DNA from: Reyranella sp. CPCC 100927
GTDB lineage: Bacteria; Pseudomonadota; Alphaproteobacteria; Reyranellales; Reyranellaceae
Direction of reading: 5' to 3'
Length of the DNA stretch: 64,000 bases
Assembly: GCF_007859315.1 (NCBI RefSeq)
Contig: NZ_VOHA01000006.1
Location: 62,001 to 126,000, forward strand
Part shown: one piece after another, positions 1-64,000 of the stretch
How positions within the stretch are numbered: position 1 is the first letter of the stretch
How the letters are laid out: each line of letters starts with the position of its first letter
Translations under genes and position numbers: made by a program
The notes under the pieces: model-generated
Told to the model about the DNA's origin: nothing
Database searches by the model: none
Seen by the model: the letters and a program-made list of their open reading frames with translations, nothing else

Positions 1-827
1 TGGTTGCCGTTGCGCAGGGCGCCCAGCATGATTCCCGACAGCGCGTAGATGTGGAACAGCGGCAGCACGCACACGACTTTCTCGGTGCCGGCCGTCGTGT
101 AGGGCGTGGTCCACGCCTGGCCCTGGCTCATCGCCGCCATGATGCAGCCGTGCGTCAGCATCGCCGCCTTGGGCAGGCCGGTGGTGCCGCCGGTGTATTG
201 CAGCAGTGCGACCTCGTCCCAGATGTCGTCGCTGATCTTGTGCTTCTGGTAGTTGCCGTCGTTGTTCAGCAGGTCCTTGAACGACATGTGCCAGTCATCG
301 CGCGGCCACTTGTCGATGTCGGCCTTCTTGGCGAAGGGATAGAGCCAGTTCTTGGGCCACGGCAGGAAGTCGGCGATGCTGCCGACGATCAGCTTCTTCA
401 GCCGCGTCTTGCCGCGCATGCCGGCCATTTTGGGATAGAGCGCCTTGACGTCGAGCGTGACCAGGATGTCGGTCTCGCTGTCGCTGATCTTGTGCTCCAG
501 CTCGCGCGCGGCATCGAGCGGGCTGTAGTTCACCACCCGGCCACCGGCCTTGAGAATGCCGAAGAAGGCGATGAGGTAGTGCGGCGTGTTGGGGAGATAC
601 AGGCCGACATGCACACCGGGCTTCACGCCCAGCTTCTGGAAGCCGGCGGCAGCGCGGTCGGTGGCCTCCTTGTAGTCGCGGAAGGTCATCACCTTGTCGA
701 GGAAGTCGGTGAACGGCTTGTCGCCGAACTTGGCGCAGCTTTCCTCAAACGCCTCGTGGATGCCCTTGCGCGGCACCTCGAGCTCCCAGCTCACACCCGG
801 CGGGTAGCTCTTCTCCCAGACGTGCAT
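1..827 (-). CDS. long-chain fatty acid-CoA ligase (AMP-binding), N-terminal part only
   Basis: Acyl-CoA synthetase that activates a carboxylic acid, probably a fatty acid, through an acyl-adenylate. About 275 N-terminal residues are present and the rest lies beyond base 1. The protein opens MHVWEKSYPPG. The AMP-binding P-loop-like motif YTGGTTGLPKAA sits near residues 215-226, followed by the PLFHIYAL segment typical of the FadD/PimA group. The ATG at 825-827 is preceded by GGGAGGAAAT, a good ribosome binding site. It is the first of three acyl-CoA synthetases in this window and fits the abundance of beta-oxidation genes. The true substrate, fatty acid or dicarboxylic acid, cannot be told from this part. 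Confidence 0.93.
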   Translation of the reverse strand, partial: MHVWEKSYPPGVSWELEVPRKGIHEAFEESCAKFGDKPFTDFLDKVMTFRDYKEATDRAAAGFQKLGVKPGVHVGLYLPNTPHYLIAFFGILKAGGRVVNYSPLDAARELEHKISDSETDILVTLDVKALYPKMAGMRGKTRLKKLIVGSIADFLPWPKNWLYPFAKKADIDKWPRDDWHMSFKDLLNNDGNYQKHKISDDIWDEVALLQYTGGTTGLPKAAMLTHGCIMAAMSQGQAWTTPYTTAGTEKVVCVLPLFHIYALSGIMLGALRNGN

Positions 828-940
828 TGATTTCCTCCCATCACCCCTTATGCGCGCCACTATGTGACGCGCCGTTGGCATATACAACTGCGGCGCGCCC
901 TTGCGCGTTTGCTGCAATCGCTCATGCAGAACATCGTCTT

Positions 941-962
941 TTTGCCATAAACCCATGGCAAA
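941..962. promoter_or_regulatory. perfect inverted repeat, possible operator or hairpin
   Basis: TTTGCCAT, a 6-nt spacer, then ATGGCAAA: an 8-bp perfect inverted repeat in the 193-nt gap between the divergent acyl-CoA synthetase and lipoprotein genes. It may be a regulator site or a short hairpin in the lipoprotein leader. No run of T follows it. Confidence 0.4.
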
Positions 963-1020
963 TAACATAAAATCGTAGTACTTAGATATCTGATCGGTCC
1001 CCTCCCGATCGAAGAGGACG

Positions 1021-1743
1021 ATGAACGACCAACGACGACCGGCCATGGTCGCGATGCTGCGCTGGGCCTGCCTGGCGCTCGCAGCAACGCTCACGCTTTC
1101 CGCCTGCGGCACCACCTCCAGTGTGCAGGAGCCACGCCCCAGCGATCCGGTGGCCGCCGTGGCCTGGAACGAATGGCGGCGCGCCGGCGGCGAGGTGCTG
1201 GTCTATGGCGGACCGGGCAGCCACAACGGCGGCGTGAACGAAACGCGCAATCCGCTGGCGTCACGCATCGGCGACTATTGGCGGTTGATCGGCCGGTCGG
1301 AGTGGAACGGCCGCAGCGACAAGCCGTGGTCCGGCATCTTCGTCTCTTGGGTCGTGCACGAGGCCGGTTTTTCCGGGCGCGACTTCCCGGTCAGCGGCCG
1401 GCATGCCGGCTACCTGATGCCGCTGCTGGATGCGCAGCTGGGCGGCCGGCCACGAGGCTACGTGGTGCACGACTGGCGCAGCTACCGGCCCAAGCCGGGC
1501 GACCTGGTGTGCGCCGGCACGCGCTGGTCCGGCCCGCGCGATGCCGCCGCGCTGCGCACCGCCGTCGATCGCGAGGTGGCGCATTGCGACGTGGTCATCG
1601 CCGTACGCGGCAACCAGGTGCGCGCCATCGGTGGCAATGTGCGCGACACCATCACGCTGAGCGTCTATCCGCTGAACGGCGGCGGCACCCTGGGCGAGGT
1701 GCGCGGCCGGCCATGGTTCGCCGTCGCCGAGAAGCGCGGGTAA
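1021..1743 (+). CDS. DUF2272 domain lipoprotein
   Basis: Predicted outer-membrane or periplasmic lipoprotein of 240 aa. A type II signal peptide ends in the lipobox LTLSAC-G, with the lipidated Cys near residue 29, after a hydrophobic stretch. The remainder matches the DUF2272 pattern, with the segments WSGIFVSWVVHEAGF and RHAGYL, and a late RAIGGNVRDTI motif. The fold resembles CHAP/NlpC-type amidases, but DUF2272 function is not established. A possible catalytic Cys/His pair is not obvious to me. The start follows GAAGAGGACG directly. It stands alone between divergent and convergent neighbours. Confidence 0.8.
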   Translation: MNDQRRPAMVAMLRWACLALAATLTLSACGTTSSVQEPRPSDPVAAVAWNEWRRAGGEVLVYGGPGSHNGGVNETRNPLASRIGDYWRLIGRSEWNGRSDKPWSGIFVSWVVHEAGFSGRDFPVSGRHAGYLMPLLDAQLGGRPRGYVVHDWRSYRPKPGDLVCAGTRWSGPRDAAALRTAVDREVAHCDVVIAVRGNQVRAIGGNVRDTITLSVYPLNGGGTLGEVRGRPWFAVAEKRG

Positions 1744-1745
1744 CC

Positions 1746-2012
1746 TCAGTCGCGGCGCACGACGTCGCTGCCGCTGGTGTCCGTGGTGCGCCGGCGATCC
1801 AGCGCGACGGTGTACACCAGCAGGCCGACGCCGCTCAGCGCCAGCGCCGCACCCACGACCCACCACAGCCGGATGCCGGGGACGATGTCGCCCAGCGGCG
1901 CGACGGCTTCACCGGCCAGCGCCATGCCGATGCCCAGGGCCATGTCGATGACGGCGGCGAGGCGCAGCACCATGCGCTTGGCGCCGTCCGACAGCGGCAG
2001 CTCGCGGGCCAT
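1746..2012 (-). CDS. small two-helix membrane protein, function unknown
   Basis: An 88-aa protein starting at an ATG that overlaps the stop of the GMC oxidoreductase gene by one base (TGATG), so translation is probably coupled. A GTG one codon upstream is an alternative start. Two hydrophobic segments are visible, about residues 15-35 and 48-70, with a charged C-terminus (DRRRTTDTSGSD). I recognise no family. Its position as the last gene of the dehydratase / GMC oxidoreductase operon suggests an accessory membrane role, but that is inference. Confidence 0.6.
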   Translation of the reverse strand: MARELPLSDGAKRMVLRLAAVIDMALGIGMALAGEAVAPLGDIVPGIRLWWVVGAALALSGVGLLVYTVALDRRRTTDTSGSDVVRRD

Positions 2013-3622
2013 CACGCGGCCTCTCGCGCCGGTGCCGCGGCGCCCAGCATCAGGTCGGCGGCCCGCTCGGCGATCATGATGGTGGGCGCGTTGGTGTTGC
2101 CGCCCACCAGCGTGGGCATGATCGAGGCGTCGACCACGCGCAGCCGCTCGACACCGCGCACCCGCAATTCGCTGTCGACGACGGCCGTCGCATCCGATGA
2201 AGGGCCCATCTTGCAGCTGCCCACCGGGTGATAGATCGTCTCGCAGCGCGCCCGTACCCAGGTGGCGAGGTCGGCATCGGAGACCTTGCCGGCACCGGGT
2301 TCGAGCTCGGCGCCGCGATAGGGCGTCATCGCCGCCTGGGCGAAGATCTCGCGCGCCAGGCGGGTGCCCTTCACCAGCACGTCGAGGTCCTTCGGTTCGG
2401 CGAGGTAGTTGGCGTCGATGGCGGCGTCGGCCAGCGGATCGGCGCTCTTCAGCCGAATGGTGCCGCGACTCTCCGGGCGCAGCTGGCAGACATGCAGGGT
2501 CATGCCGTTGGTCGTCATCTTGGTGCGGCCATGGTCGATGACGAAGGCGGGGATGAAGTGCAGCTGGACGTCGGGCGCCGCAAGGCCCTCGCCGGTGCGC
2601 AGGAAACCGCCGCTTTCGGCGATGCAGGAGGTGCCGGGGCCCGACTTCGAGAACACATACTTGGCCAGCGTCATCAGCTTGTTGGATGTGTCGTAGGTGT
2701 CGCGCGTGGTGCAGTGGTAGAGCGTCGCGGCATCGAGATGGTCCTGCAGGTTGCCGCCGACGCCCGGCACATCGGCGGCCACCGCAATGCCGTGCTGGCG
2801 CAGATGATCGGCGGGACCGACGCCCGACAGCATCAGGAGCTGCGGCGAGTTGACGGCGCCGCCCGACAGCACCACCTCGCGCGTGGCGTGGGCGATGTGG
2901 TCCTGGCCGTCCTTGCGGTAGGCGACGCCGGTGGCGCGCCCGTTCTCGATCACGACCCGCGCGGTGCGGGCTTCGGTGAGCACGGTGACGTTGCCGCGCG
3001 CCATCGCCGGCCGCAGATAGGCCTGTGCCGCGCTCCAGCGTTTGCCGCCTTTCTGCGTCACCTGATAGAAGCCGATGCCGTCCTGCATCAGCCCGTTGAA
3101 GTCGGTGGCGCGCTTGTGGCCGGCCTGCAGGCTGGCCTCGACGAAGGCGGTGTTGATGCGCGCCGGCGACACCTGGTCGGCGACGTTCAGCGGTCCGTCG
3201 ACGCCGTGGAATTCGGAGGCGCCGCGCTCGTTGTGCTGGGCCTTGATGAAGTAGGGCAGCACGTCGGCGTAGCTCCAGCCGGCGTTACCGAGCTGGCGCC
3301 AGTGGTCGTAGTCCCAGGCGTGGCCGCGGATGTAGAGCATGGCGTTGATCGAGGACGAGCCGCCCAGTGTCTTGCCGCGCGGCCAGTACATCTTGCGGCC
3401 ATTGCAATGGGCCTGCGGCTCGGTCCAATAGCCCCAGTTGAACAGTCCCTTGCCCGCCATGTTGACCACGCCGGCGGGCATGTGGATGAAGAAGTGCGTG
3501 TCGGGCTTGCCGGCTTCCAGCACCAGCACCGTCACCGACGGATCGGCGCCCAGTCGGTAGGCGAGCGTACAGCCGGCCGAGCCGGCGCCGATGATGATGT
3601 AGTCGTAGTCGGTCCCGGCCAT
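2012..3622 (-). CDS. GMC family FAD-dependent oxidoreductase (choline/alcohol dehydrogenase-like)
   Basis: Flavoprotein of 536 aa, the usual size for the BetA/alcohol dehydrogenase group, that oxidises an alcohol to an aldehyde. The N-terminal dinucleotide-binding motif IIIGAGSAGCTLAYRL sits at residues 9-24. Further GMC signatures are GKTLGGSSSINAMLYIRG (near 84-101), the second GMC signature LSGGAVNSPQLLMLSGVG, and the active-site region YHPVGSCKMG with the C-terminal GGNTNAPTIMIAERAADL. The ATG follows GGGCGGGAAATC. It lies 69 nt downstream of the PLP-dependent dehydratase gene on the same strand and is probably cotranscribed. The substrate is unknown; choline is possible but no betaine aldehyde dehydrogenase is adjacent. 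Confidence 0.93.
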   Translation of the reverse strand: MAGTDYDYIIIGAGSAGCTLAYRLGADPSVTVLVLEAGKPDTHFFIHMPAGVVNMAGKGLFNWGYWTEPQAHCNGRKMYWPRGKTLGGSSSINAMLYIRGHAWDYDHWRQLGNAGWSYADVLPYFIKAQHNERGASEFHGVDGPLNVADQVSPARINTAFVEASLQAGHKRATDFNGLMQDGIGFYQVTQKGGKRWSAAQAYLRPAMARGNVTVLTEARTARVVIENGRATGVAYRKDGQDHIAHATREVVLSGGAVNSPQLLMLSGVGPADHLRQHGIAVAADVPGVGGNLQDHLDAATLYHCTTRDTYDTSNKLMTLAKYVFSKSGPGTSCIAESGGFLRTGEGLAAPDVQLHFIPAFVIDHGRTKMTTNGMTLHVCQLRPESRGTIRLKSADPLADAAIDANYLAEPKDLDVLVKGTRLAREIFAQAAMTPYRGAELEPGAGKVSDADLATWVRARCETIYHPVGSCKMGPSSDATAVVDSELRVRGVERLRVVDASIMPTLVGGNTNAPTIMIAERAADLMLGAAAPAREAA

Positions 3623-3691
3623 GATTTCCCGCCCGTTTGTCTTGGCCGGATGGTGACGCTTCGTTCATATTTTCGCAAGGGGGCCTCGCGC

Positions 3692-4648
3692 TCACGCCGC
3701 GCGCGGCAGGGCGAAGGTGACCGCATCCGAATTGGCGCCGCACAGCAGGACACCGACGCGCTCGTCGGGCGCAGGCACATAGGCACCTGACTCGAGTGCG
3801 GCGAAGGCCGCCGCGCCGCCGGGCTCGGTGACGATGCGCAGGGCACGCCACAGCGTGTCCTGGGCGCGCACGATTGCATCGTCCGCGACCAGGACAGTTT
3901 GCGCGACGTAGTGGGCGGCCAGCGGATAGACCAGTTGGCCGACGCGCCGCGGCGCCAGCGAATCGGCGGCGACACCGCCGGCCTCGGCATCGACCGGACC
4001 GCCATGCGCCAGCGCGCGGGTGAGGGTCGGGGCGGCGCTGGGCTCGACGCCGACCAGCTTGACCCGGCCGCGATACCAGGCCGCGATGCCGCCGATCAGC
4101 CCACCGCCACCCACCGCCACCAGCAGGGTGTCGATGTCGGCCGCCTGGCGATCGAGTTCCAGGCCGACGGTTCCCTGGCCTTTCAGGGTGGCGACATGAT
4201 CGAAAGCGTGGATGGCCAGTGCGCCGGTCTGCTCGATCCAGCGCTCGCTGGCGGCCAGCGCATCGGCATAGCGCTCCCCGCTGATGGTCAGTTGGGCGCC
4301 GTAGCTGCGGATCTGCTCGACCTTGGCCGCGGCGGCGACGGTCGGCACGAAGATCCGGGCCGGAATGCCGAGTTTCATCGCGGCGTAGGCGACCGCGGCG
4401 CCGTGGTTGCCGCCCGAGGCAGCAACCACGCCCGCCGCCGGAACACTGCGGCCGAGCAGATGCGTGAAGGCGCCGCGTGACTTGAACGAGCCGGCGTGCT
4501 GCAGGAACTCGAGCTTCAGCAGCAGCCTGGCGGCGGCCACGCCGACATCAGCCCCGGCGACGCCGATCAATGGCGTCTGGCGGATATAGGGTCGGATCAG
4601 CCGTTCGGTTTCCTCGATATCGGACGCGGTGGGCGCATCGGCAATCAT
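3692..4648 (-). CDS. PLP-dependent threonine/serine dehydratase-like protein
   Basis: Fold type II PLP enzyme of 318 aa, close to catabolic threonine dehydratase and serine racemase in size. It probably deaminates L-threonine, L-serine or a hydroxy-amino acid to a 2-oxo acid. The PLP lysine is in HAGSFKSRGAF near residue 47, and the phosphate-binding glycine loop is VGGGGLIGG near residues 172-180. There is no C-terminal ACT regulatory domain, so feedback inhibition of the IlvA type is unlikely. I chose the ATG at 4648 because GACAGGAG precedes it; an upstream ATG at 4672 has no ribosome binding site. It is divergent from an ArsR regulator across only 53 nt, which suggests local control of this operon. 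Confidence 0.88.
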   Translation of the reverse strand: MIADAPTASDIEETERLIRPYIRQTPLIGVAGADVGVAAARLLLKLEFLQHAGSFKSRGAFTHLLGRSVPAAGVVAASGGNHGAAVAYAAMKLGIPARIFVPTVAAAAKVEQIRSYGAQLTISGERYADALAASERWIEQTGALAIHAFDHVATLKGQGTVGLELDRQAADIDTLLVAVGGGGLIGGIAAWYRGRVKLVGVEPSAAPTLTRALAHGGPVDAEAGGVAADSLAPRRVGQLVYPLAAHYVAQTVLVADDAIVRAQDTLWRALRIVTEPGGAAAFAALESGAYVPAPDERVGVLLCGANSDAVTFALPRAA

Positions 4649-4680
4649 CGCCAACTCCTGTCGCCATTGCATTGGCGATA

Positions 4681-4698
4681 GGAATATAGGAAAATTCC
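4681..4698. promoter_or_regulatory. candidate ArsR operator
   Basis: GGAAT-N8-ATTCC inverted repeat in the 53-nt gap between the divergent dehydratase and ArsR genes. The surroundings are AT-rich in an otherwise GC-rich window. Position and symmetry fit an operator for the adjacent HTH protein; nothing else proves it. Confidence 0.45.
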
Positions 4699-4701
4699 AA
4701 T

Positions 4702-5004
4702 ATGTCTATGGTAACCCTGATGCGAGCACTGGCCAGCGAGAAGCGGCTTCAGATCCTGGAATGGCTGAAGGCGCCGCAGGCGCATTTCCCGCCGCAGGTC
4801 GATGGCGACCTGGTGCGGGACGGCGTTTGTGTGGTGTTGATCGCGCGCAAGCTGGAAGTGGCGCAGCCGACGGCCACCGGCCACCTGCAGGTCCTGGCCC
4901 AGGCCGACCTGGTGGTCTCCAAGCGGATCAAGCAGTGGACCTTCTATCGGCGTAACGAAGCCGCCATACGCCGCGTGCGCGGCCAGATCGCGCGTTCGCT
5001 TTGA
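4702..5004 (+). CDS. ArsR family winged-helix transcriptional regulator
   Basis: A 100-aa DNA-binding repressor-like protein. It begins MSMVTLMRALASEKRLQILEW, the first helix of the ArsR HTH, and contains the recognition region VAQPTATGHLQVLAQADLV and a beta-wing KRIKQWTFYRRNE. No CxC metal-binding motif is seen; a single Cys occurs in RDGVCVVLI, so it is more likely a metabolite-sensing member than an arsenic sensor. An ATG at 4708 is a second possible start. It is divergent from the PLP-dehydratase / GMC operon, its most likely target. Confidence 0.85.
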   Translation: MSMVTLMRALASEKRLQILEWLKAPQAHFPPQVDGDLVRDGVCVVLIARKLEVAQPTATGHLQVLAQADLVVSKRIKQWTFYRRNEAAIRRVRGQIARSL

Positions 5005-5032
5005 AGGCATGAAGATTTTTACCCGGAGAGCG

Positions 5033-5057
5033 GGAACCAGCGACTTTGACCGGCGTT
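5033..5057 (+). promoter_or_regulatory. EcfG (general stress sigma factor) promoter
   Basis: GGAAC (5033-5037), a 16-nt spacer, then CGTT (5054-5057). This is the known -35/-10 consensus of alphaproteobacterial EcfG sigma factors (GGAAC-N16/17-CGTT). It faces phyR, which would give a 5' leader of about 285 nt. The rest of 5005-5348 shows no convincing gene. Confidence 0.75.
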
Positions 5058-5348
5058 ATAACGCCTCAAGTGACTCCGCGTGTCGGACAACAGACGGCAA
5101 GATGTTCCGGGTAATCCATCAAGTACGCCATTTGGCATTGAAGCTGCGGGCACACAGACGCTGCGTTGCGCAGGCGACGACGCGGGACTGCACCGGACCA
5201 CCGGCAGCGATGTTGACAGGAAGACTCCGGCGCCGGTACGAAATCGTGTGGATGTAACGCCGCAAGGGGCATCCGGTTTGACGCCGACCGGGTCAAGCAA
5301 CCTGGCAGCCTCGCTGTCGAATCGTCTGTTCCATCCTGGGGGATACAG

Positions 5349-6149
5349 GTGTCCAACACCACCAAGGGTCTATCCGAGCAGCTGCTGGCCACGCTGCCGT
5401 TCCTGCGGCGCTATGCCCGCGCGCTGACGGGCAGCCAGAACCAGGGCGACCAGTGGGTCCGCCTTTGCGTCGAGGTGCTGCTGCAGCAACCCGAACTGAT
5501 GCAGGACAGCGCCAGTTCGAAGGTCGATATCTTCGCGCTCTTCCACCGACTGCAGCGGCCTTTCGGCGCCCTCGTCCGCACGGGCGACGACACCGATACC
5601 GGCACGGCACCTCAGCGCCTGCAGGTGCAGATCGGTGAAATACCGGACCGGCAGCGCAAGGTGCTGCTGCTGACGGTGCTGGAGGGCTTCGCGGTCGAGG
5701 AGTCGGCCCACATCCTGGGCATCACCGACGACGAGGCCGAGCAGGCGCTGCGGGCGGCGCGTGACGAATTGCGCCGCGTCGCTTCGGTCAAGGTGCTGGT
5801 GATCGAGGACGAAGCGGTGATCGCGCTCGACGTCGCCAAGATCGTGCGTGACGCCGGGCATCAGGTCGTGGGCATCGCGGCGACCGAGAGCACCGCCGTC
5901 GCCCTGGCCGAGAAGCATGCGCCCGACCTGGTGATCGCCGACATCCAGCTCAAGGGCCACGACAACGGCATGGCGGCGGTACGCCAGATCCTGAAGTCCA
6001 TGTCGGTGCCGATCATCTTCGTCACCGGATTCCCCGAGCGCCTGCTGACGGGCGAGGGGATTGAGCCAGCCTTCGTCCTCACCAAGCCGTTCGATCCGGA
6101 CCTGCTGAAAACGGCGATGGCCCAGGCGCTCAACATCGCGGCGATCTAG
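5349..6149 (+). CDS. phyR: general stress response regulator PhyR
   Basis: Anti-anti-sigma response regulator of 266 aa with the diagnostic inverted architecture. An N-terminal ECF-sigma-like domain (residues about 8-145, starting LSEQLLATLPFLRRYARAL, with a region-4-like part IPDRQRKVLLLTVLEG) precedes a C-terminal receiver domain (about 147-263). The phosphorylatable Asp is D198 in VIADIQLKG, the acidic pocket is E153/D154, and the conserved Lys is K246 in LTKPFDP. When phosphorylated, PhyR proteins sequester the anti-sigma factor NepR and free EcfG. Neither nepR nor ecfG is visible in this window, which is unusual because they commonly adjoin phyR. The GTG start follows GGGGGATACAG. A histidine kinase gene follows after 18 nt. 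Confidence 0.95.
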   Translation: MSNTTKGLSEQLLATLPFLRRYARALTGSQNQGDQWVRLCVEVLLQQPELMQDSASSKVDIFALFHRLQRPFGALVRTGDDTDTGTAPQRLQVQIGEIPDRQRKVLLLTVLEGFAVEESAHILGITDDEAEQALRAARDELRRVASVKVLVIEDEAVIALDVAKIVRDAGHQVVGIAATESTAVALAEKHAPDLVIADIQLKGHDNGMAAVRQILKSMSVPIIFVTGFPERLLTGEGIEPAFVLTKPFDPDLLKTAMAQALNIAAI

Positions 6150-6167
6150 GGCGCGGGCGGGGGTGCG

Positions 6168-7040
6168 ATGAAGCTGCTGCCCCTGCACGTCAGGCTGTTC
6201 CTGTTGGCTGCCGGCGCGCTCACGCCGGCTTCGGTGCTGGCGCTGCTGGGTGTGCCTGCGATCATCGTCATCGCCGTCCACCTCGCCGCGCTGGCAGTCG
6301 TCTGGCTGGTCACCCGCCGCTGGTGCCGGGGGCAAGACACCGACGATGCCGTAACGCAGCAGGCCCGCGAACAGGCACTGCAAGCCGATGTCGAACAGCG
6401 CAACCACCTGCTGCGCGAGCTGCACCACCGGGTGAAGAACAATCTGCAGATGATTTCGAGCCTGCTCAGCCTGCAGGCCGACCGGATCCGCAGCCCGCGC
6501 ATCCGGCGCGTCTTCGCCGGCGCACAGAATCGCGTGCTGACCATGTCGATCCTGCACCGCCATCTGTACGAGCGGACCGACTGGGCCCAGGTCGACTTCC
6601 AGGCCTTCCTGAACGACCTGGTGCGGCACCTGACGGTCGGCAATGCGCCCCGAGCCGGAACCAACGTACGCTTCAGCGTCAGTGCGCCTGTCATGGCCGT
6701 GGGGCCCGATATCGCCATTCCGATCGGCCTGATCGTGACGGAAGCGGTCTCCAACGCTTTGGTGCACGCATTCGCCGCGACCGCCGAACCGCGGATCACG
6801 ATCGCGGCGACCGAGTCCGATGGGCACATCGTGTTGTCCATCGACGATAATGGCAGCGGCATCGAGCAGGACGCCGACGGACTGGCCGAACGCGGCGGGT
6901 TGGGCCTGACGCTCTTGCAGGGTTTGTCGGCGCAGCTCGGTGGGGAACTTGCGATGTCCCGCCGCCCCGAGGGCGGCACGCGGGTGCTGGTCCGTTTTCC
7001 CAGCCCGACAGTAGCAGATACAGCGTCGAACGCTGCGTAA
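6168..7040 (+). CDS. membrane histidine kinase, HisKA_2 type, probable PhyR kinase
   Basis: Sensor kinase of 290 aa. One or two membrane segments occupy residues about 7-50, with almost no periplasmic sensor domain between them. The phospho-acceptor region LLRELHHRVKNNLQMISSLL (residues 81-100, His 86/87) is the HisKA_2 signature found in kinases that phosphorylate PhyR. The ATPase domain follows, with an N box around LIVTEAVSNALVHAF, and G boxes DDNGSGI and GGLGLTLLQGL. It lies 18 nt after phyR and is surely cotranscribed, so it probably signals to PhyR. The stimulus is unknown; the short membrane part argues for an intramembrane or cytoplasmic cue. Confidence 0.9.
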   Translation: MKLLPLHVRLFLLAAGALTPASVLALLGVPAIIVIAVHLAALAVVWLVTRRWCRGQDTDDAVTQQAREQALQADVEQRNHLLRELHHRVKNNLQMISSLLSLQADRIRSPRIRRVFAGAQNRVLTMSILHRHLYERTDWAQVDFQAFLNDLVRHLTVGNAPRAGTNVRFSVSAPVMAVGPDIAIPIGLIVTEAVSNALVHAFAATAEPRITIAATESDGHIVLSIDDNGSGIEQDADGLAERGGLGLTLLQGLSAQLGGELAMSRRPEGGTRVLVRFPSPTVADTASNAA

Positions 7041-7054
7041 CGGCAGGCCGCAGG

Positions 7055-7402
7055 CTATCGTCGTTGCGGATTCGTCAGGTCGTCGAATTCCTGCAGGTGT
7101 CGCGGGGCCCAGCGGTGATTGCGCGCCCGCGTGATCCAGTCCGACATCCAGGGCCAGCGTCGGCGTGCCGCCGTGACCCAGCGCCGCCCGGTCTTGAACT
7201 CCGTGGCCAGCAGATAGAGGCCCAGCACGAAGAAGATCCAGCCTGGCAGGATCGGCAGCAGCCCGCCCAGCAGCGACAGCGCCATGCAGCCCACGACCGC
7301 CAGCGCCATGCCGACCTTGCGCCAGGGCCGTCGGGGCGGGGGGGTGGACTGCATCCAGTATGGGACGGGCAGCGTGCTGTTGCGGCCGGGCTCGTCAGTC
7401 AT
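7055..7402 (-). CDS. small membrane protein with PGPGW-like motif
   Basis: A 115-aa protein with one long or two short hydrophobic segments (residues about 30-68) containing GGLLPILPGWIFFVLGLYLL, which resembles the PGPGW putative transmembrane family. It is flanked by Arg/Trp-rich cytoplasmic parts such as RRRWPWMSDWITRAR. The function of this family is not known. It ends 14 nt from the convergent kinase gene. A strong leftward intrinsic terminator lies just upstream of its start, so it is insulated from transcription arriving from the right. Confidence 0.65.
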   Translation of the reverse strand: MTDEPGRNSTLPVPYWMQSTPPPRRPWRKVGMALAVVGCMALSLLGGLLPILPGWIFFVLGLYLLATEFKTGRRWVTAARRRWPWMSDWITRARNHRWAPRHLQEFDDLTNPQRR

Positions 7403-7465
7403 CCGCCGTCAGATGGGAAGGCCACACGGCAAAACCAAGGCAAATCGCCATTTTGGGCGGCGCGC

Positions 7466-7492
7466 AAAAAAAGCCCCGCCAGTCGGCGGGGC
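7466..7492 (-). terminator. intrinsic terminator, leftward, with no gene before it
   Basis: On the minus strand, an 8-bp stem GCCCCGCC / GGCGGGGC with a 4-nt loop is followed at once by seven T (7472-7466). No minus-strand protein gene lies between this terminator and 10038, so it probably ends a small RNA. Confidence 0.7.
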
Positions 7493-7595
7493 CCAGTGTG
7501 TCGTCATGGGGAACAATCGGCGGAAAAATACCGCCATCCTCACAACGCGGCGTACGGTCCAAGGGTTGCAGGCAGCAGCGAAGATTTTTCGCATT
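7466..7595 (-). ncRNA. candidate small RNA upstream of the MerR gene
   Basis: The minus strand from about 7595 to the terminator at 7466 holds no credible reading frame. It does hold a second hairpin (GGCGG-N7-CCGCC, 7519-7535). The palindrome at 7598-7619 also offers a TTGACG -35 element on this strand, although the -10 is poor. An RNA of about 130 nt is inferred from the orphan terminator; transcription is not shown. Confidence 0.4.
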
Positions 7596-7597
7596 CA

Positions 7598-7626
7598 TTG
7601 ACGTTTACGTAAACGTCAACTATACA
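7598..7626 (+). promoter_or_regulatory. MerR operator palindrome and merR promoter
   Basis: A perfect 22-bp palindrome (7598-7619; half-site TTGACGTTTAC) provides the -35 TTGACG at 7598-7603. A -10 TATACA lies at 7621-7626, 17 nt further on. The half-sites resemble operators of LiuR-type MerR regulators of acyl-CoA catabolism, as I recall them. Predicted transcription would begin at about the ATG itself. Confidence 0.7.
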
Positions 7627-7632
7627 GTGGAT

Positions 7633-8073
7633 ATGACGCAGGCTTCCTTCGACGCCGACCGCGGCGCAGCGAAGACGGCGGTACGCACCTGGACCATCGC
7701 GGAACTCGCGAAGGAATTCGGTGTCACGCCGCGTGCCATTCGCTTTTACGAGGACGAAGACTTGATTGCGCCGGCGCGCCAGGGCACCAGCCGCATCTAC
7801 AGCGCCGGCGATCGGGCCCGGCTGGGCTGGATCCTGCGCGGCAAGCGGCTGGGCTTCAGCCTGGGCGAAATCAAGGAGCTGCTCAACCTCTACCACTCGG
7901 ACCGCTCCGGTGTGCAGCAGATCAGGGGCGTGCTGCGCAAGAGCCGGGAGCATATCGCCGAACTGGAGAAGCGGCTGCGGGACCTGCGCACGCAACTCGC
8001 CGAATTCCGCGAGGTCGAGGCCCACGCCATGGAATTCCTGCATGATAAAGGGGTAGATTCAGAAGACGGATGA
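7633..8073 (+). CDS. MerR family regulator (LiuR-like) of acyl-CoA metabolism
   Basis: A 146-aa DNA-binding protein. The winged HTH opens with RTWTIAELAKEFGVTPRAIR near residues 18-37, then FYEDEDLIAPAR and the wing SRIYSAGDRARL. A long dimerisation coiled coil (about 95-135) ends the protein without metal-binding cysteines, as in regulators that sense acyl-CoAs or other organic ligands. I chose the ATG at 7633 because the open frame further upstream runs through the operator and terminator. The promoter spacing predicts a nearly leaderless mRNA. It lies 85 nt before the acyl-CoA dehydrogenase gene and probably controls both genes through the palindrome. Confidence 0.88.
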   Translation: MTQASFDADRGAAKTAVRTWTIAELAKEFGVTPRAIRFYEDEDLIAPARQGTSRIYSAGDRARLGWILRGKRLGFSLGEIKELLNLYHSDRSGVQQIRGVLRKSREHIAELEKRLRDLRTQLAEFREVEAHAMEFLHDKGVDSEDG

Positions 8074-8158
8074 CAAAAGCCAGGAGACAGGCTGGATTCG
8101 TTGCTCTTTTCGTCTCCTGACTTCTGCTTTTCGTCGTCTGGAAAATGGGGGACCCGCC

Positions 8159-9946
<1,788 letters not shown>

Positions 9947-9950
9947 TAGC

Positions 9951-10034
9951 CTGGGAGCGCGGGCCTCGGGCCCGCATCAAGGTGAAGGCTTTGCTTTCGT
10001 CTGATATGAGCGGGCGGGACGCCCGCGCTCCCAG
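9951..10034. repeat. REP-like palindromic element, family A, copy 1
   Basis: An 84-nt element bounded by a perfect 14-bp inverted repeat (CTGGGAGCGCGGGC at 9951-9964, its complement at 10021-10034), with inner GC-rich stems. A second copy lies in opposite orientation at 12752-12829. It sits between two convergent genes and could act as a terminator. Confidence 0.8.
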
Positions 10035-10037
10035 CAA

Positions 10038-10640
10038 CTAAGAAACGACCTTGCCGTGGCGGTGCCAGCTGATGGCGTCGTCGAGGCGGTCGTCGCCCCA
10101 GAAGCGCTCGCCCTGCACGACGAATGTCGGTGCGCCGAACACGTTCAATTGTCGCGCTTCGGCCGTGGCGGCGTCGTAGGCCTGCCCGATCGCGTCACCC
10201 TGGGCCGCGGCGATCACGCGTGCCGGGTCCTGGCCGATCTCGCGCAGGGTTGCCGACAGGTTCGGTTCGCTGCCGGCTTCCTGTCCTTCCTGGAACCAGC
10301 GCCGATAGGTGCCCCGCACATAATCGGCACACCAGCCCTCGCGCTCGCCCAGCACCGCGACACGATTGGCAAGGTCGAAGTCTTTCAGCGGATAGGGCGC
10401 CGGCACCCGCACCGGCAAACCATGCAGCGCCGCGCGGCGCTCCACGTCCCGCCACATGTAGGCCATCTTGATGGGCTTGGTGGCGAAGGGAACATTGTCC
10501 ATCTCGCGCATGATGGTGCGCACCGAGAACGGCCGCCAGCGGAAGCGGACGTCCGTCCTCCGCGCGACATCAGGCAGTCGCATCACCGTCAGGTACGTGT
10601 AGGTGCTGCCGACGGAGAACCAGAAATCGATATCGGCCAT
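10038..10640 (-). CDS. DsbA-family 2-hydroxychromene-2-carboxylate isomerase-like protein
   Basis: A 200-aa thioredoxin-fold protein of the kappa-GST / HCCA isomerase group. It opens MADIDFWFSVGSTYTYLTVM, where the catalytic Ser of FSVGSTYTY replaces the CxxC of DsbA, followed by RWRPFSVRTIMRE and the late FGAPTFVVQGERFWGDDRLD that is diagnostic for the family. It isomerises aromatic ring-cleavage intermediates or conjugates glutathione. The chosen ATG at 10640 follows GGGGAGCGTC. Neighbouring gentisate dioxygenase and 2OG oxygenase genes fit an aromatic-degradation context. Its actual substrate is unknown. Confidence 0.88.
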   Translation of the reverse strand: MADIDFWFSVGSTYTYLTVMRLPDVARRTDVRFRWRPFSVRTIMREMDNVPFATKPIKMAYMWRDVERRAALHGLPVRVPAPYPLKDFDLANRVAVLGEREGWCADYVRGTYRRWFQEGQEAGSEPNLSATLREIGQDPARVIAAAQGDAIGQAYDAATAEARQLNVFGAPTFVVQGERFWGDDRLDDAISWHRHGKVVS

Positions 10641-10749
10641 GACGCTCCCCGAAATGTGCGCCGCAGTATTGGGATGCACGCGGGGCGGTACAAGCCTGCC
10701 GATGCGGGGATACTTGCTTTCGATTGGTGATCGCGCCGACTATCACCGG

Positions 10750-11721
10750 ATGCCGGACGCCTCGACCACCGTGCAGATCGCCACTGCATTGACCCGTCGG
10801 TTGATGGACAGCCCGACCGACGGCACTGGCCCGATGCCGGAGATGGCGTTCGTGCAGCACATTGCGACGCGTGCCGCCTGGCGCGCCGGCGGTGGCGATC
10901 GCCGGTTCGAACCGCTCGCGGCGCGGGTAGGCGCCTGGCCGAATGACGGTTGCCGCTACGACGCGGCCGTCCGGCTGGCGCGGGATTATGTGATGCTGGT
11001 CGATGCGGCTCATGTGCCGGGACCCTATGCAGCGCGCGTCGCGGCGGAGTTCGACGATGCCCTGGCGTTGGCGCCTGTTGTGATCATGCTGCCAAGTTTC
11101 GAGACACTGGATATGGTCGACCTGTTGCGCGTGCGTGCGACGGCAGTGCGCGTGATCGGGCTGCGCGAGCGCGCCACTGACGCCGACGGCGCATTGTGCA
11201 CGCCGGCCGAGTTCTTATGGCACGATCTTGACCATGTGCGCTTCATGGTGCGCGAGGATCTTGCCGCGTTGGGTGTTACTATTGCCGATGCCTACGGCGC
11301 GCCGGATGCGACCGGCGGGCGCAGCACGCTTGACGATGCGACCGGTACGCACCGCTGCATCTTGGCGGCAGCCATCACCGCGCTGGCAGTGCGGCGCGCG
11401 GCTCATGCGCGGTTGATGCTCCGGGCCACGCACACCGTCGATCGTCTGCTCGCCGGCTTGATCCGGTTTGAACGCGATCGAGGCCAGGTCGCCGCCGCCG
11501 CGCGCCTGACGTTGTTCGAAGTCTGCCACGAGAAGTCGTTCACGCCTGTGCCCGAGATCCTGCGCAGGGAACTGGTGAACGATGCACACGCAGCCAAGAT
11601 CCGCCATAAGCTGGCACGGCGATTCTGGGGCGATGCCGTCGATCCGTCGCTGGCCGCCCATCTCGATGCGGCGCGTACGATGCTGATGGACCTGCTGGAC
11701 GATCGGGTAAGGGGGACGTGA
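10750..11721 (+). CDS. protein of unknown family with an HDLDH motif
   Basis: A 323-aa protein (from the ATG at 10750; 10702 is an alternative start) that I do not recognise. It is soluble, Ala/Arg-rich and probably helical. The striking element is FLWHDLDHVRFMVREDL, with H158, D159, D161 and H162. Together with later FEVCHEKSF and DAHAAKIRHKL this looks like a helical metal site, although no known family is matched. The stop codon abuts the ATG of a 2OG-Fe(II) oxygenase with no spacing, so the two are translationally coupled and probably work together. The pair sits between two inverted REP-like elements. Confidence 0.7.
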   Translation: MPDASTTVQIATALTRRLMDSPTDGTGPMPEMAFVQHIATRAAWRAGGGDRRFEPLAARVGAWPNDGCRYDAAVRLARDYVMLVDAAHVPGPYAARVAAEFDDALALAPVVIMLPSFETLDMVDLLRVRATAVRVIGLRERATDADGALCTPAEFLWHDLDHVRFMVREDLAALGVTIADAYGAPDATGGRSTLDDATGTHRCILAAAITALAVRRAAHARLMLRATHTVDRLLAGLIRFERDRGQVAAAARLTLFEVCHEKSFTPVPEILRRELVNDAHAAKIRHKLARRFWGDAVDPSLAAHLDAARTMLMDLLDDRVRGT

Positions 11722-12687
11722 ATGGTGGACCTGCCGCTCGTCGATTTCGGGGCGTTGGCGGCTGGCGACCCGCAAGCGCGGCGGGCGCTGCTGGACGCCA
11801 GTCGCGATGTCGGCACGTTCCTGCTCACGGGTGCGGCTGACCTGCATCGCAAGGCGCTGGCGTCGGCGCATCGCTTCTTCGCGCTCGATCCCGCGATCCA
11901 GCATGATCTGGATATCGCACGCTCGCCGCATTTCCGCGGCTTCAGCGTCATGCACAACAAACGTGACTGGCGCGAGCAGATTCATTTCGGTCACGAACGG
12001 CCGGCGCGCACCATCAGGCACCCGTGGGACCGCTTGGACGGCCCCAACCAGTGGCCTCCCGAGGCGGCGCTGCGCGCCGGCATTCAGGCGGTGATCATGG
12101 ATGCCGAGAGCATCGGTCAGGTGCTGTTGGGCGCTCTGGTCGAGGAGATCGGGGCGGTGCCCGGCGCGTTCGGCGCTGTGCCGGACGATGCGTATACGTT
12201 GATGAAGTTCATCCGCTACCACGTGCAGCCTGGCGATGGCGTTGCCCGCCGCGGCGTGGCGCAGCACTGCGATTTCTCATGGCTGACCCTGCTGGTGCAG
12301 GATTCTGTCGGCGGGTTGCAGGTGATGGACCGCCGGGGACGCTGGATCGATGTGCCGCCAACGCCGGAGACTGTTGTGGTCAATATCGGTGAGCTGCTGC
12401 AGTTCGCGACATGGGGTGATCTGTTCGCCGCGCCGCATCGTGTGGTCAACCCCTCGCGCTCACGGGACCGGCTGTCGGTGCCGATGTTCATCAACCCGTC
12501 ACTGGCGCAGACGGTCCACCGGCATGGGCCGCGGCCCGCGGCGCTGTCGTGGCCGGACTCAGCGCATGTTCACCGTGTGCTGCCGCTATCGATGATTGTC
12601 GATGCCGGCGTCGAGCACGTGCATTTCGGCGCCGCGGAATGGCGCCGCAAGGGCGAGAACATCTGGTGCGCCGAGTGTTGTGCGTAG
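11722..12687 (+). CDS. 2-oxoglutarate/Fe(II)-dependent oxygenase, isopenicillin N synthase-like
   Basis: A 321-aa oxygenase with a jelly-roll core. The iron ligands are H182 and D184 in QHCDFSWLTLL and H239 in AAPHRVVNP, and the 2-oxoglutarate-binding R250-x-S252 lies in RDRLSVPMF. The N-terminal part LPLVDFGAL and the DIARSPHFRGFSV segment are typical of the DIOX_N / IPNS group, which contains ethylene-forming enzyme and other hydroxylases. It begins one base after the stop of the unknown HDLDH-motif gene, so the pair forms an operon. Substrate unknown. The C-terminal CAECCA tail is Cys-rich and unusual. Confidence 0.9.
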   Translation: MVDLPLVDFGALAAGDPQARRALLDASRDVGTFLLTGAADLHRKALASAHRFFALDPAIQHDLDIARSPHFRGFSVMHNKRDWREQIHFGHERPARTIRHPWDRLDGPNQWPPEAALRAGIQAVIMDAESIGQVLLGALVEEIGAVPGAFGAVPDDAYTLMKFIRYHVQPGDGVARRGVAQHCDFSWLTLLVQDSVGGLQVMDRRGRWIDVPPTPETVVVNIGELLQFATWGDLFAAPHRVVNPSRSRDRLSVPMFINPSLAQTVHRHGPRPAALSWPDSAHVHRVLPLSMIVDAGVEHVHFGAAEWRRKGENIWCAECCA

Positions 12688-12700
12688 ATCGATCGCCGCG

Positions 12701-12727
12701 GTCATCCCGAGCGCCGCGAGGGACTTT
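12701..12727. repeat. half copy of palindromic repeat family B
   Basis: GTCATCCCGAGCGCCGCGAG and following bases match one arm of the family B elements at 35400, 38203 and 44097. The second arm is missing and replaced by a family A element 25 nt further on. Confidence 0.6.
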
Positions 12728-12751
12728 GAGTGGGTTCGATCAATCGAAAAG

Positions 12752-12829
12752 CTGGGAGCGCGGGCGTCTCGCCCGCTCATGTCAGATGACTGCTTCGCCT
12801 TGATGCGGGCGGGACGCCCGCGCTCCCAG
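12752..12829. repeat. REP-like palindromic element, family A, copy 2 (inverted)
   Basis: A 78-nt element with the same perfect 14-bp terminal inverted repeats as the copy at 9951-10034 and recognisably the same centre, in reverse orientation. It lies between the convergent oxygenase and gentisate dioxygenase genes. Confidence 0.8.
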
Positions 12830-12853
12830 GATAATCGCTGTGCGCGATCGATC

Positions 12854-13993
12854 CTACGCGCGACTGACCACGGTCTGGTGGCCGCCATTGTCGGGGTAGG
12901 CCTGCTCGGCATAGAGGCCCAGCGCCTGCATCACGGGCAGGTCGTTGAAAGTGAACAGGCAGGCATCGTCGCGGTCGGCGAGGTTGGCGTGCTCGTGCAC
13001 CGACCACGACGGCACCACGAAGATGTCGCGCTCCCGCCAGTCCAGGCGCTGGCCGTCGATGACGCTGTAACCCTGGCCCTTGGCGACGCGATAGACGAAG
13101 GAGCCGGTATGGCGGTGGGCCTTGGTGTGTTCGCCGGGTCGCAGCAGCTGCATGGATGCGCCGATGGTCTGCATCACCGGCCCGCCGGTGATCGGGTTGA
13201 CGTATTCCATGATGATGCCGTCATAGGGTGAGCCGTCCGATACCCGGGCGGCCTGGACCAGGGCATCGTAGGTCGGCGCCCATTCGAATTTGAGCAGCGG
13301 CGAATAAGGCTTCGTCCAGGCGTGGCGCAGATAGGCCGGCTGCACAAAGCCGGCGCCGTAGAGGCGAACCGACGAGTCCGTCGGCTGGTTGGTCTTCTGC
13401 TGCAGGTCCGGATGGACCGTGTAGAAGTTCGCATCCAGCGCATTCATCAGCGGGATGTCCAACCCATCCTGCCAGATGCAGGTCGAACCCGACGCATCGA
13501 CGCCGTGCTCGTGCCAGGTACCGTTGGGCGTGAGGACGAAGTCGTTGATGCCCAGCGTCATGCGCTCGCCATCGACGATGGTGTAGGCGCCGGTACCCTC
13601 CATGATGAAGCGCAGGGCGCTTGCCATGTGCTTGTGGCTGGTCGCGACTTCACCCGGTGCCATGATCTGGATGCCGCTGTACAACAATCCGACGGCGGCC
13701 GAGACCTCGCGGCGGCCGGGATTGACCAGCATGATGACGCGGCGGCCGGCCTCTTCGGGGCTGACCAGCTCCGGCGCCCGCAGGATCGCCGGCCGTACAT
13801 CCGACCAGCGCCAGATCATGGGCACCGATTGCGGCACCGGGTGCCAGGGCTCGATCTTGTTGGCGACGGTCCACAGCGCGCCCATCTCCTTGCGCTCCAG
13901 CGCATCGTAGTAGGCGTCGCGTTCCGGTGTGTCGGCGACATTGGCGCGGCCGGGCACCGCCTCGCGGTAGTTCTTTCTGGGCGACGCAGTCAT
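12854..13993 (-). CDS. gentisate 1,2-dioxygenase
   Basis: Bicupin Fe(II) ring-cleavage dioxygenase of 379 aa that opens gentisate to maleylpyruvate. The first cupin carries HKHMASALRFIMEGTGAYT and a WHEHG motif (metal-binding His residues). The second contains HTKAHRHTGSFVYRVAKGQGY. The opening RDAYYDALERKEMGALWTV and IWRWSDVRPAILRA match gentisate dioxygenases. The ATG is at 13993, divergent from the NIPSNAP gene over 213 nt. The usual partners, maleylpyruvate isomerase and fumarylpyruvate hydrolase, are not adjacent. The DsbA-family isomerase 3 kb away is not an obvious substitute. Confidence 0.92.
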   Translation of the reverse strand: MTASPRKNYREAVPGRANVADTPERDAYYDALERKEMGALWTVANKIEPWHPVPQSVPMIWRWSDVRPAILRAPELVSPEEAGRRVIMLVNPGRREVSAAVGLLYSGIQIMAPGEVATSHKHMASALRFIMEGTGAYTIVDGERMTLGINDFVLTPNGTWHEHGVDASGSTCIWQDGLDIPLMNALDANFYTVHPDLQQKTNQPTDSSVRLYGAGFVQPAYLRHAWTKPYSPLLKFEWAPTYDALVQAARVSDGSPYDGIIMEYVNPITGGPVMQTIGASMQLLRPGEHTKAHRHTGSFVYRVAKGQGYSVIDGQRLDWRERDIFVVPSWSVHEHANLADRDDACLFTFNDLPVMQALGLYAEQAYPDNGGHQTVVSRA

Positions 13994-14206
13994 GACCGAT
14001 CTCCGGACCGAGGATGGACCAGTTCACCGGGGACAACCCGTGAAGTCAATCACGGCGCGCTCAGGATGACACCCCGGTCGCATTCCAGCGCCACGTGCAC
14101 GCTGCGCATCGCCGGCATGCACCACGCGGCGGCGGTGCGGGATTGTCTGGTGCGTTCGCCAGGGCACGGCGTAACGTTCCCCGACCCAGAATGAGGACTG
14201 ACAGAC

Positions 14207-14842
14207 ATGATCTATGAGCTTCGCACCTACACGCTGCAGCCCGGCCTGATGCCCAAGTACCTGGAGTTGGCGGAGAAGGTGGGGTGGCCGGCCCGCGGCA
14301 ACAACTACGGCCAATGCTATGGCTACTGGACGTCGGAATTCGGCACGCTCAACCAGGTCTGGCACCTGTGGAGCTTCGACAGCTACGAGGAGCGCACCCG
14401 GCTGCGCGGCGAACTGGCGAAGAACGAGACCTGGACCAAGGAATACGTCGCCAAGATCCGACCGCTGGTTCAACGCCAGGATCTGCGGCTGCTCAACGCC
14501 GTGGTCGACGTCAAGCCGCCGGGTGCGGGATCGCACATCTACGAAGTCCGCATTTATCGCACCCTGGTCGGTCAGGCCAAGCCGTGGGCCGAGCTGATCA
14601 AATCCTATCTGCCGGTGCGCGAGAAGTATTCGCCGCTGGTCGGCCTGTGGACCGGAGAGTTTCCGCAGCCCAACGAGGCTGTCCATCTGTGGGCCTACAG
14701 CGACGTCAACGCCCGCATGGCGGCGCGGGCGGCGGCCAGCAAGGATCCGGGCTGGCAGGAATTCCTCGGCAAGTCGGGCGCGCACCTGGCCGAGCTGCAA
14801 TCGGTGCTGCTGATCCCGACCGCGTATTCGACGATGAAGTGA
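14207..14842 (+). CDS. tandem NIPSNAP domain protein
   Basis: A 211-aa protein made of two NIPSNAP/ABM-type ferredoxin-like domains. The first starts MIYELRTYTLQPGLMPKYLE and the second near residue 107 (HIYEVRIYRTLVGQAKPW). Conserved tryptophans occur in VWHLWSFDSYEER and VHLWAYSDVNARM. NIPSNAP proteins in bacteria often accompany dehydrogenases and aromatic or acyl-CoA catabolism, but their biochemical role is unsettled. The ATG at 14207 follows GAGGACTGACAG. It is 35 nt upstream of the GFA-domain gene and probably cotranscribed. Confidence 0.88.
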   Translation: MIYELRTYTLQPGLMPKYLELAEKVGWPARGNNYGQCYGYWTSEFGTLNQVWHLWSFDSYEERTRLRGELAKNETWTKEYVAKIRPLVQRQDLRLLNAVVDVKPPGAGSHIYEVRIYRTLVGQAKPWAELIKSYLPVREKYSPLVGLWTGEFPQPNEAVHLWAYSDVNARMAARAAASKDPGWQEFLGKSGAHLAELQSVLLIPTAYSTMK

Positions 14843-14877
14843 CGTCGTTCGCGGGTCCCGGCTGAAGGAGGCCATTC

Positions 14878-15225
14878 ATGGTCGAGTCGTCATGCCATTG
14901 CGGTGCCGTGCGTTTGCAGATTGACGAGGCTCCCACCGAGGTGACGGATTGCAACTGCTCCATTTGCCGGCGTTATGGCACGCTGTGGGCTTACTACGCG
15001 CCCAGGCAGGTTCGGCGAGCAGGGGCAACCGACATTTATCTGTGTCACGACAAGATGCTGGAGTTTCACCGCTGCACCGTTTGTGGTTGCGTGACGCACT
15101 GGTCCGCAATCGATCCCTCCCTGGAGCGGATGGGCGTGAACGCACGGCTCATGGAACCGCAAGTCCTGGCCGGCGCCAAGGTGCGCCGTCTCGACGGTGC
15201 GGACACCTGGAAATATCTCGATTGA
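14878..15225 (+). CDS. GFA family zinc-binding protein
   Basis: A 115-aa protein of the glutathione-dependent formaldehyde-activating (GFA/CENP-V) fold. Zinc-binding cysteines are seen in SCHCGAVRLQI, in CNCSICRRYG and in CTVCGCVTHW. The strand WAYYAPRQV and final DGADTWKYLD also fit the family. Members were first proposed to make S-hydroxymethylglutathione, but most have no proven reaction. A good ribosome binding site, TGAAGGAGG, precedes the ATG. It follows the NIPSNAP gene by 35 nt. Confidence 0.9.
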   Translation: MVESSCHCGAVRLQIDEAPTEVTDCNCSICRRYGTLWAYYAPRQVRRAGATDIYLCHDKMLEFHRCTVCGCVTHWSAIDPSLERMGVNARLMEPQVLAGAKVRRLDGADTWKYLD

Positions 15226-15377
15226 ACGGCAATGTTCAGTCGGCGGTTCCAGCCGGTGGACCGCGTGGATTTCTGACGATTCACGAGGCGCTCTAGACGC
15301 ATATTGTCCGGGCGGGACGGGGCTGCAGCGGCAGCGTCGACCAGCCCCTTGCCCGGCCTGGTCGATTCTGGCACCAT

Positions 15378-15401
15378 CGATATATACGAGTGGATATTAC
15401 G
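15378..15401 (+). promoter_or_regulatory. ModE-like operator before the DUF2325 gene
   Basis: CGATATAT-N8-ATATTACG, 24 nt, one base away from the form CGATATAT-N8-ATATAACG seen at other sites in this window. It ends 15 nt before the chosen ATG, a position expected for repression. Confidence 0.65.
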
Positions 15402-15416
15402 CTGGAAAGCGATCGC

Positions 15417-16739
15417 ATGAAGACGGCCGCTGCTTTCGATCCGATTTTGCCCGGTCCCCGACGCCGCGCGGGTGATCATGGGCACGTACTGCACATCGCG
15501 CCGTTTCCGCCGGTTCTCGTCACCAAACAGCCGGAGGCGGTGCATACACCGCAGCGACGGACGAAGATCTGGGACCTGTCCCGGAACCTGCATTGCTCGA
15601 TCGTGGGTACATGCCTGTCAAGCGGCGACCTGCGGCAGGTCCTGACCAAGGCGAGCATCGTTTGCTACGGCCTTTCCGAACATGATTTGCATGGCCAAGG
15701 GGTCTTGCTGGCGGCTCGCCATGACAATGCCGCCAAACTCCTGCACAAGGCCCTCGATAAGCGGCATCGGCTGGTCATCAGCCAGTTCGATGCGGCGAAG
15801 ACCGTCGAGCAGGTGCGCAGCCTGTGGCATGACGCCGTCAAGCGCGGCGAGATCCCCGGTGCGTACTGGGCTGCGCTCACCCATCCGGCGACGAACGATG
15901 CCCTGATCCGCGACGTCTTCGGCGAAGTTCATATGCTGTCCCACCTGGTGGGTGCCGCCAATCGCGCCGATATCCGCCGCCTGAGCGTGCTGGAAGCGGA
16001 GAATGCCGAGCTGCGGGAGAAATTGCAGCGCCAGCAGGACCTGTTGCGTGAGGGTCTCACGTCGCGCGACGCCAAGATCCGCGACCTGAGCGACCTGCTG
16101 ACCCGTCAGATTGCGGATCATGCCGGGCGCCAGAGTGTGAACACGGACAGCACCGGACAATCGACACTGACCAGGCTGGTGAGTGATCTCGAGCGGCGCC
16201 TGACGTCGGAGGTGAACAGGCGGACGCTTCTCGAAAAACGCCTGGCGAGCGCCCTGGAGGAACTGCGTCGAGAGCGTGCGTTGCGTGAAGCTGCGACGAA
16301 CAGCGAGGCGGTGCTGCGTGAGGAACTCACTACCGTCGAGAGGAGCTTGTTGCCCGTCGCAGCGGATGGCGAGGATCTGCCGACGACGCCGGTCTCGTGC
16401 CAAGGGCTGTCGCTGCTCTATGTCGGCGGCCGCCCCAATCAGGTCGGCCATCTGCGCGCATTGAGCGAGAGATTGGGCGCGACCTTTTTGCAGCACGATG
16501 GTGGTGTCGAGGATCGCACCGGCCTTCTGGCCGGTCTGGTCAGTCGTGCCGATATCGTCATGTTTCCGGTGGATTGCGTCAGCCACGAAGCGGTCACCAT
16601 GGTGAAGCGCCTCTGCCGCCAGGCGGCGAAGCCCTATATGCCGCTGCGCAGTGCAGGTATGGGTTCGTTCGTTGCGGCATTGGGTCGAACCGACATGATG
16701 GGCGCGCGTTCCGACCACAGCATCCGCGCATCCGTCTAA
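15417..16739 (+). CDS. DUF2325 domain protein with long coiled coil
   Basis: A 440-aa cytoplasmic protein. The N-terminal half has the pattern RTKIWDLSRNLHCSIVGTCL followed by Cys- and His-containing helices. Residues about 175-310 form a coiled coil rich in Glu, Arg and Leu. The C-terminal about 95 residues are a DUF2325 domain (LLYVGGRPNQVGHLRAL, LQHDGGVEDRTGLLAGLV, ADIVMFPVDCVSHEA), which resembles a receiver/Rossmann-like fold. Function is unknown. I prefer the ATG at 15417 (GGAAAGC upstream) over a GTG at 15390 because that GTG lies inside a ModE-like operator. The operator suggests control by molybdenum. Confidence 0.8.
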   Translation: MKTAAAFDPILPGPRRRAGDHGHVLHIAPFPPVLVTKQPEAVHTPQRRTKIWDLSRNLHCSIVGTCLSSGDLRQVLTKASIVCYGLSEHDLHGQGVLLAARHDNAAKLLHKALDKRHRLVISQFDAAKTVEQVRSLWHDAVKRGEIPGAYWAALTHPATNDALIRDVFGEVHMLSHLVGAANRADIRRLSVLEAENAELREKLQRQQDLLREGLTSRDAKIRDLSDLLTRQIADHAGRQSVNTDSTGQSTLTRLVSDLERRLTSEVNRRTLLEKRLASALEELRRERALREAATNSEAVLREELTTVERSLLPVAADGEDLPTTPVSCQGLSLLYVGGRPNQVGHLRALSERLGATFLQHDGGVEDRTGLLAGLVSRADIVMFPVDCVSHEAVTMVKRLCRQAAKPYMPLRSAGMGSFVAALGRTDMMGARSDHSIRASV

Positions 16740-16777
16740 GACTTGCGCCGCCGGTATCGTGGCCGGCCGCAGATTGC

Positions 16778-16809
16778 CTATCGATATATTTATTAGAATA
16801 TATCGATAG
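16778..16809 (+). promoter_or_regulatory. ModE-like operator before the first aldehyde dehydrogenase
   Basis: A perfect inverted repeat with 13-bp arms (half CTATCGATATATT) and a 6-nt spacer. Its 24-nt core at 16782-16805 reads CGATATAT-N8-ATATATCG. It ends 21 nt before the ATG of the aldehyde dehydrogenase and lies in the 91-nt gap after the DUF2325 gene. Confidence 0.75.
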
Positions 16810-16830
16810 CTCATGACGAGGAGGGAACGC

Positions 16831-18330
16831 ATGGACACGATTGCACTCGATCCACGGCTCAGCACGCCCGTGCGGACATTCGTGGAAAATCGCCTGAAGC
16901 TGTTGATTGACGGCAAGCTGGTTGCCGCTGCGTCAGGCAAGACGTTTCCGGTCTACAACCCGGCCACCGGGACGGTGATCGCGAGCGTGCCTGAGGCCGA
17001 TCGTCAGGATGTCGACCTGGCGGTCAAGGCCGCGCGCCGGGCCTTCGATGATGGATCATGGGCGAAGGTGAAGCCGTCGGAGCGTGGCCGCCTGCTGTGG
17101 AAGCTGGCGGACCTGCTCGAACGGCATCTCGATGAGTTCGCCGAACTGGAGTCGCTGGACAACGGCAAGCCGGCGGCGGTGGCCCGGGTTGCGGACGTTC
17201 CGCTGGCGGTCGACATGTTCCGCTACATGGGCGGCTGGGCGACGAAGATCACGGGCTCGACCATCCCGATCAACATGCCCGGCGAATACCTGTCCTATAC
17301 GCTGCGCGAGCCGGTCGGCGTCGTCGGGCAGATCATTCCGTGGAACTTCCCTTTACTGATGGCGGCGTGGAAGCTGGGGCCGGCGCTGGCAGCGGGGTGC
17401 ACGATCGTTCTCAAGGCGGCGGAACAGACGCCGTTGTCGGCGCTGCGCCTGGGCGAACTGATACTCGAGGCGGGCTTCCCGGCCGGCGTCGTCAACGTCC
17501 TGGCCGGCTATGGCGAGACCGCGGGTGCCGCCCTCGCCGAGCATGAGCTGGTCGACAAGGTGGCGTTCACGGGATCAACCGAGGTGGGCAAGCTGATCGT
17601 CAAGGCGGCGGCCGGCAATCTCAAGAAGGTGACGCTTGAACTTGGCGGCAAGTCGCCGGCAATCGTCTTCCCCGACGCCGACCTGGATCTCGCCATCCCG
17701 GGCACGGCAAACGCCATCTTCTTCAATCATGGTCAATGCTGCTGCGCCGGCTCGCGCCTCTACGCGCACAAGAAGGTGTTCGACAAGGTCGTCGAGGGCG
17801 TTGCCGCCATCGCCGAGAGGATCAAGGTCGGACCGGGCCTTGACCCCACGACCGAGATGGGGCCCCTGGTGTCAGACGAGCAATTCTCGCGGGTCAGCGG
17901 CTACATCGATGCCGGTCGCGCGGAGGGTGCGAAGGTTGTCGTCGGCGGCAACCGGGTCGGCAACAGCGGCTACTTCGTGGCACCGACCGTGCTGACCGAC
18001 ACCACGCCGCAGATGAAGATCGTGCGCGAGGAAATCTTCGGGCCGGTGGTCTGCGCCCAGCCCTTCGATGACGCCGACATCGACCGTATCGCCAAGCAGG
18101 CGAACGACACGATCTACGGCCTCGCCGCCAGCGTGTGGACCCGCGACGGCGGCCTGGCGCACAAGATGGCGCATCGTATCCGTTCGGGCACGGTGTGGAT
18201 CAATTGCCACAACGTGTTCGACGCGGCGCTGCCGTTCGGCGGCTACAAGCAGTCAGGCTGGGGCCGCGAGATGGGCGAAGAGGTCCTGCACAACTACACG
18301 GAAGTGAAGGCCATCACCGCGGCGCTGTAG
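16831..18330 (+). CDS. NAD(P)-dependent aldehyde dehydrogenase
   Basis: Aldehyde dehydrogenase superfamily enzyme of 499 aa that oxidises an aldehyde to its acid without molybdenum. The cofactor region is IIPWNFPLLMAAWKLGPALA and VAFTGSTEVGK. The general base is E270 in TLELGGKSP and the nucleophile is C304 in NHGQCCCAGSRL, with two extra adjacent cysteines. The C-terminal GYKQSGWGREMGEEVLHNYTEVKAI fits the phenylacetaldehyde / betaine aldehyde type. The ATG at 16831 is preceded by GAGGAGGGAACGC; an ATG at 16813 lies upstream of that site and is disfavoured. A ModE-like operator lies directly upstream. Confidence 0.93.
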   Translation: MDTIALDPRLSTPVRTFVENRLKLLIDGKLVAAASGKTFPVYNPATGTVIASVPEADRQDVDLAVKAARRAFDDGSWAKVKPSERGRLLWKLADLLERHLDEFAELESLDNGKPAAVARVADVPLAVDMFRYMGGWATKITGSTIPINMPGEYLSYTLREPVGVVGQIIPWNFPLLMAAWKLGPALAAGCTIVLKAAEQTPLSALRLGELILEAGFPAGVVNVLAGYGETAGAALAEHELVDKVAFTGSTEVGKLIVKAAAGNLKKVTLELGGKSPAIVFPDADLDLAIPGTANAIFFNHGQCCCAGSRLYAHKKVFDKVVEGVAAIAERIKVGPGLDPTTEMGPLVSDEQFSRVSGYIDAGRAEGAKVVVGGNRVGNSGYFVAPTVLTDTTPQMKIVREEIFGPVVCAQPFDDADIDRIAKQANDTIYGLAASVWTRDGGLAHKMAHRIRSGTVWINCHNVFDAALPFGGYKQSGWGREMGEEVLHNYTEVKAITAAL

Positions 18331-18350
18331 CGGCACGTGCTGGCAGCTAA

Positions 18351-18380
18351 CCCCTCTCCCCCCGGGCGGAGAGGGGTTTC
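18351..18380. terminator. intrinsic terminator between convergent genes
   Basis: CCCCTCTCC, an 8-nt loop, then GGAGAGGGG (9-bp stem), followed by TTTCT on the plus strand. It ends the aldehyde dehydrogenase transcript and touches the stop codon of the convergent SDR gene. Confidence 0.7.
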
Positions 18381-19228
18381 TAGCGCGCCGGTGCCTTCAT
18401 GAAGGCGTCGAAGGCGTCCTTGTGGTCGGCGTGCCAGCGCGACAGCGCCGGCCGGTTGTGGATGATGTCCTCCATCGCCCACTGCATGCGCCGGTGATCC
18501 ATGTCGGTGGTGACGTCGTTGTCCGGGCAGATGATGTAGAAGTCGCCGGCACTCATCCGCTCGACCATCATGTCGATGACCTGTTCCGGCAGCCACGCCG
18601 CCGGCGGTTTCTCGCTGCGCCGCGGCCGGGTGATACCGGTGAACGTGAAGCCCGGCACCAGCAGGTGCGCCGTGATGCGGCAGCCGGGAACGTTGCGCAG
18701 CTCGTGCGCCAGCCCCTCGGTCAGCACTTTGATGCCGGCCTTGCTCACATTGTACGCGGTGTCGCCCGGCGGGCAGGTGATGCCTTGCTTCGATCCGGTG
18801 GTGACGATGGCGCACGGCGTGCCCTGGTCGATCATCGCCTGGGTGAACGTCTGCACGCCGTTGATGACGCCCCACAGGTTGACGTCCAGCACGCGGCGCC
18901 AGCGGTCGTAATGGTCCCATGGCCCGCCGCCGGGCGCCGTCCCGGCATTGTTCATCAGGACAGCGACCTCGCCAAAGGCGCGGTAGGCCTCTGCCTTCAG
19001 GTGCTCGACATCGGCCAGCCGTGACACATCCGTCGGCACCGTCAGAACGGTTTCCTTCGGCGCGCCAATGTCGGCAACCGCCGACGCGAGAGCCTCCGCA
19101 CTGAGATCGGCAAGGCAAAGTTTCATACCCTGGGCGGCGAAGCGTTTCGCGGCGGCCAGACCGATGCCGCTCGCCGCGCCGGTGATGACGGCAACGCGCC
19201 CGCTGGAGAGGGCAGGATGGATGGTCAT
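18380..19228 (-). CDS. short-chain dehydrogenase/reductase
   Basis: NAD(P)-dependent Rossmann-fold oxidoreductase of 282 aa. It has the cofactor motif TGAASGIGLAAAKRF near residues 17-31 and MNNAGTAPGGGPW near 90-102. The catalytic region has Ser in TTGSKQGIT and YNVSK, the Tyr-x-x-x-Lys pair. The C-terminus FDAFMKAPAR is longer than in minimal SDRs. The ATG at 19228 follows GGAGCG; a TTG at 19234 is a second possibility. It lies about 100 nt downstream of the second aldehyde dehydrogenase gene and is probably in the same ModE-controlled transcript, so it may convert the alcohol that yields the aldehyde. Confidence 0.88.
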   Translation of the reverse strand: MTIHPALSSGRVAVITGAASGIGLAAAKRFAAQGMKLCLADLSAEALASAVADIGAPKETVLTVPTDVSRLADVEHLKAEAYRAFGEVAVLMNNAGTAPGGGPWDHYDRWRRVLDVNLWGVINGVQTFTQAMIDQGTPCAIVTTGSKQGITCPPGDTAYNVSKAGIKVLTEGLAHELRNVPGCRITAHLLVPGFTFTGITRPRRSEKPPAAWLPEQVIDMMVERMSAGDFYIICPDNDVTTDMDHRRMQWAMEDIIHNRPALSRWHADHKDAFDAFMKAPAR

Positions 19229-19330
19229 GATCAATCGCTCCGGGCTTGTTGCTGGCGATATCGTCCCGAGTGCGGCGAAGGTCTTCCGCGCGGCGCTCAG
19301 GACGATACAGGCATCAGAACCCTAGCGTTT

Positions 19331-20821
19331 TCAGGCCGTGCGAATCCAGACGGCCTTTACGTTCAGATATTCCTCCAGGTGCTGCAGGCCGCTCTCGCGG
19401 CCGTAACCGCTCATCTTGTAGCCGCCGAAGGGCACGGCCGGGTCCATGGCCTGGTAGCAGTTGACCCAGACGGAGCCGGCGCGGATCGCCTTGGCAAGCT
19501 TGTGCGCCTTGCTGACATCCTTGGTCCAGACGCCGCTGCCCAGGCCGAAGGTGGTGGCGTTGCCGCGCTCGATGACCTCCTCGATATCCGTGAACGGAAT
19601 GGCGGAGATCACGGGGCCGAAGATCTCCTCCTGTGCGATCCGCATGTCATCACGCACGCCGGCGAAGACGGTCGGCGGCACGAAGTAGCCCTGCGCCAGC
19701 TTACCGTCGATGAGTCGGGTGCCGCCAGCCAGCGGCCGGGCGCCCTCCTGTTTGCCGATCGCGAGATAGCCCGTCACGCGTTCGAGCTGTTCGGCCGAGA
19801 CCAGCGGGCCGACCTGCACGTCCGGATCGCGGCCGTCGCCGACGCGCAGGTTGCTGCCGTACTTGGCGACGCGATCGGTGAACTCGTCGTAGATTTTCTG
19901 TTCGACGAACAGGCGGGTGCCGGCGCTGCAGATCTGGCCGGAGTTGGCGAATACCGCCATGCCGGCACCGGGAACGGCGGCTTCCAGGTCGGCGTCGGCG
20001 AAGACGATATCCGGCGACTTGCCGCCCAGCTCCAGCGACACGCGCTTGAGGTTGCCGGCGGAGGCCTGGACGATCTTCTGGCCCGTGACGTGCGAGCCGG
20101 TGAAGGCGACCTTGTCGACGTCGGGATGGGCTGCCAGCGCCGCGCCGGCGGTCTCGCCGAAGCCGGGCACGATGTTGACGACGCCCGGCGGCACGCCGGC
20201 CTCCAGGCACAGCTCGCCCAGGCGCAGTGGTGTCAACGGCGCCTCTTCGGCAGGCTTCAAGATCACCGTGCAGCCGGTGGCCAGCGCCGGGCCGATCTTC
20301 CAGACCGACGCGCTCAGGGGGCCGTTCCAGGGAATGATGGCGCCGACGACGCCGACCGGTTCCTTGAGGGTGTACGAGAAGATGTCGCCCGGCAGCGAGT
20401 TCTCGATGGTCTCGCCGTGCAGGGCTGTCGCCATGCCGGCGTAGTAGCGCAGCATGCCCAGCACGCGTTGGCGGCCGGCGCGCGTGCGGCTGAGCGGGGC
20501 ACCCATGTCGAGCGTATCGAGCAGCGCCAGATCGTCGAAGTGCCGCTCGACCAGATCGGCCAACCGCAGCAGGATCATTTGCCGTTCGTTGGGCTTGACC
20601 CGGCTCCAGGATCCCTTGAACGCCCGGCGTGCGGCGGCGACCGCGCGGTTGACGTCCTCGGCATCACCCTCGGCCACGTCGGCCAGGATTTCGCCGGTGG
20701 CGGGATTGCGGGTCTCGAATGTCTTGCCCGAGGCGGCGTTGACCCATTGGCCGTCGATCAGCAGGCGCGTCGGGCCGGACACGAGGCCGGATCCCCCGCT
20801 GACGGTCGTCACAGTATCCAT
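19331..20821 (-). CDS. NAD(P)-dependent aldehyde dehydrogenase (second)
   Basis: A 496-aa aldehyde dehydrogenase, clearly a paralogue of the one at 16831-18330 but diverged. The base is E264 in SLELGGKSP and the nucleophile C298 in NSGQICSAGTRLF. Cofactor motifs are IIPWNGPLSASVWKIGPAL and VAFTGSHVTGQ. The C-terminal FGGYKMSGYGRESGLQHLEEYL is typical of the family. CGGAGGATGCC precedes the ATG at 20821. A ModE-like operator lies 77 nt upstream, and an SDR gene follows on the same strand. The substrate is unknown; the sequence is of the broad aliphatic/aromatic aldehyde type. Confidence 0.93.
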   Translation of the reverse strand: MDTVTTVSGGSGLVSGPTRLLIDGQWVNAASGKTFETRNPATGEILADVAEGDAEDVNRAVAAARRAFKGSWSRVKPNERQMILLRLADLVERHFDDLALLDTLDMGAPLSRTRAGRQRVLGMLRYYAGMATALHGETIENSLPGDIFSYTLKEPVGVVGAIIPWNGPLSASVWKIGPALATGCTVILKPAEEAPLTPLRLGELCLEAGVPPGVVNIVPGFGETAGAALAAHPDVDKVAFTGSHVTGQKIVQASAGNLKRVSLELGGKSPDIVFADADLEAAVPGAGMAVFANSGQICSAGTRLFVEQKIYDEFTDRVAKYGSNLRVGDGRDPDVQVGPLVSAEQLERVTGYLAIGKQEGARPLAGGTRLIDGKLAQGYFVPPTVFAGVRDDMRIAQEEIFGPVISAIPFTDIEEVIERGNATTFGLGSGVWTKDVSKAHKLAKAIRAGSVWVNCYQAMDPAVPFGGYKMSGYGRESGLQHLEEYLNVKAVWIRTA

Positions 20822-20897
20822 GGCATCCTCCGTGAGGAAACGGCCGCGGCTCGTGCGGGTTGCCGCGGCAGGGTTGGCATCACGGTGATCTTAGATA

Positions 20898-20921
20898 CGA
20901 TATATATGTGTGTATATAACG
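20898..20921 (-). promoter_or_regulatory. ModE-like operator before the second aldehyde dehydrogenase
   Basis: CGATATAT-N8-ATATAACG, 24 nt, an excellent match to the ModE palindrome. It is 77 nt upstream of the aldehyde dehydrogenase ATG and 40 nt beyond the end of the TrmO-like gene, so it can serve only the leftward operon. Confidence 0.75.
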
Positions 20922-20961
20922 CGCGGCACGCATCGACGCACAGCGGATATGTCGTCCGTTA

Positions 20962-21459
20962 TCAGGAGTCGCCGACCTCGAAGTCGCCCGGCTGTGGCGG
21001 TGCTATGGGCGTGAACAACGTGCGGTCCGGCTTGATGTCCAGCAGCGGCGTATCGTCGAGGCAATCTAGGCCGCGCACCAGCAGGGTGGCGCCTTCCTGC
21101 GCGACAAGGGTCGCGATCGACGTTCCGATGGGATTGGGCCGCACCGGCGTGCGCAGCGAGAAGGTGCCGCGGGCGTTACCGTCGTTGGCTGGGCTTTGGC
21201 GGACCAGGTCGCGCCGCGACAGGTGCAGCCAGTACAGAACCTCGAGCCGTTCGTAGGCGGTGATGCCGTCGAGTGCGCGCACCCAGGGCTCGAACAGCTC
21301 GATGCGGCAGATCGGCCCGTCGGCGCGGCCCTGGCGCGGGCAGACCAGCCGCGACTGCCAGGGCGTCCGGATACGGCCGATAAAGACGAGACCGGCGTCG
21401 GTCGTCGCCGGCATCTCGACGGCGAGTTCCGACGCACGGATTTCGTTCTCCCGGACCAT
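20962..21459 (-). CDS. TrmO-like (UPF0066/TsaA) SAM-dependent methyltransferase
   Basis: A 165-aa protein of the UPF0066 family, whose best-known member TrmO methylates N6 of t6A37 in tRNA-Thr. Signatures are [10 protein letters not shown] near residue 22, RLEVLYWLH, and the hallmark [13 protein letters not shown]. It ends [11 protein letters not shown], again typical. E. coli TrmO is longer (about 235 aa) with a C-terminal part missing here. The ATG at 21459 is 5 nt after the stop of the mop gene, so it is the last gene of the transporter/Mop operon. The genomic link to molybdate transport is unexplained and raises the chance of a different substrate. Confidence 0.85.
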
Positions 21460-21464
21460 GGCGT

Positions 21465-21671
21465 TCAGTCGACCGCGACCATGACGTCGGACGCCTTGAT
21501 GACCGCGTAGGCCTGCTGCCCGACGGCCAGTTTCAGGTCTTCGACCGCCTGGTTGGTGATCGAGGCTGTCACGATTGTGCCACCGACATCCAGGCGGACA
21601 TGCGCCGTGGTGGCGCCCTTGGTGACCTCGACCACTTTGCCCTTCAGCAGGTTGCGGGCGCTGATCTTCAT
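21465..21671 (-). CDS. mop: Mop, molybdate-binding protein (molbindin, single TOBE domain)
   Basis: A 68-aa protein that is one complete TOBE/Mop domain, [20 protein letters not shown] to the [13 protein letters not shown] end. Molbindins form hexamers that bind molybdate or tungstate between subunits, for storage or buffering. The conserved [11 protein letters not shown] and [15 protein letters not shown] segments form the oxyanion sites. The ATG at 21671 follows GAGGAGAGACG and overlaps the end of the ABC ATPase gene by 4 nt. Its presence within the FecCD-type transporter operon is the main reason to assign molybdate or tungstate to that transporter. It may also be the sensor for the single-domain ModE at 31476-31862. 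Confidence 0.93.
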
Positions 21672-22465
21672 GTCGTCTCTCCTCGTGGTGAACGGTTGAA
21701 GGAAGGGGTGCAAACATAGCGGCCGACGTCGGTCAGATAGGTGACAGCGACGTCGACACCATAGAGACGCCGCAACATGTCTGATGTGAGCGTCTCTTGC
21801 GGTGAGCCCAGGGCGATCAAGTCGCCGCCCCGGAGCAACGCGACCTGGTCGGCACAGGCAAAGGCATGATCAGGGTCGTGTGTCGATAGAAGGATTCCCA
21901 GGCCTTGAGCCGCGAGTTTGGCGATCTGCTCGATCACCCGGGTCTGGTTGCCGAAATCGAGATTCGCCGTGGGCTCGTCCATGACGAGAATGGCGGGCTC
22001 CTGGGCGAGCGCCCGGGCGATCAGGGTCATCTGCCGCTCGCCACCGCTGATCGTCGTATAGGTGCGATCGGCGAGGTGATCGATGCCTAGCGCGTGCAGC
22101 GCCTGGCGTGCCGCGTCGCGGTCCTGTGCCGACGGCGCCGAGAACAGGCCGACCCGCGCCGCGCGTCCCATCAGCACCACCTCGCGCACGGTGAAGGGGA
22201 AGAGCGCGTTGTGTGCCTGCGGCACATAGCCGAGGCGGCGGGCCAGTTCCGGCCGCGCGAAGTCCGCCAGCGCGCGACCGTCGATCGTGATCGCACCGCC
22301 CTGTGCCGGGATCAGGCCCAGCAAGGTCTTCAGCAGTGTGGTCTTGCCGCCGCCGTTGGGGCCGAGGAGGCACAGCACCTCGCCGGCATCCACGGCACAA
22401 CTGACGCCGCGGCCGACCGGTGCGCCGCGATAACCGAAAGCGACGTTGACGGCCGCCAGCGTCAT
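21668..22465 (-). CDS. ABC transporter ATP-binding protein, FecE/MolC type
   Basis: A 265-aa ATPase of the vitamin B12/siderophore importer class. Walker A is GPNGGGKTT near residue 37, the signature is [17 protein letters not shown], Walker B is [14 protein letters not shown] and the switch His is in STHDPDHAF. Start at the ATG at 22465, which overlaps the permease stop (ATGA). The gene in turn overlaps mop by ATGA. Together with the permease and binding protein this forms a complete importer. Sequence alone would suggest iron-siderophore or cobalamin, but the cotranscribed Mop and the upstream ModE-like box favour molybdate or tungstate, as known for Haemophilus MolBCA. Confidence 0.92.
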
Positions 22466-23511
22466 TCCCATCCCTTTCGCGTGGTGGCGAGCAGGTAGAG
22501 GAAGAACGGCGCGCCCAGCGCCGCCGTCAGGATGCCCAGTGGCGTTTCCATGGCGGCGATGCTGCGCGCCAGCGCATCGATGCCCACAAGGTAGCCAGCG
22601 CCCAGCATCACGGAGGCCAGCAGCAGCCGGCCGAAATCGGGGCCGACCAGCATGCGGGCGATGTGCGGGATCAGCAGGCCGATCCAGCCGATCACGCCGG
22701 TAATCGACACCGATGCCGCCGTGATCAACGTCGCGCCGGCAATGAGGAGGGCGCGCAGCCGGGTCGTATCGATGCCCAGCGCGCGTGCCTCCTCGTCGCC
22801 CAGCGTCATCAGGTTCATGCGCCAGCGCAGGAGGACCAGCGGCACGAAGCCGATCGCCAACGCCGGCAGGATGGATACCAGATCGCCGCGCGTCACGGCG
22901 GCCAGGCTGCCGAGCAGCCAGTAGGTGATGGCGGGCAGCTGGTTGTAGGGATCGGCCAGCACCTTCAAGAGCGAGAGGCAGGCGCCGAGCAGGGCACCGA
23001 CGGCGACGCCGGCCAGCACCAGCACCAGGATGGGATCGCGCGTGCGGATGGCGGCGCCGACGGCATAGACCAGGGCCACGGCGGCAAGCCCGCCGATGAA
23101 GGCCAGCAGCTGGATCATCAGGACCGGCAGCGACAGGAAAATGCCCAGCACGGCACCCAGGCTGGCGCCGGCGGAAACGCCCAGGATGTCAGGCGAGACC
23201 AGCGGATTGCGAAACAGGCCCTGGTAGGTGGCGCCGGCGGCCGCCAGCGCCGCACCCACGGCGAGGCCGGCCAGCACGCGCGGCAGGCGCACCTGCCACA
23301 GCACCGTCTCGATCGTCGGATCAACAGTCGAGGGCTGGCCGGTCAGTCGGCCGATCACGGCGGCGATGACGTCACCGGCCGCGATCGGATATTTGCCGAC
23401 TCCGAAGGAGAGCACCACGACGGCGATCAATGCCAATGGCGCCACCCAGACACCGGTACGGCCCCACCATCCGGTGTCCTGTCCCGCGGCAAGCCTGTCG
23501 CGGACGCTCAT
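22462..23511 (-). CDS. ABC transporter permease, FecCD/MolB type
   Basis: A 349-aa integral membrane protein with about ten hydrophobic segments, in the FecCD/BtuC family. Family motifs are RLPRVLAGLAVGAALAAAGA near residue 75, NPLVSPDILGVSAGASLGAV, the cytoplasmic coupling-loop region LGIDTTRLR, and GVIGWIGLLIPHIARMLVGPD. The ATG at 23511 overlaps the stop of the binding-protein gene by ATGA; an open frame continuing upstream to 23829 is only overlap. It transports a substrate bound by the periplasmic protein encoded next to it; molybdate or tungstate is inferred from the operon. Confidence 0.92.
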   Translation of the reverse strand: MSVRDRLAAGQDTGWWGRTGVWVAPLALIAVVVLSFGVGKYPIAAGDVIAAVIGRLTGQPSTVDPTIETVLWQVRLPRVLAGLAVGAALAAAGATYQGLFRNPLVSPDILGVSAGASLGAVLGIFLSLPVLMIQLLAFIGGLAAVALVYAVGAAIRTRDPILVLVLAGVAVGALLGACLSLLKVLADPYNQLPAITYWLLGSLAAVTRGDLVSILPALAIGFVPLVLLRWRMNLMTLGDEEARALGIDTTRLRALLIAGATLITAASVSITGVIGWIGLLIPHIARMLVGPDFGRLLLASVMLGAGYLVGIDALARSIAAMETPLGILTAALGAPFFLYLLATTRKGWE

Positions 23512-24587
23512 GGCGGCGGTGAGACCGCATCGCGCAGGAGCGCGTCGAGCAACGGATCGGACAGTTGGACGTGATAGAACTGGCTGTAGTAGTCGCGCGT
23601 CGCCTGGCGAAGATCGGCCGTGAAGATGTCGGGATGGAGCAGCGTGGCCAGCCAGCGCATGCCGATGAGGCGATTGGCGCCCGGTGGCGAGTCGAACCAG
23701 CCGTATGGCAGCGCCGGCGTGCGATAGATGCGCCGCTCGCGGACGGCCTTGATCCCCGACCACAGCGGATTGTGGGCGACGTCGCGGTAGAACGCGGGCT
23801 CGAGCGCCAGAATGACATCCGGATTCCACCCCAGGACCTGTTCGACCGACACGGTGGTCAGGCTGCCACGGCCGGCCGCGGCGGCGACGTTGCGGGCGCC
23901 GATGGCCTCCAGCACTTCAAGATTGATCGAGCCTGCCAGCCCGGTCTCCAGGCCGCGCGGGCCGCGGCCGTAGTAGACGCCGGGGCGGCGTTCGACGGGG
24001 ATCGCCTCAATGCGCCGACGGATGTCCTGCACGGTCGACTCGGCATAGCGGGCCAGTGTTTCGGCGCGCTCCTCGCGGCCCACGATCTTGCCGAACACAC
24101 GATAGGTGTCAGCCGTCTTGCCGATCGTACCGTCCAGCAGCAGGTAGGGAATGCCGGTCTGCTGCTGGATACGGTCGGCCAGCGACACATAGGTGGCATC
24201 GGTGCTGCCGACATCGATGATCAGATCGGGCTTGAGCGCGAGGATGGACTCGATGTTCGCCGTGTTGCCACGCCCGGTGAGGCGCCCATGCGCCGGCAGG
24301 TCGCGGTAGGGGGCAGCGAGGTAGGCTTTCTCTTCAGGCGACGGCTCGCGCACCCAGCCGACCATCAGCTCCGGCGCCAGCGTGTAGAGCAACACGGATG
24401 CCGGTGGTCCCGCCGCGATCACGCGCGTGATTCGCTGGGGCACCTGCACGGTCCGGCCGGCCCCATCGACGATCGCGCGCGTCTGGGCAGTGGCAGCCAC
24501 GTTGGCGCCGTCGAATGCGCACAGGCCTGCCAGCATCGAAACCAGGCAGAACCACCAGATCCTGCGCCGACTGGAACGCATCAACAT
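23508..24587 (-). CDS. periplasmic binding protein, FecB/MolA type
   Basis: A class III (TroA-like fold) binding protein of about 359 aa. From the ATG at 24587 or 24581 it begins with Arg residues and a hydrophobic signal peptide ending near ATAQ, then TRAIVDGAGRTVQVPQRITRVIA, the usual first strand. Other landmarks are LKPDLIIDVGSTDA and GWNPDVILALEPAFY. Longer starts (GTG at 24662) lack a ribosome binding site and would bury the signal peptide. No TonB-dependent receptor is encoded nearby, which speaks against siderophore uptake. The ModE-like box at 24704 and mop downstream suggest molybdate or tungstate. Confidence 0.85.
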   Translation of the reverse strand: MLMRSSRRRIWWFCLVSMLAGLCAFDGANVAATAQTRAIVDGAGRTVQVPQRITRVIAAGPPASVLLYTLAPELMVGWVREPSPEEKAYLAAPYRDLPAHGRLTGRGNTANIESILALKPDLIIDVGSTDATYVSLADRIQQQTGIPYLLLDGTIGKTADTYRVFGKIVGREERAETLARYAESTVQDIRRRIEAIPVERRPGVYYGRGPRGLETGLAGSINLEVLEAIGARNVAAAAGRGSLTTVSVEQVLGWNPDVILALEPAFYRDVAHNPLWSGIKAVRERRIYRTPALPYGWFDSPPGANRLIGMRWLATLLHPDIFTADLRQATRDYYSQFYHVQLSDPLLDALLRDAVSPPP

Positions 24588-24703
24588 CACCGATCCGATC
24601 GCGATAGGCGGAAACATAGCGAAAGCAATGAACGCTCGTAAACCGATGCGGTGGGCGAACACCTATTTGTGCAGAGCGACCTCCATTTGACACGAACCAG
24701 CCT

Positions 24704-24727
24704 CGTTATATACTGTTGGATACAGCG
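24704..24727 (-). promoter_or_regulatory. ModE-like operator before the FecBCD-type transporter operon
   Basis: CGTTATAT-N8-ATACAGCG, 24 nt, with a perfect left half and two mismatches in the right half. It is the weakest of the six sites. It lies about 117 nt upstream of the binding-protein start and could also face the small gene at 24863. Confidence 0.5.
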
Positions 24728-24862
24728 ATGGAATTCTGTTCATCGGCATGTGCCGTTTTTTGCTGGTTGGGTTCACAAGGCGGCAAGGAACGGTGCGGCG
24801 TACGGCGGGTGTGCGTGAACGCACGGGCAATCCGCGATCGGTGAAGACGCAGCGAGAGCAGC

Positions 24863-25069
24863 ATGATGGCGACCGACGCAGATGTCTGGCGCGTGGCGGG
24901 CATCCTGATCGATGCCTACGGGGACGATGCGCCGCGCTATGCGCTGGCCTCCGTCGACCTCCTTCTCGAGCGCGGCGACCTGCGCCTGGCCTCGCAATGG
25001 CGTTCGGTTTCAACCGCAGCCACCGTGCTTCTGCGCGAGAGGGACACGTCGCGCGACGTGGTCCACTGA
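24863..25069 (+). CDS. small conserved-looking protein (DUF6961-like)
   Basis: A 68-aa protein starting with two ATG codons after AGAGCAGC. It reads DVWRVAGILIDAYGDDAPRYA and then DLLLERGDLRLASQWRSV, a pattern I associate with small alphaproteobacterial proteins of the DUF6961 type (ILID-YGDDA ... ERGD). Function unknown. It stands alone, divergent from the transporter operon. The stretch 24728-24862 before it shows nothing further. Confidence 0.6.
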   Translation: MMATDADVWRVAGILIDAYGDDAPRYALASVDLLLERGDLRLASQWRSVSTAATVLLRERDTSRDVVH

Positions 25070-25215
25070 CGCCACAGGGCCGTCGGATTCCGATATCTGG
25101 ACCGTCATTCTCGATACAGGATCCTCTTCGACATGAGGCCGTGCCGCGCGGTAGGCTCGGGGCTGAAGCCGCGATTGCGGTGCCGTGACATCGGCCATTT
25201 CCCACGGTGACGCTC

Positions 25216-26160
25216 ATGAAGTTCGGTATCCACAATCCGTCATGGCTGTTCGGATCCGACCCCGCCGATATCTTCGAGGCCGTCAAGACCAAGGCGCTGT
25301 GGGCCGAGGACAACGGCTTCGCGTGGTTCTCGGTGATGGACCACCTGATCCAGATCGCCAATGTTGGTGCGCCTGACGAGCCGTTCATGGAGGGCTGGAC
25401 GGTCCTGTCGGCGCTCGCGGCGGTGACCCGGCGCATCCGTCTGGCCACGCTGGTCTCGTCGGTCCACTACCGTAATCCGGCGCACCTTGCCAAGATCGCC
25501 GCCGGCGTCGACCAGATCAGCCGTGGCCGGCTTACCTTCGGCATCGGCGCCGGCTGGTTCGAGACGGAATACCGGCAGTACGGATGGGAGTTCCCGCCGC
25601 GGCCGGCGGTGCGCATCCGACAAATGGAAGAAGCCGTCCGGCTTATCCTCGCCATGTGGACGCAGAAGCGCACGACCTTCCACGGCAAGTACTTCCACGC
25701 TGAGGACGCGATCCTGGAACCGAAGCCGCTGCAGAAGCCGCACCCGCCTGTCATGATCGGCGGCGGTGGCGAACAACTGACATTGCGTGCGGTTGCCCGC
25801 CTGGCCGACGCCTGCAACGTCGGCGGCACGCCCGATGTGGTCCGGCACAAGTTCGAGGTCCTGCGTCGGCACTGCGACGCCGTGCAGCGCGACTATGAAA
25901 CGATCGAACGCACCAACGTCACCAGCCTGGTTATCGCACGCGATGCCGCCGCGTTTGCCGCCAAGCGCCAGCGATTGGCGGTGCCGGAATCGTTCTACGG
26001 CTTTGCCGGCACCGTGTCCGACGTCATCGACCTGGTTGGCCGATATCGCGATGCCGGCGCGCAGCTTTTCATCTGCAGCGCCTATAAGAACGACGTCGAA
26101 ACGTTGGAATTGCTCGCCGCCGACGTCATGCCGCACTTTACGGCTGGTACGACGGCCTGA
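25216..26160 (+). CDS. LLM class flavin-dependent oxidoreductase (F420/FMN type)
   Basis: Luciferase-like TIM-barrel oxidoreductase of about 314 aa. It starts MKFGIHNPSWLFGSDPADIF; a GTG at 25207 is an alternative start. Typical segments are TLVSSVHYRNPAHLAKIAAGVDQISRGRLTFGIGAGWFETEYRQYG and KPHPPVMIGGGGEQLTLRAVA, here seen in parts around residues 80-120 and 175-195. Such enzymes reduce or oxidise diverse small molecules using FMN or F420. The best resemblance is to the group often labelled F420-dependent. It is followed after 21 nt by a sorbosone-dehydrogenase-like gene and may be cotranscribed. Confidence 0.88.
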   Translation: MKFGIHNPSWLFGSDPADIFEAVKTKALWAEDNGFAWFSVMDHLIQIANVGAPDEPFMEGWTVLSALAAVTRRIRLATLVSSVHYRNPAHLAKIAAGVDQISRGRLTFGIGAGWFETEYRQYGWEFPPRPAVRIRQMEEAVRLILAMWTQKRTTFHGKYFHAEDAILEPKPLQKPHPPVMIGGGGEQLTLRAVARLADACNVGGTPDVVRHKFEVLRRHCDAVQRDYETIERTNVTSLVIARDAAAFAAKRQRLAVPESFYGFAGTVSDVIDLVGRYRDAGAQLFICSAYKNDVETLELLAADVMPHFTAGTTA

Positions 26161-26181
26161 GCGACACGGGAGAACACAACA

Positions 26182-27486
26182 GTGCGTTTCTCGGATCTTT
26201 TCGCCCGCGGGGTCGCCCTGATCGGCGGAACGGCGTTACAGGTGCGGCGGCTGACCGGCGGCTCACCTGAGCCGGCGTGGGGTGGTGCCCCGGCCATACC
26301 GCCGGCGAAACCGCAAGGTCTTGTGCCGACGCTGCAGATGCCGACGGCGCGCGGATGGAATCCCGGGCAGACGCCGACCGCGGCGCCGGGTCTCAAGGTC
26401 AATGCGTTTGCGGCCAACCTCGATCATCCGCGCTGGATCGAAGTGCTGCCCAACGGCGACGTGCTGGTGGCCGAGTCGACCAGCCAGGACCGCGCGCCGC
26501 GGTCGGTCTTCGATTACGCCATGGTCAGCACGATGCGACGTGCCGCCGCCATGGGCGTCAGCGCCAACCGCATCACGCTGCTGCGCGATACGGATGGCGA
26601 TGGCGTCGCTGAAACGCGCGAGGTGTTTCTCAAGGATCAACGCCAGCCCTTCGGCATGGCGCTGGCGGGCGACACGTTCTATGTCGGCAATACCGACGGC
26701 GTCGTGGCCTTCACCTACAGTCCGGGCGCCAGCAGCATCACCGGGCCGGGGCGAAAGATCGTCACGTTCAAGCCGGACGGGCATTGGACGCGAAGCCTGC
26801 TGCTGAGTCCGGACCGGCAGAAGCTCTATGCCGGTGTCGGTTCGCTCAGCAACATCGCCGAGTACGGCATGGCGGTCGAGGAAGGCCGCGCGGCCATCTA
26901 CGAGATCGACGTGGCCACCGGTTCGAGCCGCATCTTCGCCGCCGGCTTGCGCAATGCGGTCGGTATGGCGTGGGAGCCGCACACCGGCGCGCTGTGGACC
27001 GTGGTCAACGAGCGCGATGGCCTGGGCGATGAGACGCCACCCGACTATCTGACCTCGGTGCGGGCCGGCGGCTTCTACGGCTGGCCCTACTGCTATTGGG
27101 GCCAGACCGTGGACGACCGCGTGCCACAGGATCATGCGATGGTCGCCAAGGCGATCACGCCGGATTACGCGCTGGGTGGACACACCGCATCGCTGGGGCT
27201 GTGCTGGGTGCCGGCAGGCACGCTGCCGGGTTTTCCCGACGGCATGGCCATCGGCCAGCACGGCTCGTGGAACCGCAGCACGCTCAGCGGCTACAAGCTG
27301 GTGTTCGTGCCGTTCGAGAACGGGCGGCCCGCCGGACCGCCGCGCGATATTCTGTCTGGCTTTCTCGCCGCGGACGAACGGGAGTCCTACGGCAGGCCGG
27401 TGGGGGTGACGCTGGGTGCCGATCGTCGTTCCCTGCTGATGGCCGACGATGTCGGCGATGTCATCTGGCGGGTGACGGGCGCGTGA
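26182..27486 (+). CDS. PQQ-type sorbosone dehydrogenase-like beta-propeller protein
   Basis: A 434-aa protein of the L-sorbosone/soluble glucose dehydrogenase beta-propeller family. Landmarks are FAANLDHPRWIEVLPNGDVLVAES (near 75-98), LRDTDGDGVAETREVFLKD, FGMALAGDTFYVGNTDGVV, ERDGLGDETPPDYLTSVRAGGFYGWPYCYWG and GQHGSWNRSTLSGYKLVFVPF. The catalytic His region and Ca-binding loops of the family are present. The GTG start follows ACGGGAGAACACAACA. The N-terminus has a weak hydrophobic stretch rather than a clear signal peptide, so the location is uncertain. It probably oxidises a sugar or aldehyde with PQQ, though many homologues are uncharacterised. Confidence 0.85.
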   Translation: MRFSDLFARGVALIGGTALQVRRLTGGSPEPAWGGAPAIPPAKPQGLVPTLQMPTARGWNPGQTPTAAPGLKVNAFAANLDHPRWIEVLPNGDVLVAESTSQDRAPRSVFDYAMVSTMRRAAAMGVSANRITLLRDTDGDGVAETREVFLKDQRQPFGMALAGDTFYVGNTDGVVAFTYSPGASSITGPGRKIVTFKPDGHWTRSLLLSPDRQKLYAGVGSLSNIAEYGMAVEEGRAAIYEIDVATGSSRIFAAGLRNAVGMAWEPHTGALWTVVNERDGLGDETPPDYLTSVRAGGFYGWPYCYWGQTVDDRVPQDHAMVAKAITPDYALGGHTASLGLCWVPAGTLPGFPDGMAIGQHGSWNRSTLSGYKLVFVPFENGRPAGPPRDILSGFLAADERESYGRPVGVTLGADRRSLLMADDVGDVIWRVTGA

Positions 27487-27496
27487 TGCGGGACAT

Positions 27497-28216
27497 TCAT
27501 GCTCCCGCCTCGTCCGCGGGGGACGGATCACACTGAGCGAGCCGCTCCATGGCCGAGGCGATGTCCCGGTCCAGCACGGCATGCGTGACGGCCTGGTACC
27601 GGTCGCCAATCTCGGCGCGCTGCACCGCCGTGCGTATGCCGGCGCGTCGGTGGGCCGCGAGGGCGTCGTACAGGGAGCGCCATAGTTCCAGCAGGCAGGG
27701 ACTGTCGCAGGCGCCCAGCAAGGCGGTGTGGTAGGCCGCCTGCATGTCGGCAAACGCCTGTTCAGGGTCAGCCGGCGCCTGCGCCGATGTCCGGACGAGG
27801 GTGTGGCCGGCGGCCAGGACCCGAGCCTCCCAGGCGACATCACCGCAGGCAAAGGCACGCCGCACAGCCATCCGTTCGATACGCCGGTATATGGCGATCA
27901 TGTCGCGCAGCCCGGCCGGCGAGGGGGCGTGAACGCGGAAGCCGAGCTGTGGCGTTGCCTGGACCAGCCGTTCGCCCGCCAGCCGCGAGAGCGCTTCACG
28001 AACGACGCCGAAGCTGGCCGCGTGCCGTTCGCGCAACGCCGACAGCGCGAGGCGCTGACCGGGCGCCAGCAGCCCCGACAGGATATCGCGCCGGATCTGT
28101 CGGTAGACCGCTTCCGACAAGGTCTCGGGTTTCCCGGCCCCCGTCGAGGAGCGCACGACAAGCTTCAGGCGGGCAGGTTTCAGAGGGGGCGTCGACCCGC
28201 CGCTTGGTTCAGGCAT
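27497..28216 (-). CDS. GntR family regulator with FCD-like ligand domain
   Basis: A 239-aa transcription factor. The N-terminal winged HTH (residues about 32-100) contains LSEAVYRQIRRDILSGLLAPGQRLA and FGVVREALSRLAGERLVQ. The C-terminal helical part (RDMIAIYRRIERMAVRRAFA onwards to the end) is of the FadR/FCD type that binds an organic acid or metal-citrate. The start overlaps the end of the upstream unknown gene by 8 nt, so the two are an operon behind a ModE-like box. Targets are not evident. Confidence 0.88.
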   Translation of the reverse strand: MPEPSGGSTPPLKPARLKLVVRSSTGAGKPETLSEAVYRQIRRDILSGLLAPGQRLALSALRERHAASFGVVREALSRLAGERLVQATPQLGFRVHAPSPAGLRDMIAIYRRIERMAVRRAFACGDVAWEARVLAAGHTLVRTSAQAPADPEQAFADMQAAYHTALLGACDSPCLLELWRSLYDALAAHRRAGIRTAVQRAEIGDRYQAVTHAVLDRDIASAMERLAQCDPSPADEAGA

Positions 28217-28637
28217 CCGCTGCGGGCGGCATACCGGCCAGCATCAACGAACGGCCCAAGGTCGTCGCGGCCGTGGCGGGAAGCGAGAAACCCAGCATCG
28301 ATGGTCCGACCTCGACGGCCAGCAATGTCTCCCCGTTGGGGAGCTCGCCGACGCTGAGCGACGTCGTGGGCACGACGGAGAGGTCAGCGACGTGACGGCC
28401 CTCGGCGCCGCTCTCATTGTCGCCAAGGGACTGGGCCAGCAGCAACAGCAGGGCGACAAGCCGCTGTACGTCCGCCACGGGAACGATAAGGCGACCGGCA
28501 CCGGTGGGCATCGACACTTCCAGGGTCACTGTCTCGCGATCGATAGGCCAGATGCCGCGCACATCGGTCGCGCTGCGCAGATCGATGGCAACGGGTGCCT
28601 GGCTCGAGCCGCCGGTTTCGCCGCCGGGGATATCCAT
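28209..28637 (-). CDS. unknown 142-aa protein in a ModE-boxed operon
   Basis: I recognise no family. The protein is acidic, without signal peptide or clear membrane segment. A Leu-rich stretch, VQRLVALLLLLAQSLGDNE, sits near residue 58, and the sequence ends in a small-residue helix (TAATTLGRSLMLAGMP). The ATG at 28637 is preceded by GGAGAGGGCTCGCC. It overlaps the GntR gene by 8 nt. A ModE-like operator ends 24 nt upstream, and a second operator serves the divergent modABC, so expression is probably tied to molybdenum status. Confidence 0.7.
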   Translation of the reverse strand: MDIPGGETGGSSQAPVAIDLRSATDVRGIWPIDRETVTLEVSMPTGAGRLIVPVADVQRLVALLLLLAQSLGDNESGAEGRHVADLSVVPTTSLSVGELPNGETLLAVEVGPSMLGFSLPATAATTLGRSLMLAGMPPAADA

Positions 28638-28661
28638 GGCGAGCCCTCTCCATCACTCTTT

Positions 28662-28685
28662 CGATATATTCAATAAAATATAACG
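28662..28685 (-). promoter_or_regulatory. ModE-like operator before the unknown/GntR operon
   Basis: CGATATAT-N8-ATATAACG, 24 nt, identical in both half-sites to the box at 20898. It lies 24 nt upstream of the leftward ATG at 28637, within the 207-nt region shared with modA. Confidence 0.75.
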
Positions 28686-28806
28686 ACAGGAAACGACCAG
28701 TGGCCAGCGCTTTTGTTGGTTGCGTCACAACCCTTCCTTCGATCGCATCCGCAGATCCGGCGGGCTATGTCCTGCCAAACATAACGGTTGGTTCTCTGGT
28801 GTGAAA

Positions 28807-28830
28807 CGATATAGTCGAACCAACATATCG
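28807..28830 (+). promoter_or_regulatory. ModE operator of modABC
   Basis: CGATATAG-N8-ACATATCG, 24 nt, ending 14 nt before the modA ATG and just before its ribosome binding site. The E. coli modA operator has the same length and near-identical halves (CGTTATAT-N8-ACATAACG, from memory). Confidence 0.85.
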
Positions 28831-28844
28831 TGTGGAGGGGTGTG

Positions 28845-29645
28845 ATGATCTGGGGCAAACGGGGCGTGTTGCGCGGGCTGGCCGTCGTTCTGGCCGTCGC
28901 GGTGGGATGGGCGCCGCTCGCGAGCACGCCGGCGTCGGCGCAGTCCGCGCCGGTGCTGGTCTTCGCCGCCGCCAGCCTGAAGAATGCGCTGGACGAGATC
29001 GCAGCCCAGTGGAGCAAGGAGACCGGCAAGCAGACCAAGATCTCCTATGCCGCGAGCTCGGCGCTGGCCAAGCAGATCGAGGGCGCGGCGCCGGCCGACA
29101 TCTTCATCTCGGCCGATCTCGACTGGATGGACTATGTCGCGCAGCGCAAGCTGATCAAGCCGGAGAGCCGGGTGAACCTGCTGGGCAATCGCATCGTGCT
29201 GGTCGCCGGCAAGGACTCCAAGGCAGCGACCAAGATCGAGTCGGGTTTCGCCCTGCGCACCCTGCTGGGCGACGGCCGCCTGGCGATGGCCAACATCGAT
29301 TCCGTGCCGGCCGGCAAGTACGGCAAGGCCGCACTCGAGAAGCTGGGCGTCTGGTCTTCGGTGCAGGACCGCCTCGCGCAGGCCGAGAACGTGCGCGCCG
29401 CGCTGCTGCTGGTCTCGCGCGGCGAGGCGCCGCTGGGGATCGTCTACCAGACCGATGCGGCCGCCGATCCCAACGTCAAGATCGTCGGCGTGTTTCCAGA
29501 GGACACGCATCCCGCTATCGTCTATCCCGTTGCGGTGACCGCCAATTCGGCCAATCCCGATGCGGCCGCGTTCGCGGCCTACCTCGGGGCGCCGGCGGCG
29601 CGGCCATTGTTCGAGAAGCAGGGCTTCACGGTCCTGTCGAAATAG
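28845..29645 (+). CDS. modA: molybdate-binding periplasmic protein ModA
   Basis: A 266-aa periplasmic binding protein for molybdate and tungstate. A signal peptide (VLRGLAVVLAVAVGWAPLAS ... ASAQ) precedes the mature start SAPVLVFAAASLKNALDEIA. Oxyanion-contacting regions are AASLKNAL, YAASSALAKQIEGAAPADIFISAD and the late GIVYQTDAAAD, all typical of ModA. I chose the ATG at 28845 after GGAGGGGTGTG. It is the first gene of modABC with a ModE box directly upstream. A 17-nt-type tandem repeat spans its stop codon. Confidence 0.96.
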   Translation: MIWGKRGVLRGLAVVLAVAVGWAPLASTPASAQSAPVLVFAAASLKNALDEIAAQWSKETGKQTKISYAASSALAKQIEGAAPADIFISADLDWMDYVAQRKLIKPESRVNLLGNRIVLVAGKDSKAATKIESGFALRTLLGDGRLAMANIDSVPAGKYGKAALEKLGVWSSVQDRLAQAENVRAALLLVSRGEAPLGIVYQTDAAADPNVKIVGVFPEDTHPAIVYPVAVTANSANPDAAAFAAYLGAPAARPLFEKQGFTVLSK

Positions 29646-29681
29646 GGGCCTGTCGAAGTAGGGGCCTTGTCGAAGCAGGGG
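29635..29681. repeat. three short tandem repeats at the modA-modB junction
   Basis: TGTCGAA-N2-AGGGG occurs three times at 16-17-nt spacing, covering the last codons of modA, its stop and the modB start region. Each copy supplies an AGGGG that could act as a ribosome binding site. Confidence 0.7.
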
Positions 29682-30380
29682 ATCGTGCTGGGACTGACCG
29701 AGGAAGAACTCACTGCCGTCCGTCTCAGCCTCCGGGTCGCGCTGTGGGCCACGGCCGCCAGCCTGCCGCTGGGCGTGCTGGTGGCGCTGGTGCTGGCGCG
29801 CGGCCGGTTCTGGGGCAAGTCGGTGCTGAACGGCATCGTGCACCTGCCGCTGATCCTGCCGCCCGTGGTGACCGGCTATGTCCTGCTGCTGCTGTTCGGC
29901 CGCAAGGGTCCGGTCGGTGCCTTCCTGGCCGAGCAGTTCGACATCGTCTTTGCCTTCCGCTGGACCGGGGCGGCGCTGGCCTGTGCCGTGATGGGCTTCC
30001 CGCTGATGGTGCGTGCCATGCGGCTGTCGATCGAGGCGGTCGACCAGCGGCTGGAGCAGGCCGCCGGCACCCTGGGCGCCAACCCGGTCTGGGTCTTCCT
30101 CACCGTGACGCTGCCGTTGTCGATCCCCGGCATCATTGCCGGCATGGTGCTGAGCTTCGCCAAGGCGATGGGCGAGTTCGGGGCCACCATCACCTTCGTC
30201 TCCAACATCCCGGGCGAGACGCAGACCCTGCCGTCAGCGATCTATACGTTCACGCAGGTGCCCGGCGGCGATGCCGGGGCCATGCGGCTGACCTTGATTT
30301 CCGTCGTGGTGTCGATGGGCGCGCTGCTGCTCTCCGAACTGATGGCGCGCCAGGCCGAGCGCAAGCTGGCGGCGGCATGA
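29667..30380 (+). CDS. modB: molybdate ABC transporter permease ModB
   Basis: A 237-aa inner-membrane permease with five hydrophobic segments. It begins, after a TTG (or a GTG at 29685 that gives a more usual N-terminus), LGLTEEELTAVRLSLRVAL. The family signatures are HLPLILPPVVTGYVLLLLFG near residue 60 and the EAA loop DQRLEQAAGTLGANPVWVFLTVTLPLSIPGI. It ends with AMGEFGATITFVSNIPGETQTLPSAIYTF, very characteristic of ModB. It overlaps modC by ATGA. The exact start is uncertain because the tandem repeat duplicates the AGGGG site. Confidence 0.95.
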   Translation: MSKQGIVLGLTEEELTAVRLSLRVALWATAASLPLGVLVALVLARGRFWGKSVLNGIVHLPLILPPVVTGYVLLLLFGRKGPVGAFLAEQFDIVFAFRWTGAALACAVMGFPLMVRAMRLSIEAVDQRLEQAAGTLGANPVWVFLTVTLPLSIPGIIAGMVLSFAKAMGEFGATITFVSNIPGETQTLPSAIYTFTQVPGGDAGAMRLTLISVVVSMGALLLSELMARQAERKLAAA

Positions 30381-31471
30381 CGCTGGTGGTCGATGTCCGT
30401 CACCGGCTGGGCACGTTCTCTCTCGATGTGTCGTTCGAGAGCGAGGGGCGGCTGACGGCGCTGTTCGGCCGCTCCGGTTCGGGCAAGACCTCGATCGTCA
30501 ACCTGGTGGCCGGGCTGATGCGGCCGGACGCTGGGCGCATCGCCGTCGACGGTACCGTGCTGGTCGATACCGGCCGCGGCATCGCCGTGCCGCGCCATCG
30601 CCGCCGCGTCGGCTACGTGTTCCAGGAGGGGCGGCTGTTTCCGCACCTCTCGGTGCGGCGCAACCTGCTGTACGGCCGCTGGTTCTCGACCAGTCGCGAC
30701 AAGCGCATCGCCGTCGATCAGGTGGTCGAGCTGCTAGGGTTAGGTCATCTGCTGGCGCGGGGCCCGGCGGCGCTCTCCGGCGGCGAAAAGCAACGGGTGG
30801 CGATCGGACGCGCCTTGCTGAGCGAGCCCCGCCTGCTGCTGATGGACGAGCCGCTGGCATCGCTCGACGAGCAGCGCAAGGCCGAGATCCTGCCGTACAT
30901 CGAGCGCCTGCGGGACGAGATGGGGATCCCGGTACTGTATGTCAGCCACGCCCTGGCCGAGGTGGCGCGGCTTGCCAGCACGGTGGTGCTGCTGGCCGAG
31001 GGCCGCGTGCTGGCCGTCGGCGCGCCGGCCGACGTGCTGGGCAGCAGCGAGATCGTGCCGATCGTCGGGCCGGGCGAGGTGGGGACGGTGCTCGAGGCGC
31101 GGGTGGCGGCGCTGGATGTGAGCTTCGGCCTGTCGTCGCTGGAGACGCGGGCCGGACCGCTCATCGTGCCGCGCGTCGCCGCCGGCATCGGCAGCCCGGT
31201 GCGCGTCTTCATCCGCGCCTCCGACGTCATGCTGGCCAACCAGCGCCCGCAGGGTATCAGCGCGCTCAACGTGCTGGCCGGCCGCGTCGTGGCGCTGACC
31301 GACGAGAGCCGCACCGTTGTCGACGTGGTGCTGGATTGCAACGGGCAGCGCGTGCTGGCCCGCATCACGCGCCGGTCGGCGGCAGCCATGAAGCTGGCGC
31401 CCGACGTGCCGGTCTTCGCCATCATCAAGAGCGTGGCGCTGGAGGATGGCGGCCGGCCGCAGCGGGGTTGA
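30377..31471 (+). CDS. modC: molybdate ABC transporter ATPase ModC
   Basis: A 364-aa ATP-binding protein of the molybdate importer. The ABC domain (residues about 1-230) has Walker A GRSGSGKT near 31, VFQEGRLFPHLSVRRNLLYG, signature LSGGEKQRVAIGRAL and Walker B LLLMDEPLASLD. The C-terminal TOBE domain (about 290-360, ISALNVLAGRVVALTDES to VFAIIKSVALE) is the molybdate-responsive regulatory domain known in ModC. The ATG overlaps the modB stop. It ends 4 nt before the convergent modE stop. Confidence 0.96.
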   Translation: MTLVVDVRHRLGTFSLDVSFESEGRLTALFGRSGSGKTSIVNLVAGLMRPDAGRIAVDGTVLVDTGRGIAVPRHRRRVGYVFQEGRLFPHLSVRRNLLYGRWFSTSRDKRIAVDQVVELLGLGHLLARGPAALSGGEKQRVAIGRALLSEPRLLLMDEPLASLDEQRKAEILPYIERLRDEMGIPVLYVSHALAEVARLASTVVLLAEGRVLAVGAPADVLGSSEIVPIVGPGEVGTVLEARVAALDVSFGLSSLETRAGPLIVPRVAAGIGSPVRVFIRASDVMLANQRPQGISALNVLAGRVVALTDESRTVVDVVLDCNGQRVLARITRRSAAAMKLAPDVPVFAIIKSVALEDGGRPQRG

Positions 31472-31475
31472 AAGG

Positions 31476-31862
31476 CTACCGCCCCGGGGCGCGCATGCGC
31501 TGCAGGCTCTGCAGGTGGCCCAGCGTCGCCTGGGTCGCATCGGCGCCAATGGCGCGGTAGAGCCGGATGACCTCGTTGCCGAACGGCGTGAGCTGGGCGC
31601 CGCCGCCGCCGCCACCACCCTTCTGGGTTTCGACCAGCGGCTTGCGGAAGGTGCGGTTGAGCTCGTCGACCAGCAGCCAGGCGCGGCGGTACGACATGTC
31701 CATGGCGCGCCCTGCCGACGAGATCGAGCCGTGCTCGCGCACCAGTTCCAGCAACCTGACCTTGCCCGGGCCCAACGCGTCCTCTTCGTCGAGGTCGATG
31801 CGGATGCTGAGTTCAGGTTCCGCCGAGCGGGGCGGTTTGGATCGGGACGGGACGCGCGCCAT
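31476..31862 (-). CDS. modE: ModE-type winged-helix regulator lacking TOBE domains
   Basis: A 128-aa protein corresponding to the N-terminal DNA-binding domain of ModE. It has KVRLLELVREHGSISSAGRAMDMSYRRAWLLVDELNR (residues about 35-70) and a Gly-rich loop (KGGGGGGGAQLTPFG) before the last helix that ends RMRAPGR. E. coli ModE is about 262 aa with two C-terminal molybdate-binding TOBE domains; these are absent here. It is convergent with modC. It is the natural candidate to bind the six ModE-like boxes at 15.4-28.8 kb. How it senses molybdate without TOBE domains is unclear; Mop at 21465 may supply this. Confidence 0.92.
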   Translation of the reverse strand: MARVPSRSKPPRSAEPELSIRIDLDEEDALGPGKVRLLELVREHGSISSAGRAMDMSYRRAWLLVDELNRTFRKPLVETQKGGGGGGGAQLTPFGNEVIRLYRAIGADATQATLGHLQSLQRMRAPGR

Positions 31863-31945
31863 GGCCACACTATGAACGTGGTCACGCGGGGACGCCAGAC
31901 TGTCGTTGGCTTCATGGTTCGACAAGCTCACCATGAAGGCTGTGA

Positions 31946-32272
31946 CTATCGCAGTTCGGTCATGATCTGTTTCTTGGCGGTGTCGAGGAACTCGAGCATG
32001 CGGGCGCGCACGGTGTGGTCGGCGATGGGCTTGCCGGCGGCGCGCAGGTCGGTGCCGACCTTTTCCAGCACCTCGCCGTCGCCCGGCTTGTCGACATCGA
32101 TGGCGACCAGGTCCCGGGCATAGGCTTCGGCGTCGGCGCCGCTCTTGCCCAACTGCTGGGCCGCCCACAGGCCCAACAGGCGGTCGCGGCGCGCGGCGAC
32201 CTTGAAGCGCAGCTCCTCGTCGTTCTTGAACTTGTTTTCGAAGTTCCGTTCGCGTTCGTCGAAGGTTGTCAT
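31946..32272 (-). CDS. DUF1476 protein, F1-ATPase inhibitor zeta subunit
   Basis: A 108-aa helical protein of the DUF1476 family, MTTFDERERNFENKFKNDEE with KVAARRDRLLGLWAAQQLG. In Paracoccus and other alphaproteobacteria this family is the zeta subunit, which blocks ATP hydrolysis by F1Fo-ATP synthase through its N-terminal segment. It is specific to alphaproteobacteria and so supports the taxonomic placement. Start at the ATG at 32272. It follows the CBS-BON gene on the same strand after 25 nt and may be cotranscribed. Confidence 0.92.
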   Translation of the reverse strand: MTTFDERERNFENKFKNDEELRFKVAARRDRLLGLWAAQQLGKSGADAEAYARDLVAIDVDKPGDGEVLEKVGTDLRAAGKPIADHTVRARMLEFLDTAKKQIMTELR

Positions 32273-32297
32273 GTCTGCCCCCTGTGCGGCAGCGCGC

Positions 32298-32990
32298 CTA
32301 CATGCTGAGCGTTATCAGGCGCGGCACGTGGATGTGGTTCTCGACCGCCTTCACATCCGGTACGCCTTCGGCCGCCACGCGGCAGGCATCGCGCACAGCC
32401 TCGCTGGATGCCCAGCCCCACAGGTGCACGATGCCGTCGTGCACGATCACGTTGCTGGACCACAGTCCCGCCCAGGGCTGCGAGCGGAACTCATCGACCA
32501 CGCGCTGGCGGATCGCCGCGTCATCGCGATGCTGCGGCTTGACGCTCGATGCCCGGCCGATGAAGAGCTGCAGCAGGGTGGCACGGTTGATCAGCCCGAC
32601 CGGCCGGTCGTCGCGCACCACCGGGATGGTCCAGGCACTGCGCTCGTCCATCCTGTCGACGACGGTGGCGAGGTCGGCATCTTCGCCGACATGCACGACG
32701 TCGAGCGACATCACGTCCTTGACCTGGTGCGCGTGGGTTTTCACGTATTCGCGGGCCAGGACCTCGCCCGGCGTGATGGCGCGCAGCCACCACGAGCGCT
32801 CGTGCGCCGTCCCGGTTTCGGCCCGGTGCAACAGGTCAGCCTCGCTGACAAGTCCTGCCAGCTTGCCATCCGCGTCTACGACGGGAACAGCGCCGATGCG
32901 GTGCGACAAGAGCAATTTGGCCGCGTCTATGACCGACGTCTCGGGCCCGACAGTCGGCACATCGCGGGACATCACATCCCTGGCCTTCAT
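32298..32990 (-). CDS. CBS-pair and BON domain protein
   Basis: A 230-aa cytoplasmic protein. Two CBS motifs (MKARDVMSRDVPTVGPETSV at the N-terminus and VKDVMSLDVVHVGEDADL near residue 90) form a nucleotide-binding Bateman module. The BON domain follows (about 155-225), with WSSNVIVHDGIVHLWGWASS and VKAVENHIHV. Such proteins are common stress or energy-status factors. The ATG at 32990 follows GGAGGACGGCC; an ATG at 33008 lies before this site. The zeta inhibitor gene follows, which fits a role linked to adenylate charge, though this is inference. Confidence 0.88.
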   Translation of the reverse strand: MKARDVMSRDVPTVGPETSVIDAAKLLLSHRIGAVPVVDADGKLAGLVSEADLLHRAETGTAHERSWWLRAITPGEVLAREYVKTHAHQVKDVMSLDVVHVGEDADLATVVDRMDERSAWTIPVVRDDRPVGLINRATLLQLFIGRASSVKPQHRDDAAIRQRVVDEFRSQPWAGLWSSNVIVHDGIVHLWGWASSEAVRDACRVAAEGVPDVKAVENHIHVPRLITLSM

Positions 32991-33078
32991 GGCCGTCCTC
33001 CATGCCAACGCTCAAGACTGACATGGGGGTTTACGGAAGCGGTTCAAGATGCCGCAAGCGGCGTGAGTGGTCAGTCGT

Positions 33079-34149
33079 TCAGGTCGCCGACACCGGACGC
33101 ACGACGATCTTGTAGCCGGCCGCCTCCGGATCCATGCCGTCGAGCGGCCCCTGGGCGGTACTGCCTTCGGGATACATGAAATAGTTCACCACGGTGTCGC
33201 TGGGGGCGAGGCGTACGTCACGGCTGTGGTTGAACGCAATCCAGTTGCCCTCCCAGGCACCGAACAGGAAACGCCGCAGTTCGGGCATCTTGGGATCATT
33301 GAGCGCCAGCTTGTCGTCGAGCACGACCTTGCGGATGTCGGCCGGATCGGCCGGGATCCAGCCGATACCGGCAACCCAGAACTCGGCGCGGCAATGCTGG
33401 GCCTTGCTGATGTCGGCGTTGCGCGTGCCCATGGCGCCGTAGAAGGCCGACGGCGCCACGCGCACGCCGTAGACACCACGGGCAGGAACGCCGGCGGCGC
33501 GCGCCAGGCCGACGAAGAGGGCGTTGAGGTCGGCGCACTTGCCGCCGAGATTGCCGCTCACCAGCATGGCGCGGATATCGCCGATGCCGCAGCCTTTCAC
33601 CTTGGGATCGCGAAACGTGTTCTCCACGATCCAGTCGTAGATCGCCTGCGCTTTCTGAAGCGGGTCGCGCTTGCCGGCCACGATCTTGTCGGCCGTCTCC
33701 TTGACGATGCCGTCGGTCGTGATCATGGCATTGGGCTTGAGGAACTTCGCGATGTCATCCGGGATCGGGCCGGTCGACGCCGCCCGCAGGTCGCTGCGAC
33801 GATCGAGCGTGGCGACACGCGTCGTGAGGGTGACCGTGCGCGGCTCGCCATCGCTCCAGGCGGCATGGAAGGCGCGCACGCCGGACGCGATGTCGGTGTA
33901 GATCCCCAGTTGGGCCGCATTGCCGTTCCAGGTGACGTGCTCCACGCGCTGGTAGGCGCTGTCATGCGGCAACGGCAGCCACACGCGCGTGGCGCCGGCG
34001 TTGGCCGGGATATTCACCGCGGTGGCCAACTCGAACGTGCGCCAACTGCCCGTGGTTCCGCTGTCGGGTGCGGCGCCGGCGGTGGCCAGTGGCACGGTCG
34101 ACAGCAGCGGCGAGGCCGCGGCAGCTGCCATGAACGAACGACGCTTCAT
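33079..34149 (-). CDS. exported transglutaminase-like protein
   Basis: A 356-aa protein. It starts MKRRSFMAAAAASPLLS, a twin-arginine-like signal peptide. The transglutaminase-like (cysteine protease fold) core contains Cys in GGKCADLNALFVGLARAAGVPAR, His in the QHCRAEFWV segment and Asp in IPADPADIRKV: a complete Cys-His-Asp triad in the usual order. It may act as a peptidase or amidase in the periplasm. The ATG at 34149 follows TTGGAGGAGAC. It stands alone between the CBS-BON gene and a repeat-rich region. Confidence 0.87.
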   Translation of the reverse strand: MKRRSFMAAAAASPLLSTVPLATAGAAPDSGTTGSWRTFELATAVNIPANAGATRVWLPLPHDSAYQRVEHVTWNGNAAQLGIYTDIASGVRAFHAAWSDGEPRTVTLTTRVATLDRRSDLRAASTGPIPDDIAKFLKPNAMITTDGIVKETADKIVAGKRDPLQKAQAIYDWIVENTFRDPKVKGCGIGDIRAMLVSGNLGGKCADLNALFVGLARAAGVPARGVYGVRVAPSAFYGAMGTRNADISKAQHCRAEFWVAGIGWIPADPADIRKVVLDDKLALNDPKMPELRRFLFGAWEGNWIAFNHSRDVRLAPSDTVVNYFMYPEGSTAQGPLDGMDPEAAGYKIVVRPVSAT

Positions 34150-34346
34150 GTCTCCTCCAACGCGCAAAAGCGCGGGCCGGCAAGATCTGTCGGATGGGGA
34201 GCGGAGGTCGTCCTGGCCCGGGTTGTCCCGGATTGCTTGTGACCCTGAAGGCCCGTCGGCGCCCGGACCGGGCAGCGCTCGAAGCCGACCTCGACTGCGC
34301 GGGCGGTATCTAAGGATGGCGCCGAGACAGTGTCAATCAAGGTTAC

Positions 34347-34487
34347 TTCTCCCGCCGGCGGGAGAGGTCGACGAGCGCATTTAGCGCTCGGCGGGTGAGG
34401 GCCTAAGGACTCGGTATCTCGTGCTTAATCCCTCACCCTCCCACGCTGCGCGTGGGCCCCTCCCTCTCCCGCATGCGGGAGAGGGGG
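34347..34487. repeat. palindromic intergenic repeat, family C, copy 1
   Basis: Several GC-rich stems in a row: CTCCCGCCGGCGGGAG, GAGCGC-N4-GCGCTC, CCCACGCTGCGCGTGGG and CTCTCCCGCATGCGGGAGAG. A related block in reverse order lies at 50875-51014. Together with flanks this fills most of the 434-nt gap between the transglutaminase and enoyl-CoA hydratase genes. Confidence 0.7.
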
Positions 34488-34583
34488 TATCGTTCCGAAG
34501 CGCGAACAGGAAATGTGTCGCCGCTGGCCTCGGGTGGCGGCCCATGCTGGATTGAGCCGAGATCGCCGGACCGACAGGAGAGC

Positions 34584-35387
34584 ATGATGGCCGAGGCGCA
34601 TGTATTGACCGACGTGAAGGACGGTATCGGCTGGATCACGCTGAACCGGCCCGAGGTGTTGAACGCGCTGTCGGCACAGATGACGGACGGCCTGATCGCG
34701 GCGACGCGCGATTTCGAGCGCGATCCGGCGGTGCGCTGCGTGGTGGTTCGCGGCGCCGGCACGCATTTCATGGCCGGCGGCGACATCAAGGGTTTTCACA
34801 AGTCGCTGACCGAGGACCGCGCCGCGCACCTCGCCAACTTCGAGATGCGGGTGGTGCGGGCGCACCAGCTGATCTACCACCTGCGGCGCATGCCCAAGCC
34901 GGTGGTGGCATCGGTGCAGGGCGCCGCGGCCGGCTTCGGTCTCAGCCTGATCCTGGCCTGCGACATGGCGATGGCGACCGACGATTCCTTCTTCACCCTG
35001 GCCTATCGCCATATCGGCCTGTCGGCCGACGGCGGTGCAACGTACTTCCTGCCGCGCATCGTGGGCGAGCGCCGGGCGCTGGAGATCGCCCTGCTGGGCG
35101 AGCGCTTCACCGCGCAGAAGGCACATGAGATCGGCATCCTGAACTGGCTGGTGCCCAAGGATCAGCTTGCCGACGAAACCCTGAAGCTGGCGCGCAAGCT
35201 CGCCGACGGTCCGACCTTCGCGCTGAGCAAGGCCAAGCAGCTGATCCGCACGTCGCTCGACAATTCCTGGGACGAGCATTCGCACCGCGAGGCCGAGTTC
35301 CTCGCCGCCTGCGCCGCAACCGAGGATCACCCCGAGGGCCTCAAGGCCTTCCTCGAAAAGCGCAAGCCGGCCTTCAAGGGACGGTAG
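34584..35387 (+). CDS. enoyl-CoA hydratase/isomerase family protein
   Basis: A 267-aa crotonase-fold enzyme. It starts MMAEAHVLTDVKDGIGWITL after ACAGGAGAGC; an open frame upstream runs through repeats. The oxyanion-hole segments are HFMAGGDIKGFHK (near 61-73) and QGAAAGFGLSLILACDMAMA. The catalytic Glu positions of hydratases map to SADGGATYFLPRIVG; only one acidic residue is evident there, so isomerase or another crotonase activity is possible. Its role is probably in acyl-CoA degradation. It stands alone, followed by a family B palindromic repeat. Confidence 0.9.
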   Translation: MMAEAHVLTDVKDGIGWITLNRPEVLNALSAQMTDGLIAATRDFERDPAVRCVVVRGAGTHFMAGGDIKGFHKSLTEDRAAHLANFEMRVVRAHQLIYHLRRMPKPVVASVQGAAAGFGLSLILACDMAMATDDSFFTLAYRHIGLSADGGATYFLPRIVGERRALEIALLGERFTAQKAHEIGILNWLVPKDQLADETLKLARKLADGPTFALSKAKQLIRTSLDNSWDEHSHREAEFLAACAATEDHPEGLKAFLEKRKPAFKGR

Positions 35388-35399
35388 ACCGATTGGATT

Positions 35400-35478
35400 G
35401 TCATCCCGAGCGTAGCGAGGGATCTTCTGAAGATGGCGTGCGGTGCATCAAAAGATCCCTCGCTACGCTCGGGATGAC
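35400..35478. repeat. palindromic intergenic repeat, family B, copy 1
   Basis: A 79-nt element with 26-bp perfect inverted arms (outer GTCATCCCGAGCGTAGCGAG, inner GATCTT) around a 27-nt centre, between convergent genes. Other copies are at 38203 and 44097, with a half copy at 12701. Confidence 0.85.
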
Positions 35479-35502
35479 ACGTGTGAGGAGCGACTGCGGA
35501 TC

Positions 35503-36249
35503 CTAGGCGATCGTCTCGCGCTCGACGGAGTCGCGGGCCACCGTTTCCAGCCGTTCGACCAACGTGTCAGGCATCGACAGGAAGGGCGAGTGGCCGCTGT
35601 CCAGGGTCAGCACCTTGCACGGCGTCTGTTGCAGCATCCAGCGCTGCATGGAAAGCGTGATGGCGTTGTCGCGCAGGCATTCGATGTACCAGCGCGGCAC
35701 CGAGCCGAAACGCTCCTCGGTGTAGACCATCGGCGTGGCGGAGATGGCGGCGGCCTGCGGTCGCAGGCGGGCCATGGCCTTGTAGACGTCGTCGGGATCG
35801 CAGTCGTTGTAGAACAGCGCCGGCACGTTGCTGCGCTTGAAGCTGTACGTGCGCCCGTCGCCGCCATACTCGCGCGAGCGGCGCATCAGCGCATCGGCTT
35901 CGCGCGCCGTGACGTCGCGGCCCGACATGCCGGGCGGCGGCAGCAGCGCCGAGAGATAGACCAGCGCCCGCACCTTGCGGCGCCGCGCCTCGGCGGCGTG
36001 GGTGATGGTGAGCCCGCCCAGGCTGTGGCCGACCAGGATCGCGGGCTCGGCTTCCTTGTCGAGGATCTTGGAGACGAAATCGACATAGCCCGCCAGGCTG
36101 ACGGCCGACAGTGGCGTGTCGTGATCCTCGCCGCTGCCGGGCAGGTCGGGCGCCAGAGCGCGATGGCCGCGCGCTTCCAGCAGCGGCACGACTTTTTCCC
36201 AGCACCATCCGCCGTGGCTGGCACCATGAATCAACAGGAACGTCGCCAT
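35503..36249 (-). CDS. alpha/beta hydrolase, methylesterase-like
   Basis: A 248-aa alpha/beta hydrolase. It starts MATFLLIHGASHGGWCWEKV, like plant methyl-salicylate esterases and bacterial EstC-type proteins. The nucleophile elbow is VGHSLGGLTI near residue 77, with His in DSGHSPFLSMPDTL near the end and a probable acid in between. I chose the ATG at 36249 (GAGGAGCGGCGC upstream), not a frame extending to 36345 into the upstream gene. It lies 13 nt downstream of the SDR gene and is probably cotranscribed with it. Confidence 0.9.
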   Translation of the reverse strand: MATFLLIHGASHGGWCWEKVVPLLEARGHRALAPDLPGSGEDHDTPLSAVSLAGYVDFVSKILDKEAEPAILVGHSLGGLTITHAAEARRRKVRALVYLSALLPPPGMSGRDVTAREADALMRRSREYGGDGRTYSFKRSNVPALFYNDCDPDDVYKAMARLRPQAAAISATPMVYTEERFGSVPRWYIECLRDNAITLSMQRWMLQQTPCKVLTLDSGHSPFLSMPDTLVERLETVARDSVERETIA

Positions 36250-36262
36250 GCGCCGCTCCTCG

Positions 36263-37117
36263 CTACGACCGGCCGACCAACGTCTTCGATCCCGGTGCGG
36301 GCACGAAGAAGTCGGGCGCCAGCTCGGCACCGGGGGTGACGGCATACACCGACAGATCCTTGACGCCGGCGGCGGTCAGCACGTCGTCGTCGATGAAGAA
36401 GTTGCCGGAGCAGCTGCGGCTGAGCTGCGTCAGGATCCAGTGCGCCGCGTCGGCCATGATCTCGGGCTTGCGGCTGCGCTTCATCAGCTCGTTGCCGCCC
36501 AGCAGGTTGTTGACGGCCGCGGTGGCGATGGTGGTGCGCGGCCACAGGCTGTTGAACGCGATACCGTCATCCTTGAATTCCGCCGCCATCGCCCAGCCGT
36601 AGATGCTCATGCTGAACTTGGCCAGCGTGTAGGCCGGATGACCTTTGAACCACTTCACGTCGAAGTCGAGCGGTGGCGACAGGGTCAGCACATGCGGGTT
36701 GGCTGCCTTCTTGAGGTGCGGAATGCACTTCTGCGATACCAGGAAGGTGCCGCGACCGTTGATCTGGTGCATCAGATCGTAGCGCTTCATCGGCGTATCG
36801 AGCGTGCCGGCCAGGTGGATGGCGCTGGCGTTGTTGACCAGGATATCCAGCCCACCGAAGGTCTCGACCGTCTTGGCCACGGCGGCCTCGACACCTTGTT
36901 CGTCGCGGATGTCGACGGCGATGGGCAGCGCCTTGCCGCCGGCCTTCTCGATTTCCTCGGCGGCGGAAAAGATGGTGCCGGGCAGGCGCGGATCGGGCGC
37001 CGCCGTCTTGGCCGCCACAGTGACATTGGCGCCGTCACGCGCGGCGCGCAGCGCAATCGCCAGGCCGATACCACGGCTGGCACCGGTGATGAACAGCGTC
37101 TTGCCTTTGAGGCTCAT
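36263..37117 (-). CDS. SDR family oxidoreductase, HSDL2-like
   Basis: A 284-aa short-chain dehydrogenase close to the N-terminal domain of hydroxysteroid dehydrogenase-like protein 2. The NADP motif is TGASRGIGLAIALRAARDGA near residue 12, and NNASAIHLAGTLDTPMKRYDLM and PAYTLAKFSMSI provide the active-site Tyr-x3-Lys-like pair. The catalytic Ser is in HVLTLSPP. The distinctive late part LWPRTTIATAAVNNLLGG matches HSDL2. The ATG at 37117 follows GGGAGTGCGC. It forms an operon with the hydrolase downstream. Confidence 0.9.
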   Translation of the reverse strand: MSLKGKTLFITGASRGIGLAIALRAARDGANVTVAAKTAAPDPRLPGTIFSAAEEIEKAGGKALPIAVDIRDEQGVEAAVAKTVETFGGLDILVNNASAIHLAGTLDTPMKRYDLMHQINGRGTFLVSQKCIPHLKKAANPHVLTLSPPLDFDVKWFKGHPAYTLAKFSMSIYGWAMAAEFKDDGIAFNSLWPRTTIATAAVNNLLGGNELMKRSRKPEIMADAAHWILTQLSRSCSGNFFIDDDVLTAAGVKDLSVYAVTPGAELAPDFFVPAPGSKTLVGRS

Positions 37118-37255
37118 GCGCACTCCCGTCACTGACCGGGCTGGGCGCCCATTGCGCTCCTTAGCCTCGCGTTGATCAACCGGCAAGACTGCTGCCATGC
37201 GACAAGGACGCAGGTGCCGTGCGCCAGGGGCGCCTGTCGTGGTCCCACGATCGAA

Positions 37256-38191
37256 TCACCCGGGACGGGCGACGGTCGGTCGCAGGTCGTACCCCAGCCT
37301 GGGAAAGTGCACGACAACGGTTCCGACCTGCGGGTCGTCGCGACGCAGAGCGATCTCCGTGGTATCAATGAACACCAGCGTGCCCTCGACCGGATCGCGA
37401 CCGTAGTCGTCGGCACGGATGCGGACGGTTGTGCCCAGCGGCGGGTCCTCGGCGAACGGCTGTGAGGCCCTGGGCGCGTCCGGCGTTGCGTTGGCAGCGA
37501 TCCGGAGCGCAGCGGCGGCCGTGGTGGGTGTCGACGTGCCATGACCGAAGGCGCGCACCCGCGTCATCCAGGCGTTGATGCGCGGGAAGGGAGCCAGTTC
37601 GTGTGCCAGCAGCGCTGTGCGCGCGGTGATGAACCACAAGGCGTGGTAGACCGCGAGGTCGGCGACGGTGGGCGCCGCACCCGCAATCCAGGGCCGGCCG
37701 TCGGCCAGCATGGCCTCGATGGCGGGGATCTGAACGCGCACCAGCGGCGCGTTGCGGGCGGCGGCGCGACGCACCGTGTCGGCATCGGGCGGCGGCAGAT
37801 CGCGCATCCGTGAACGATCCGCCTGCAGGCCGGCCGGCAGGTGCTCCAGGTTCGAGCCCGAAACGTAGAGCGACATCGGCCGGAACAACCGGTTCTCGGC
37901 CCAATAGAGGATGGCGTCGGCCACGGCGGCCAGTGCGGCGGGAAACAGCGTGGGCTGCGGATAGCGCCGTTCGAGCTCGCGCACGATCAGATTGGTATCG
38001 CAATAGATGTCGGCACCGATCTGCAGCACCGGCGTGCGCCGATAGCCACCGGTCAGCGGCGTGAGGTCCGGCTTGGGCGCGATCGGCGGGATGATCACCG
38101 ACTGCCACGCCAGGCCCTTGTAGCCCAGGGCCAGGCGTACTTTTTCCGAGTAGTTCGAGAAATCGTAGTGATGCAGGATCAGGTCGGTCAC
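37256..38191 (-). CDS. glutathione S-transferase-like protein with a C-terminal extension
   Basis: A 311-aa protein. The N-terminal thioredoxin-fold domain (MTDLILHHYDFSNYSEKVRLALGYKG, cis-Pro region YRRTPVLQIGADIYCDTNLIV) and helical domain (to about 225) are GST-like. The usual GST length is 200-230 aa. The extra 75-80 residues (TTVRIRADDYGRDPVEGTLVFIDTTEIALRRDDPQVG and onward, here in part) form a beta-rich tail. The catalytic residue may be Ser or Tyr in FSNYSEK. Start at the ATG at 38191. A family B repeat lies immediately upstream. The substrate is unknown. Confidence 0.87.
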   Translation of the reverse strand: MTDLILHHYDFSNYSEKVRLALGYKGLAWQSVIIPPIAPKPDLTPLTGGYRRTPVLQIGADIYCDTNLIVRELERRYPQPTLFPAALAAVADAILYWAENRLFRPMSLYVSGSNLEHLPAGLQADRSRMRDLPPPDADTVRRAAARNAPLVRVQIPAIEAMLADGRPWIAGAAPTVADLAVYHALWFITARTALLAHELAPFPRINAWMTRVRAFGHGTSTPTTAAAALRIAANATPDAPRASQPFAEDPPLGTTVRIRADDYGRDPVEGTLVFIDTTEIALRRDDPQVGTVVVHFPRLGYDLRPTVARPG

Positions 38192-38202
38192 GCTGGCATC
38201 CC

Positions 38203-38284
38203 GTCATTCCGAGCGAAGCGAGGAATCTTTCAGGCATGGGCGCGGTCTTGCAGAGAAAAGATCCCTCGCTGTGCTCGGGATGAC
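38203..38284. repeat. palindromic intergenic repeat, family B, copy 2
   Basis: An 82-nt element between GTCATTCCGAGCGAAGCGAG and the complementary arm ending CTCGGGATGAC, with a few mismatches. It lies between two leftward genes, so it may also reduce read-through. Confidence 0.8.
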
Positions 38285-38313
38285 GGCATCGCTGCAGCGC
38301 ACGCTCACGACTC

Positions 38314-39285
38314 TCATTCCACCTTGATGCCGGCTGCCTTGATCAGCGGCCACCACAGGTCGATCTCGGCTTTGTGATAGGCGAACAGCGCTTCGGGCGT
38401 CTGCTGCGCCGGTGGCGGGATTTCCTGGCCCAGGGTGGCGAACTTCTCGCGCACGGTGGAATCGGCCAACGCCTCGACCACGGCGGCGTTGAGCTTGGCA
38501 ACGATGTCGTTGGGCGTCCCCTTGGGCAGCCAGAGCCCATGCCAGACCGAGATATAGAGGCCAGGTAGACCGGCTTCGTCCACCGTCGGGATCTCCGGCG
38601 CCGCTGCGAGCCGCGTCTTGGCCGTGACGGCATAGGCCTTGATCTTGTCGGCGCGGACCTGGGGCAGGGAGTTGGCGGCCTGGTCGAACATGATGTCGAT
38701 CTGGCCGGCCACGAGATCCTGCATGGCCGGCGCCGCGCCGCGATAAGGAATGAACTGCACCTTGCCGCTGATCTTCTGCGCGAAGTAGACGCCGCTGACA
38801 TGCGAGGCGGCACCGACCCCGGCGGTGCCCACGGTCACCTTGTCGGGATTGTCCTTGATCCAGCTCACCAGTTCCTTGAGGTCCTTGGCGGCGACGGCCT
38901 TCTTGGCGACCAGCAGCTGCGGGTTGCTGGCGAACAGGGCGACCGGCGCGAAATCGTTGAGCAGGTCGTAGTTCAGCTTGTACACCGCGCCGTTGACGAC
39001 ATGTGTGCTCCAGTGGCCGATGCCGATGGTGTAGCCGTCGGCCGGGGCACGCGCGACGCGGCCGACGCCCACGGTGCCGGCAGCACCGGTGGTGTTGTCG
39101 ACGAGCACAGTCTGGCCCAGCGTGCGGCTCATGCGGTCGGCCATGATGCGCGCCAGGGTGTCTGTCGGCCCGCCGGCCGAGAACGGCACGACGATGGTGA
39201 TGGGCTTCGACGGGTAGGGCTGGGCATGGGCGCCGGCGGCGGCCAGGACGACCATCGCGGCCACGAAACACAACAGACGACGCAT
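38314..39285 (-). CDS. tripartite tricarboxylate transporter substrate-binding protein (Bug family)
   Basis: A 323-aa periplasmic solute receptor. The signal peptide MRRLLCFVAAMVVLAAAGAHA is followed by QPYPSKPITIVVPFSAGGPTDTLARI, the hallmark of the Bug/TctC family. Later DNTTGAAGTVGVGRVARAPADGY and FIPYRGAAPAMQDLVAGQIDIMFDQ are also diagnostic. It binds a carboxylate such as citrate, dicarboxylate or an aromatic acid. No TctA/TctB membrane genes lie nearby, as is common for Bug proteins. It is followed upstream by a GNAT gene on the same strand with a 39-nt gap. Confidence 0.93.
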   Translation of the reverse strand: MRRLLCFVAAMVVLAAAGAHAQPYPSKPITIVVPFSAGGPTDTLARIMADRMSRTLGQTVLVDNTTGAAGTVGVGRVARAPADGYTIGIGHWSTHVVNGAVYKLNYDLLNDFAPVALFASNPQLLVAKKAVAAKDLKELVSWIKDNPDKVTVGTAGVGAASHVSGVYFAQKISGKVQFIPYRGAAPAMQDLVAGQIDIMFDQAANSLPQVRADKIKAYAVTAKTRLAAAPEIPTVDEAGLPGLYISVWHGLWLPKGTPNDIVAKLNAAVVEALADSTVREKFATLGQEIPPPAQQTPEALFAYHKAEIDLWWPLIKAAGIKVE

Positions 39286-39324
39286 GCTCTTGCCTCCCTT
39301 CGTTGGACGCGCACGAAGCGCTCG

Positions 39325-39798
39325 TCAGGTCTTTCCGGCCAGAACCCGCATGTCTTCACCGCCCAGGCGGTAGAACACCTTGTTGGCGCGCGGGATGCCG
39401 AGTTTGTCATAGAGCGCCTGGGCGCCGTGATTGGTGCTGTCCGTGGTCCAGTCGACGCGCTCATAGCCGCCCGCGATGGCCTCGCGGGCGATGCCGCGCA
39501 TCAGCACGCGTCCCACCCCCAGGAAGCGCGCATCGTCGGCGACGTAGATGTCCTTGAGGAACAGCATCCACTGGTAGGCCCCGCCGTAGAAAATCGGATT
39601 GAGGTTGGCGAAGCCCAGCAGCTTGTCGTCGCGCTCGGCAACCAGCGCGAAGGCCGCGCGGCCTTGCGATGCCACGATCTCGCGCGCCGCGCGCTCGGCG
39701 CCGCCAGGCGGATCCGCCGAACCGTAGTGCTGCTGCATCTTCGAGTACAGGGCCGCAAGCTGGCCTTCATCGCCGATTCCGGCGCGACGAACGATCAT
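39325..39798 (-). CDS. GNAT family N-acetyltransferase
   Basis: A 157-aa acetyl-CoA-dependent acetyltransferase fold, MIVRRAGIGDEGQLAALYSKMQQHYG. The acetyl-CoA binding region is FLKDIYVADDARFLGVGRVLMRGIAREA (here about residues 80-107), and a final strand-helix includes STNHGAQALYDKLGIPRANKVFYRL. The target is unknown: an amino acid, amine or protein. Start at the ATG at 39798, divergent from the exported aldolase gene. Confidence 0.9.
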   Translation of the reverse strand: MIVRRAGIGDEGQLAALYSKMQQHYGSADPPGGAERAAREIVASQGRAAFALVAERDDKLLGFANLNPIFYGGAYQWMLFLKDIYVADDARFLGVGRVLMRGIAREAIAGGYERVDWTTDSTNHGAQALYDKLGIPRANKVFYRLGGEDMRVLAGKT

Positions 39799-39966
39799 GC
39801 CAATGCACTCTTTTCCGGTAGCGGTTCAGGCGACATCGCCCGTCGATCGTAAGGCGGCGAACGGTTCGGCGGCAAGCGACGATGCCTGGCGATCCGGAAA
39901 CCGCTGGTGCGCAGCGGCGAGCAGGATCAGATTTCCTGCCCCTGGGCAACGCACAGGAGGCAGTCC

Positions 39967-40752
39967 ATGCGCCCGGTCACGTGCTCCGTCGTTCTCCTCG
40001 TCGCCATGTTGGCGGGACCGTCCAGCGGCATCGCGCAGAGCGGCGCGCCCGATGCCAAGCTGATCGAGGATCTGGTCGCCGCCAACCGTATCCTGTTCGA
40101 CCAGGGTGTGGTCGACGGCTTCGGCCACATCAGCGTGCGCCACGACAAGGATCCCAACCGCTACCTGCTGGCGCGCAACGTGGCTCCGGCCCTGGTCAAG
40201 GCCGAGGACATCATGGAGTTCGATCTCGACAGCAACGCGATCGATCTGCGCGACCGACGCATCTATCTCGAGCGCTTCATTCACGGCGAAATCTATAAGC
40301 TGCGACCCGATGTGAAGGCCGTGATCCACAGCCACTCGCCATCGGTGATCCCCTTCGGTGCTGCACGCGCCAAGCTGCAGCCGATCTATCACATGAGTGC
40401 GTTTCTCGGCACCGACGTGCCGGTGTTCGAGATCCGCGACGTGGCCGGCAGTGCCACCGATCTGCTGGTGCGTGACAAGGCGTTGGGCCAGGCGTTGGCC
40501 AAGACACTGGGCCATCACCCGGTGGCCCTGATGCGCGGCCACGGCTCGGTAACCGTGGGCAATTCGATTCCTCAGGTCGTCTTTCGTGCCGTCTATGCCG
40601 AGATGAACGCCAAGCTGCAGGCCGACGCCATGCGGCTGGGCAGCGTGACCTTCCTGACGCCGGAGGAAGCAGCCAAGGCAGCCGAAACCATCGACGGCCA
40701 GGTCATGCGGCCGTGGGAGTTATGGAAGCGCAAGGCGATGAAGGCGGAGTAG
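39967..40752 (+). CDS. exported class II aldolase/adducin family protein
   Basis: A 261-aa protein. The ATG at 39967 follows GGAGGCAGTCC and starts a clear signal peptide, MRPVTCSVVLLVAMLAGPSSG, with cleavage near IAQ-SG. The mature part is a class II aldolase/adducin domain with the conserved GFGHISVRHDKDPNRYLLARN near residue 48. Zinc ligands are His in VIHSHSPSVIPF and His in MRGHGSVTVGNS, plus the base Glu region FIHGEIYKL. Most class II aldolases are cytoplasmic, so export is unusual. The reaction is unknown: aldol cleavage or decarboxylation of a sugar or keto acid. Confidence 0.9.
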   Translation: MRPVTCSVVLLVAMLAGPSSGIAQSGAPDAKLIEDLVAANRILFDQGVVDGFGHISVRHDKDPNRYLLARNVAPALVKAEDIMEFDLDSNAIDLRDRRIYLERFIHGEIYKLRPDVKAVIHSHSPSVIPFGAARAKLQPIYHMSAFLGTDVPVFEIRDVAGSATDLLVRDKALGQALAKTLGHHPVALMRGHGSVTVGNSIPQVVFRAVYAEMNAKLQADAMRLGSVTFLTPEEAAKAAETIDGQVMRPWELWKRKAMKAE

Positions 40753-40949
40753 GCCGGCCTTCCATCAGCACCGACAGATGCGCGCCCTGCGGTTCGAAGC
40801 CGTGGGTGAAATCGCGACGCGCCATGGAATGCGACGGCACGTGCAGGCGTTTGTGAAGACATCGCGTCATGGACCATCGGCAGGAGCGATGACCATCGCT
40901 CTCCTTTTTCCACCTGGTCGCGATCACAAACTCCAGAGGGCACGTCGCT

Positions 40950-43900
40950 ATGAACTTGTTCGTCGATAACGACACGGACGATATGACAGCTGTCGGTGCG
41001 CAAGTGCGGCGCCCGATCGATTCCGGTTCGGGTCGCACCGAGCCGCGCCATGATTCGCCGGTTGCCGCGCGCAGTGTCGATCATCTCGCGGAGAGCGACG
41101 CATTTTCGATCCAGGCGATCAACGCCACGTTCACCCAGGGCGTGCTCTCGGTGTTCGGCGATGCCGGCGCCAACGCGGTGACGATCAGCCGTAACGCCGC
41201 GGGCACGATTCTCATCAACGGCGGTTCGGTCCCCATCCTGGGTGGCACCGCCACGGTGGCCAACACGAACCTGATCCAGGTCTTCGGGCAGGGCGGCAAT
41301 GACACGATCGTGCTCGACGAGAGCAATGGTGCGCTGCCGCGCGCGAACCTGTTCGGAGGCACCGGCAATGATGTGCTGACCGGCGGTTCGGGTGCCGATC
41401 AACTGTTCGGGCAGGCTGACAACGACGTCCTCAACGGCAGGGGCGGCAGCGACCTGCTGTTCGGCGGCGCCGGCAACGACACGCTGACCGGCGGCGACGG
41501 CGACGACCGGGTGTTCGGCGAAGCTGGTGACGACCGGATGATCTGGAATCCGGGCGATGATACCGACCTGTTCGAGGGTGGCGCCGGCAATGACACGGCC
41601 GAGGTCAATGGTGGCAACGGTGCCGAGACGTTCACCATCACCGCCAACGGCACGCGGGTCCGCTTTGATCGCCTCAATCCGGCACCGTTCGCGCTCGATC
41701 TCGGCACCACGGAAAATCTCGTCATCAATGCCAATGGCGGCGATGACTTCGTGTCGGCGACCGGCAACCTGGCATCCCTGATCAGCATCACGATCGATGG
41801 TGGAGCGGGCAACGATACGATCCTGGGCAGCAATGGCGCCGACATGCTGGTGGGCGGCGCGGACAACGATTTCATCGACGGCCAGCAGGGCAACGACACC
41901 GCATTCCTGGGCATCGGTGACGACGTGTTCCAGTGGGATCCGGGCGACGGTAACGACCTCATCGAGGGCCAGGCCGGCACCGATACGATGCTGTTCAATG
42001 GCAGCGCCGCCAACGAGATCATGACGGCCTCGGCCAACGGCGGGCGCGTCCTGTTCACCCGCAACGTCGCCAACATCGTGATGGACCTCAACGACGTGGA
42101 GGTCATCGACGTCAACGCGTTGGGCGGCACCGACAGCATCGCCGTCAACGACCTCAGTGGTACCGACGTCACGAAGATGAACATCAACCTGTCCGGCGTC
42201 CTGGGGGGTACCACGGGCGACGCATCGGCCGACACCGTGACGGTCAACGCAACCAACGGCAACGACAGCATCACCGTCACGGGCAGCGGAACGTCGGTGG
42301 CCGTCGCCGGTCTCAGCGCGTTGGTGAGCGTGACCAATGCCGAGGGTGCGAACGACACGCTGGTGATCAATGCGCTCGGTGGTAACGACAGCATCGTCGC
42401 TACGACGCTGCCGGCCGGCGTCATCAAGCTGACGATCGACGCCGGCGCCGGCAATGACACCGTGTTCGGCAGCCAGGGCGCCGACGTGATTTTCGGCGGT
42501 GACGGCAACGACTTCGTTTTCGGTGACAATGGCAACGACGTTGCGTTCCTCGGCGCCGGCGACGACGTGTTCCAGTGGGACCCGGGCGACGGCAACGATA
42601 CGATCGAAGGCCAGGATGGCATCGACGCGATGCTTTTCAACGGCGCGAACGTCAGCGAGAACGTCGACGTCGTGGCCAATGGCGGGCGCGTCCTCTTCGT
42701 CCGCAACGTCGCCAACGTGACGATGGATCTCAATGACGTCGAGCGTATCGAATTCAATGCGCTGGGCGGTGTGGACAACATCGTTGTCGGCGATCTCAGC
42801 GGCACGGACACGACGAGCATCGCCATCGACCTCGCCGGTGCGTCTGGCGGCGGTGACGGCCAGGCCGACACGGTGAGCGTCAGTGGCACACAAGGCAACG
42901 ACCTGATCGCCATCGCGGCAAGCGGCAGCACGGTGACCGTGACGGGCTTGCCCGCCCAGGTGACGATCGAGAACGCCGAGGCGGCCAATGACAGGCTCGT
43001 CGTCAACGGTCTCGGCGGAAACGATATTTTCGATGCCACCAAGCTCGGTGCAGGCGTGATCGGCCTCACCATGAACGGCGGCCTGGGAGCCGACGTCTTC
43101 TTCGGCAGCGAGGGCAACGACCTGGTGAACGGCGGTGACGGCAACGATGTGGCTTTCCTCGGTGCCGGCGACGATCGCTTCTTCTGGGCGCCGGGCGACG
43201 ACAACGACCTCGTCGAGGGGCAGGCGGGCACGGATACGCTCGACTTCCGCGGAGCCAATGTCGCCGAGGCCATCGACATTTCCGCCAACGGCGGACGGGC
43301 GCTGTTCTTCCGCAACGTCGCCAATGTCACGATGGATCTCAACGACGTCGAACACATCGAGTTCGATGCCTTGGGCGGCACGGACAGCGTCACCGTCAAC
43401 GACCTCAGCGGCACCGATGTCACGCAGGTCGATGTCGACCTGGCGGGCGGCCTCGGCGGTAGCGATCTCGAGGCGGACACGGTCACCGCCAACGCCACCG
43501 GCGGCGATGACGCGATCTCGGTGGTTAGCGATGCCAACGGGGTGCATGTCGGCGGACTCTCCGCACAGATCAATATCGCCAACGTCGACGCAACGCTCGA
43601 CAGGCTGGTGATCAACGGCTTCGCCGGCAACGACATCATCGATGCCTCGGCGATGCCGGCGGCGATGCTGCTGACCTTGAGCGGCGGTGACGGCGATGAC
43701 GTCCTCATCGGGGGCGCCGGCAACAATGTCCTGGTCGGCGGTGCCGGTGACGACATCCTGATCGGCGGCGCCGGCGACGATATGCTTGACGGCGGTGCCG
43801 GCGATGACGTCCTGATCGGCGGCGGCGGCAACGACACCTTCACGGGCGGCGAGATCGTCATCGAGGGCTTCCAAGCCGGTGCCGGCGCGGGTGACAGGGT

Positions 43901-44066
43901 TGATTTGACCCGGGTTGCGGGTGTCACCGACTTCAACTCGGTCTTGGCGCATGCCCAGGACGTCAACGGCGATGTCGTGATCGACTTTGGTCATGGCGAC
44001 ACGATCACCCTGGCCAGCCTCAGGGTCGCGCAGCTGGCGGCTGACGACTTCGTCCTGGCGGCCTAG
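40950..44066 (+). CDS. RTX (hemolysin-type calcium-binding repeat) secreted protein
   Basis: A 1038-aa acidic, Gly/Asp-rich protein without signal peptide, followed by its own type I secretion genes. Nonapeptide RTX repeats ([15 protein letters not shown] type) occur around residues 130-190 and again at 920-970. The centre consists of three long modules of 203-214 residues, each bearing a patch such as [19 protein letters not shown], then [19 protein letters not shown] and LSGTD. The C-terminus ends [10 protein letters not shown], a typical type I secretion signal. No enzymatic domain is seen, so it is probably a surface or matrix adhesin-like protein folded by calcium. An antisense open frame over the same DNA is a composition artefact. 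Confidence 0.92.
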
Positions 44067-44096
44067 TACCGGGAATCACTCGTCACTGATACAGCC

Positions 44097-44182
44097 GTCA
44101 TCCCGAGCGGAGCGAGGGATCTTCTGCAAGCGACGCACGGGTGCGTCTGCATCGAAAGATCCCTCGCTGCGCTCGGGATGAC
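44097..44182. repeat. palindromic intergenic repeat, family B, copy 3
   Basis: An 86-nt element with arms GTCATCCCGAGCGGAGCGAG and its near-complement ending GGGATGAC. It lies 31 nt after the RTX gene stop and could terminate its transcript before the secretion genes. Confidence 0.85.
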
Positions 44183-44317
44183 AGTCCCCAGTCATACTCG
44201 AGCGCTAGCGGGTACTAGGCAGCCGCGGCGTGCGATGCCGGGCGGCTCCAATCGCCGCTCGGCATCAGACCTGGTTTAGCGCCCGCGCTGTGGCGCATTC
44301 CCATTGGAGCCTTTGCA

Positions 44318-46060
44318 GTGCCGCAGTCATCCGAGCAGGTTACGGGACGGGTCCGGCGGGCAACACGGGTCGTCCTGTTTTGGGTCTTCGTGGTCAGCGC
44401 CGGCATCAACCTGCTGATGCTGACCAGTCCGCTCTATATGTTGCAGGTTTACGACCGGGTCATCGCCGCGCGTCATGTCGATACGCTGGTCTACCTGACA
44501 GTGATGGCCGCCGGCGCCCTGGCGGTGCTGGCGCTGCTGGAGCATGTGCGCACGGTGGTCGGATTGCGGCTCGGTGCCTGGTACGAGCGCCAACTCGCCG
44601 GCACCCTGATCGAGGCCACCGTCGATGCGTCGGCGGCGGCGGGCGGTGGTCGTGGTGTGCCGGCGCTGCGCGATCTCGCCGCGGTGCGGGCGCTGTTCAC
44701 CGGCGGCGGCATCTGGCCGCTGTTGGACGCGCCGTGGAGCATCCTGTTCTACGCGGTTGTCTTCCTGATCCACCCCTGGTTGGGCTGGTGCGGTATCGCC
44801 GGCGGCGCGCTGCTGATCATGATCGCCGCCATCAACGAATGGGCGACCCGGGTCCCGATGAGGGACGCCGGCCAGCAGACGATTCGGGCCGTGGCCGAGG
44901 CTGACGCCGTCGTGCGCAACACCGATGCGCTGTTGGCGATGGGTATGCTGCCGGGCTTCCTGCGCCGCTGGCAGCGCCTGAGCGACGCTGCGCTGGTCCC
45001 GCATGCCCTGGCCGGCAGTCGCACGGCCGTGCTGTCGGCACTGGCGAAGTTCGTGCGCTTCAGCCTGCAGGTCGCGACACTGGCACTGGGCGCCTATCTC
45101 ACCATTCACGCGGAAATGACCGGCGGCGCCATGGTGGCGGCATCGATCATCATCGCACGCGCTGTGGCGCCGCCGGAGCAAGCCATCGGTGCGTGGCGCT
45201 CGATTGTCGCGGCCCAGACGGCGTGGCAGCGCCTGACAACGCTCCTGCACAACGCCCGTGGCAAGTCCGACCTCATGCGCCTGCCGCGGCCGTCCGGCGT
45301 GCTGGCCGTGAAACGCGCCGTCTACACCGCCGGCAACGCCCCGGAGCCGATCATCCGCCAGGTTTCGTTCGCGCTGGCTGGCGGAGAGAGCCTGGCCATC
45401 ATCGGTCCGTCCGGAGCCGGCAAGACCACCTTGTTGCGGCTGCTGGTCGGCAGCCTGGCGCCGCAGACCGGCGCCGTGCGCCTGGATGCAGCCGCGATCG
45501 ACAGCTGGGTCCCGGCCGACAAAGCCGATTATGTCGGCTACCTCCCACAGGATGTCGAGCTGTTCAACGCCACGGCGCGTGACAACATCGCCCGCTTCAG
45601 CGAAGCGTCCGACGAGGACGTGATCGCGGCGGCGACGCTGGCCGGCGCGCACGAGATCATCCTGAAGCTGCCCCAGGGCTACGCTACGATGCTGGGTCCG
45701 GGTGGCGTGACACTGTCCGGCGGGCAGCGGCAACGCATCGGCCTGGCGCGCGCCCTGTTCGGTGATCCGCGTCTGGTCGTGCTCGACGAACCCAATGCCA
45801 ACCTTGACCCCGACGGCGAGCGGGCGCTGCTCGACGCGCTGCGCGCGCTCAAACAGCGCAAGGTGACGGTCGTGCTGGTGACGCATCGGCTGGCGATCAC
45901 AGCCGATATCGACAAGGTGTTGAAGCTGCGTGATGGCCAGGTGGAAGCCTTCGGTCCCCGCGCCGAGCTGCTGGCGCCCGTGGCCACCACCACGGTGGCG
46001 GCCATCGCCGCAGTGCGCAGCCGACCCGCCAATGTACCGGCGGCGGCAGGGAGTGACTGA
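44318..46060 (+). CDS. type I secretion ABC transporter (PrtD/AprD type)
   Basis: A 580-aa inner-membrane exporter. The membrane domain (residues about 20-290) starts VLFWVFVVSAGINLLMLTSPLYMLQVYDRVI, the PrtD-family hallmark, with no C39 peptidase domain. The ATPase domain has Walker A GPSGAGKTT near 370, VGYLPQDVELFNATARDNIARF, signature LSGGQRQRIGLARALFG and Walker B LVVLDEPNANLD. The start is a GTG at 44318. Its stop overlaps the next gene by one base (TGATG). It energises export of the RTX protein encoded just before it. No outer-membrane TolC homologue is in the window. Confidence 0.94.
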   Translation: MPQSSEQVTGRVRRATRVVLFWVFVVSAGINLLMLTSPLYMLQVYDRVIAARHVDTLVYLTVMAAGALAVLALLEHVRTVVGLRLGAWYERQLAGTLIEATVDASAAAGGGRGVPALRDLAAVRALFTGGGIWPLLDAPWSILFYAVVFLIHPWLGWCGIAGGALLIMIAAINEWATRVPMRDAGQQTIRAVAEADAVVRNTDALLAMGMLPGFLRRWQRLSDAALVPHALAGSRTAVLSALAKFVRFSLQVATLALGAYLTIHAEMTGGAMVAASIIIARAVAPPEQAIGAWRSIVAAQTAWQRLTTLLHNARGKSDLMRLPRPSGVLAVKRAVYTAGNAPEPIIRQVSFALAGGESLAIIGPSGAGKTTLLRLLVGSLAPQTGAVRLDAAAIDSWVPADKADYVGYLPQDVELFNATARDNIARFSEASDEDVIAAATLAGAHEIILKLPQGYATMLGPGGVTLSGGQRQRIGLARALFGDPRLVVLDEPNANLDPDGERALLDALRALKQRKVTVVLVTHRLAITADIDKVLKLRDGQVEAFGPRAELLAPVATTTVAAIAAVRSRPANVPAAAGSD

Positions 46061-47385
46061 TGTCAGGTGCCGAAACCCATATCGAGGTCCAGGGTGTCGC
46101 GCCGGCGATCGGCGTGCGCCGACCGCTGCTTTTCGCCATGGCCTTGTTCATCGCGTTCGCCGGCGGGTTCGGCGCGTGGTCGTCGCTGGCGCCGTTGGAA
46201 AGTGCCGCGATCGCACCGGGCGTCGTGGTCGTCGACACCAATCGCAAGGCTGTCCAGCACCTTGAAGGTGGTGTCGTCTCACAACTGCTGGCGCGCGAAG
46301 GTGAGACAGTCAGCACCGGCCAGCTGCTGGTACTGCTCGATCAGACCCAGGCGCGATCCACGGTCGACCGGCTGCGCGCACAGCTGCTGGCATCCCTGGC
46401 GCTGCAGGCGCGGCTCAGGACAGAGCGGGATCAGGTGGCGGACATCGTTTTTCCGCCCGAGCTGATAGCGACGAGCGGCGACTCCACGGTCGCTGATCTG
46501 ATCAGGGCCGAGCGTCACGTCTTTGAGACCCGCCGCGGGCAGATCGAAGGCCAGATCCGCATCCTGCGCCAGCGCAACGCGCAGGTGGACGAGGAGATCC
46601 GCGGTCTTGTCGACGAGATCAGGGCCGAGGATGTGCAGCTCAAGCTGATCCGTGAAGAGATGGCCGATGTCGAGGCATTGGTCACGAGGGGACTGGAGCG
46701 CAAGCCGCGGCTGCTGGCGTTGCAGCGCCAGGCGGCCAGCATCGAGGGCCTGCGGGCCCAGAACGTGGCGCGCATCGCGCGTAACCGACAGGCCATCGGC
46801 GAAAACGACATGCGGGTGCTCGATCTGCAAGCCCAGTATCTGTCGGAGTCCGTCCAAAAGCTGCGTGACGAGGAGGCGCGGATCGTCGAGACGCGCGAAA
46901 AGCTTCGCGCCGCCGAAGATGTCCTGCAGCGCACCGAGATCCGGGCACCGGTTGCCGGTCGCGTTCAAAGCCTCAAGGTGTTCACCGTCGGCGGCGTCGT
47001 GCCGCCACGTGAGACGATCATGGAGATCGTGCCGGCCGACGAAAGACTGATCGTCGAGGCGCGGATGTCGACGGCGGACATCGACAAGATGCAGGCCGGG
47101 TTGCCGGTGCAGCTGCGCTTCACGGCCTTCAACCAGCGCAGCACGCCGTCGCTCGACGGAAAGGTGCTCAGCGTCTCGGCCGACCGCATGAACGAGCCGC
47201 AGTCCGGCGTGGCCTTCTACCTGCTGCGCATCACCGTCGAGCAGGGTGCATCATCGCCGGGCGGTCTGAACCTCTATCCCGGCATGCCGGTGGAAGTCAC
47301 CGTGAAGACGGGATCGCAGACCGTGCTGGCCTACCTGACGAAGCCGTTGCGCGACTCCATGCACCGTGCGCTGCGCGAACACTGA
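46060..47385 (+). CDS. type I secretion membrane fusion protein (HlyD/PrtE family)
   Basis: A 441-aa periplasmic adaptor anchored by one N-terminal helix (PLLFAMALFIAFAGGFGAW, about residues 24-42). The motif HLEGGVVSQLLAREGETV near residue 67 is the lipoyl half. A long helical hairpin follows (about 95-270), and then a second lipoyl half and beta-barrel with TEIRAPVAGRVQSLKVFTVGG and GMPVEVTVKTGSQTVLAYLTKPL. These are standard for HlyD-type adaptors. It overlaps the ABC gene by one base and completes the inner-membrane complex of the RTX secretion system. Confidence 0.94.
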   Translation: MSGAETHIEVQGVAPAIGVRRPLLFAMALFIAFAGGFGAWSSLAPLESAAIAPGVVVVDTNRKAVQHLEGGVVSQLLAREGETVSTGQLLVLLDQTQARSTVDRLRAQLLASLALQARLRTERDQVADIVFPPELIATSGDSTVADLIRAERHVFETRRGQIEGQIRILRQRNAQVDEEIRGLVDEIRAEDVQLKLIREEMADVEALVTRGLERKPRLLALQRQAASIEGLRAQNVARIARNRQAIGENDMRVLDLQAQYLSESVQKLRDEEARIVETREKLRAAEDVLQRTEIRAPVAGRVQSLKVFTVGGVVPPRETIMEIVPADERLIVEARMSTADIDKMQAGLPVQLRFTAFNQRSTPSLDGKVLSVSADRMNEPQSGVAFYLLRITVEQGASSPGGLNLYPGMPVEVTVKTGSQTVLAYLTKPLRDSMHRALREH

Positions 47386-47389
47386 AGCA

Positions 47390-47421
47390 GAAGGGGCGGG
47401 ATCTTGCGATCCCGCCCCTTC
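47390..47421. terminator. bidirectional hairpin between convergent genes
   Basis: A perfect 14-bp stem GAAGGGGCGGGATC with a TTGC loop, lying between the secretion adaptor stop and the thiolase stop. There is no strong T run, but the position and stability fit a terminator for both directions. Confidence 0.65.
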
Positions 47422-47444
47422 GCATTTAGCACCGATGCCGTGTC

Positions 47445-48626
47445 TTACTGCACGATCTCGAACAGGCCGGCGGCACCCATGCCGCCACCGATGCACATGG
47501 TGACGACGACGTTCTTGGCCTTCCGCCGGCGGCCCTCGATCAGGGCGTGGCCGACGCAACGGGCGCCCGTCATGCCAAAGGGATGGCCGATCGAGATCGA
47601 GCCGCCGTTGACGTTGAGCTTGTCATTGGGGATCCCGAGCTTGTCACGGCAGTAGAGGACCTGCACCGCGAACGCCTCGTTGAGCTCCCACAGATCGATG
47701 TCGTCCATCTTGAGCCCGAACCGCTTCAGCAGCGGCGGTACGGCGTAGACCGGGCCGATGCCCATCTCGTCCGGCTCGCAGCCGGCGACGACCAGGCCCT
47801 TGTAGATGCCCAGCGGCTTCAGGCCACGCTTGGCGGCTTCGGCGTCGCTCATGACCACGGCAGCCGAGGCGCCGTCGGACAACTGGCTGGCATTGCCGGC
47901 GGTGATCCACTTGTCCGGTCCCATCACCGGCTGCAGCTTGCTGAGGCCTTCCAGGTTGGTGTCGGGCCGGTTGCCCTCGTCCTTGGCCAGCTTCACCGTC
48001 TTCTTCGAGGTTTCACCGGTGTTCTTGTCGGTGACGACCATGACCGATTCCATCGGTACGATCTCGTCATCGAACTTGCCGGCCTGCTGGGCGGCGGCGG
48101 TGCGCATCTGGCTCTGCAGCCCGTACTCGTCCTGCGCTTCGCGGCTGATCTTGTAGCGGCCGGCCACGGTGTCGGCGGTCTGGATCATCGAGTGATAGAT
48201 GCCCGGCCGCTTCTCCATCACCCAGTCGTTGACCAGGCGGTGGCGGTTGCTCTGGCCCTGCGTCAACGAAATCGACTCCAGCCCGCCGGCGAGCATCACC
48301 GGTACCTTGTCGACCAGCACGCGCTGGGCGGCCATCGAGATGGTCTGCAAGCCCGATGAGCAGAACCGGTTGACGGTGACGCCCGAGACGCTGACCGGTG
48401 CGCCGGCCCGCATCGCCGCAACGCGGGCCACGTTCATGCCCGTGGTGCCTTCCGGTGCGCCACAGCCCAGGATCACGTCCTCAATCTCACCCAGCTCGAC
48501 CTTGGCGCGCTCAGCGGCATGCTTGATGACGTGGGCGCCAAGATCGGCACCGTGGGTGTCATTGAAAGCGCCGCGAAAGGCCCTGCCGATCGGCGTGCGT
48601 GCGGTCGATACGATAACGGCGTCCAT
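47445..48626 (-). CDS. acetyl-CoA C-acyltransferase (thiolase)
   Basis: A 393-aa thiolase catalysing the last step of beta-oxidation. The nucleophilic C89 lies in [17 protein letters not shown]. The His of [12 protein letters not shown] and the second Cys in [15 protein letters not shown] complete the active site. It ends 51 nt downstream of the multifunctional 3-hydroxyacyl-CoA dehydrogenase gene on the same strand, so the two form a fadJ-fadA-type pair. A degradative thiolase is more likely than the biosynthetic PhaA type because of this context. Confidence 0.95.
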
Positions 48627-48677
48627 ATGATTCCTCCTGATGGCGATGGCGGACTGTAGCCTATTTGGCGGGAAGGG

Positions 48678-50774
48678 CTAGAGACTCGAAAACTTGCGGT
48701 TTTCCTGCACCAGCTTCTTCAGCAGCGGCGCCGGCTCCCAGAACGGGTCGCCCGACATGTCGCGATACTTCAGCAGCGCATCGTGCACCGCCTTCAGGCC
48801 GACGACGTTGTCGGCCCACCACATCGGGCCACCGCGATAGACCGGCCAGCCGTAGCCGTTGACCCAGATCACGTCGATGTCGAGCGCGCGCTGGGCCATG
48901 CCTTCCTCGAGGATCTTGGCGCCCTCGTTGACCATCGGATAGAGGCAGCGCTCCAGGATCTCCTGGTCGGAAATCGTACGCCGCGTGACGCCAAGCTTCT
49001 TCGAGGTCTCCTCGATGATCTTCTCGACCTCGGGATCGGGAATCGGCGTGCGGTCGGGCAGGTTGTAGCGGTAGTAGCCGGCGCCGGTCTTTTGGCCGAA
49101 ACGGCCCAGCTCGCAGATCGCATCGGCAACATAGCCGGTATAGCGGATGTTGCGCTGCTCCTTCTCCTTCTTGCCCTGGCGGATGCGCCAGCCGACATCG
49201 TTGCCCGCCAGGTCGCTCATCTGGAACGGCCCCATCGGAAAGCCGAGGTCGAAGATCACCTTGTCGATCTGCTGGGGCAGCGCGCCTTCCTCCAGCATGA
49301 AGGCCGCCTGAATGCCGCGCTGGCGCAGCATGCGGTTGCCGACGAAGCCCTCGCAGACGCCGACCAGGGTCGGGATCTTGCCGATCTTCTTGCTGAGCGA
49401 CATCACCGTGGCGATGACGTCCTTGGACGTCGCCTTGCCACGTACGTTCTCCAGCAGCTTCATCACGTTGGCCGGCGAGAAGAAATGCATGCCGATCACA
49501 TCGCCGGGCCGCTGGGTGTAGTTGGCGATCTGATTGACGTCGAGGCCCGAGGTGTTCGTCGCGAGGATGGCGCCGGGCTTGGCGACCGCGTCGAGCTTCT
49601 TGAACACCGCCTCCTTGACTTCCATCGTCTCGAACACCGCCTCGATGATGACGTCGGCGGCCTTGAGGTCCTCATAGGCGAGCGTCGGCGTGATCAGCGC
49701 CATGCGCTGCTCGACCTGATCCGCGGTCAGCCCGCCGCGCTTGGCGGTGTTCTCGTAGTTGGTGCGGATCACCTTCATGCCGCGATCCAGCGCCTCCTGG
49801 CTGGTCTCCAGCACGGTGACGGGAATGCCGGCGTTGGCGAAGTTCATGGCGATGCCACCGCCCATGGTGCCGCAGCCGATGATGCCGCCGCTCTTGATCT
49901 CGCGCTGCGGCGTGTCGGCCGGCACGTCGAGCACCTTGGCCGCCTCGCGCTCGGCGAAGAAATAGTAGCGTTGCGCCGCCGACTCGCTCGACGTCAGCAG
50001 TTCGCTGAACAGCTCGCGCTCACGCTTCATGCCCTCGTCGAACGGCAGGTCGACGGCGGCCTGCACGGTCTTGATGATGTTCCACGGCGCCTTGAAGCCG
50101 CGCGCCTTGCGGGCGATCGACTTGGCGAAATCCTCGATGGCGGTCGGCGTGCCGAGTTTCACCGGCAGGTCGCGGATGCGGCGCAGCGGGGCGCCTTGGG
50201 CCACCAGCTCGCGCGCATAGGCGACGGCGCCGGCCAGCAGGTCGCCGTCGGCGATCTTGTCGACGATGTTCTTGCTGAGCGCTTCCTTGGCCGGAATATG
50301 CCGGCCCGATATCATCGCCTCGAGCGCGAACTCGGCACCGGCCAGACGCGGCAGGCGCTGCGTGCCGCCGGCACCCGGCAGCAGGCCCAGATGCACCTCC
50401 GGCAGGCCGACGCGTGCCTGCGGCACGGCGATGCGGTAGTGGGCGCCGAACGCCGTTTCCAGGCCGCCGCCCAAGGCGGTGCCGTGCAAGGCCGCGACAA
50501 CCGGCTTGGGGCAATCTTCCATTGCCTTGATGACGTCCAGCAGCGATGCGCCGGATGGCGGCTTGCCGAACTCGCGGATGTCGGCGCCGGCGATGAAGGT
50601 GCGGCCGCCGCCGATCACCACGATGGCCTTGATGGCCGGATCGGCCGCGAACGCCGCGATGCCTTCACCCAGGCCGGTGCGCACGGCGGCGCTGAGCGCG
50701 TTCACCGGCGGGTTGTTGACCGTCAGGATACCGATCTCGCCGTCAGTCGACCGCAGAATGGCCGCGTCGCTCAT
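48678..50774 (-). CDS. multifunctional enoyl-CoA hydratase / 3-hydroxyacyl-CoA dehydrogenase (FadJ-like)
   Basis: A 698-aa fusion enzyme for two beta-oxidation steps. The N-terminal crotonase domain (about 1-190) has [27 protein letters not shown] and [20 protein letters not shown] with both catalytic Glu regions. The NAD-binding domain starts near residue 295 with [22 protein letters not shown], and a 3HCDH C-terminal domain has [12 protein letters not shown] and the closing [14 protein letters not shown] prefer the ATG at 50774 (CGAGGGAATGCG upstream) over the ATG 15 nt before it. It heads the operon with the thiolase. Confidence 0.95.
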
Positions 50775-50874
50775 CGCATTCCCTCGCATGGTTTCGCGCC
50801 GCGAAAGCGCTTATGTGCATATGCTCGCGGCTTAGCACGAGTCTGCAGGGGGCGCGATAGGGAGAGTATCAAAA

Positions 50875-51014
50875 CCCTCTCCCGCGCGCGGGAGAGGGAG
50901 GGGCCCGTCGCGCGCACCGCGATGGGGGGGTGAGGGCAAGCGATGTCGAGTCTTCGGCCCCTCACCCGCCGCGCGCTTACGCGCGCGTCGACCTCTCCCG
51001 CTGGCGGGAGAGGT
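50875..51014. repeat. palindromic intergenic repeat, family C, copy 2
   Basis: Stems CCCTCTCCCGCGCGCGGGAG, CGCGCG-rich steps and CTCTCCCGCTGGCGGGAGAG around a GGTGAGGG / CCCTCACC pair. It is a reversed relative of the block at 34347-34487. It fills the gap between the PhyH-like gene and the FadJ-like gene. Confidence 0.7.
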
Positions 51015-51022
51015 GAAGAGAC

Positions 51023-51826
51023 TCAGGCGTCGAGTACGCGCTTGGGATGCATGGAGTCGACCATGCCCATGAAGGGCGGATAGATCGAATAGCCGATCAG
51101 GCTTTGCAGGGTGGGCCGCAGGATCCGTACCGTCTCGCGTGGCACTTCGAGGAAAAAGTTCTCCTGCTGTCGCAGCCATGGCGCGCAGTATTGCGCCGTG
51201 AAGGCGAGGCGGTTGCTGTTCGTGTGGTTGCCGCCGCCGCCATGCCAGAGCGTGCCGACGAAGAACACGGCGGATCCTGCCGGCATGACGCAGGGAATTG
51301 TCTGCGCCGGTGTTGGCACCGGGCTCTGCCCCCAGTCGTGGCTGCGCGGCACGATCGCCGTGGCGCCGTTGTCTTCGGTGAAGGCATCGATGGCCCAGAT
51401 CGTGGCGGCGCCCAGGGCCGGACGCGGGCGCGGCACCTTGTAGAAGCCGTCGTCATAATGCAGCGCCTGCGCGGCTTCTCCAGGGCGGATGTTGATCAGC
51501 TGGGCCTGGCTCAACAGGTAGTTGGGTTCGAACAGCTGATCGAGCAGGGCCAGCACGCGTGGGTGGTCGATCAGATCGTCCAACAGCCGCGTCTTGGTCA
51601 GCACGTTATAGACACGTTGCGTGTTGAAGCCCTCGAAGGCATTGCGTCCGGCACCTTTCAGCAGACGCGCGGTCTCCTCTCGGATGGCGTCACAGTGCGC
51701 CGGCGTGATCAGGCGCTCCAGGACAACGAAGCCGTCGCGGCGCACGGCCTCGATGTCAGCCGCGGTTTCCGGTAGTGGCGGTCTTTGCGCGATCTCGAAT
51801 CCGTAGCGTTGCGGATGGGGTTGCAT
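51023..51826 (-). CDS. phytanoyl-CoA dioxygenase (PhyH) family protein
   Basis: A 267-aa Fe(II)/2-oxoglutarate oxygenase. Metal ligands are His and Asp in LHYDDGFYKVPRPRP and the distal His in LWHGGGGNHTNSNRLAFT, with the Arg of that segment for 2-oxoglutarate. The N-terminal RRDGFVVLERLITPAHCDAIREET is typical of PhyH proteins. The ATG at 51826 follows GAGGAGGAACGCC. It overlaps the end of the TetR gene by 71 nt on the same strand, so both are probably expressed together. The substrate is unknown: an acyl-CoA, alkyl or small natural product. Confidence 0.9.
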   Translation of the reverse strand: MQPHPQRYGFEIAQRPPLPETAADIEAVRRDGFVVLERLITPAHCDAIREETARLLKGAGRNAFEGFNTQRVYNVLTKTRLLDDLIDHPRVLALLDQLFEPNYLLSQAQLINIRPGEAAQALHYDDGFYKVPRPRPALGAATIWAIDAFTEDNGATAIVPRSHDWGQSPVPTPAQTIPCVMPAGSAVFFVGTLWHGGGGNHTNSNRLAFTAQYCAPWLRQQENFFLEVPRETVRILRPTLQSLIGYSIYPPFMGMVDSMHPKRVLDA

Positions 51827-52454
51827 GGCGTTCCTCCTCGGTCCGCGGTCGGGCCTCAAGGTGCGTGGCCGACTCCACGAAGTTCCAGATCTCGCGCGTG
51901 AGCATGGCGGCGTCCGGACGGGGCTTGCGGGCCAGCGCCGTCATCACGCCGGCACGCACGCCGCCCAGCACCATCGCCACCAGAAGGCTCGGATCGTGGC
52001 GGCTGGGGATGGCACCCCTTTCCTGGCCCTGCGCGATGTTGCGCGCACCGCGCCGGACCTGCCGTTCGAAGTGCGCCTTCTCGACCGCCGCAACCTCCGG
52101 CTCGGCGGACAAGCGGCCCAGCATCAGCGGCGCCAGTGGCTCGCGATAATGGAACGACACCGCCAGGCGCACGCGCTCGTGCTCGCGGATCGCCCAATCG
52201 GCGACATCGCCGATCGCGGCATTGCCGGCCGCCTCATCAAGGCGCGCGTAGAAGTCCTCGGCCACCGCAGCCAGCAGGCCGCCCTTGGAGCCGAAATGGT
52301 GATAGGCCAAGCCCACCGACACGTCAGCCCGGCGCGCCACCGCCAGCATTTCCAGCGATCCGTTGCCGGCGACCAATTCGGCCGCCGCGGCATCCAGGAT
52401 GCGCTGAGCCGCATCGCCGGCGGTGCGGGGTTGGGTGTTTCTGGTTCTGGGCAT
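51756..52454 (-). CDS. TetR family transcriptional regulator
   Basis: A 232-aa repressor-type protein. The N-terminal HTH (residues about 14-62) has AAQRILDAAAAELVAGNGSLEMLAVARRADVSVGLAYHHFGSKGGLLAAV, here read in parts. The ligand domain is all-helical; the tail is Arg/Thr-rich. A perfect 20-bp palindrome lies 4 nt upstream of the ATG, strongly suggesting autoregulation. The 3' end overlaps the PhyH gene, its probable target. The Asp/His-rich effector pocket cannot be inferred. Confidence 0.92.
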   Translation of the reverse strand: MPRTRNTQPRTAGDAAQRILDAAAAELVAGNGSLEMLAVARRADVSVGLAYHHFGSKGGLLAAVAEDFYARLDEAAGNAAIGDVADWAIREHERVRLAVSFHYREPLAPLMLGRLSAEPEVAAVEKAHFERQVRRGARNIAQGQERGAIPSRHDPSLLVAMVLGGVRAGVMTALARKPRPDAAMLTREIWNFVESATHLEARPRTEEERHATPSATLRIRDRAKTATTGNRG

Positions 52455-52458
52455 GATA

Positions 52459-52478
52459 TTGAATTGAATTCAATTCAA
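52459..52478. promoter_or_regulatory. TetR operator palindrome
   Basis: Perfect 20-bp palindrome with half-site TTGAATTGAA, AT-rich, starting 4 nt upstream of the TetR ATG and 145 nt upstream of the divergent metA gene. Most likely bound by the TetR protein encoded alongside. Confidence 0.75.
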
Positions 52479-52568
52479 ACCTTAGTGCGCAATCCGGGCG
52501 GGGTCAAGAGTGCCCGAGGGCTGATGCGCAATGCCGCGCATGCTTTGACGTCGGTTCTGGGATAAAAA

Positions 52569-52587
52569 CGGCCGCGCCGACCGGCCG
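52569..52587 (+). promoter_or_regulatory. hairpin in the metA leader
   Basis: CGGCCG, a 7-nt loop, CGGCCG, 36 nt before the metA ATG, followed by the direct repeat CCCGGTAACCCGGTA. Alphaproteobacterial metA genes often carry a SAM-II riboswitch, but I could not find its conserved core here. Function unassigned. Confidence 0.3.
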
Positions 52588-52622
52588 AGTGCCCGGTAAC
52601 CCGGTAGAGTGAGATTGAGTCG

Positions 52623-53543
52623 ATGCCGATCAAGATACCCGATGACCTGCCCGCCCGCGCCACGCTCGATGCGGAAGGGGTCATGGTCATGCGCGAGGCG
52701 GACGCAGTGCGCCAGGATATCCGGCCCATGCGCATCGGCCTACTCAATCTGATGCCCAACAAGATCAAGACCGAAACGCAGATCGCGCGGCTGCTGGGCG
52801 CGACGCCGCTGCAGGTGGAGCTGACGTTGGTCAAGATGACCAATCATGTCGCGCGCAACACGCCCAGCGAGCACATCATATCGTTCTATCGCGACTGGGA
52901 AGACGTGCGGTCCGAGAAGTTCGACGGCTTCATCGTCACTGGTGCTCCGGTGGAGACGATGCCGTTCGAGCAGGTGACCTACTGGGACGAACTGCGCCGC
53001 GTCTTCGACTGGACGCAGACCCATGTCCATGGCTGCTTCAACATCTGCTGGGGCGCGCAGGCGGCGATCAACCACTTCCACGGCATTCCCAAGCATCAGC
53101 TGGCAGAGAAGGCGTTCGGCGTCTTCCGCCACCGCAACCTGGCGCCGACGTCGCCTTACCTGCGCGGCTTCTCCGACGACTTCTCTATCCCGGTGTCGCG
53201 CTGGACCGAGGTTCGCCGCGAGGACATCCCGGCCGGCACCGGGATGACCGTGCTGATGGAGTCGGACGAGGCGGGCCTCTGCCTGCTGGACGACCCTGCG
53301 CACGGGTCGCTGCACATGTTCAATCACATCGAGTACGACTCCAACTCGCTCAGCGAGGAGTACTTCCGCGACGTCGGTGCGAACAAGGCGATCGCCACGC
53401 CGCGCAACTACTTTCCCAAGGACGATCCCGGCCGCCAACCCGAGAACCGCTGGCGCAGCCAGGCCCATCTGCTGTTCGGCAACTGGATCAATCAACTCTA
53501 TCAGACGACACCGTTCGACGTAGCGGCGATCGGCAAACGATAG
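52623..53543 (+). CDS. metA: homoserine O-acetyltransferase, MetA type
   Basis: A 306-aa homoserine acyltransferase, first committed step of methionine synthesis. Active-site residues fall exactly at family positions: nucleophile C142 in [10 protein letters not shown], catalytic H235 and E237 in FNHIEYDS. Residue 111 is Glu in [13 protein letters not shown]; in this family Glu111 marks acetyl-CoA use while Gly111 marks succinyl-CoA use, so despite the usual name homoserine O-succinyltransferase it should acetylate. It stands alone between the divergent TetR gene and the convergent DJ-1 family gene. Confidence 0.95.
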
Positions 53544-53550
53544 GGACGGC

Positions 53551-54240
53551 CTACGCGCTCAGGCGCGCCGCGGCTCGCGTGAGCGCGGTGGCCAGCATCT
53601 GGTCGCGGCCGTTGGACTGAAAGCGCTCCCTGACCTGAGTGACGGTCTGCGGCTGCGCCTCGGCCGGCGTGCCGGACTGGAACGGCGGCTGCGGTGAATA
53701 CTGCATGCCCAACTGTACCGCGCGCGCGTGAGGCTCGCCGAGAATCTCCGCCGCCAGCGCCAGGCCGAAGTCGATCCCGGCCGTGACACCGCCGCCGGTC
53801 GCGCGATTGCGGTCGATCACATAGCGCTCCGCCGATGGCGTGGCACCGAACAGCGCCAGTTCGTCGAGCAGATACCAGTGCGTTGCCGCCCGGTATCCCT
53901 TGAGCAGGCCGGCGGCGCCCAGCAGATGAGCACCGGTGCAGACGCTCGTCACCCAGGCCGCACGCTCGCCACGTGACGCCAGGAAGTCGATGGTCTCGTT
54001 ATCCGTGATCAATGCAAACGTGCCGTCCAGGCCGCCGGGCGCAAACAGGATATCGGGGTCGGGCCACGCGTCGGCAAAGGTGGTGGTGGCCACGACCGAC
54101 AGTCCGGCATCGGTAGGAACGGGCCCCGGCGTCTTCCAGACGAACTGCAGTTCACCATCGGGCCAGCGCGCCCATGTCTGCAGCGGCCCGACAAGGTCGA
54201 GCAGTGTCATGCCGGGATAGACGAGCATCTGGATTTTCAT
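53551..54240 (-). CDS. DJ-1/PfpI family protein, isonitrile hydratase-like
   Basis: A 229-aa class I glutamine amidotransferase-like protein. The nucleophile Cys is in WVTSVCTGAHLLGAAGLLKGYRAATHW near residue 100, a segment almost identical to isonitrile hydratase InhA. The N-terminus MKIQMLVYPGMTLLDLVGPLQ and VIDRNRATGGGVTAGIDFGLALAAEI also fit. It may hydrate isonitriles to N-formamides or act on another electrophile. The ATG at 54240 follows GGAGGGACTACG. It is divergent from a GlxA-type regulator that carries a related domain, suggesting regulation by it. Confidence 0.9.
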   Translation of the reverse strand: MKIQMLVYPGMTLLDLVGPLQTWARWPDGELQFVWKTPGPVPTDAGLSVVATTTFADAWPDPDILFAPGGLDGTFALITDNETIDFLASRGERAAWVTSVCTGAHLLGAAGLLKGYRAATHWYLLDELALFGATPSAERYVIDRNRATGGGVTAGIDFGLALAAEILGEPHARAVQLGMQYSPQPPFQSGTPAEAQPQTVTQVRERFQSNGRDQMLATALTRAAARLSA

Positions 54241-54312
54241 CGTAGTCCCTCCGCGGTGGTCATCGACACTGGCAGCATGGACGGTGGCGGTGTTGGCGGG
54301 TATGACAAAGAT

Positions 54313-55305
54313 ATGGGTAAAACTGCCAACCCCAGACGTGTTGCCATCCTGCTCTACGGCAACATGCAGCTGCTGGATGCCGCGGGACCTGCCGACGTGT
54401 TCGGGCAAGCCAACCGTCGTGCCGGCGGCGGCGCCTACGACGTGATGTTCGTGGGACCGCGGCGGACAGTGCCCACGATCGCCGGTTTGACGCTGGCCGC
54501 CATGCCGCTGCCCGGCGCACGGCGTCCCGTGCACACGCTGATCGTGCCCGGCGGTCGGCGCCGCGGCCTGCGCGCGGTGCTCGACGACAAGCGGCTGATG
54601 CGCTGGATGGAACGATCGGTCGATACCGCGCAACGCGTCGTATCGATCTGCACCGGCGCTTTCATCCTCGCCGCGATGGGCGCGCTGAACGGCAGGCGGG
54701 CCACCACGCATTGGGGCTGGCTCGACGTCCTCGCGACACGCTTTCCCGACATCCGGGTCGAACGCGAAGCGCTCTTCGTCGAGGACGGTCGCATCTGGAC
54801 CTCAGCCGGTGTCGCCTCCGGCGTGGATCTGGCGTTGGCGCTGGTAGCACGCGACCTCGGTCACGACGTGGCGCTGCAGGTAGCGCGGGATCTCGTGCTG
54901 CATCTCGTACGGCCCGGGGGGCAGTCGCAGTTCGCCGAACCGCTGGCCCTGCAGTCACGCGGACCGGACCTGGGGCGGCTCATCGCCTGGCTCACCCCGC
55001 GGCTGGATCACGCCGTCTCGGTCGCCCACATGGCATCCGCGATGGGCATGAGCGAGCGCAGCTTCCACCGGCGGTGCATGACCGCGTTCGGTCTGGCGCC
55101 CGGCAGGCTGCTGGCCGCGCTTCGGCTGGATCATGCCCGGGCACTGCTGTGCGATCGCACCGTCTCCGTCCAGGCCGTGGCGGCCCGATGCGGTTTCAAC
55201 GATCCGGCGGCGTTCTCGACGGCCTTCGCGCGCCGTTTCGGAGCGTCTCCGACGTCGTTCCGGCGTGCCTTCGCCGGCGGCAACCCGGCGATCCCTATCG
55301 GATGA
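54313..55305 (+). CDS. GlxA family AraC-type regulator with DJ-1/PfpI domain
   Basis: A 330-aa transcription factor. The N-terminal DJ-1/PfpI domain (RRVAILLYGNMQLLDAAGPADVFGQANR to about residue 190) retains Cys in VVSICTGAFILAAMGALNGRRATTHW. The C-terminal AraC domain (about 225-325) has VAHMASAMGMSERSFHRRC and VQAVAARCGFNDPAAFSTAFARRFGASPTSFRR. The start is uncertain: ATG codons at 54256, 54277 and 54313 are in frame; 54313 gives the usual family N-terminus. It is divergent from the DJ-1 enzyme gene across 72 nt and its 3' end overlaps the convergent membrane protein gene by 11 nt. Confidence 0.9.
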   Translation: MGKTANPRRVAILLYGNMQLLDAAGPADVFGQANRRAGGGAYDVMFVGPRRTVPTIAGLTLAAMPLPGARRPVHTLIVPGGRRRGLRAVLDDKRLMRWMERSVDTAQRVVSICTGAFILAAMGALNGRRATTHWGWLDVLATRFPDIRVEREALFVEDGRIWTSAGVASGVDLALALVARDLGHDVALQVARDLVLHLVRPGGQSQFAEPLALQSRGPDLGRLIAWLTPRLDHAVSVAHMASAMGMSERSFHRRCMTAFGLAPGRLLAALRLDHARALLCDRTVSVQAVAARCGFNDPAAFSTAFARRFGASPTSFRRAFAGGNPAIPIG

Positions 55306-56194
55306 TCTTGTGGACGACCCCGGCGTCGACCAGGTCGGTTGCCGGCGGAATCCAGAGGGACTCGGCTGGCGTACTCACGGCGCGTCGGGCGAAGGCAACG
55401 TCGACGCCGGCGGCGACGAGAAAACGCAGCATCGCCCGATTGGTCTTGTCCAACTCCGATTGCGCCAGGCCGGGAAAAGCGGAGCCGTGAAACCCGAGTT
55501 TGGCATCCTCGCGGAGCTGGCGTTCTTTGCCGCCGAGATAGGCGATGGTGCAGGCGGAAAAACAGAAATCATCGACCACCGTGTCAAGCCGACGGGCACG
55601 GATGGTGTCGTGGATCTCGACGGCTTCGCCGAGCCGGCCCCCCGGGCTTTGCAAATGGATCGTCGTGACGTTGGGGGCGGACTGCAGCAGGCGTTTGAAT
55701 TCCTCGGCTGTTCCCAGCGAAAAGGTGCGGGCGAAAAACAGCTGCGTGCCGTCGTCGGACACGGCCATGGAACCGTCACGCAACGCGGCGTCGCCGTGCG
55801 CGATGTTCCAAAGTTCCGTGATCGACGGCACGGTCTTGGCGTAGGTCACGAAGCCGCTTGCGACCAGCATGACGACGCCGAGCCCGGCGCTGAGCCATCG
55901 GTTTGACGGGGTGTCCCAGTGCCTGTTGCGGGCGATGGCCAGCCAGACGAGGCCGGCCTGCATGACGCTGAACGCAAGCGCGGCAGCGACCAGCAGCGCG
56001 ATGATGACGACTTCGATCGCCGACGTGTCGCGATGGTACGTGACACTGAGCCAGATGGCGCCCAATGCCACCAGCTGGGCCACCAGCACCCAGGTCGCCC
56101 GCGCGTAGGCCTGGTCCAGCAGGGGCGCGGTGCCGATCCGCCACAACCCCACATCCGCCCAGGCCGGGACATGGATGTGGGGCCGGTCGTCCAT
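55295..56194 (-). CDS. membrane protein with ClpP/crotonase-like domain (COG3904-like)
   Basis: A 299-aa protein with three hydrophobic segments in the first 120 residues (about 34-50, 60-85, 100-118). A periplasmic or cytoplasmic ClpP-like domain follows, with TIHLQSPGGRLGEAVEIHDTI near residue 180, then VDDFCFSACTIAYLGGKERQL with the candidate nucleophile Ser in FSAC, and LGFHGSAFPG with a possible His. The catalytic order Ser then His fits serine-protease-like members. The substrate is unknown. Its ATG is 6 nt after the acyl-CoA synthetase stop, so it is part of that operon. Confidence 0.75.
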   Translation of the reverse strand: MDDRPHIHVPAWADVGLWRIGTAPLLDQAYARATWVLVAQLVALGAIWLSVTYHRDTSAIEVVIIALLVAAALAFSVMQAGLVWLAIARNRHWDTPSNRWLSAGLGVVMLVASGFVTYAKTVPSITELWNIAHGDAALRDGSMAVSDDGTQLFFARTFSLGTAEEFKRLLQSAPNVTTIHLQSPGGRLGEAVEIHDTIRARRLDTVVDDFCFSACTIAYLGGKERQLREDAKLGFHGSAFPGLAQSELDKTNRAMLRFLVAAGVDVAFARRAVSTPAESLWIPPATDLVDAGVVHKIIR

Positions 56195-56200
56195 CTTGGC

Positions 56201-57832
56201 TTACGCGGTCGGCAGCGTGTAGTCCTTGAACGTGCGGCGCAGTTCGGTCTTGAGGACCTTGCCGGTGGCGCCGTGCGGGATGGCGTCGACGAAGGCCACG
56301 TCGTCGGGCAACCACCACTTGGCGACCCTGTCCTTCACGAAATCCAGGATGTCCTGCTTGCCGGCATTGGCGCCGGCCTTCAGCTGCACGATCAGCAGCG
56401 GCCGTTCGTCCCACTTGGGATGCTGGATGCCGATCACGGCAGCCTCGGCCACCGCCGGATGACCCATGGCGGCATTCTCCAGGTCGATCGTGCTGATCCA
56501 CTCGCCGCCCGACTTGATCACGTCCTTGGAGCGGTCGGTGATCACCATCGAGCCGTCCGGCTCCAGCTTCGAGACGTCGCCGGTGTGGAACCAGCCGTCC
56601 TTGGTGAACCCGGCGGTGCCTTCGCCTTTCATATAGCCGTTCACGATCCACGGACCGCGCACCAGCAGGTTGCCGCTGGCCTTGCCATCCTTGGGCAGAT
56701 CGTTGCCCGCGTCGTCGACGATCTTCATCTCGACGCCGAACACGGGACGGCCCTGCTTGGCCTGGATCTCGAAGCGCTGCTCGTCAGGCAGCGCGCGCTC
56801 GCCGCGGTTGAAGCGGGTGATCGTGCCGACCGGGCTCATCTCGGTCATGCCCCAGCCGTGCACCACGTCGGTGCCATGCTCCTTCCAGAAGCGGGAGATC
56901 ATCGCATGCGGTACGGCCGAGCCGCCGATCAGCGTGCGCTTCATCTTCGACAGTTTCTTGCCGTTCTGCTCGCAGTAGTTCAGCAGGGCGAGCCACACGG
57001 TCGGCACGCCGGCACTGACGTCGACATCCTCCGAGTCGAGCAGCTCATACACGCTGGCACCGTCAAGGCGAAAGCCGGGGAACACCAGTTTGCAGCCGCT
57101 CATCGGCGCGCCGTACACCAGGCCCCAGGCGTTGGCGTGGAACATGGGCACGACCGGCAGGATCGTGTTGTCGGGGTTGAGCGCCAGCACCGGCCCGCTG
57201 GTCATCATGATGGAATGCAGCACGGTCGAGCGATGGCTGTAGAGCACGCCCTTCGGGTTGCCCGTCGTGCCCGACGTGTAGCAGAGCGACGACGCGGTGC
57301 GTTCATCGAAGGTCGGCCACGCCAGCGTGCCGGGCTTGTCCGCGATCAGCTCCTCGTAGCACAGCAGGTTGGCGATCTTGCTGTCCTTGGGCATATGGGC
57401 GCGATCGGTCATCACGATGACATGGCGCACGGTCTTGAGCTGGCCGATCACGGCCTCGACCACCGGTACCAGGTTCAGGTCGACGAAGATCACCTGGTCT
57501 TCGGCGTGGTTGGCGATGTAGGCCACATGCTCGGGCGACAACCGCGGATTGAGCGTATGCAGAACGGCGCCGATGCCCGACACGGCGTAGTAAAGCTCGA
57601 AGTGACGGTAGCCGTTCCAGGCCACGGTACCGACCCGGTCGCCCAGCTTGATGCCGAGGCTCTGCAGCGCCTCGGCCAGCTTCTTGGCGCGGTGATGGGC
57701 GTCGCGATACGTGTAGCGATGGACCGGCCCTTCAACGGCGCGCGATACGATCTCGACGTCGCCATAGTACTCGGCTGCGAAGTCGATGATCTGAGAAATC
57801 AGGAGTGGACGATCCTGCATCAGCCCCAGCAT
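56201..57832 (-). CDS. long-chain acyl-CoA synthetase, tandem copy 2
   Basis: A 543-aa AMP-forming acyl-CoA synthetase. It starts [20 protein letters not shown] after GGGAGCCACCC. The P-loop-like motif is [20 protein letters not shown] near residue 178, followed by [20 protein letters not shown] and the core [12 protein letters not shown], and the C-terminal hinge and Lys in [19 protein letters not shown]. Very similar in sequence and length to the gene 49 nt upstream, so the two arose by tandem duplication. Members of this group act on medium to long or branched acyl chains. It is followed immediately by the ClpP-like membrane protein. Confidence 0.94.
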
Positions 57833-57881
57833 GGGTGGCTCCCTGTGGTTATTCCGTTGAACGTCATGGTTCGCTTGGCCA

Positions 57882-59513
57882 TCACGCCGTCGGCAGCTTG
57901 TGGCCCTTGAAATCCTCGCGCAGCTTGGTCTTGAGAATCTTGCCGGTGGCGGTGTGCGGGATCGATGCGACGAAGGCGACATCGTCGGGCAGCCACCACT
58001 TGGCGACCTTGTCCTTGAGGAAGTCGATCAGCGTGTCCTTGTCGACATCAGCACCGGGCTTTTTCTGGATGATCAGCAGCGGCCGCTCGTCCCACTTGGG
58101 GTGGTGTATGCCGATCACCGCGGCTTCGGCGACCGCGGGGTGTGCCATGGCGGCGTTTTCGAGATCGATCGAACTGATCCACTCGCCACCTGACTTGATG
58201 ACATCCTTGGAGCGGTCGGTGATCTGCATGTAGCCGTCGGCGTCGAGCGTGGCGACGTCGCCGGTGGGGAACCAGCCGCCGTCGCGCAACGGGCTGCCGC
58301 CCTCGCCGCGGAAATAGCCCGACGTAATCCACGGCCCGCGCACCAGCAGATCGCCGAACGCCTTGCCGTCGCGCGGCAATGCCGTGCCGTTGTCGTCGAT
58401 AATCTTCATCTCGACACCGAACAGTATGCGCCCTTGCTTGGCGCGCACTGCGTCCTGTTCTTCCTTGGGCAGCGACGGGTGCTTGGTCTTGGGTGTGTTG
58501 ACCGTGCCCAGGGGGCTCATCTCGGTCATGCCCCAGGCGTGCAGCACGTCCACGCCGTAGTCGCGCTTGAAGGTCTCGATCATCGCCGGCGGGCAGGCCG
58601 AGCCGCCGATCACCGATTTGCGCAAGGTCGACAGCTTGAGGTTCTTGGCCTGCAGATGCTGCAGCAGGAGCAGCCACACCGTCGGCACGCCGGCGGTGAT
58701 GGTGATGCCCTCGCTCTCGAACAGCTCATACAGGCTGGCGCCGTCCAGCGCCGCACCGGGGAACACCAGCTTGGCGCCGGACAGGCAGCCGGAATAGGGC
58801 AGGCCCCAGGCATTGACGTGGAACATCGGCACCACCGGCAGGACCGTATCGCGGGCCGAGATGCCGATGCCGTCCGGCAGCGCACTGGCGTAGGCGTGCA
58901 GGAGGGTCGAGCGGTGATGGTAAAGCACGCCCTTGGGATTGCCCGTGGTGCCTGAGGTGTAGCAGAGCGAGGAGGCCGTGCGTTCGTCGAACTGGGGCCA
59001 CTCGAACGTCCCGGGCTTGTCGGCGATCAGTTCCTCGTAGACCAGCAGGTTGGGAATGTTCAGGTCGGCCGGCAGATGGGCACGATCGGTCATCGCCACG
59101 ATGTGGCGCACTGACTTCATCTGTGGTGCGAGAGTCTCGACCAGCGGCAGGATGTTGATGTCGGCGAAGAGGATCTGATCTTCGGCGTGATTGACGATAT
59201 AGGCGATCTGCTCCGGAAACAGGCGCGGGTTGATGGTGTGGCACACGGCGCCCATGCCCGAGATGCCGTAATAGAGCTCGAAATGCCGGTAGCCGTTCCA
59301 GGCCAGGGTCCCGATCCGATCGCCCGGCTTGATGCCGAGCCCCGTCAGCGCCTCGGCCATCTGCTTGGCCCGCTTGTGCGCGTCCTTGTAGGTGTAGCGG
59401 TGGATCGGCCCTTCGACCGTCCGCGAGACGATTTCGGTGTCGCCGTGATAGTCGGCCGCGAAGTCGATGAGCTGCGAGATCAGAAGCGGGCGATCCTGCA
59501 TCAAGCCCAGCAT
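57882..59513 (-). CDS. long-chain acyl-CoA synthetase, tandem copy 1
   Basis: A 543-aa acyl-CoA synthetase, same length and start as its neighbour ([20 protein letters not shown]). The AMP-binding motif is [20 protein letters not shown], then [35 protein letters not shown] and [18 protein letters not shown]. The first half is nearly identical to copy 2, the middle is most diverged, suggesting different chain specificity. It heads the three-gene leftward operon with copy 2 and the ClpP-like membrane protein. RBS GAGAACGCCGC is weak but adequate. Confidence 0.94.
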
Positions 59514-59618
59514 GCGGCGTTCTCCTCAGGTGACGTGTGGGTCATGTCAGTCGGCCGCAATTAAGCTGTGGCCGGCGGGCCGTCAATGGCCGGACCGGCC
59601 ACAACCCGTTCACGCGTG

Positions 59619-61469
59619 CTAAAGACTGGCCTGTACCCTGTAGAGGCCGGCATAGGTGCCGCCGGCGGCAAGCAGGGTCTCGTGGCTGCCCTGCTCGACG
59701 ATCCCCTGGTCGGTCAGGACCAGAATCCGGTCGGCATTACGGACCGTCGACAGTCGGTGGGCGATGACCAGGGTGGTGCGGCCCTGCGCCAGTTTCAGCA
59801 AGGCCAGCTGGACCGCCCGCTCGCTCTCGTTGTCCAGCGCACTGGTGGCCTCGTCGAAGATCAGGATCGCGGGGTCTTTCAGGAAAGCCCGGGCGATGGT
59901 CAGCCGCTGCTTCTGGCCGCCGGACAGCTTCACCCCACGTTGCCCAATATCGGTGTCATATCCTTTCGGCAGGGCCATGATGAAATCGTGGGCATGGGCA
60001 GCCTTGGCCGCCTCGATCAACGCTGTATCGCCGGCCTCCGGCCGCCCATAGCGCAGGTTCTCGGCAACGGTGCCCGAGAACAGGTAGACGTCCTGCTGGA
60101 CGACGCCGATGTTCCGCCGCAACGACGACAGGGTGACATCGCGGATGTCGACGCCATCGACCAGAATGGCGCCCCGCGTTACCTCGTAGAAGCGGGGGAT
60201 CAGGGAGCACAGCGTGCTTTTGCCGACCCCCGACGCGCCGACCAGGGCGACGAACTCCCCGGGCCGGATATCCAGCGACAGGTTGTTCAAGACGTGCGGG
60301 CCGTCCTCGTCGTAGCGGAAGGCGACGTCGCGGAAGGTGAGCGCCCCGCGGGGCTCCGACAGGACCTGGGCGCCGAGCCGGTCCGTGACGTCCGGCGCCA
60401 CCTCGAGGATTTCCATCACCCGGACGAAGCCGGTGAAGCCCTGCTGCCAGAGGCGCACGAAGTTGGCCAGGCGCTGGACCGGGTCGACGAGCACCGCGAC
60501 GCACAGCAGGAAGGTCAGCATGTCCGCCACGCTGAGTTCGGCGTGCAACACCCGCACGGCGCCGATCACGATGACGCCGACCGTGATGATCTGGGCGAAG
60601 GTGATGGTGCCCACCGAGAAGAAGGCCTCGCTTCTGTAACCCTCCTTGCGGCTTTCCAGGAACCTGACGTTCTCGGCGTCGAAACGCCGGTTCTCGAGAT
60701 CCTCGTTGGCGAACGACTTCACGACGCGAATGCCGGCCAGCGAGTCTTCGACGCGCTCGTTGATGGTCCCGATCTGCTGTCGGCTGCGCGTCAGCGCCCG
60801 GTTCATCCGGCCGTTGAAGTGCAGGGCGTAAAGAACGGCAAACGGCATGACGCCAAGGATCAGCAGGGTGAGCGGCACGTCGAGGTGGGCCAGGATGATC
60901 ATCACGCCGACGAACTTCAGGACGGCGATCGCGATATCCTCTGGCCCGTGATGATAGAGCTCGCCCAGGGCCAGCAGGTCGTTGGTGATGCGGCTCATGA
61001 GCTGACCGACCCGCTGGCGGTCATAGAAGCTGAACGACAGCTTCTGGCAGTGCTCGAACACCTCCTTGCGCAGGGCGCTTTCCATTTTCGCGCCCATGAC
61101 GTGGCCCTGGTAGTCCACGAACAGGGTGCTCAGCACCTGGATCGCCAGCAGGGCGAGCATGATGGCGCCCATGCCGTAGATCTGGTTCAGCGCATCGGGC
61201 ACGTCGTTGAGCGCGACGAGGCGCTTGGTGATGTGATTGGCGCACAGGGGCAGGAAAAGCGCCGTCAGCGACACGACGAGCGCGCAGGCCACGTCCGCCA
61301 GCAACAGCGGCATGTGAGGCCTGTAGTAGGAGAGGAACTTCTTCAGCCGATGGCGGAAGCGAACGGCTTCGGACGCCGGCGTGGCGTCTGCAGGGCTGTA
61401 TGCTGAAGAGGTCCGGTCGCTAAGAGCGGCGTCTGGGCGCGCCTGATCCTTCTGGATTCGCGTAAGCAT
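59619..61469 (-). CDS. ABC exporter, fused membrane and ATPase domains (MsbA-like)
   Basis: A 616-aa half-transporter that works as a dimer. The membrane domain (about 45-335) has six hydrophobic segments, with coupling region SFSFYDRQRVGQLMSRITNDL. The ATPase domain has Walker A VGASGVGKST near residue 405, VVQQDVYLFSGTVAENLRYG, signature LSGGQKQRLTIARAF and Walker B ILIFDEATSALDNES. It resembles the lipid/multidrug exporter group but the substrate cannot be told. The gene stands alone on the minus strand, divergent from the SDR at 61710. Confidence 0.93.
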   Translation of the reverse strand: MLTRIQKDQARPDAALSDRTSSAYSPADATPASEAVRFRHRLKKFLSYYRPHMPLLLADVACALVVSLTALFLPLCANHITKRLVALNDVPDALNQIYGMGAIMLALLAIQVLSTLFVDYQGHVMGAKMESALRKEVFEHCQKLSFSFYDRQRVGQLMSRITNDLLALGELYHHGPEDIAIAVLKFVGVMIILAHLDVPLTLLILGVMPFAVLYALHFNGRMNRALTRSRQQIGTINERVEDSLAGIRVVKSFANEDLENRRFDAENVRFLESRKEGYRSEAFFSVGTITFAQIITVGVIVIGAVRVLHAELSVADMLTFLLCVAVLVDPVQRLANFVRLWQQGFTGFVRVMEILEVAPDVTDRLGAQVLSEPRGALTFRDVAFRYDEDGPHVLNNLSLDIRPGEFVALVGASGVGKSTLCSLIPRFYEVTRGAILVDGVDIRDVTLSSLRRNIGVVQQDVYLFSGTVAENLRYGRPEAGDTALIEAAKAAHAHDFIMALPKGYDTDIGQRGVKLSGGQKQRLTIARAFLKDPAILIFDEATSALDNESERAVQLALLKLAQGRTTLVIAHRLSTVRNADRILVLTDQGIVEQGSHETLLAAGGTYAGLYRVQASL

Positions 61470-61709
61470 GGAACATCATGTCCTGTCGGTGGGTGGCAGC
61501 TCCTTTCTGGTTGGACATGAAGGCTCTCATCGTACTCTCGCTTGGCTCTGTCGCGGACGGGCGCGGACCATATGTGAAGCGCCGCCGATGCGCAATGCCG
61601 TTGGCTGCCCGCGCGCGAGCCGCCAGTCGAACGATGGCCACCGCCAAGCTTGCGCCGGATAGCCGTGCGGGCCACGGTGCGCACAACAACGCAGGACGGA
61701 GCACCATCC

Positions 61710-62477
61710 ATGGCATCGCCGCTTTTCGACCTGACCGGCAAGGTCGCCATCGTCACGGGCTCGAGCAAGGGCATCGGCAAGTCGATCGCCGAGCAACTGG
61801 CGCTGCAGGGCGCCAAGGTGGTGATCTCCAGCCGCAAGGTGCCCAATTGCGAAGAGGTGGCGGAAGGCATCCGCAAGCAGGGTGGTCAGGCGATCGCGGT
61901 GGGCTGCAACATTTCCGAGAAAGCACAGCTCGAAAAGCTGGTGGCCGAGACCCGCAAGGCGTTCGGGGCGATCGATATCGTCGTCTGCAACGCCGCGTCG
62001 AACCCGTACTACGGACCGACCGAGAAGATGCCGGACGAGGCCTTCACCAAGATCATGCAGAACAACATCCTGTCCAACATCTGGCTGATCAACCTGTGCC
62101 TGCCGGACATGCGCGCCAAGAAGGACGGTGCCGTGATCATCGTATCCTCGATCGGCGGCCTGCGCGGCACGGCGGTGCTGGGTGCCTACGGCATCTCCAA
62201 GGCGGCGGACATGGCGCTCACGCGCAACCTCGCCATCGAGTTGGGCCCCGACAACATCCGGGTCAACGCGATCGCCCCGGGGCTGGTGAAGACAGATTTT
62301 GCACGAGCGCTGTGGGAAAATCCGGAGTACCTCGGCAAGCGCCTGCGGTCGGCGCCGCTGCGCCGGATCGGCGAGCCGGATGACATCGGTGGCATCGCCG
62401 TGATGCTGGCGTCGAAGGCCGGCGCCTTCATCACCGGGCAAACGATTGTCGCCGACGCGGGCGTCACCATCGCCTGA
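61710..62477 (+). CDS. short-chain dehydrogenase/reductase, DHRS4-like
   Basis: A 255-aa NAD(P)-dependent reductase. The cofactor motif is TGSSKGIGKSIAEQLALQGA near residue 13, ISSRKVPNCEEVA gives NADP preference, and NAASNPYYGPTEKMPDE follows. Catalytic Ser is in IVSSIGGLRG and Tyr-Lys in YGISKAADM. The late IRVNAIAPGLVKTDFARALW is typical. It is close to carbonyl reductases of the DHRS4 / peroxisomal type that act with fatty acids and quinones. The ATG at 61710 follows GGAGCACCATCC. A gene-free region follows. Confidence 0.93.
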   Translation: MASPLFDLTGKVAIVTGSSKGIGKSIAEQLALQGAKVVISSRKVPNCEEVAEGIRKQGGQAIAVGCNISEKAQLEKLVAETRKAFGAIDIVVCNAASNPYYGPTEKMPDEAFTKIMQNNILSNIWLINLCLPDMRAKKDGAVIIVSSIGGLRGTAVLGAYGISKAADMALTRNLAIELGPDNIRVNAIAPGLVKTDFARALWENPEYLGKRLRSAPLRRIGEPDDIGGIAVMLASKAGAFITGQTIVADAGVTIA

Positions 62478-63079
62478 TGTCGCCACGAGCGCAAATTGCA
62501 CCCGGCCGTCAATGGTCGAGTTTTTGTTATATATATTAATGTGTTAATAGAGAAATCTGAGGTGACTTATAAGATTAAGATTTATGGCGCTAAAAATTGT
62601 CCGTGAAGGGGTATTGATGAGTCCGTCAAAGAGGCGTTAATTTATGGCTGATGCAAGGCTTAGTTGTTAGGGCGTTGCTAAAAATAGCGCCCTGAAAGGA
62701 GCCGGAACGCGATTCCATTTGAGAGATCAGGTGAGGGCGATTAGCCTTCATCCTGTCGAGGGAGCGGTCAGACCGGTTTGGTCATTTGACCGGAGGATCG
62801 ATAGACGGGCGCCCACCCATATTCCCTTTCCCCCATACTCGGGCGTTTGTTGATCGGTTTTCAGCCGCGAAGTCTTCTCCCTCTACGTCATTTTGAGAAG
62901 TCATAGTCACGAGGATGGTTGATGGCGGACTGGGTGGTCCGCGGCGATAGCGCCGAATATCCTGCCACTCTCTGGGTGCCGTTTCCCGCCGATTTGCGGT
63001 TGTTGGTACCTATCTGACTTCTCCTGATATGCGTAGCGTTGTGTAAAAACCAGTGAGCGTACCCTCTCTAGGCAAACCA
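62478..63079. other. gene-free stretch with an unusually AT-rich part
   Basis: I find no credible gene here. 62519-62660 is strikingly AT-rich for this genome, with TTTTTGTTATATATATTAAT at its start, and might hold promoters or recent insertion. A hairpin GGGC-N3-GCTA-AAAA-TAGC-GCCC lies at 62670-62692. The rest has no repeats of the three palindromic families. Confidence 0.5.
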
Positions 63080-63355
63080 GCGCGCCGTACGCACGCGGCG
63101 CGCCGGCGAGGCAGTCTGGATCCGGTCCCCCGGCTGGATCTGGCGCCGGTTGGTCCCCCTGGGACCCCAGTAAGGTATTCTGCGGTGCACCGAACGCACG
63201 CGGTGCGCGCAATGGGTGGTTGGTCCGGTTCCCCGGCTGGGTCGGCCGCCTGCAGCCTCTTCCCGGAGGCTCGCAGCGAGTAGCGCCACCGCGCTGGCGG
63301 CGCTCCTGTAGAGGCGGCGCACCCGTTCCCCGGCGGGTGGCCGCCTCATCTTTTT
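63080..63355 (+). ncRNA. candidate structured RNA: duplicated hairpin unit plus terminator
   Basis: Two related units of about 104 nt follow each other. Each has an 8-bp hairpin with an ACGCACG loop (63080-63103 and 63185-63208), then CCGG-T(C/T)CC-CCGG inside longer stems (63119-63140 and 63221-63243), then a third hairpin (63152-63166 and 63254-63271). Stem bases differ between units but remain paired. A strong rightward terminator ends the block. No reading frame explains it. Transcription and function are inferred. Confidence 0.5.
63311..63355 (+). terminator. strong intrinsic terminator, rightward
   Basis: GAGGCGGC-G-CACCCG, an 8-nt loop TTCCCCGG, CGGGTG-GCCGCCTC (14 pairs with one bulge), followed by ATCTTTTT. 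No plus-strand protein gene precedes it within 830 nt, so it probably ends a non-coding transcript. Confidence 0.75.
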
Positions 63356-63359
63356 GAGG

Positions 63360-64000
63360 TCAGGCTGTCAGGCCACCATCGGCAACGAACTCGGCGCCGG
63401 TCGAGAACGACGACTCATCCGACAGCAGGAACAGGACCAGCCGCGCGATCTCCTCCGGGCGGCCGAGCCGACCCATCGGGTGCAGGCTCTCCAGGTACTG
63501 GCGCCCCGACAGATTGTCGACCGACCGCTCCAGCCGCGGCGCGATCATCGGTGTATCGATGTAGCCGGGGTGTACCGAATTGCAGCGGATGTTGTAGCCG
63601 TTCTGAGCACAATGAACCGCGACGTTCTTGGTCAGCAGGCGAACGCCGCCCTTGCTGGCCGCATAGGCTGGTGCGCCGCCGGTGCCGCGCAGGCCCAGAA
63701 CCGATGAGATGTTCACGATCGATCCACCGCGGCCGGTGCGCATGGCCGTCACGGCATGCTGGCAGCCGAGGAAAACACCCAATCCATTGACGCGGTAGAC
63801 GCGCCGGAAATCGTCGAGCGAGCAGGCCTCGATATCCTGGGCGACGCCGATGCCGGCACCGTTGACCAGGCCGTCGAGGCGGCCGAAGCGCGCCAGGGTG
63901 TCGGCCATCAGGCGGCGCCAGTCGTCCTCGCGGGTGACGTCGATCGGCATGAACACCGCCCGGGCACCAAGCTCGGCGATCAGCGCAGGGGCGTGATCGG
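63360..64000 (-). CDS. SDR family oxidoreductase, N-terminus beyond the window
   Basis: The C-terminal about 212 residues of a short-chain dehydrogenase; the frame is open to base 64000. It contains VFMPIDVTREDDWRRLMADT, the NAG motif GLVNGAGIGVAQDIE, catalytic Ser in VNISSVLGLRG and YAASKGGVRLLT (Tyr-x3-Lys), and the end LVLFLLSDESSFSTGAEFVADGGLTA. An internal ATG at 63956 is not the true start because the Rossmann beta-alpha-beta motif must lie further upstream. Close to 3-alpha/beta-hydroxysteroid or cyclopentanol dehydrogenases. Convergent with the candidate structured RNA. Confidence 0.92.
   Translation of the reverse strand, partial: DHAPALIAELGARAVFMPIDVTREDDWRRLMADTLARFGRLDGLVNGAGIGVAQDIEACSLDDFRRVYRVNGLGVFLGCQHAVTAMRTGRGGSIVNISSVLGLRGTGGAPAYAASKGGVRLLTKNVAVHCAQNGYNIRCNSVHPGYIDTPMIAPRLERSVDNLSGRQYLESLHPMGRLGRPEEIARLVLFLLSDESSFSTGAEFVADGGLTA

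Follow-up and report, generated by a model that had tools for sequence, protein, structure and literature searches.

A 64,000-nt stretch of the genome of the soil bacterium Reyranella sp. CPCC 100927, here called the window, carries on its plus strand, between two genes, an array of hairpins (63080-63355) that closes with an intrinsic terminator. The structure of this RNA, its conservation, its strand and its terminator are established below, and it is highly probable that the array is a selected RNA. From the sequence, the 275 nt noted in a preliminary description of this DNA are probably just the 3′ half of the transcript. We slightly favor, by analogy with known RNAs, a stand-alone, lineage-specific, trans-acting regulatory RNA whose several C-rich loops would pair with G-rich mRNA sites.

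Structure, conservation and duplication of the hairpin array

The plus strand at 63080-63285 holds two units of about 104 nt with start positions 105 nt apart, each containing three hairpins, as the preliminary description had it (Table 1). The first stem is GCGCGCCG/CGGCGCGC with loop TACGCACG in unit 1 and GTGCACCG/CGGTGCGC with loop AACGCACG in unit 2, giving a loop consensus of (T/A)ACGCACG. The second hairpins of both units present a C-rich loop, and so do the third, which read GGTCCC-CCT-GGGACC in unit 1 and GCCTCTTCCCGGAGGC in the other unit. The repeats include D2 (27 nt, 85% identity, spacing 103) and D3 (22 nt, 86% identity, spacing 105), and a third, related copy of 16 nt lies within the terminator, a strong, long, rightward hairpin that was likewise correctly described as the last of the array. 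The folding energy of the 291-nt array region is -162.9 kcal/mol (z = -2.64). Paired changes in the first stem had also been reported: one pair does change on both sides, from G-C to A-U, but it is the only such pair in the window, accompanied by one wobble change from C-G to U-G. Because this covariation is thin, the strength of the argument comes from the relatives.

Table 1. Features of the locus (window positions, plus strand)
Feature	Position	Strand	Basis or remark
Terminator-like hairpin of SDR gene	62503-62518	+	between SDR gene and RNA
Candidate sigma-70-type promoter	62719-62747	+	TTGAGA-N17-TAGCCT, putative
5′ rod domain, 134 nt	62754-62887	+	C-rich apical loop ACCCATATTCCCTTTCCCCCATACTC
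Variable linker	62888-63079	+	poorly conserved in sequence and length, alignment of relatives
Unit 1 hairpin 1	63080-63103	+	loop as in text; repeats, fold, pooled covariation
Unit 1 hairpin 2, C-rich loop	63116-63144 (limits approximate)	+	fold; repeat families D1/D2
Unit 1 hairpin 3, GGUCCC-CCU-GGGACC	63152-63166	+	fold
Unit 2	63180-63276	+	consensus fold and covariation, four genomes
Closing stem P1 of unit 2	CTGCG 63180-63184 / CGCAG 63272-63276	+	invariant in four genomes
Hairpin 1′ of unit 2	63185-63208	+	enclosed by P1; loop as in text
Hairpin 2′ of unit 2	about 63214-63252	+	enclosed by P1; loop CCCC
Hairpin 3′ of unit 2	about 63254-63271	+	enclosed by P1; loop UCCC
Hairpin P5, AGCGCCACCGCGCUGGCGGCGCU	63282-63304	+	almost invariant
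Intrinsic terminator hairpin	63311-63355	+	CCCC loop, tail ATCTTTTT

Each of the four sequenced Vineibacter genomes, the window's genome included, has one copy of the array region, with DNA identities of 84%, 80% and 76% to the other three; the nearest named relative is V. terrae CC-CFT640 (L040). The same SDR gene lies upstream of the array in all four, and the downstream gene is different in L023. We aligned the core (63180-63355) from the four genomes over six helices and 63 pairs, of which eight are changed on both sides while 96.8% of cells remain paired. This level of covariation was reached by none of 500 shuffles, and slid structures, used as controls, pair in only 39-48%. When hairpin 1 was pooled from both units (seven copies, four genomes), 100% of cells were paired and three pairs were doubly changed (six cells); the terminator, which was also called in the relatives' loci, carries a C-G/U-A double change in two of the four genomes. 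These counts are small because there are only four homologues. Core identity is 83-88% in close pairs, as against 64-76% at the third codon positions of the two flanking genes, and 78-81% to L023. Homologues with preserved pairing, whose absence the preliminary description had named as evidence against its proposal, were therefore found within the genus, and their pairing in all four genomes together with conservation above that of third codon positions speaks for a structured RNA under selection rather than for coding or random DNA. The plus-strand core folds with z = -3.2, -5.3, -5.5 and -3.3 in the four genomes; the minus-strand fold is weaker in three and slightly stronger in L023. The plus strand keeps many G-U pairs whose minus-strand counterparts would be A-C mismatches, indicating that the plus strand is the RNA strand.

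A covariance model built from unit 2 and the terminator only (R1) recovered unit 1 in the window with 35.4 bits when the search was local and free of filters, although unit 1 went unlisted when the whole window was searched with default filters. R1 also recovered unit 1 in L041 (45.5 bits, E = 1.9e-6) and in L040 (31 bits, E = 9e-4). Since a model of one unit finds the other in the window and in two relatives, the origin of the two units by duplication is well supported. In L023, unit 1 is without its first hairpin.

The 5′ rod and the probable extent of the transcript

Upstream of the array, three of the four genomes share a second conserved block (62690-62940), which includes the rod. The apical loop of the rod, 25-26 nt long, C-rich and nearly invariant, stands open atop the same apical stem in the three genomes. 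Four rod pairs show double changes (46 of 500 shuffles), a modest covariation explained by the availability of only three sequences. In L023 the rod is missing and a 7-bp closing hairpin remains at the equivalent place. The linker between rod and array evolves fast and varies in length between close relatives; it is nearly absent in L023, which has only short blocks, such as TCATAGTCAC, in common with the window.

The candidate promoter of the window ends 7 nt before the first rod base. L130 and L131 have TTGAG[AG]-N17-TAGCTT at the corresponding place, and TTGAGG-N17-TAAGAA was read by eye about 8 nt before the hairpin of L023. The −10 box in the window is weak, and a default generic promoter scan gave no call, but the spacing brings the promoter into agreement with the predicted start and with the first base that pairs. 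Rightward transcription from this promoter would start at about 62755 and end at 63355, so that the transcription unit probably measures about 600 nt, and about 310 nt in L023. The transcript of the V. terrae CC-CFT640 homologue is predicted to run from GUCGAGGGAG to the U-tract, about 630 nt. The rod and array domains could, alternatively, be two separate RNAs.

Distribution and comparison with known RNAs

An Rfam scan, one of the checks proposed in the preliminary description, matched the array to no family: cmscan of the window against Rfam 15 gave no match at the gathering threshold (best sub-threshold E = 2.6), the rod alone gave nothing up to E = 5, and the homologues scored at most 23.3 bits where the threshold is 40. 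The tRNA/tmRNA scan returned none, and no publication that we found describes such an RNA in Vineibacter or Reyranella. Elsewhere in the window, two adjacent and similar long open frames on the minus strand (56201-57982 and 57882-59513), acyl-CoA synthetase-like and possibly a tandem duplication, adjoin an ABC-transporter-like frame (59619-61469).

A covariance search of the wider alphaproteobacteria had also been proposed; it yielded the homologues within the genus and none that was convincing outside it. In large-scale scans whose stricter filters may lose weak matches, R1 was confined to the genus among 75 genomes of the family, 76 of the order and 289 of the class, its one match outside the genus (E = 0.42) being taken as chance, and a model of the rod (R2) found only three genomes of the genus among 75 genomes of the family and 240 of the class. 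Outside the genus, the surroundings of relatives of either SDR gene gave no convincing array copy (best 20.9 bits). In the sister genus g5 (L137, L139, L140, L142), the corresponding gap between the two SDR genes, downstream of the first, contains a promoter-like TTGAC[AG]-N17-[CT]A[AG]TTT and a leader that is conserved and includes a C-rich hairpin. It also holds the gene of a small, conserved, membrane-like protein of 41 aa (MFVAADSPKVRKFVTPFVEIGIALAFVMLAVPASLRVITIA), which has no Pfam match and was not found in genus g1, and an apparent ClpP gene on the opposite strand. Homology of the Vineibacter RNA to this promoter/small-ORF region is not claimed: the position is the same and the promoter spacing similar, but a profile search found no sequence similarity.

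Several bacterial RNAs present C-rich loops. GsrN of Caulobacter acts through one (PMC5869019), and the Vineibacter RNA resembles it in being alphaproteobacterial, in its narrow distribution and in a conserved, exposed C-rich loop, which in GsrN pairs with G-rich mRNA sites (PMC5869019). GsrN acts through a single C-rich loop in its 5′ part and has general-stress genes nearby, whereas the Vineibacter RNA has an SDR neighbor, is much longer and carries several such loops. General-stress promoters of the EcfG type have the motif GGAAC-N15-19-CGTT. No match to this motif was found near the locus (62-63.4 kb), and a GsrN-like general-stress sRNA was rejected on that ground. PmaR of Agrobacterium acts through a C-rich loop and, compared by description, is like the 5′ rod in its long stem and large single-stranded C-rich loop; a repeated hairpin array, as in the Vineibacter RNA, is not part of the description consulted (PMC6234868). 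The Vineibacter RNA may thus be functionally like GsrN or PmaR, a likeness drawn from description, with no kinship to either claimed. The 6C RNA has two C-rich loops (PMC6582537) but is actinobacterial, and its model had no match in the window at the Rfam threshold and none at E up to 10. CcsR1 (RF02791, the CCUCCUCCC motif RNA), studied in Rhodobacter, has a conserved C-rich motif; cmscan aligned it weakly to 63269-63349 (E = 7.8), and membership was rejected because the score of 12.1 bits falls far below the gathering score (65.3).

Possible function and alternative explanations

The loops rank with the best-conserved parts of the RNA, and UUCCCC is invariant in hairpin 2′ and the terminator in the four genomes. 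These conserved C-rich loops, together with the alphaproteobacterial precedents GsrN and PmaR, favor a base-pairing regulator. The rod would present a 26-nt C-rich loop, and further (U)UCCCC loops would come from the duplicated module and from the hairpin of the terminator; most likely, the C-rich loops would pair, in several mRNAs, with G-rich stretches that lie within or close to the ribosome binding site, and so alter the translation or stability of these mRNAs. The GC-rich stems would hold the loops exposed and protect the RNA, and the (A/U)ACGCACG loops may be sites for a protein or for targets of a second class. UUCCCC is imperfect as an anti-Shine-Dalgarno sequence, and C-rich loops in a high-GC genome follow in part from composition. 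As to an independent transcript with an intrinsic terminator, which would define the functional class, the terminator is present and conserved and the promoter, like the transcript limits and the pairing mechanism, is putative.

At slightly better than even confidence, we rank this base-pairing regulator well above the view that the array belongs to a long, structured 3′ UTR behind the SDR gene, which would stabilize or terminate the mRNA or be processed to a 3′-UTR-derived sRNA. The preliminary description had seen no plus-strand gene before the array, which is incorrect: the SDR gene (61.7-62.477 kb, ending at 62477, about 600 nt away) lies on the strand on which the array terminates and is the sole upstream neighbor kept in all four genomes. 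A 3′ UTR is nevertheless unlikely, because the SDR stop codon is directly followed by a terminator-like hairpin both in the window and in L131 (an equivalent strong terminator at 1563-1584), although none was called there in L130 and L023, because a conserved promoter-like element sits between the SDR gene and the rod, and because SDR orthologues elsewhere in the family occur without the array. We give a little less credit still to an RNA that would mainly sequester a protein, with the repeated AACGCACG and UUCCCC loops as copies of its binding site. Identical loops repeated on covarying stems are the pattern of multi-site protein-binding RNAs, and duplication of the module is compatible with dosage of such sites; on the other hand, we can name no RNA-binding protein for the loop motifs, and GGA loops of the CsrA type are not exposed on the plus strand.

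The GC-rich inverted repeats and their regular spacing might also be those of a DNA-level element, either dispersed palindromic repeats or protein-binding palindromes. This appears very improbable, since the kept G-U pairs and the terminator tail point to RNA; dispersed repeats in particular were rejected, as the array is a single locus per genome and other matches in the same genome are short and close to what chance would give. Two open frames, 76 and 93 aa long, do run over the array (63053-63283 on the plus strand and 63068-63349 on the minus strand), but indels between close relatives are often not multiples of three, which argues against coding, and substitutions in the core track pairing rather than codon position, leaving a protein-coding region with hardly any probability.

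Returning to the RNA as a whole, we propose, tentatively and at less than even confidence, that it represents a new class of two-domain RNA of about 600 nt, in which a rod with a C-rich loop is joined to a tandemly duplicated module that would multiply identical pairing or protein-binding loops, and whose size varies about two-fold within the genus as the rod and hairpin 1 of unit 1 are lost or gained. The locus provides a well-delimited, covariation-supported candidate RNA outside every Rfam family, whose loops suggest possible targets, and would offer an example of a regulatory RNA enlarged by duplication of a loop module inside one genus.
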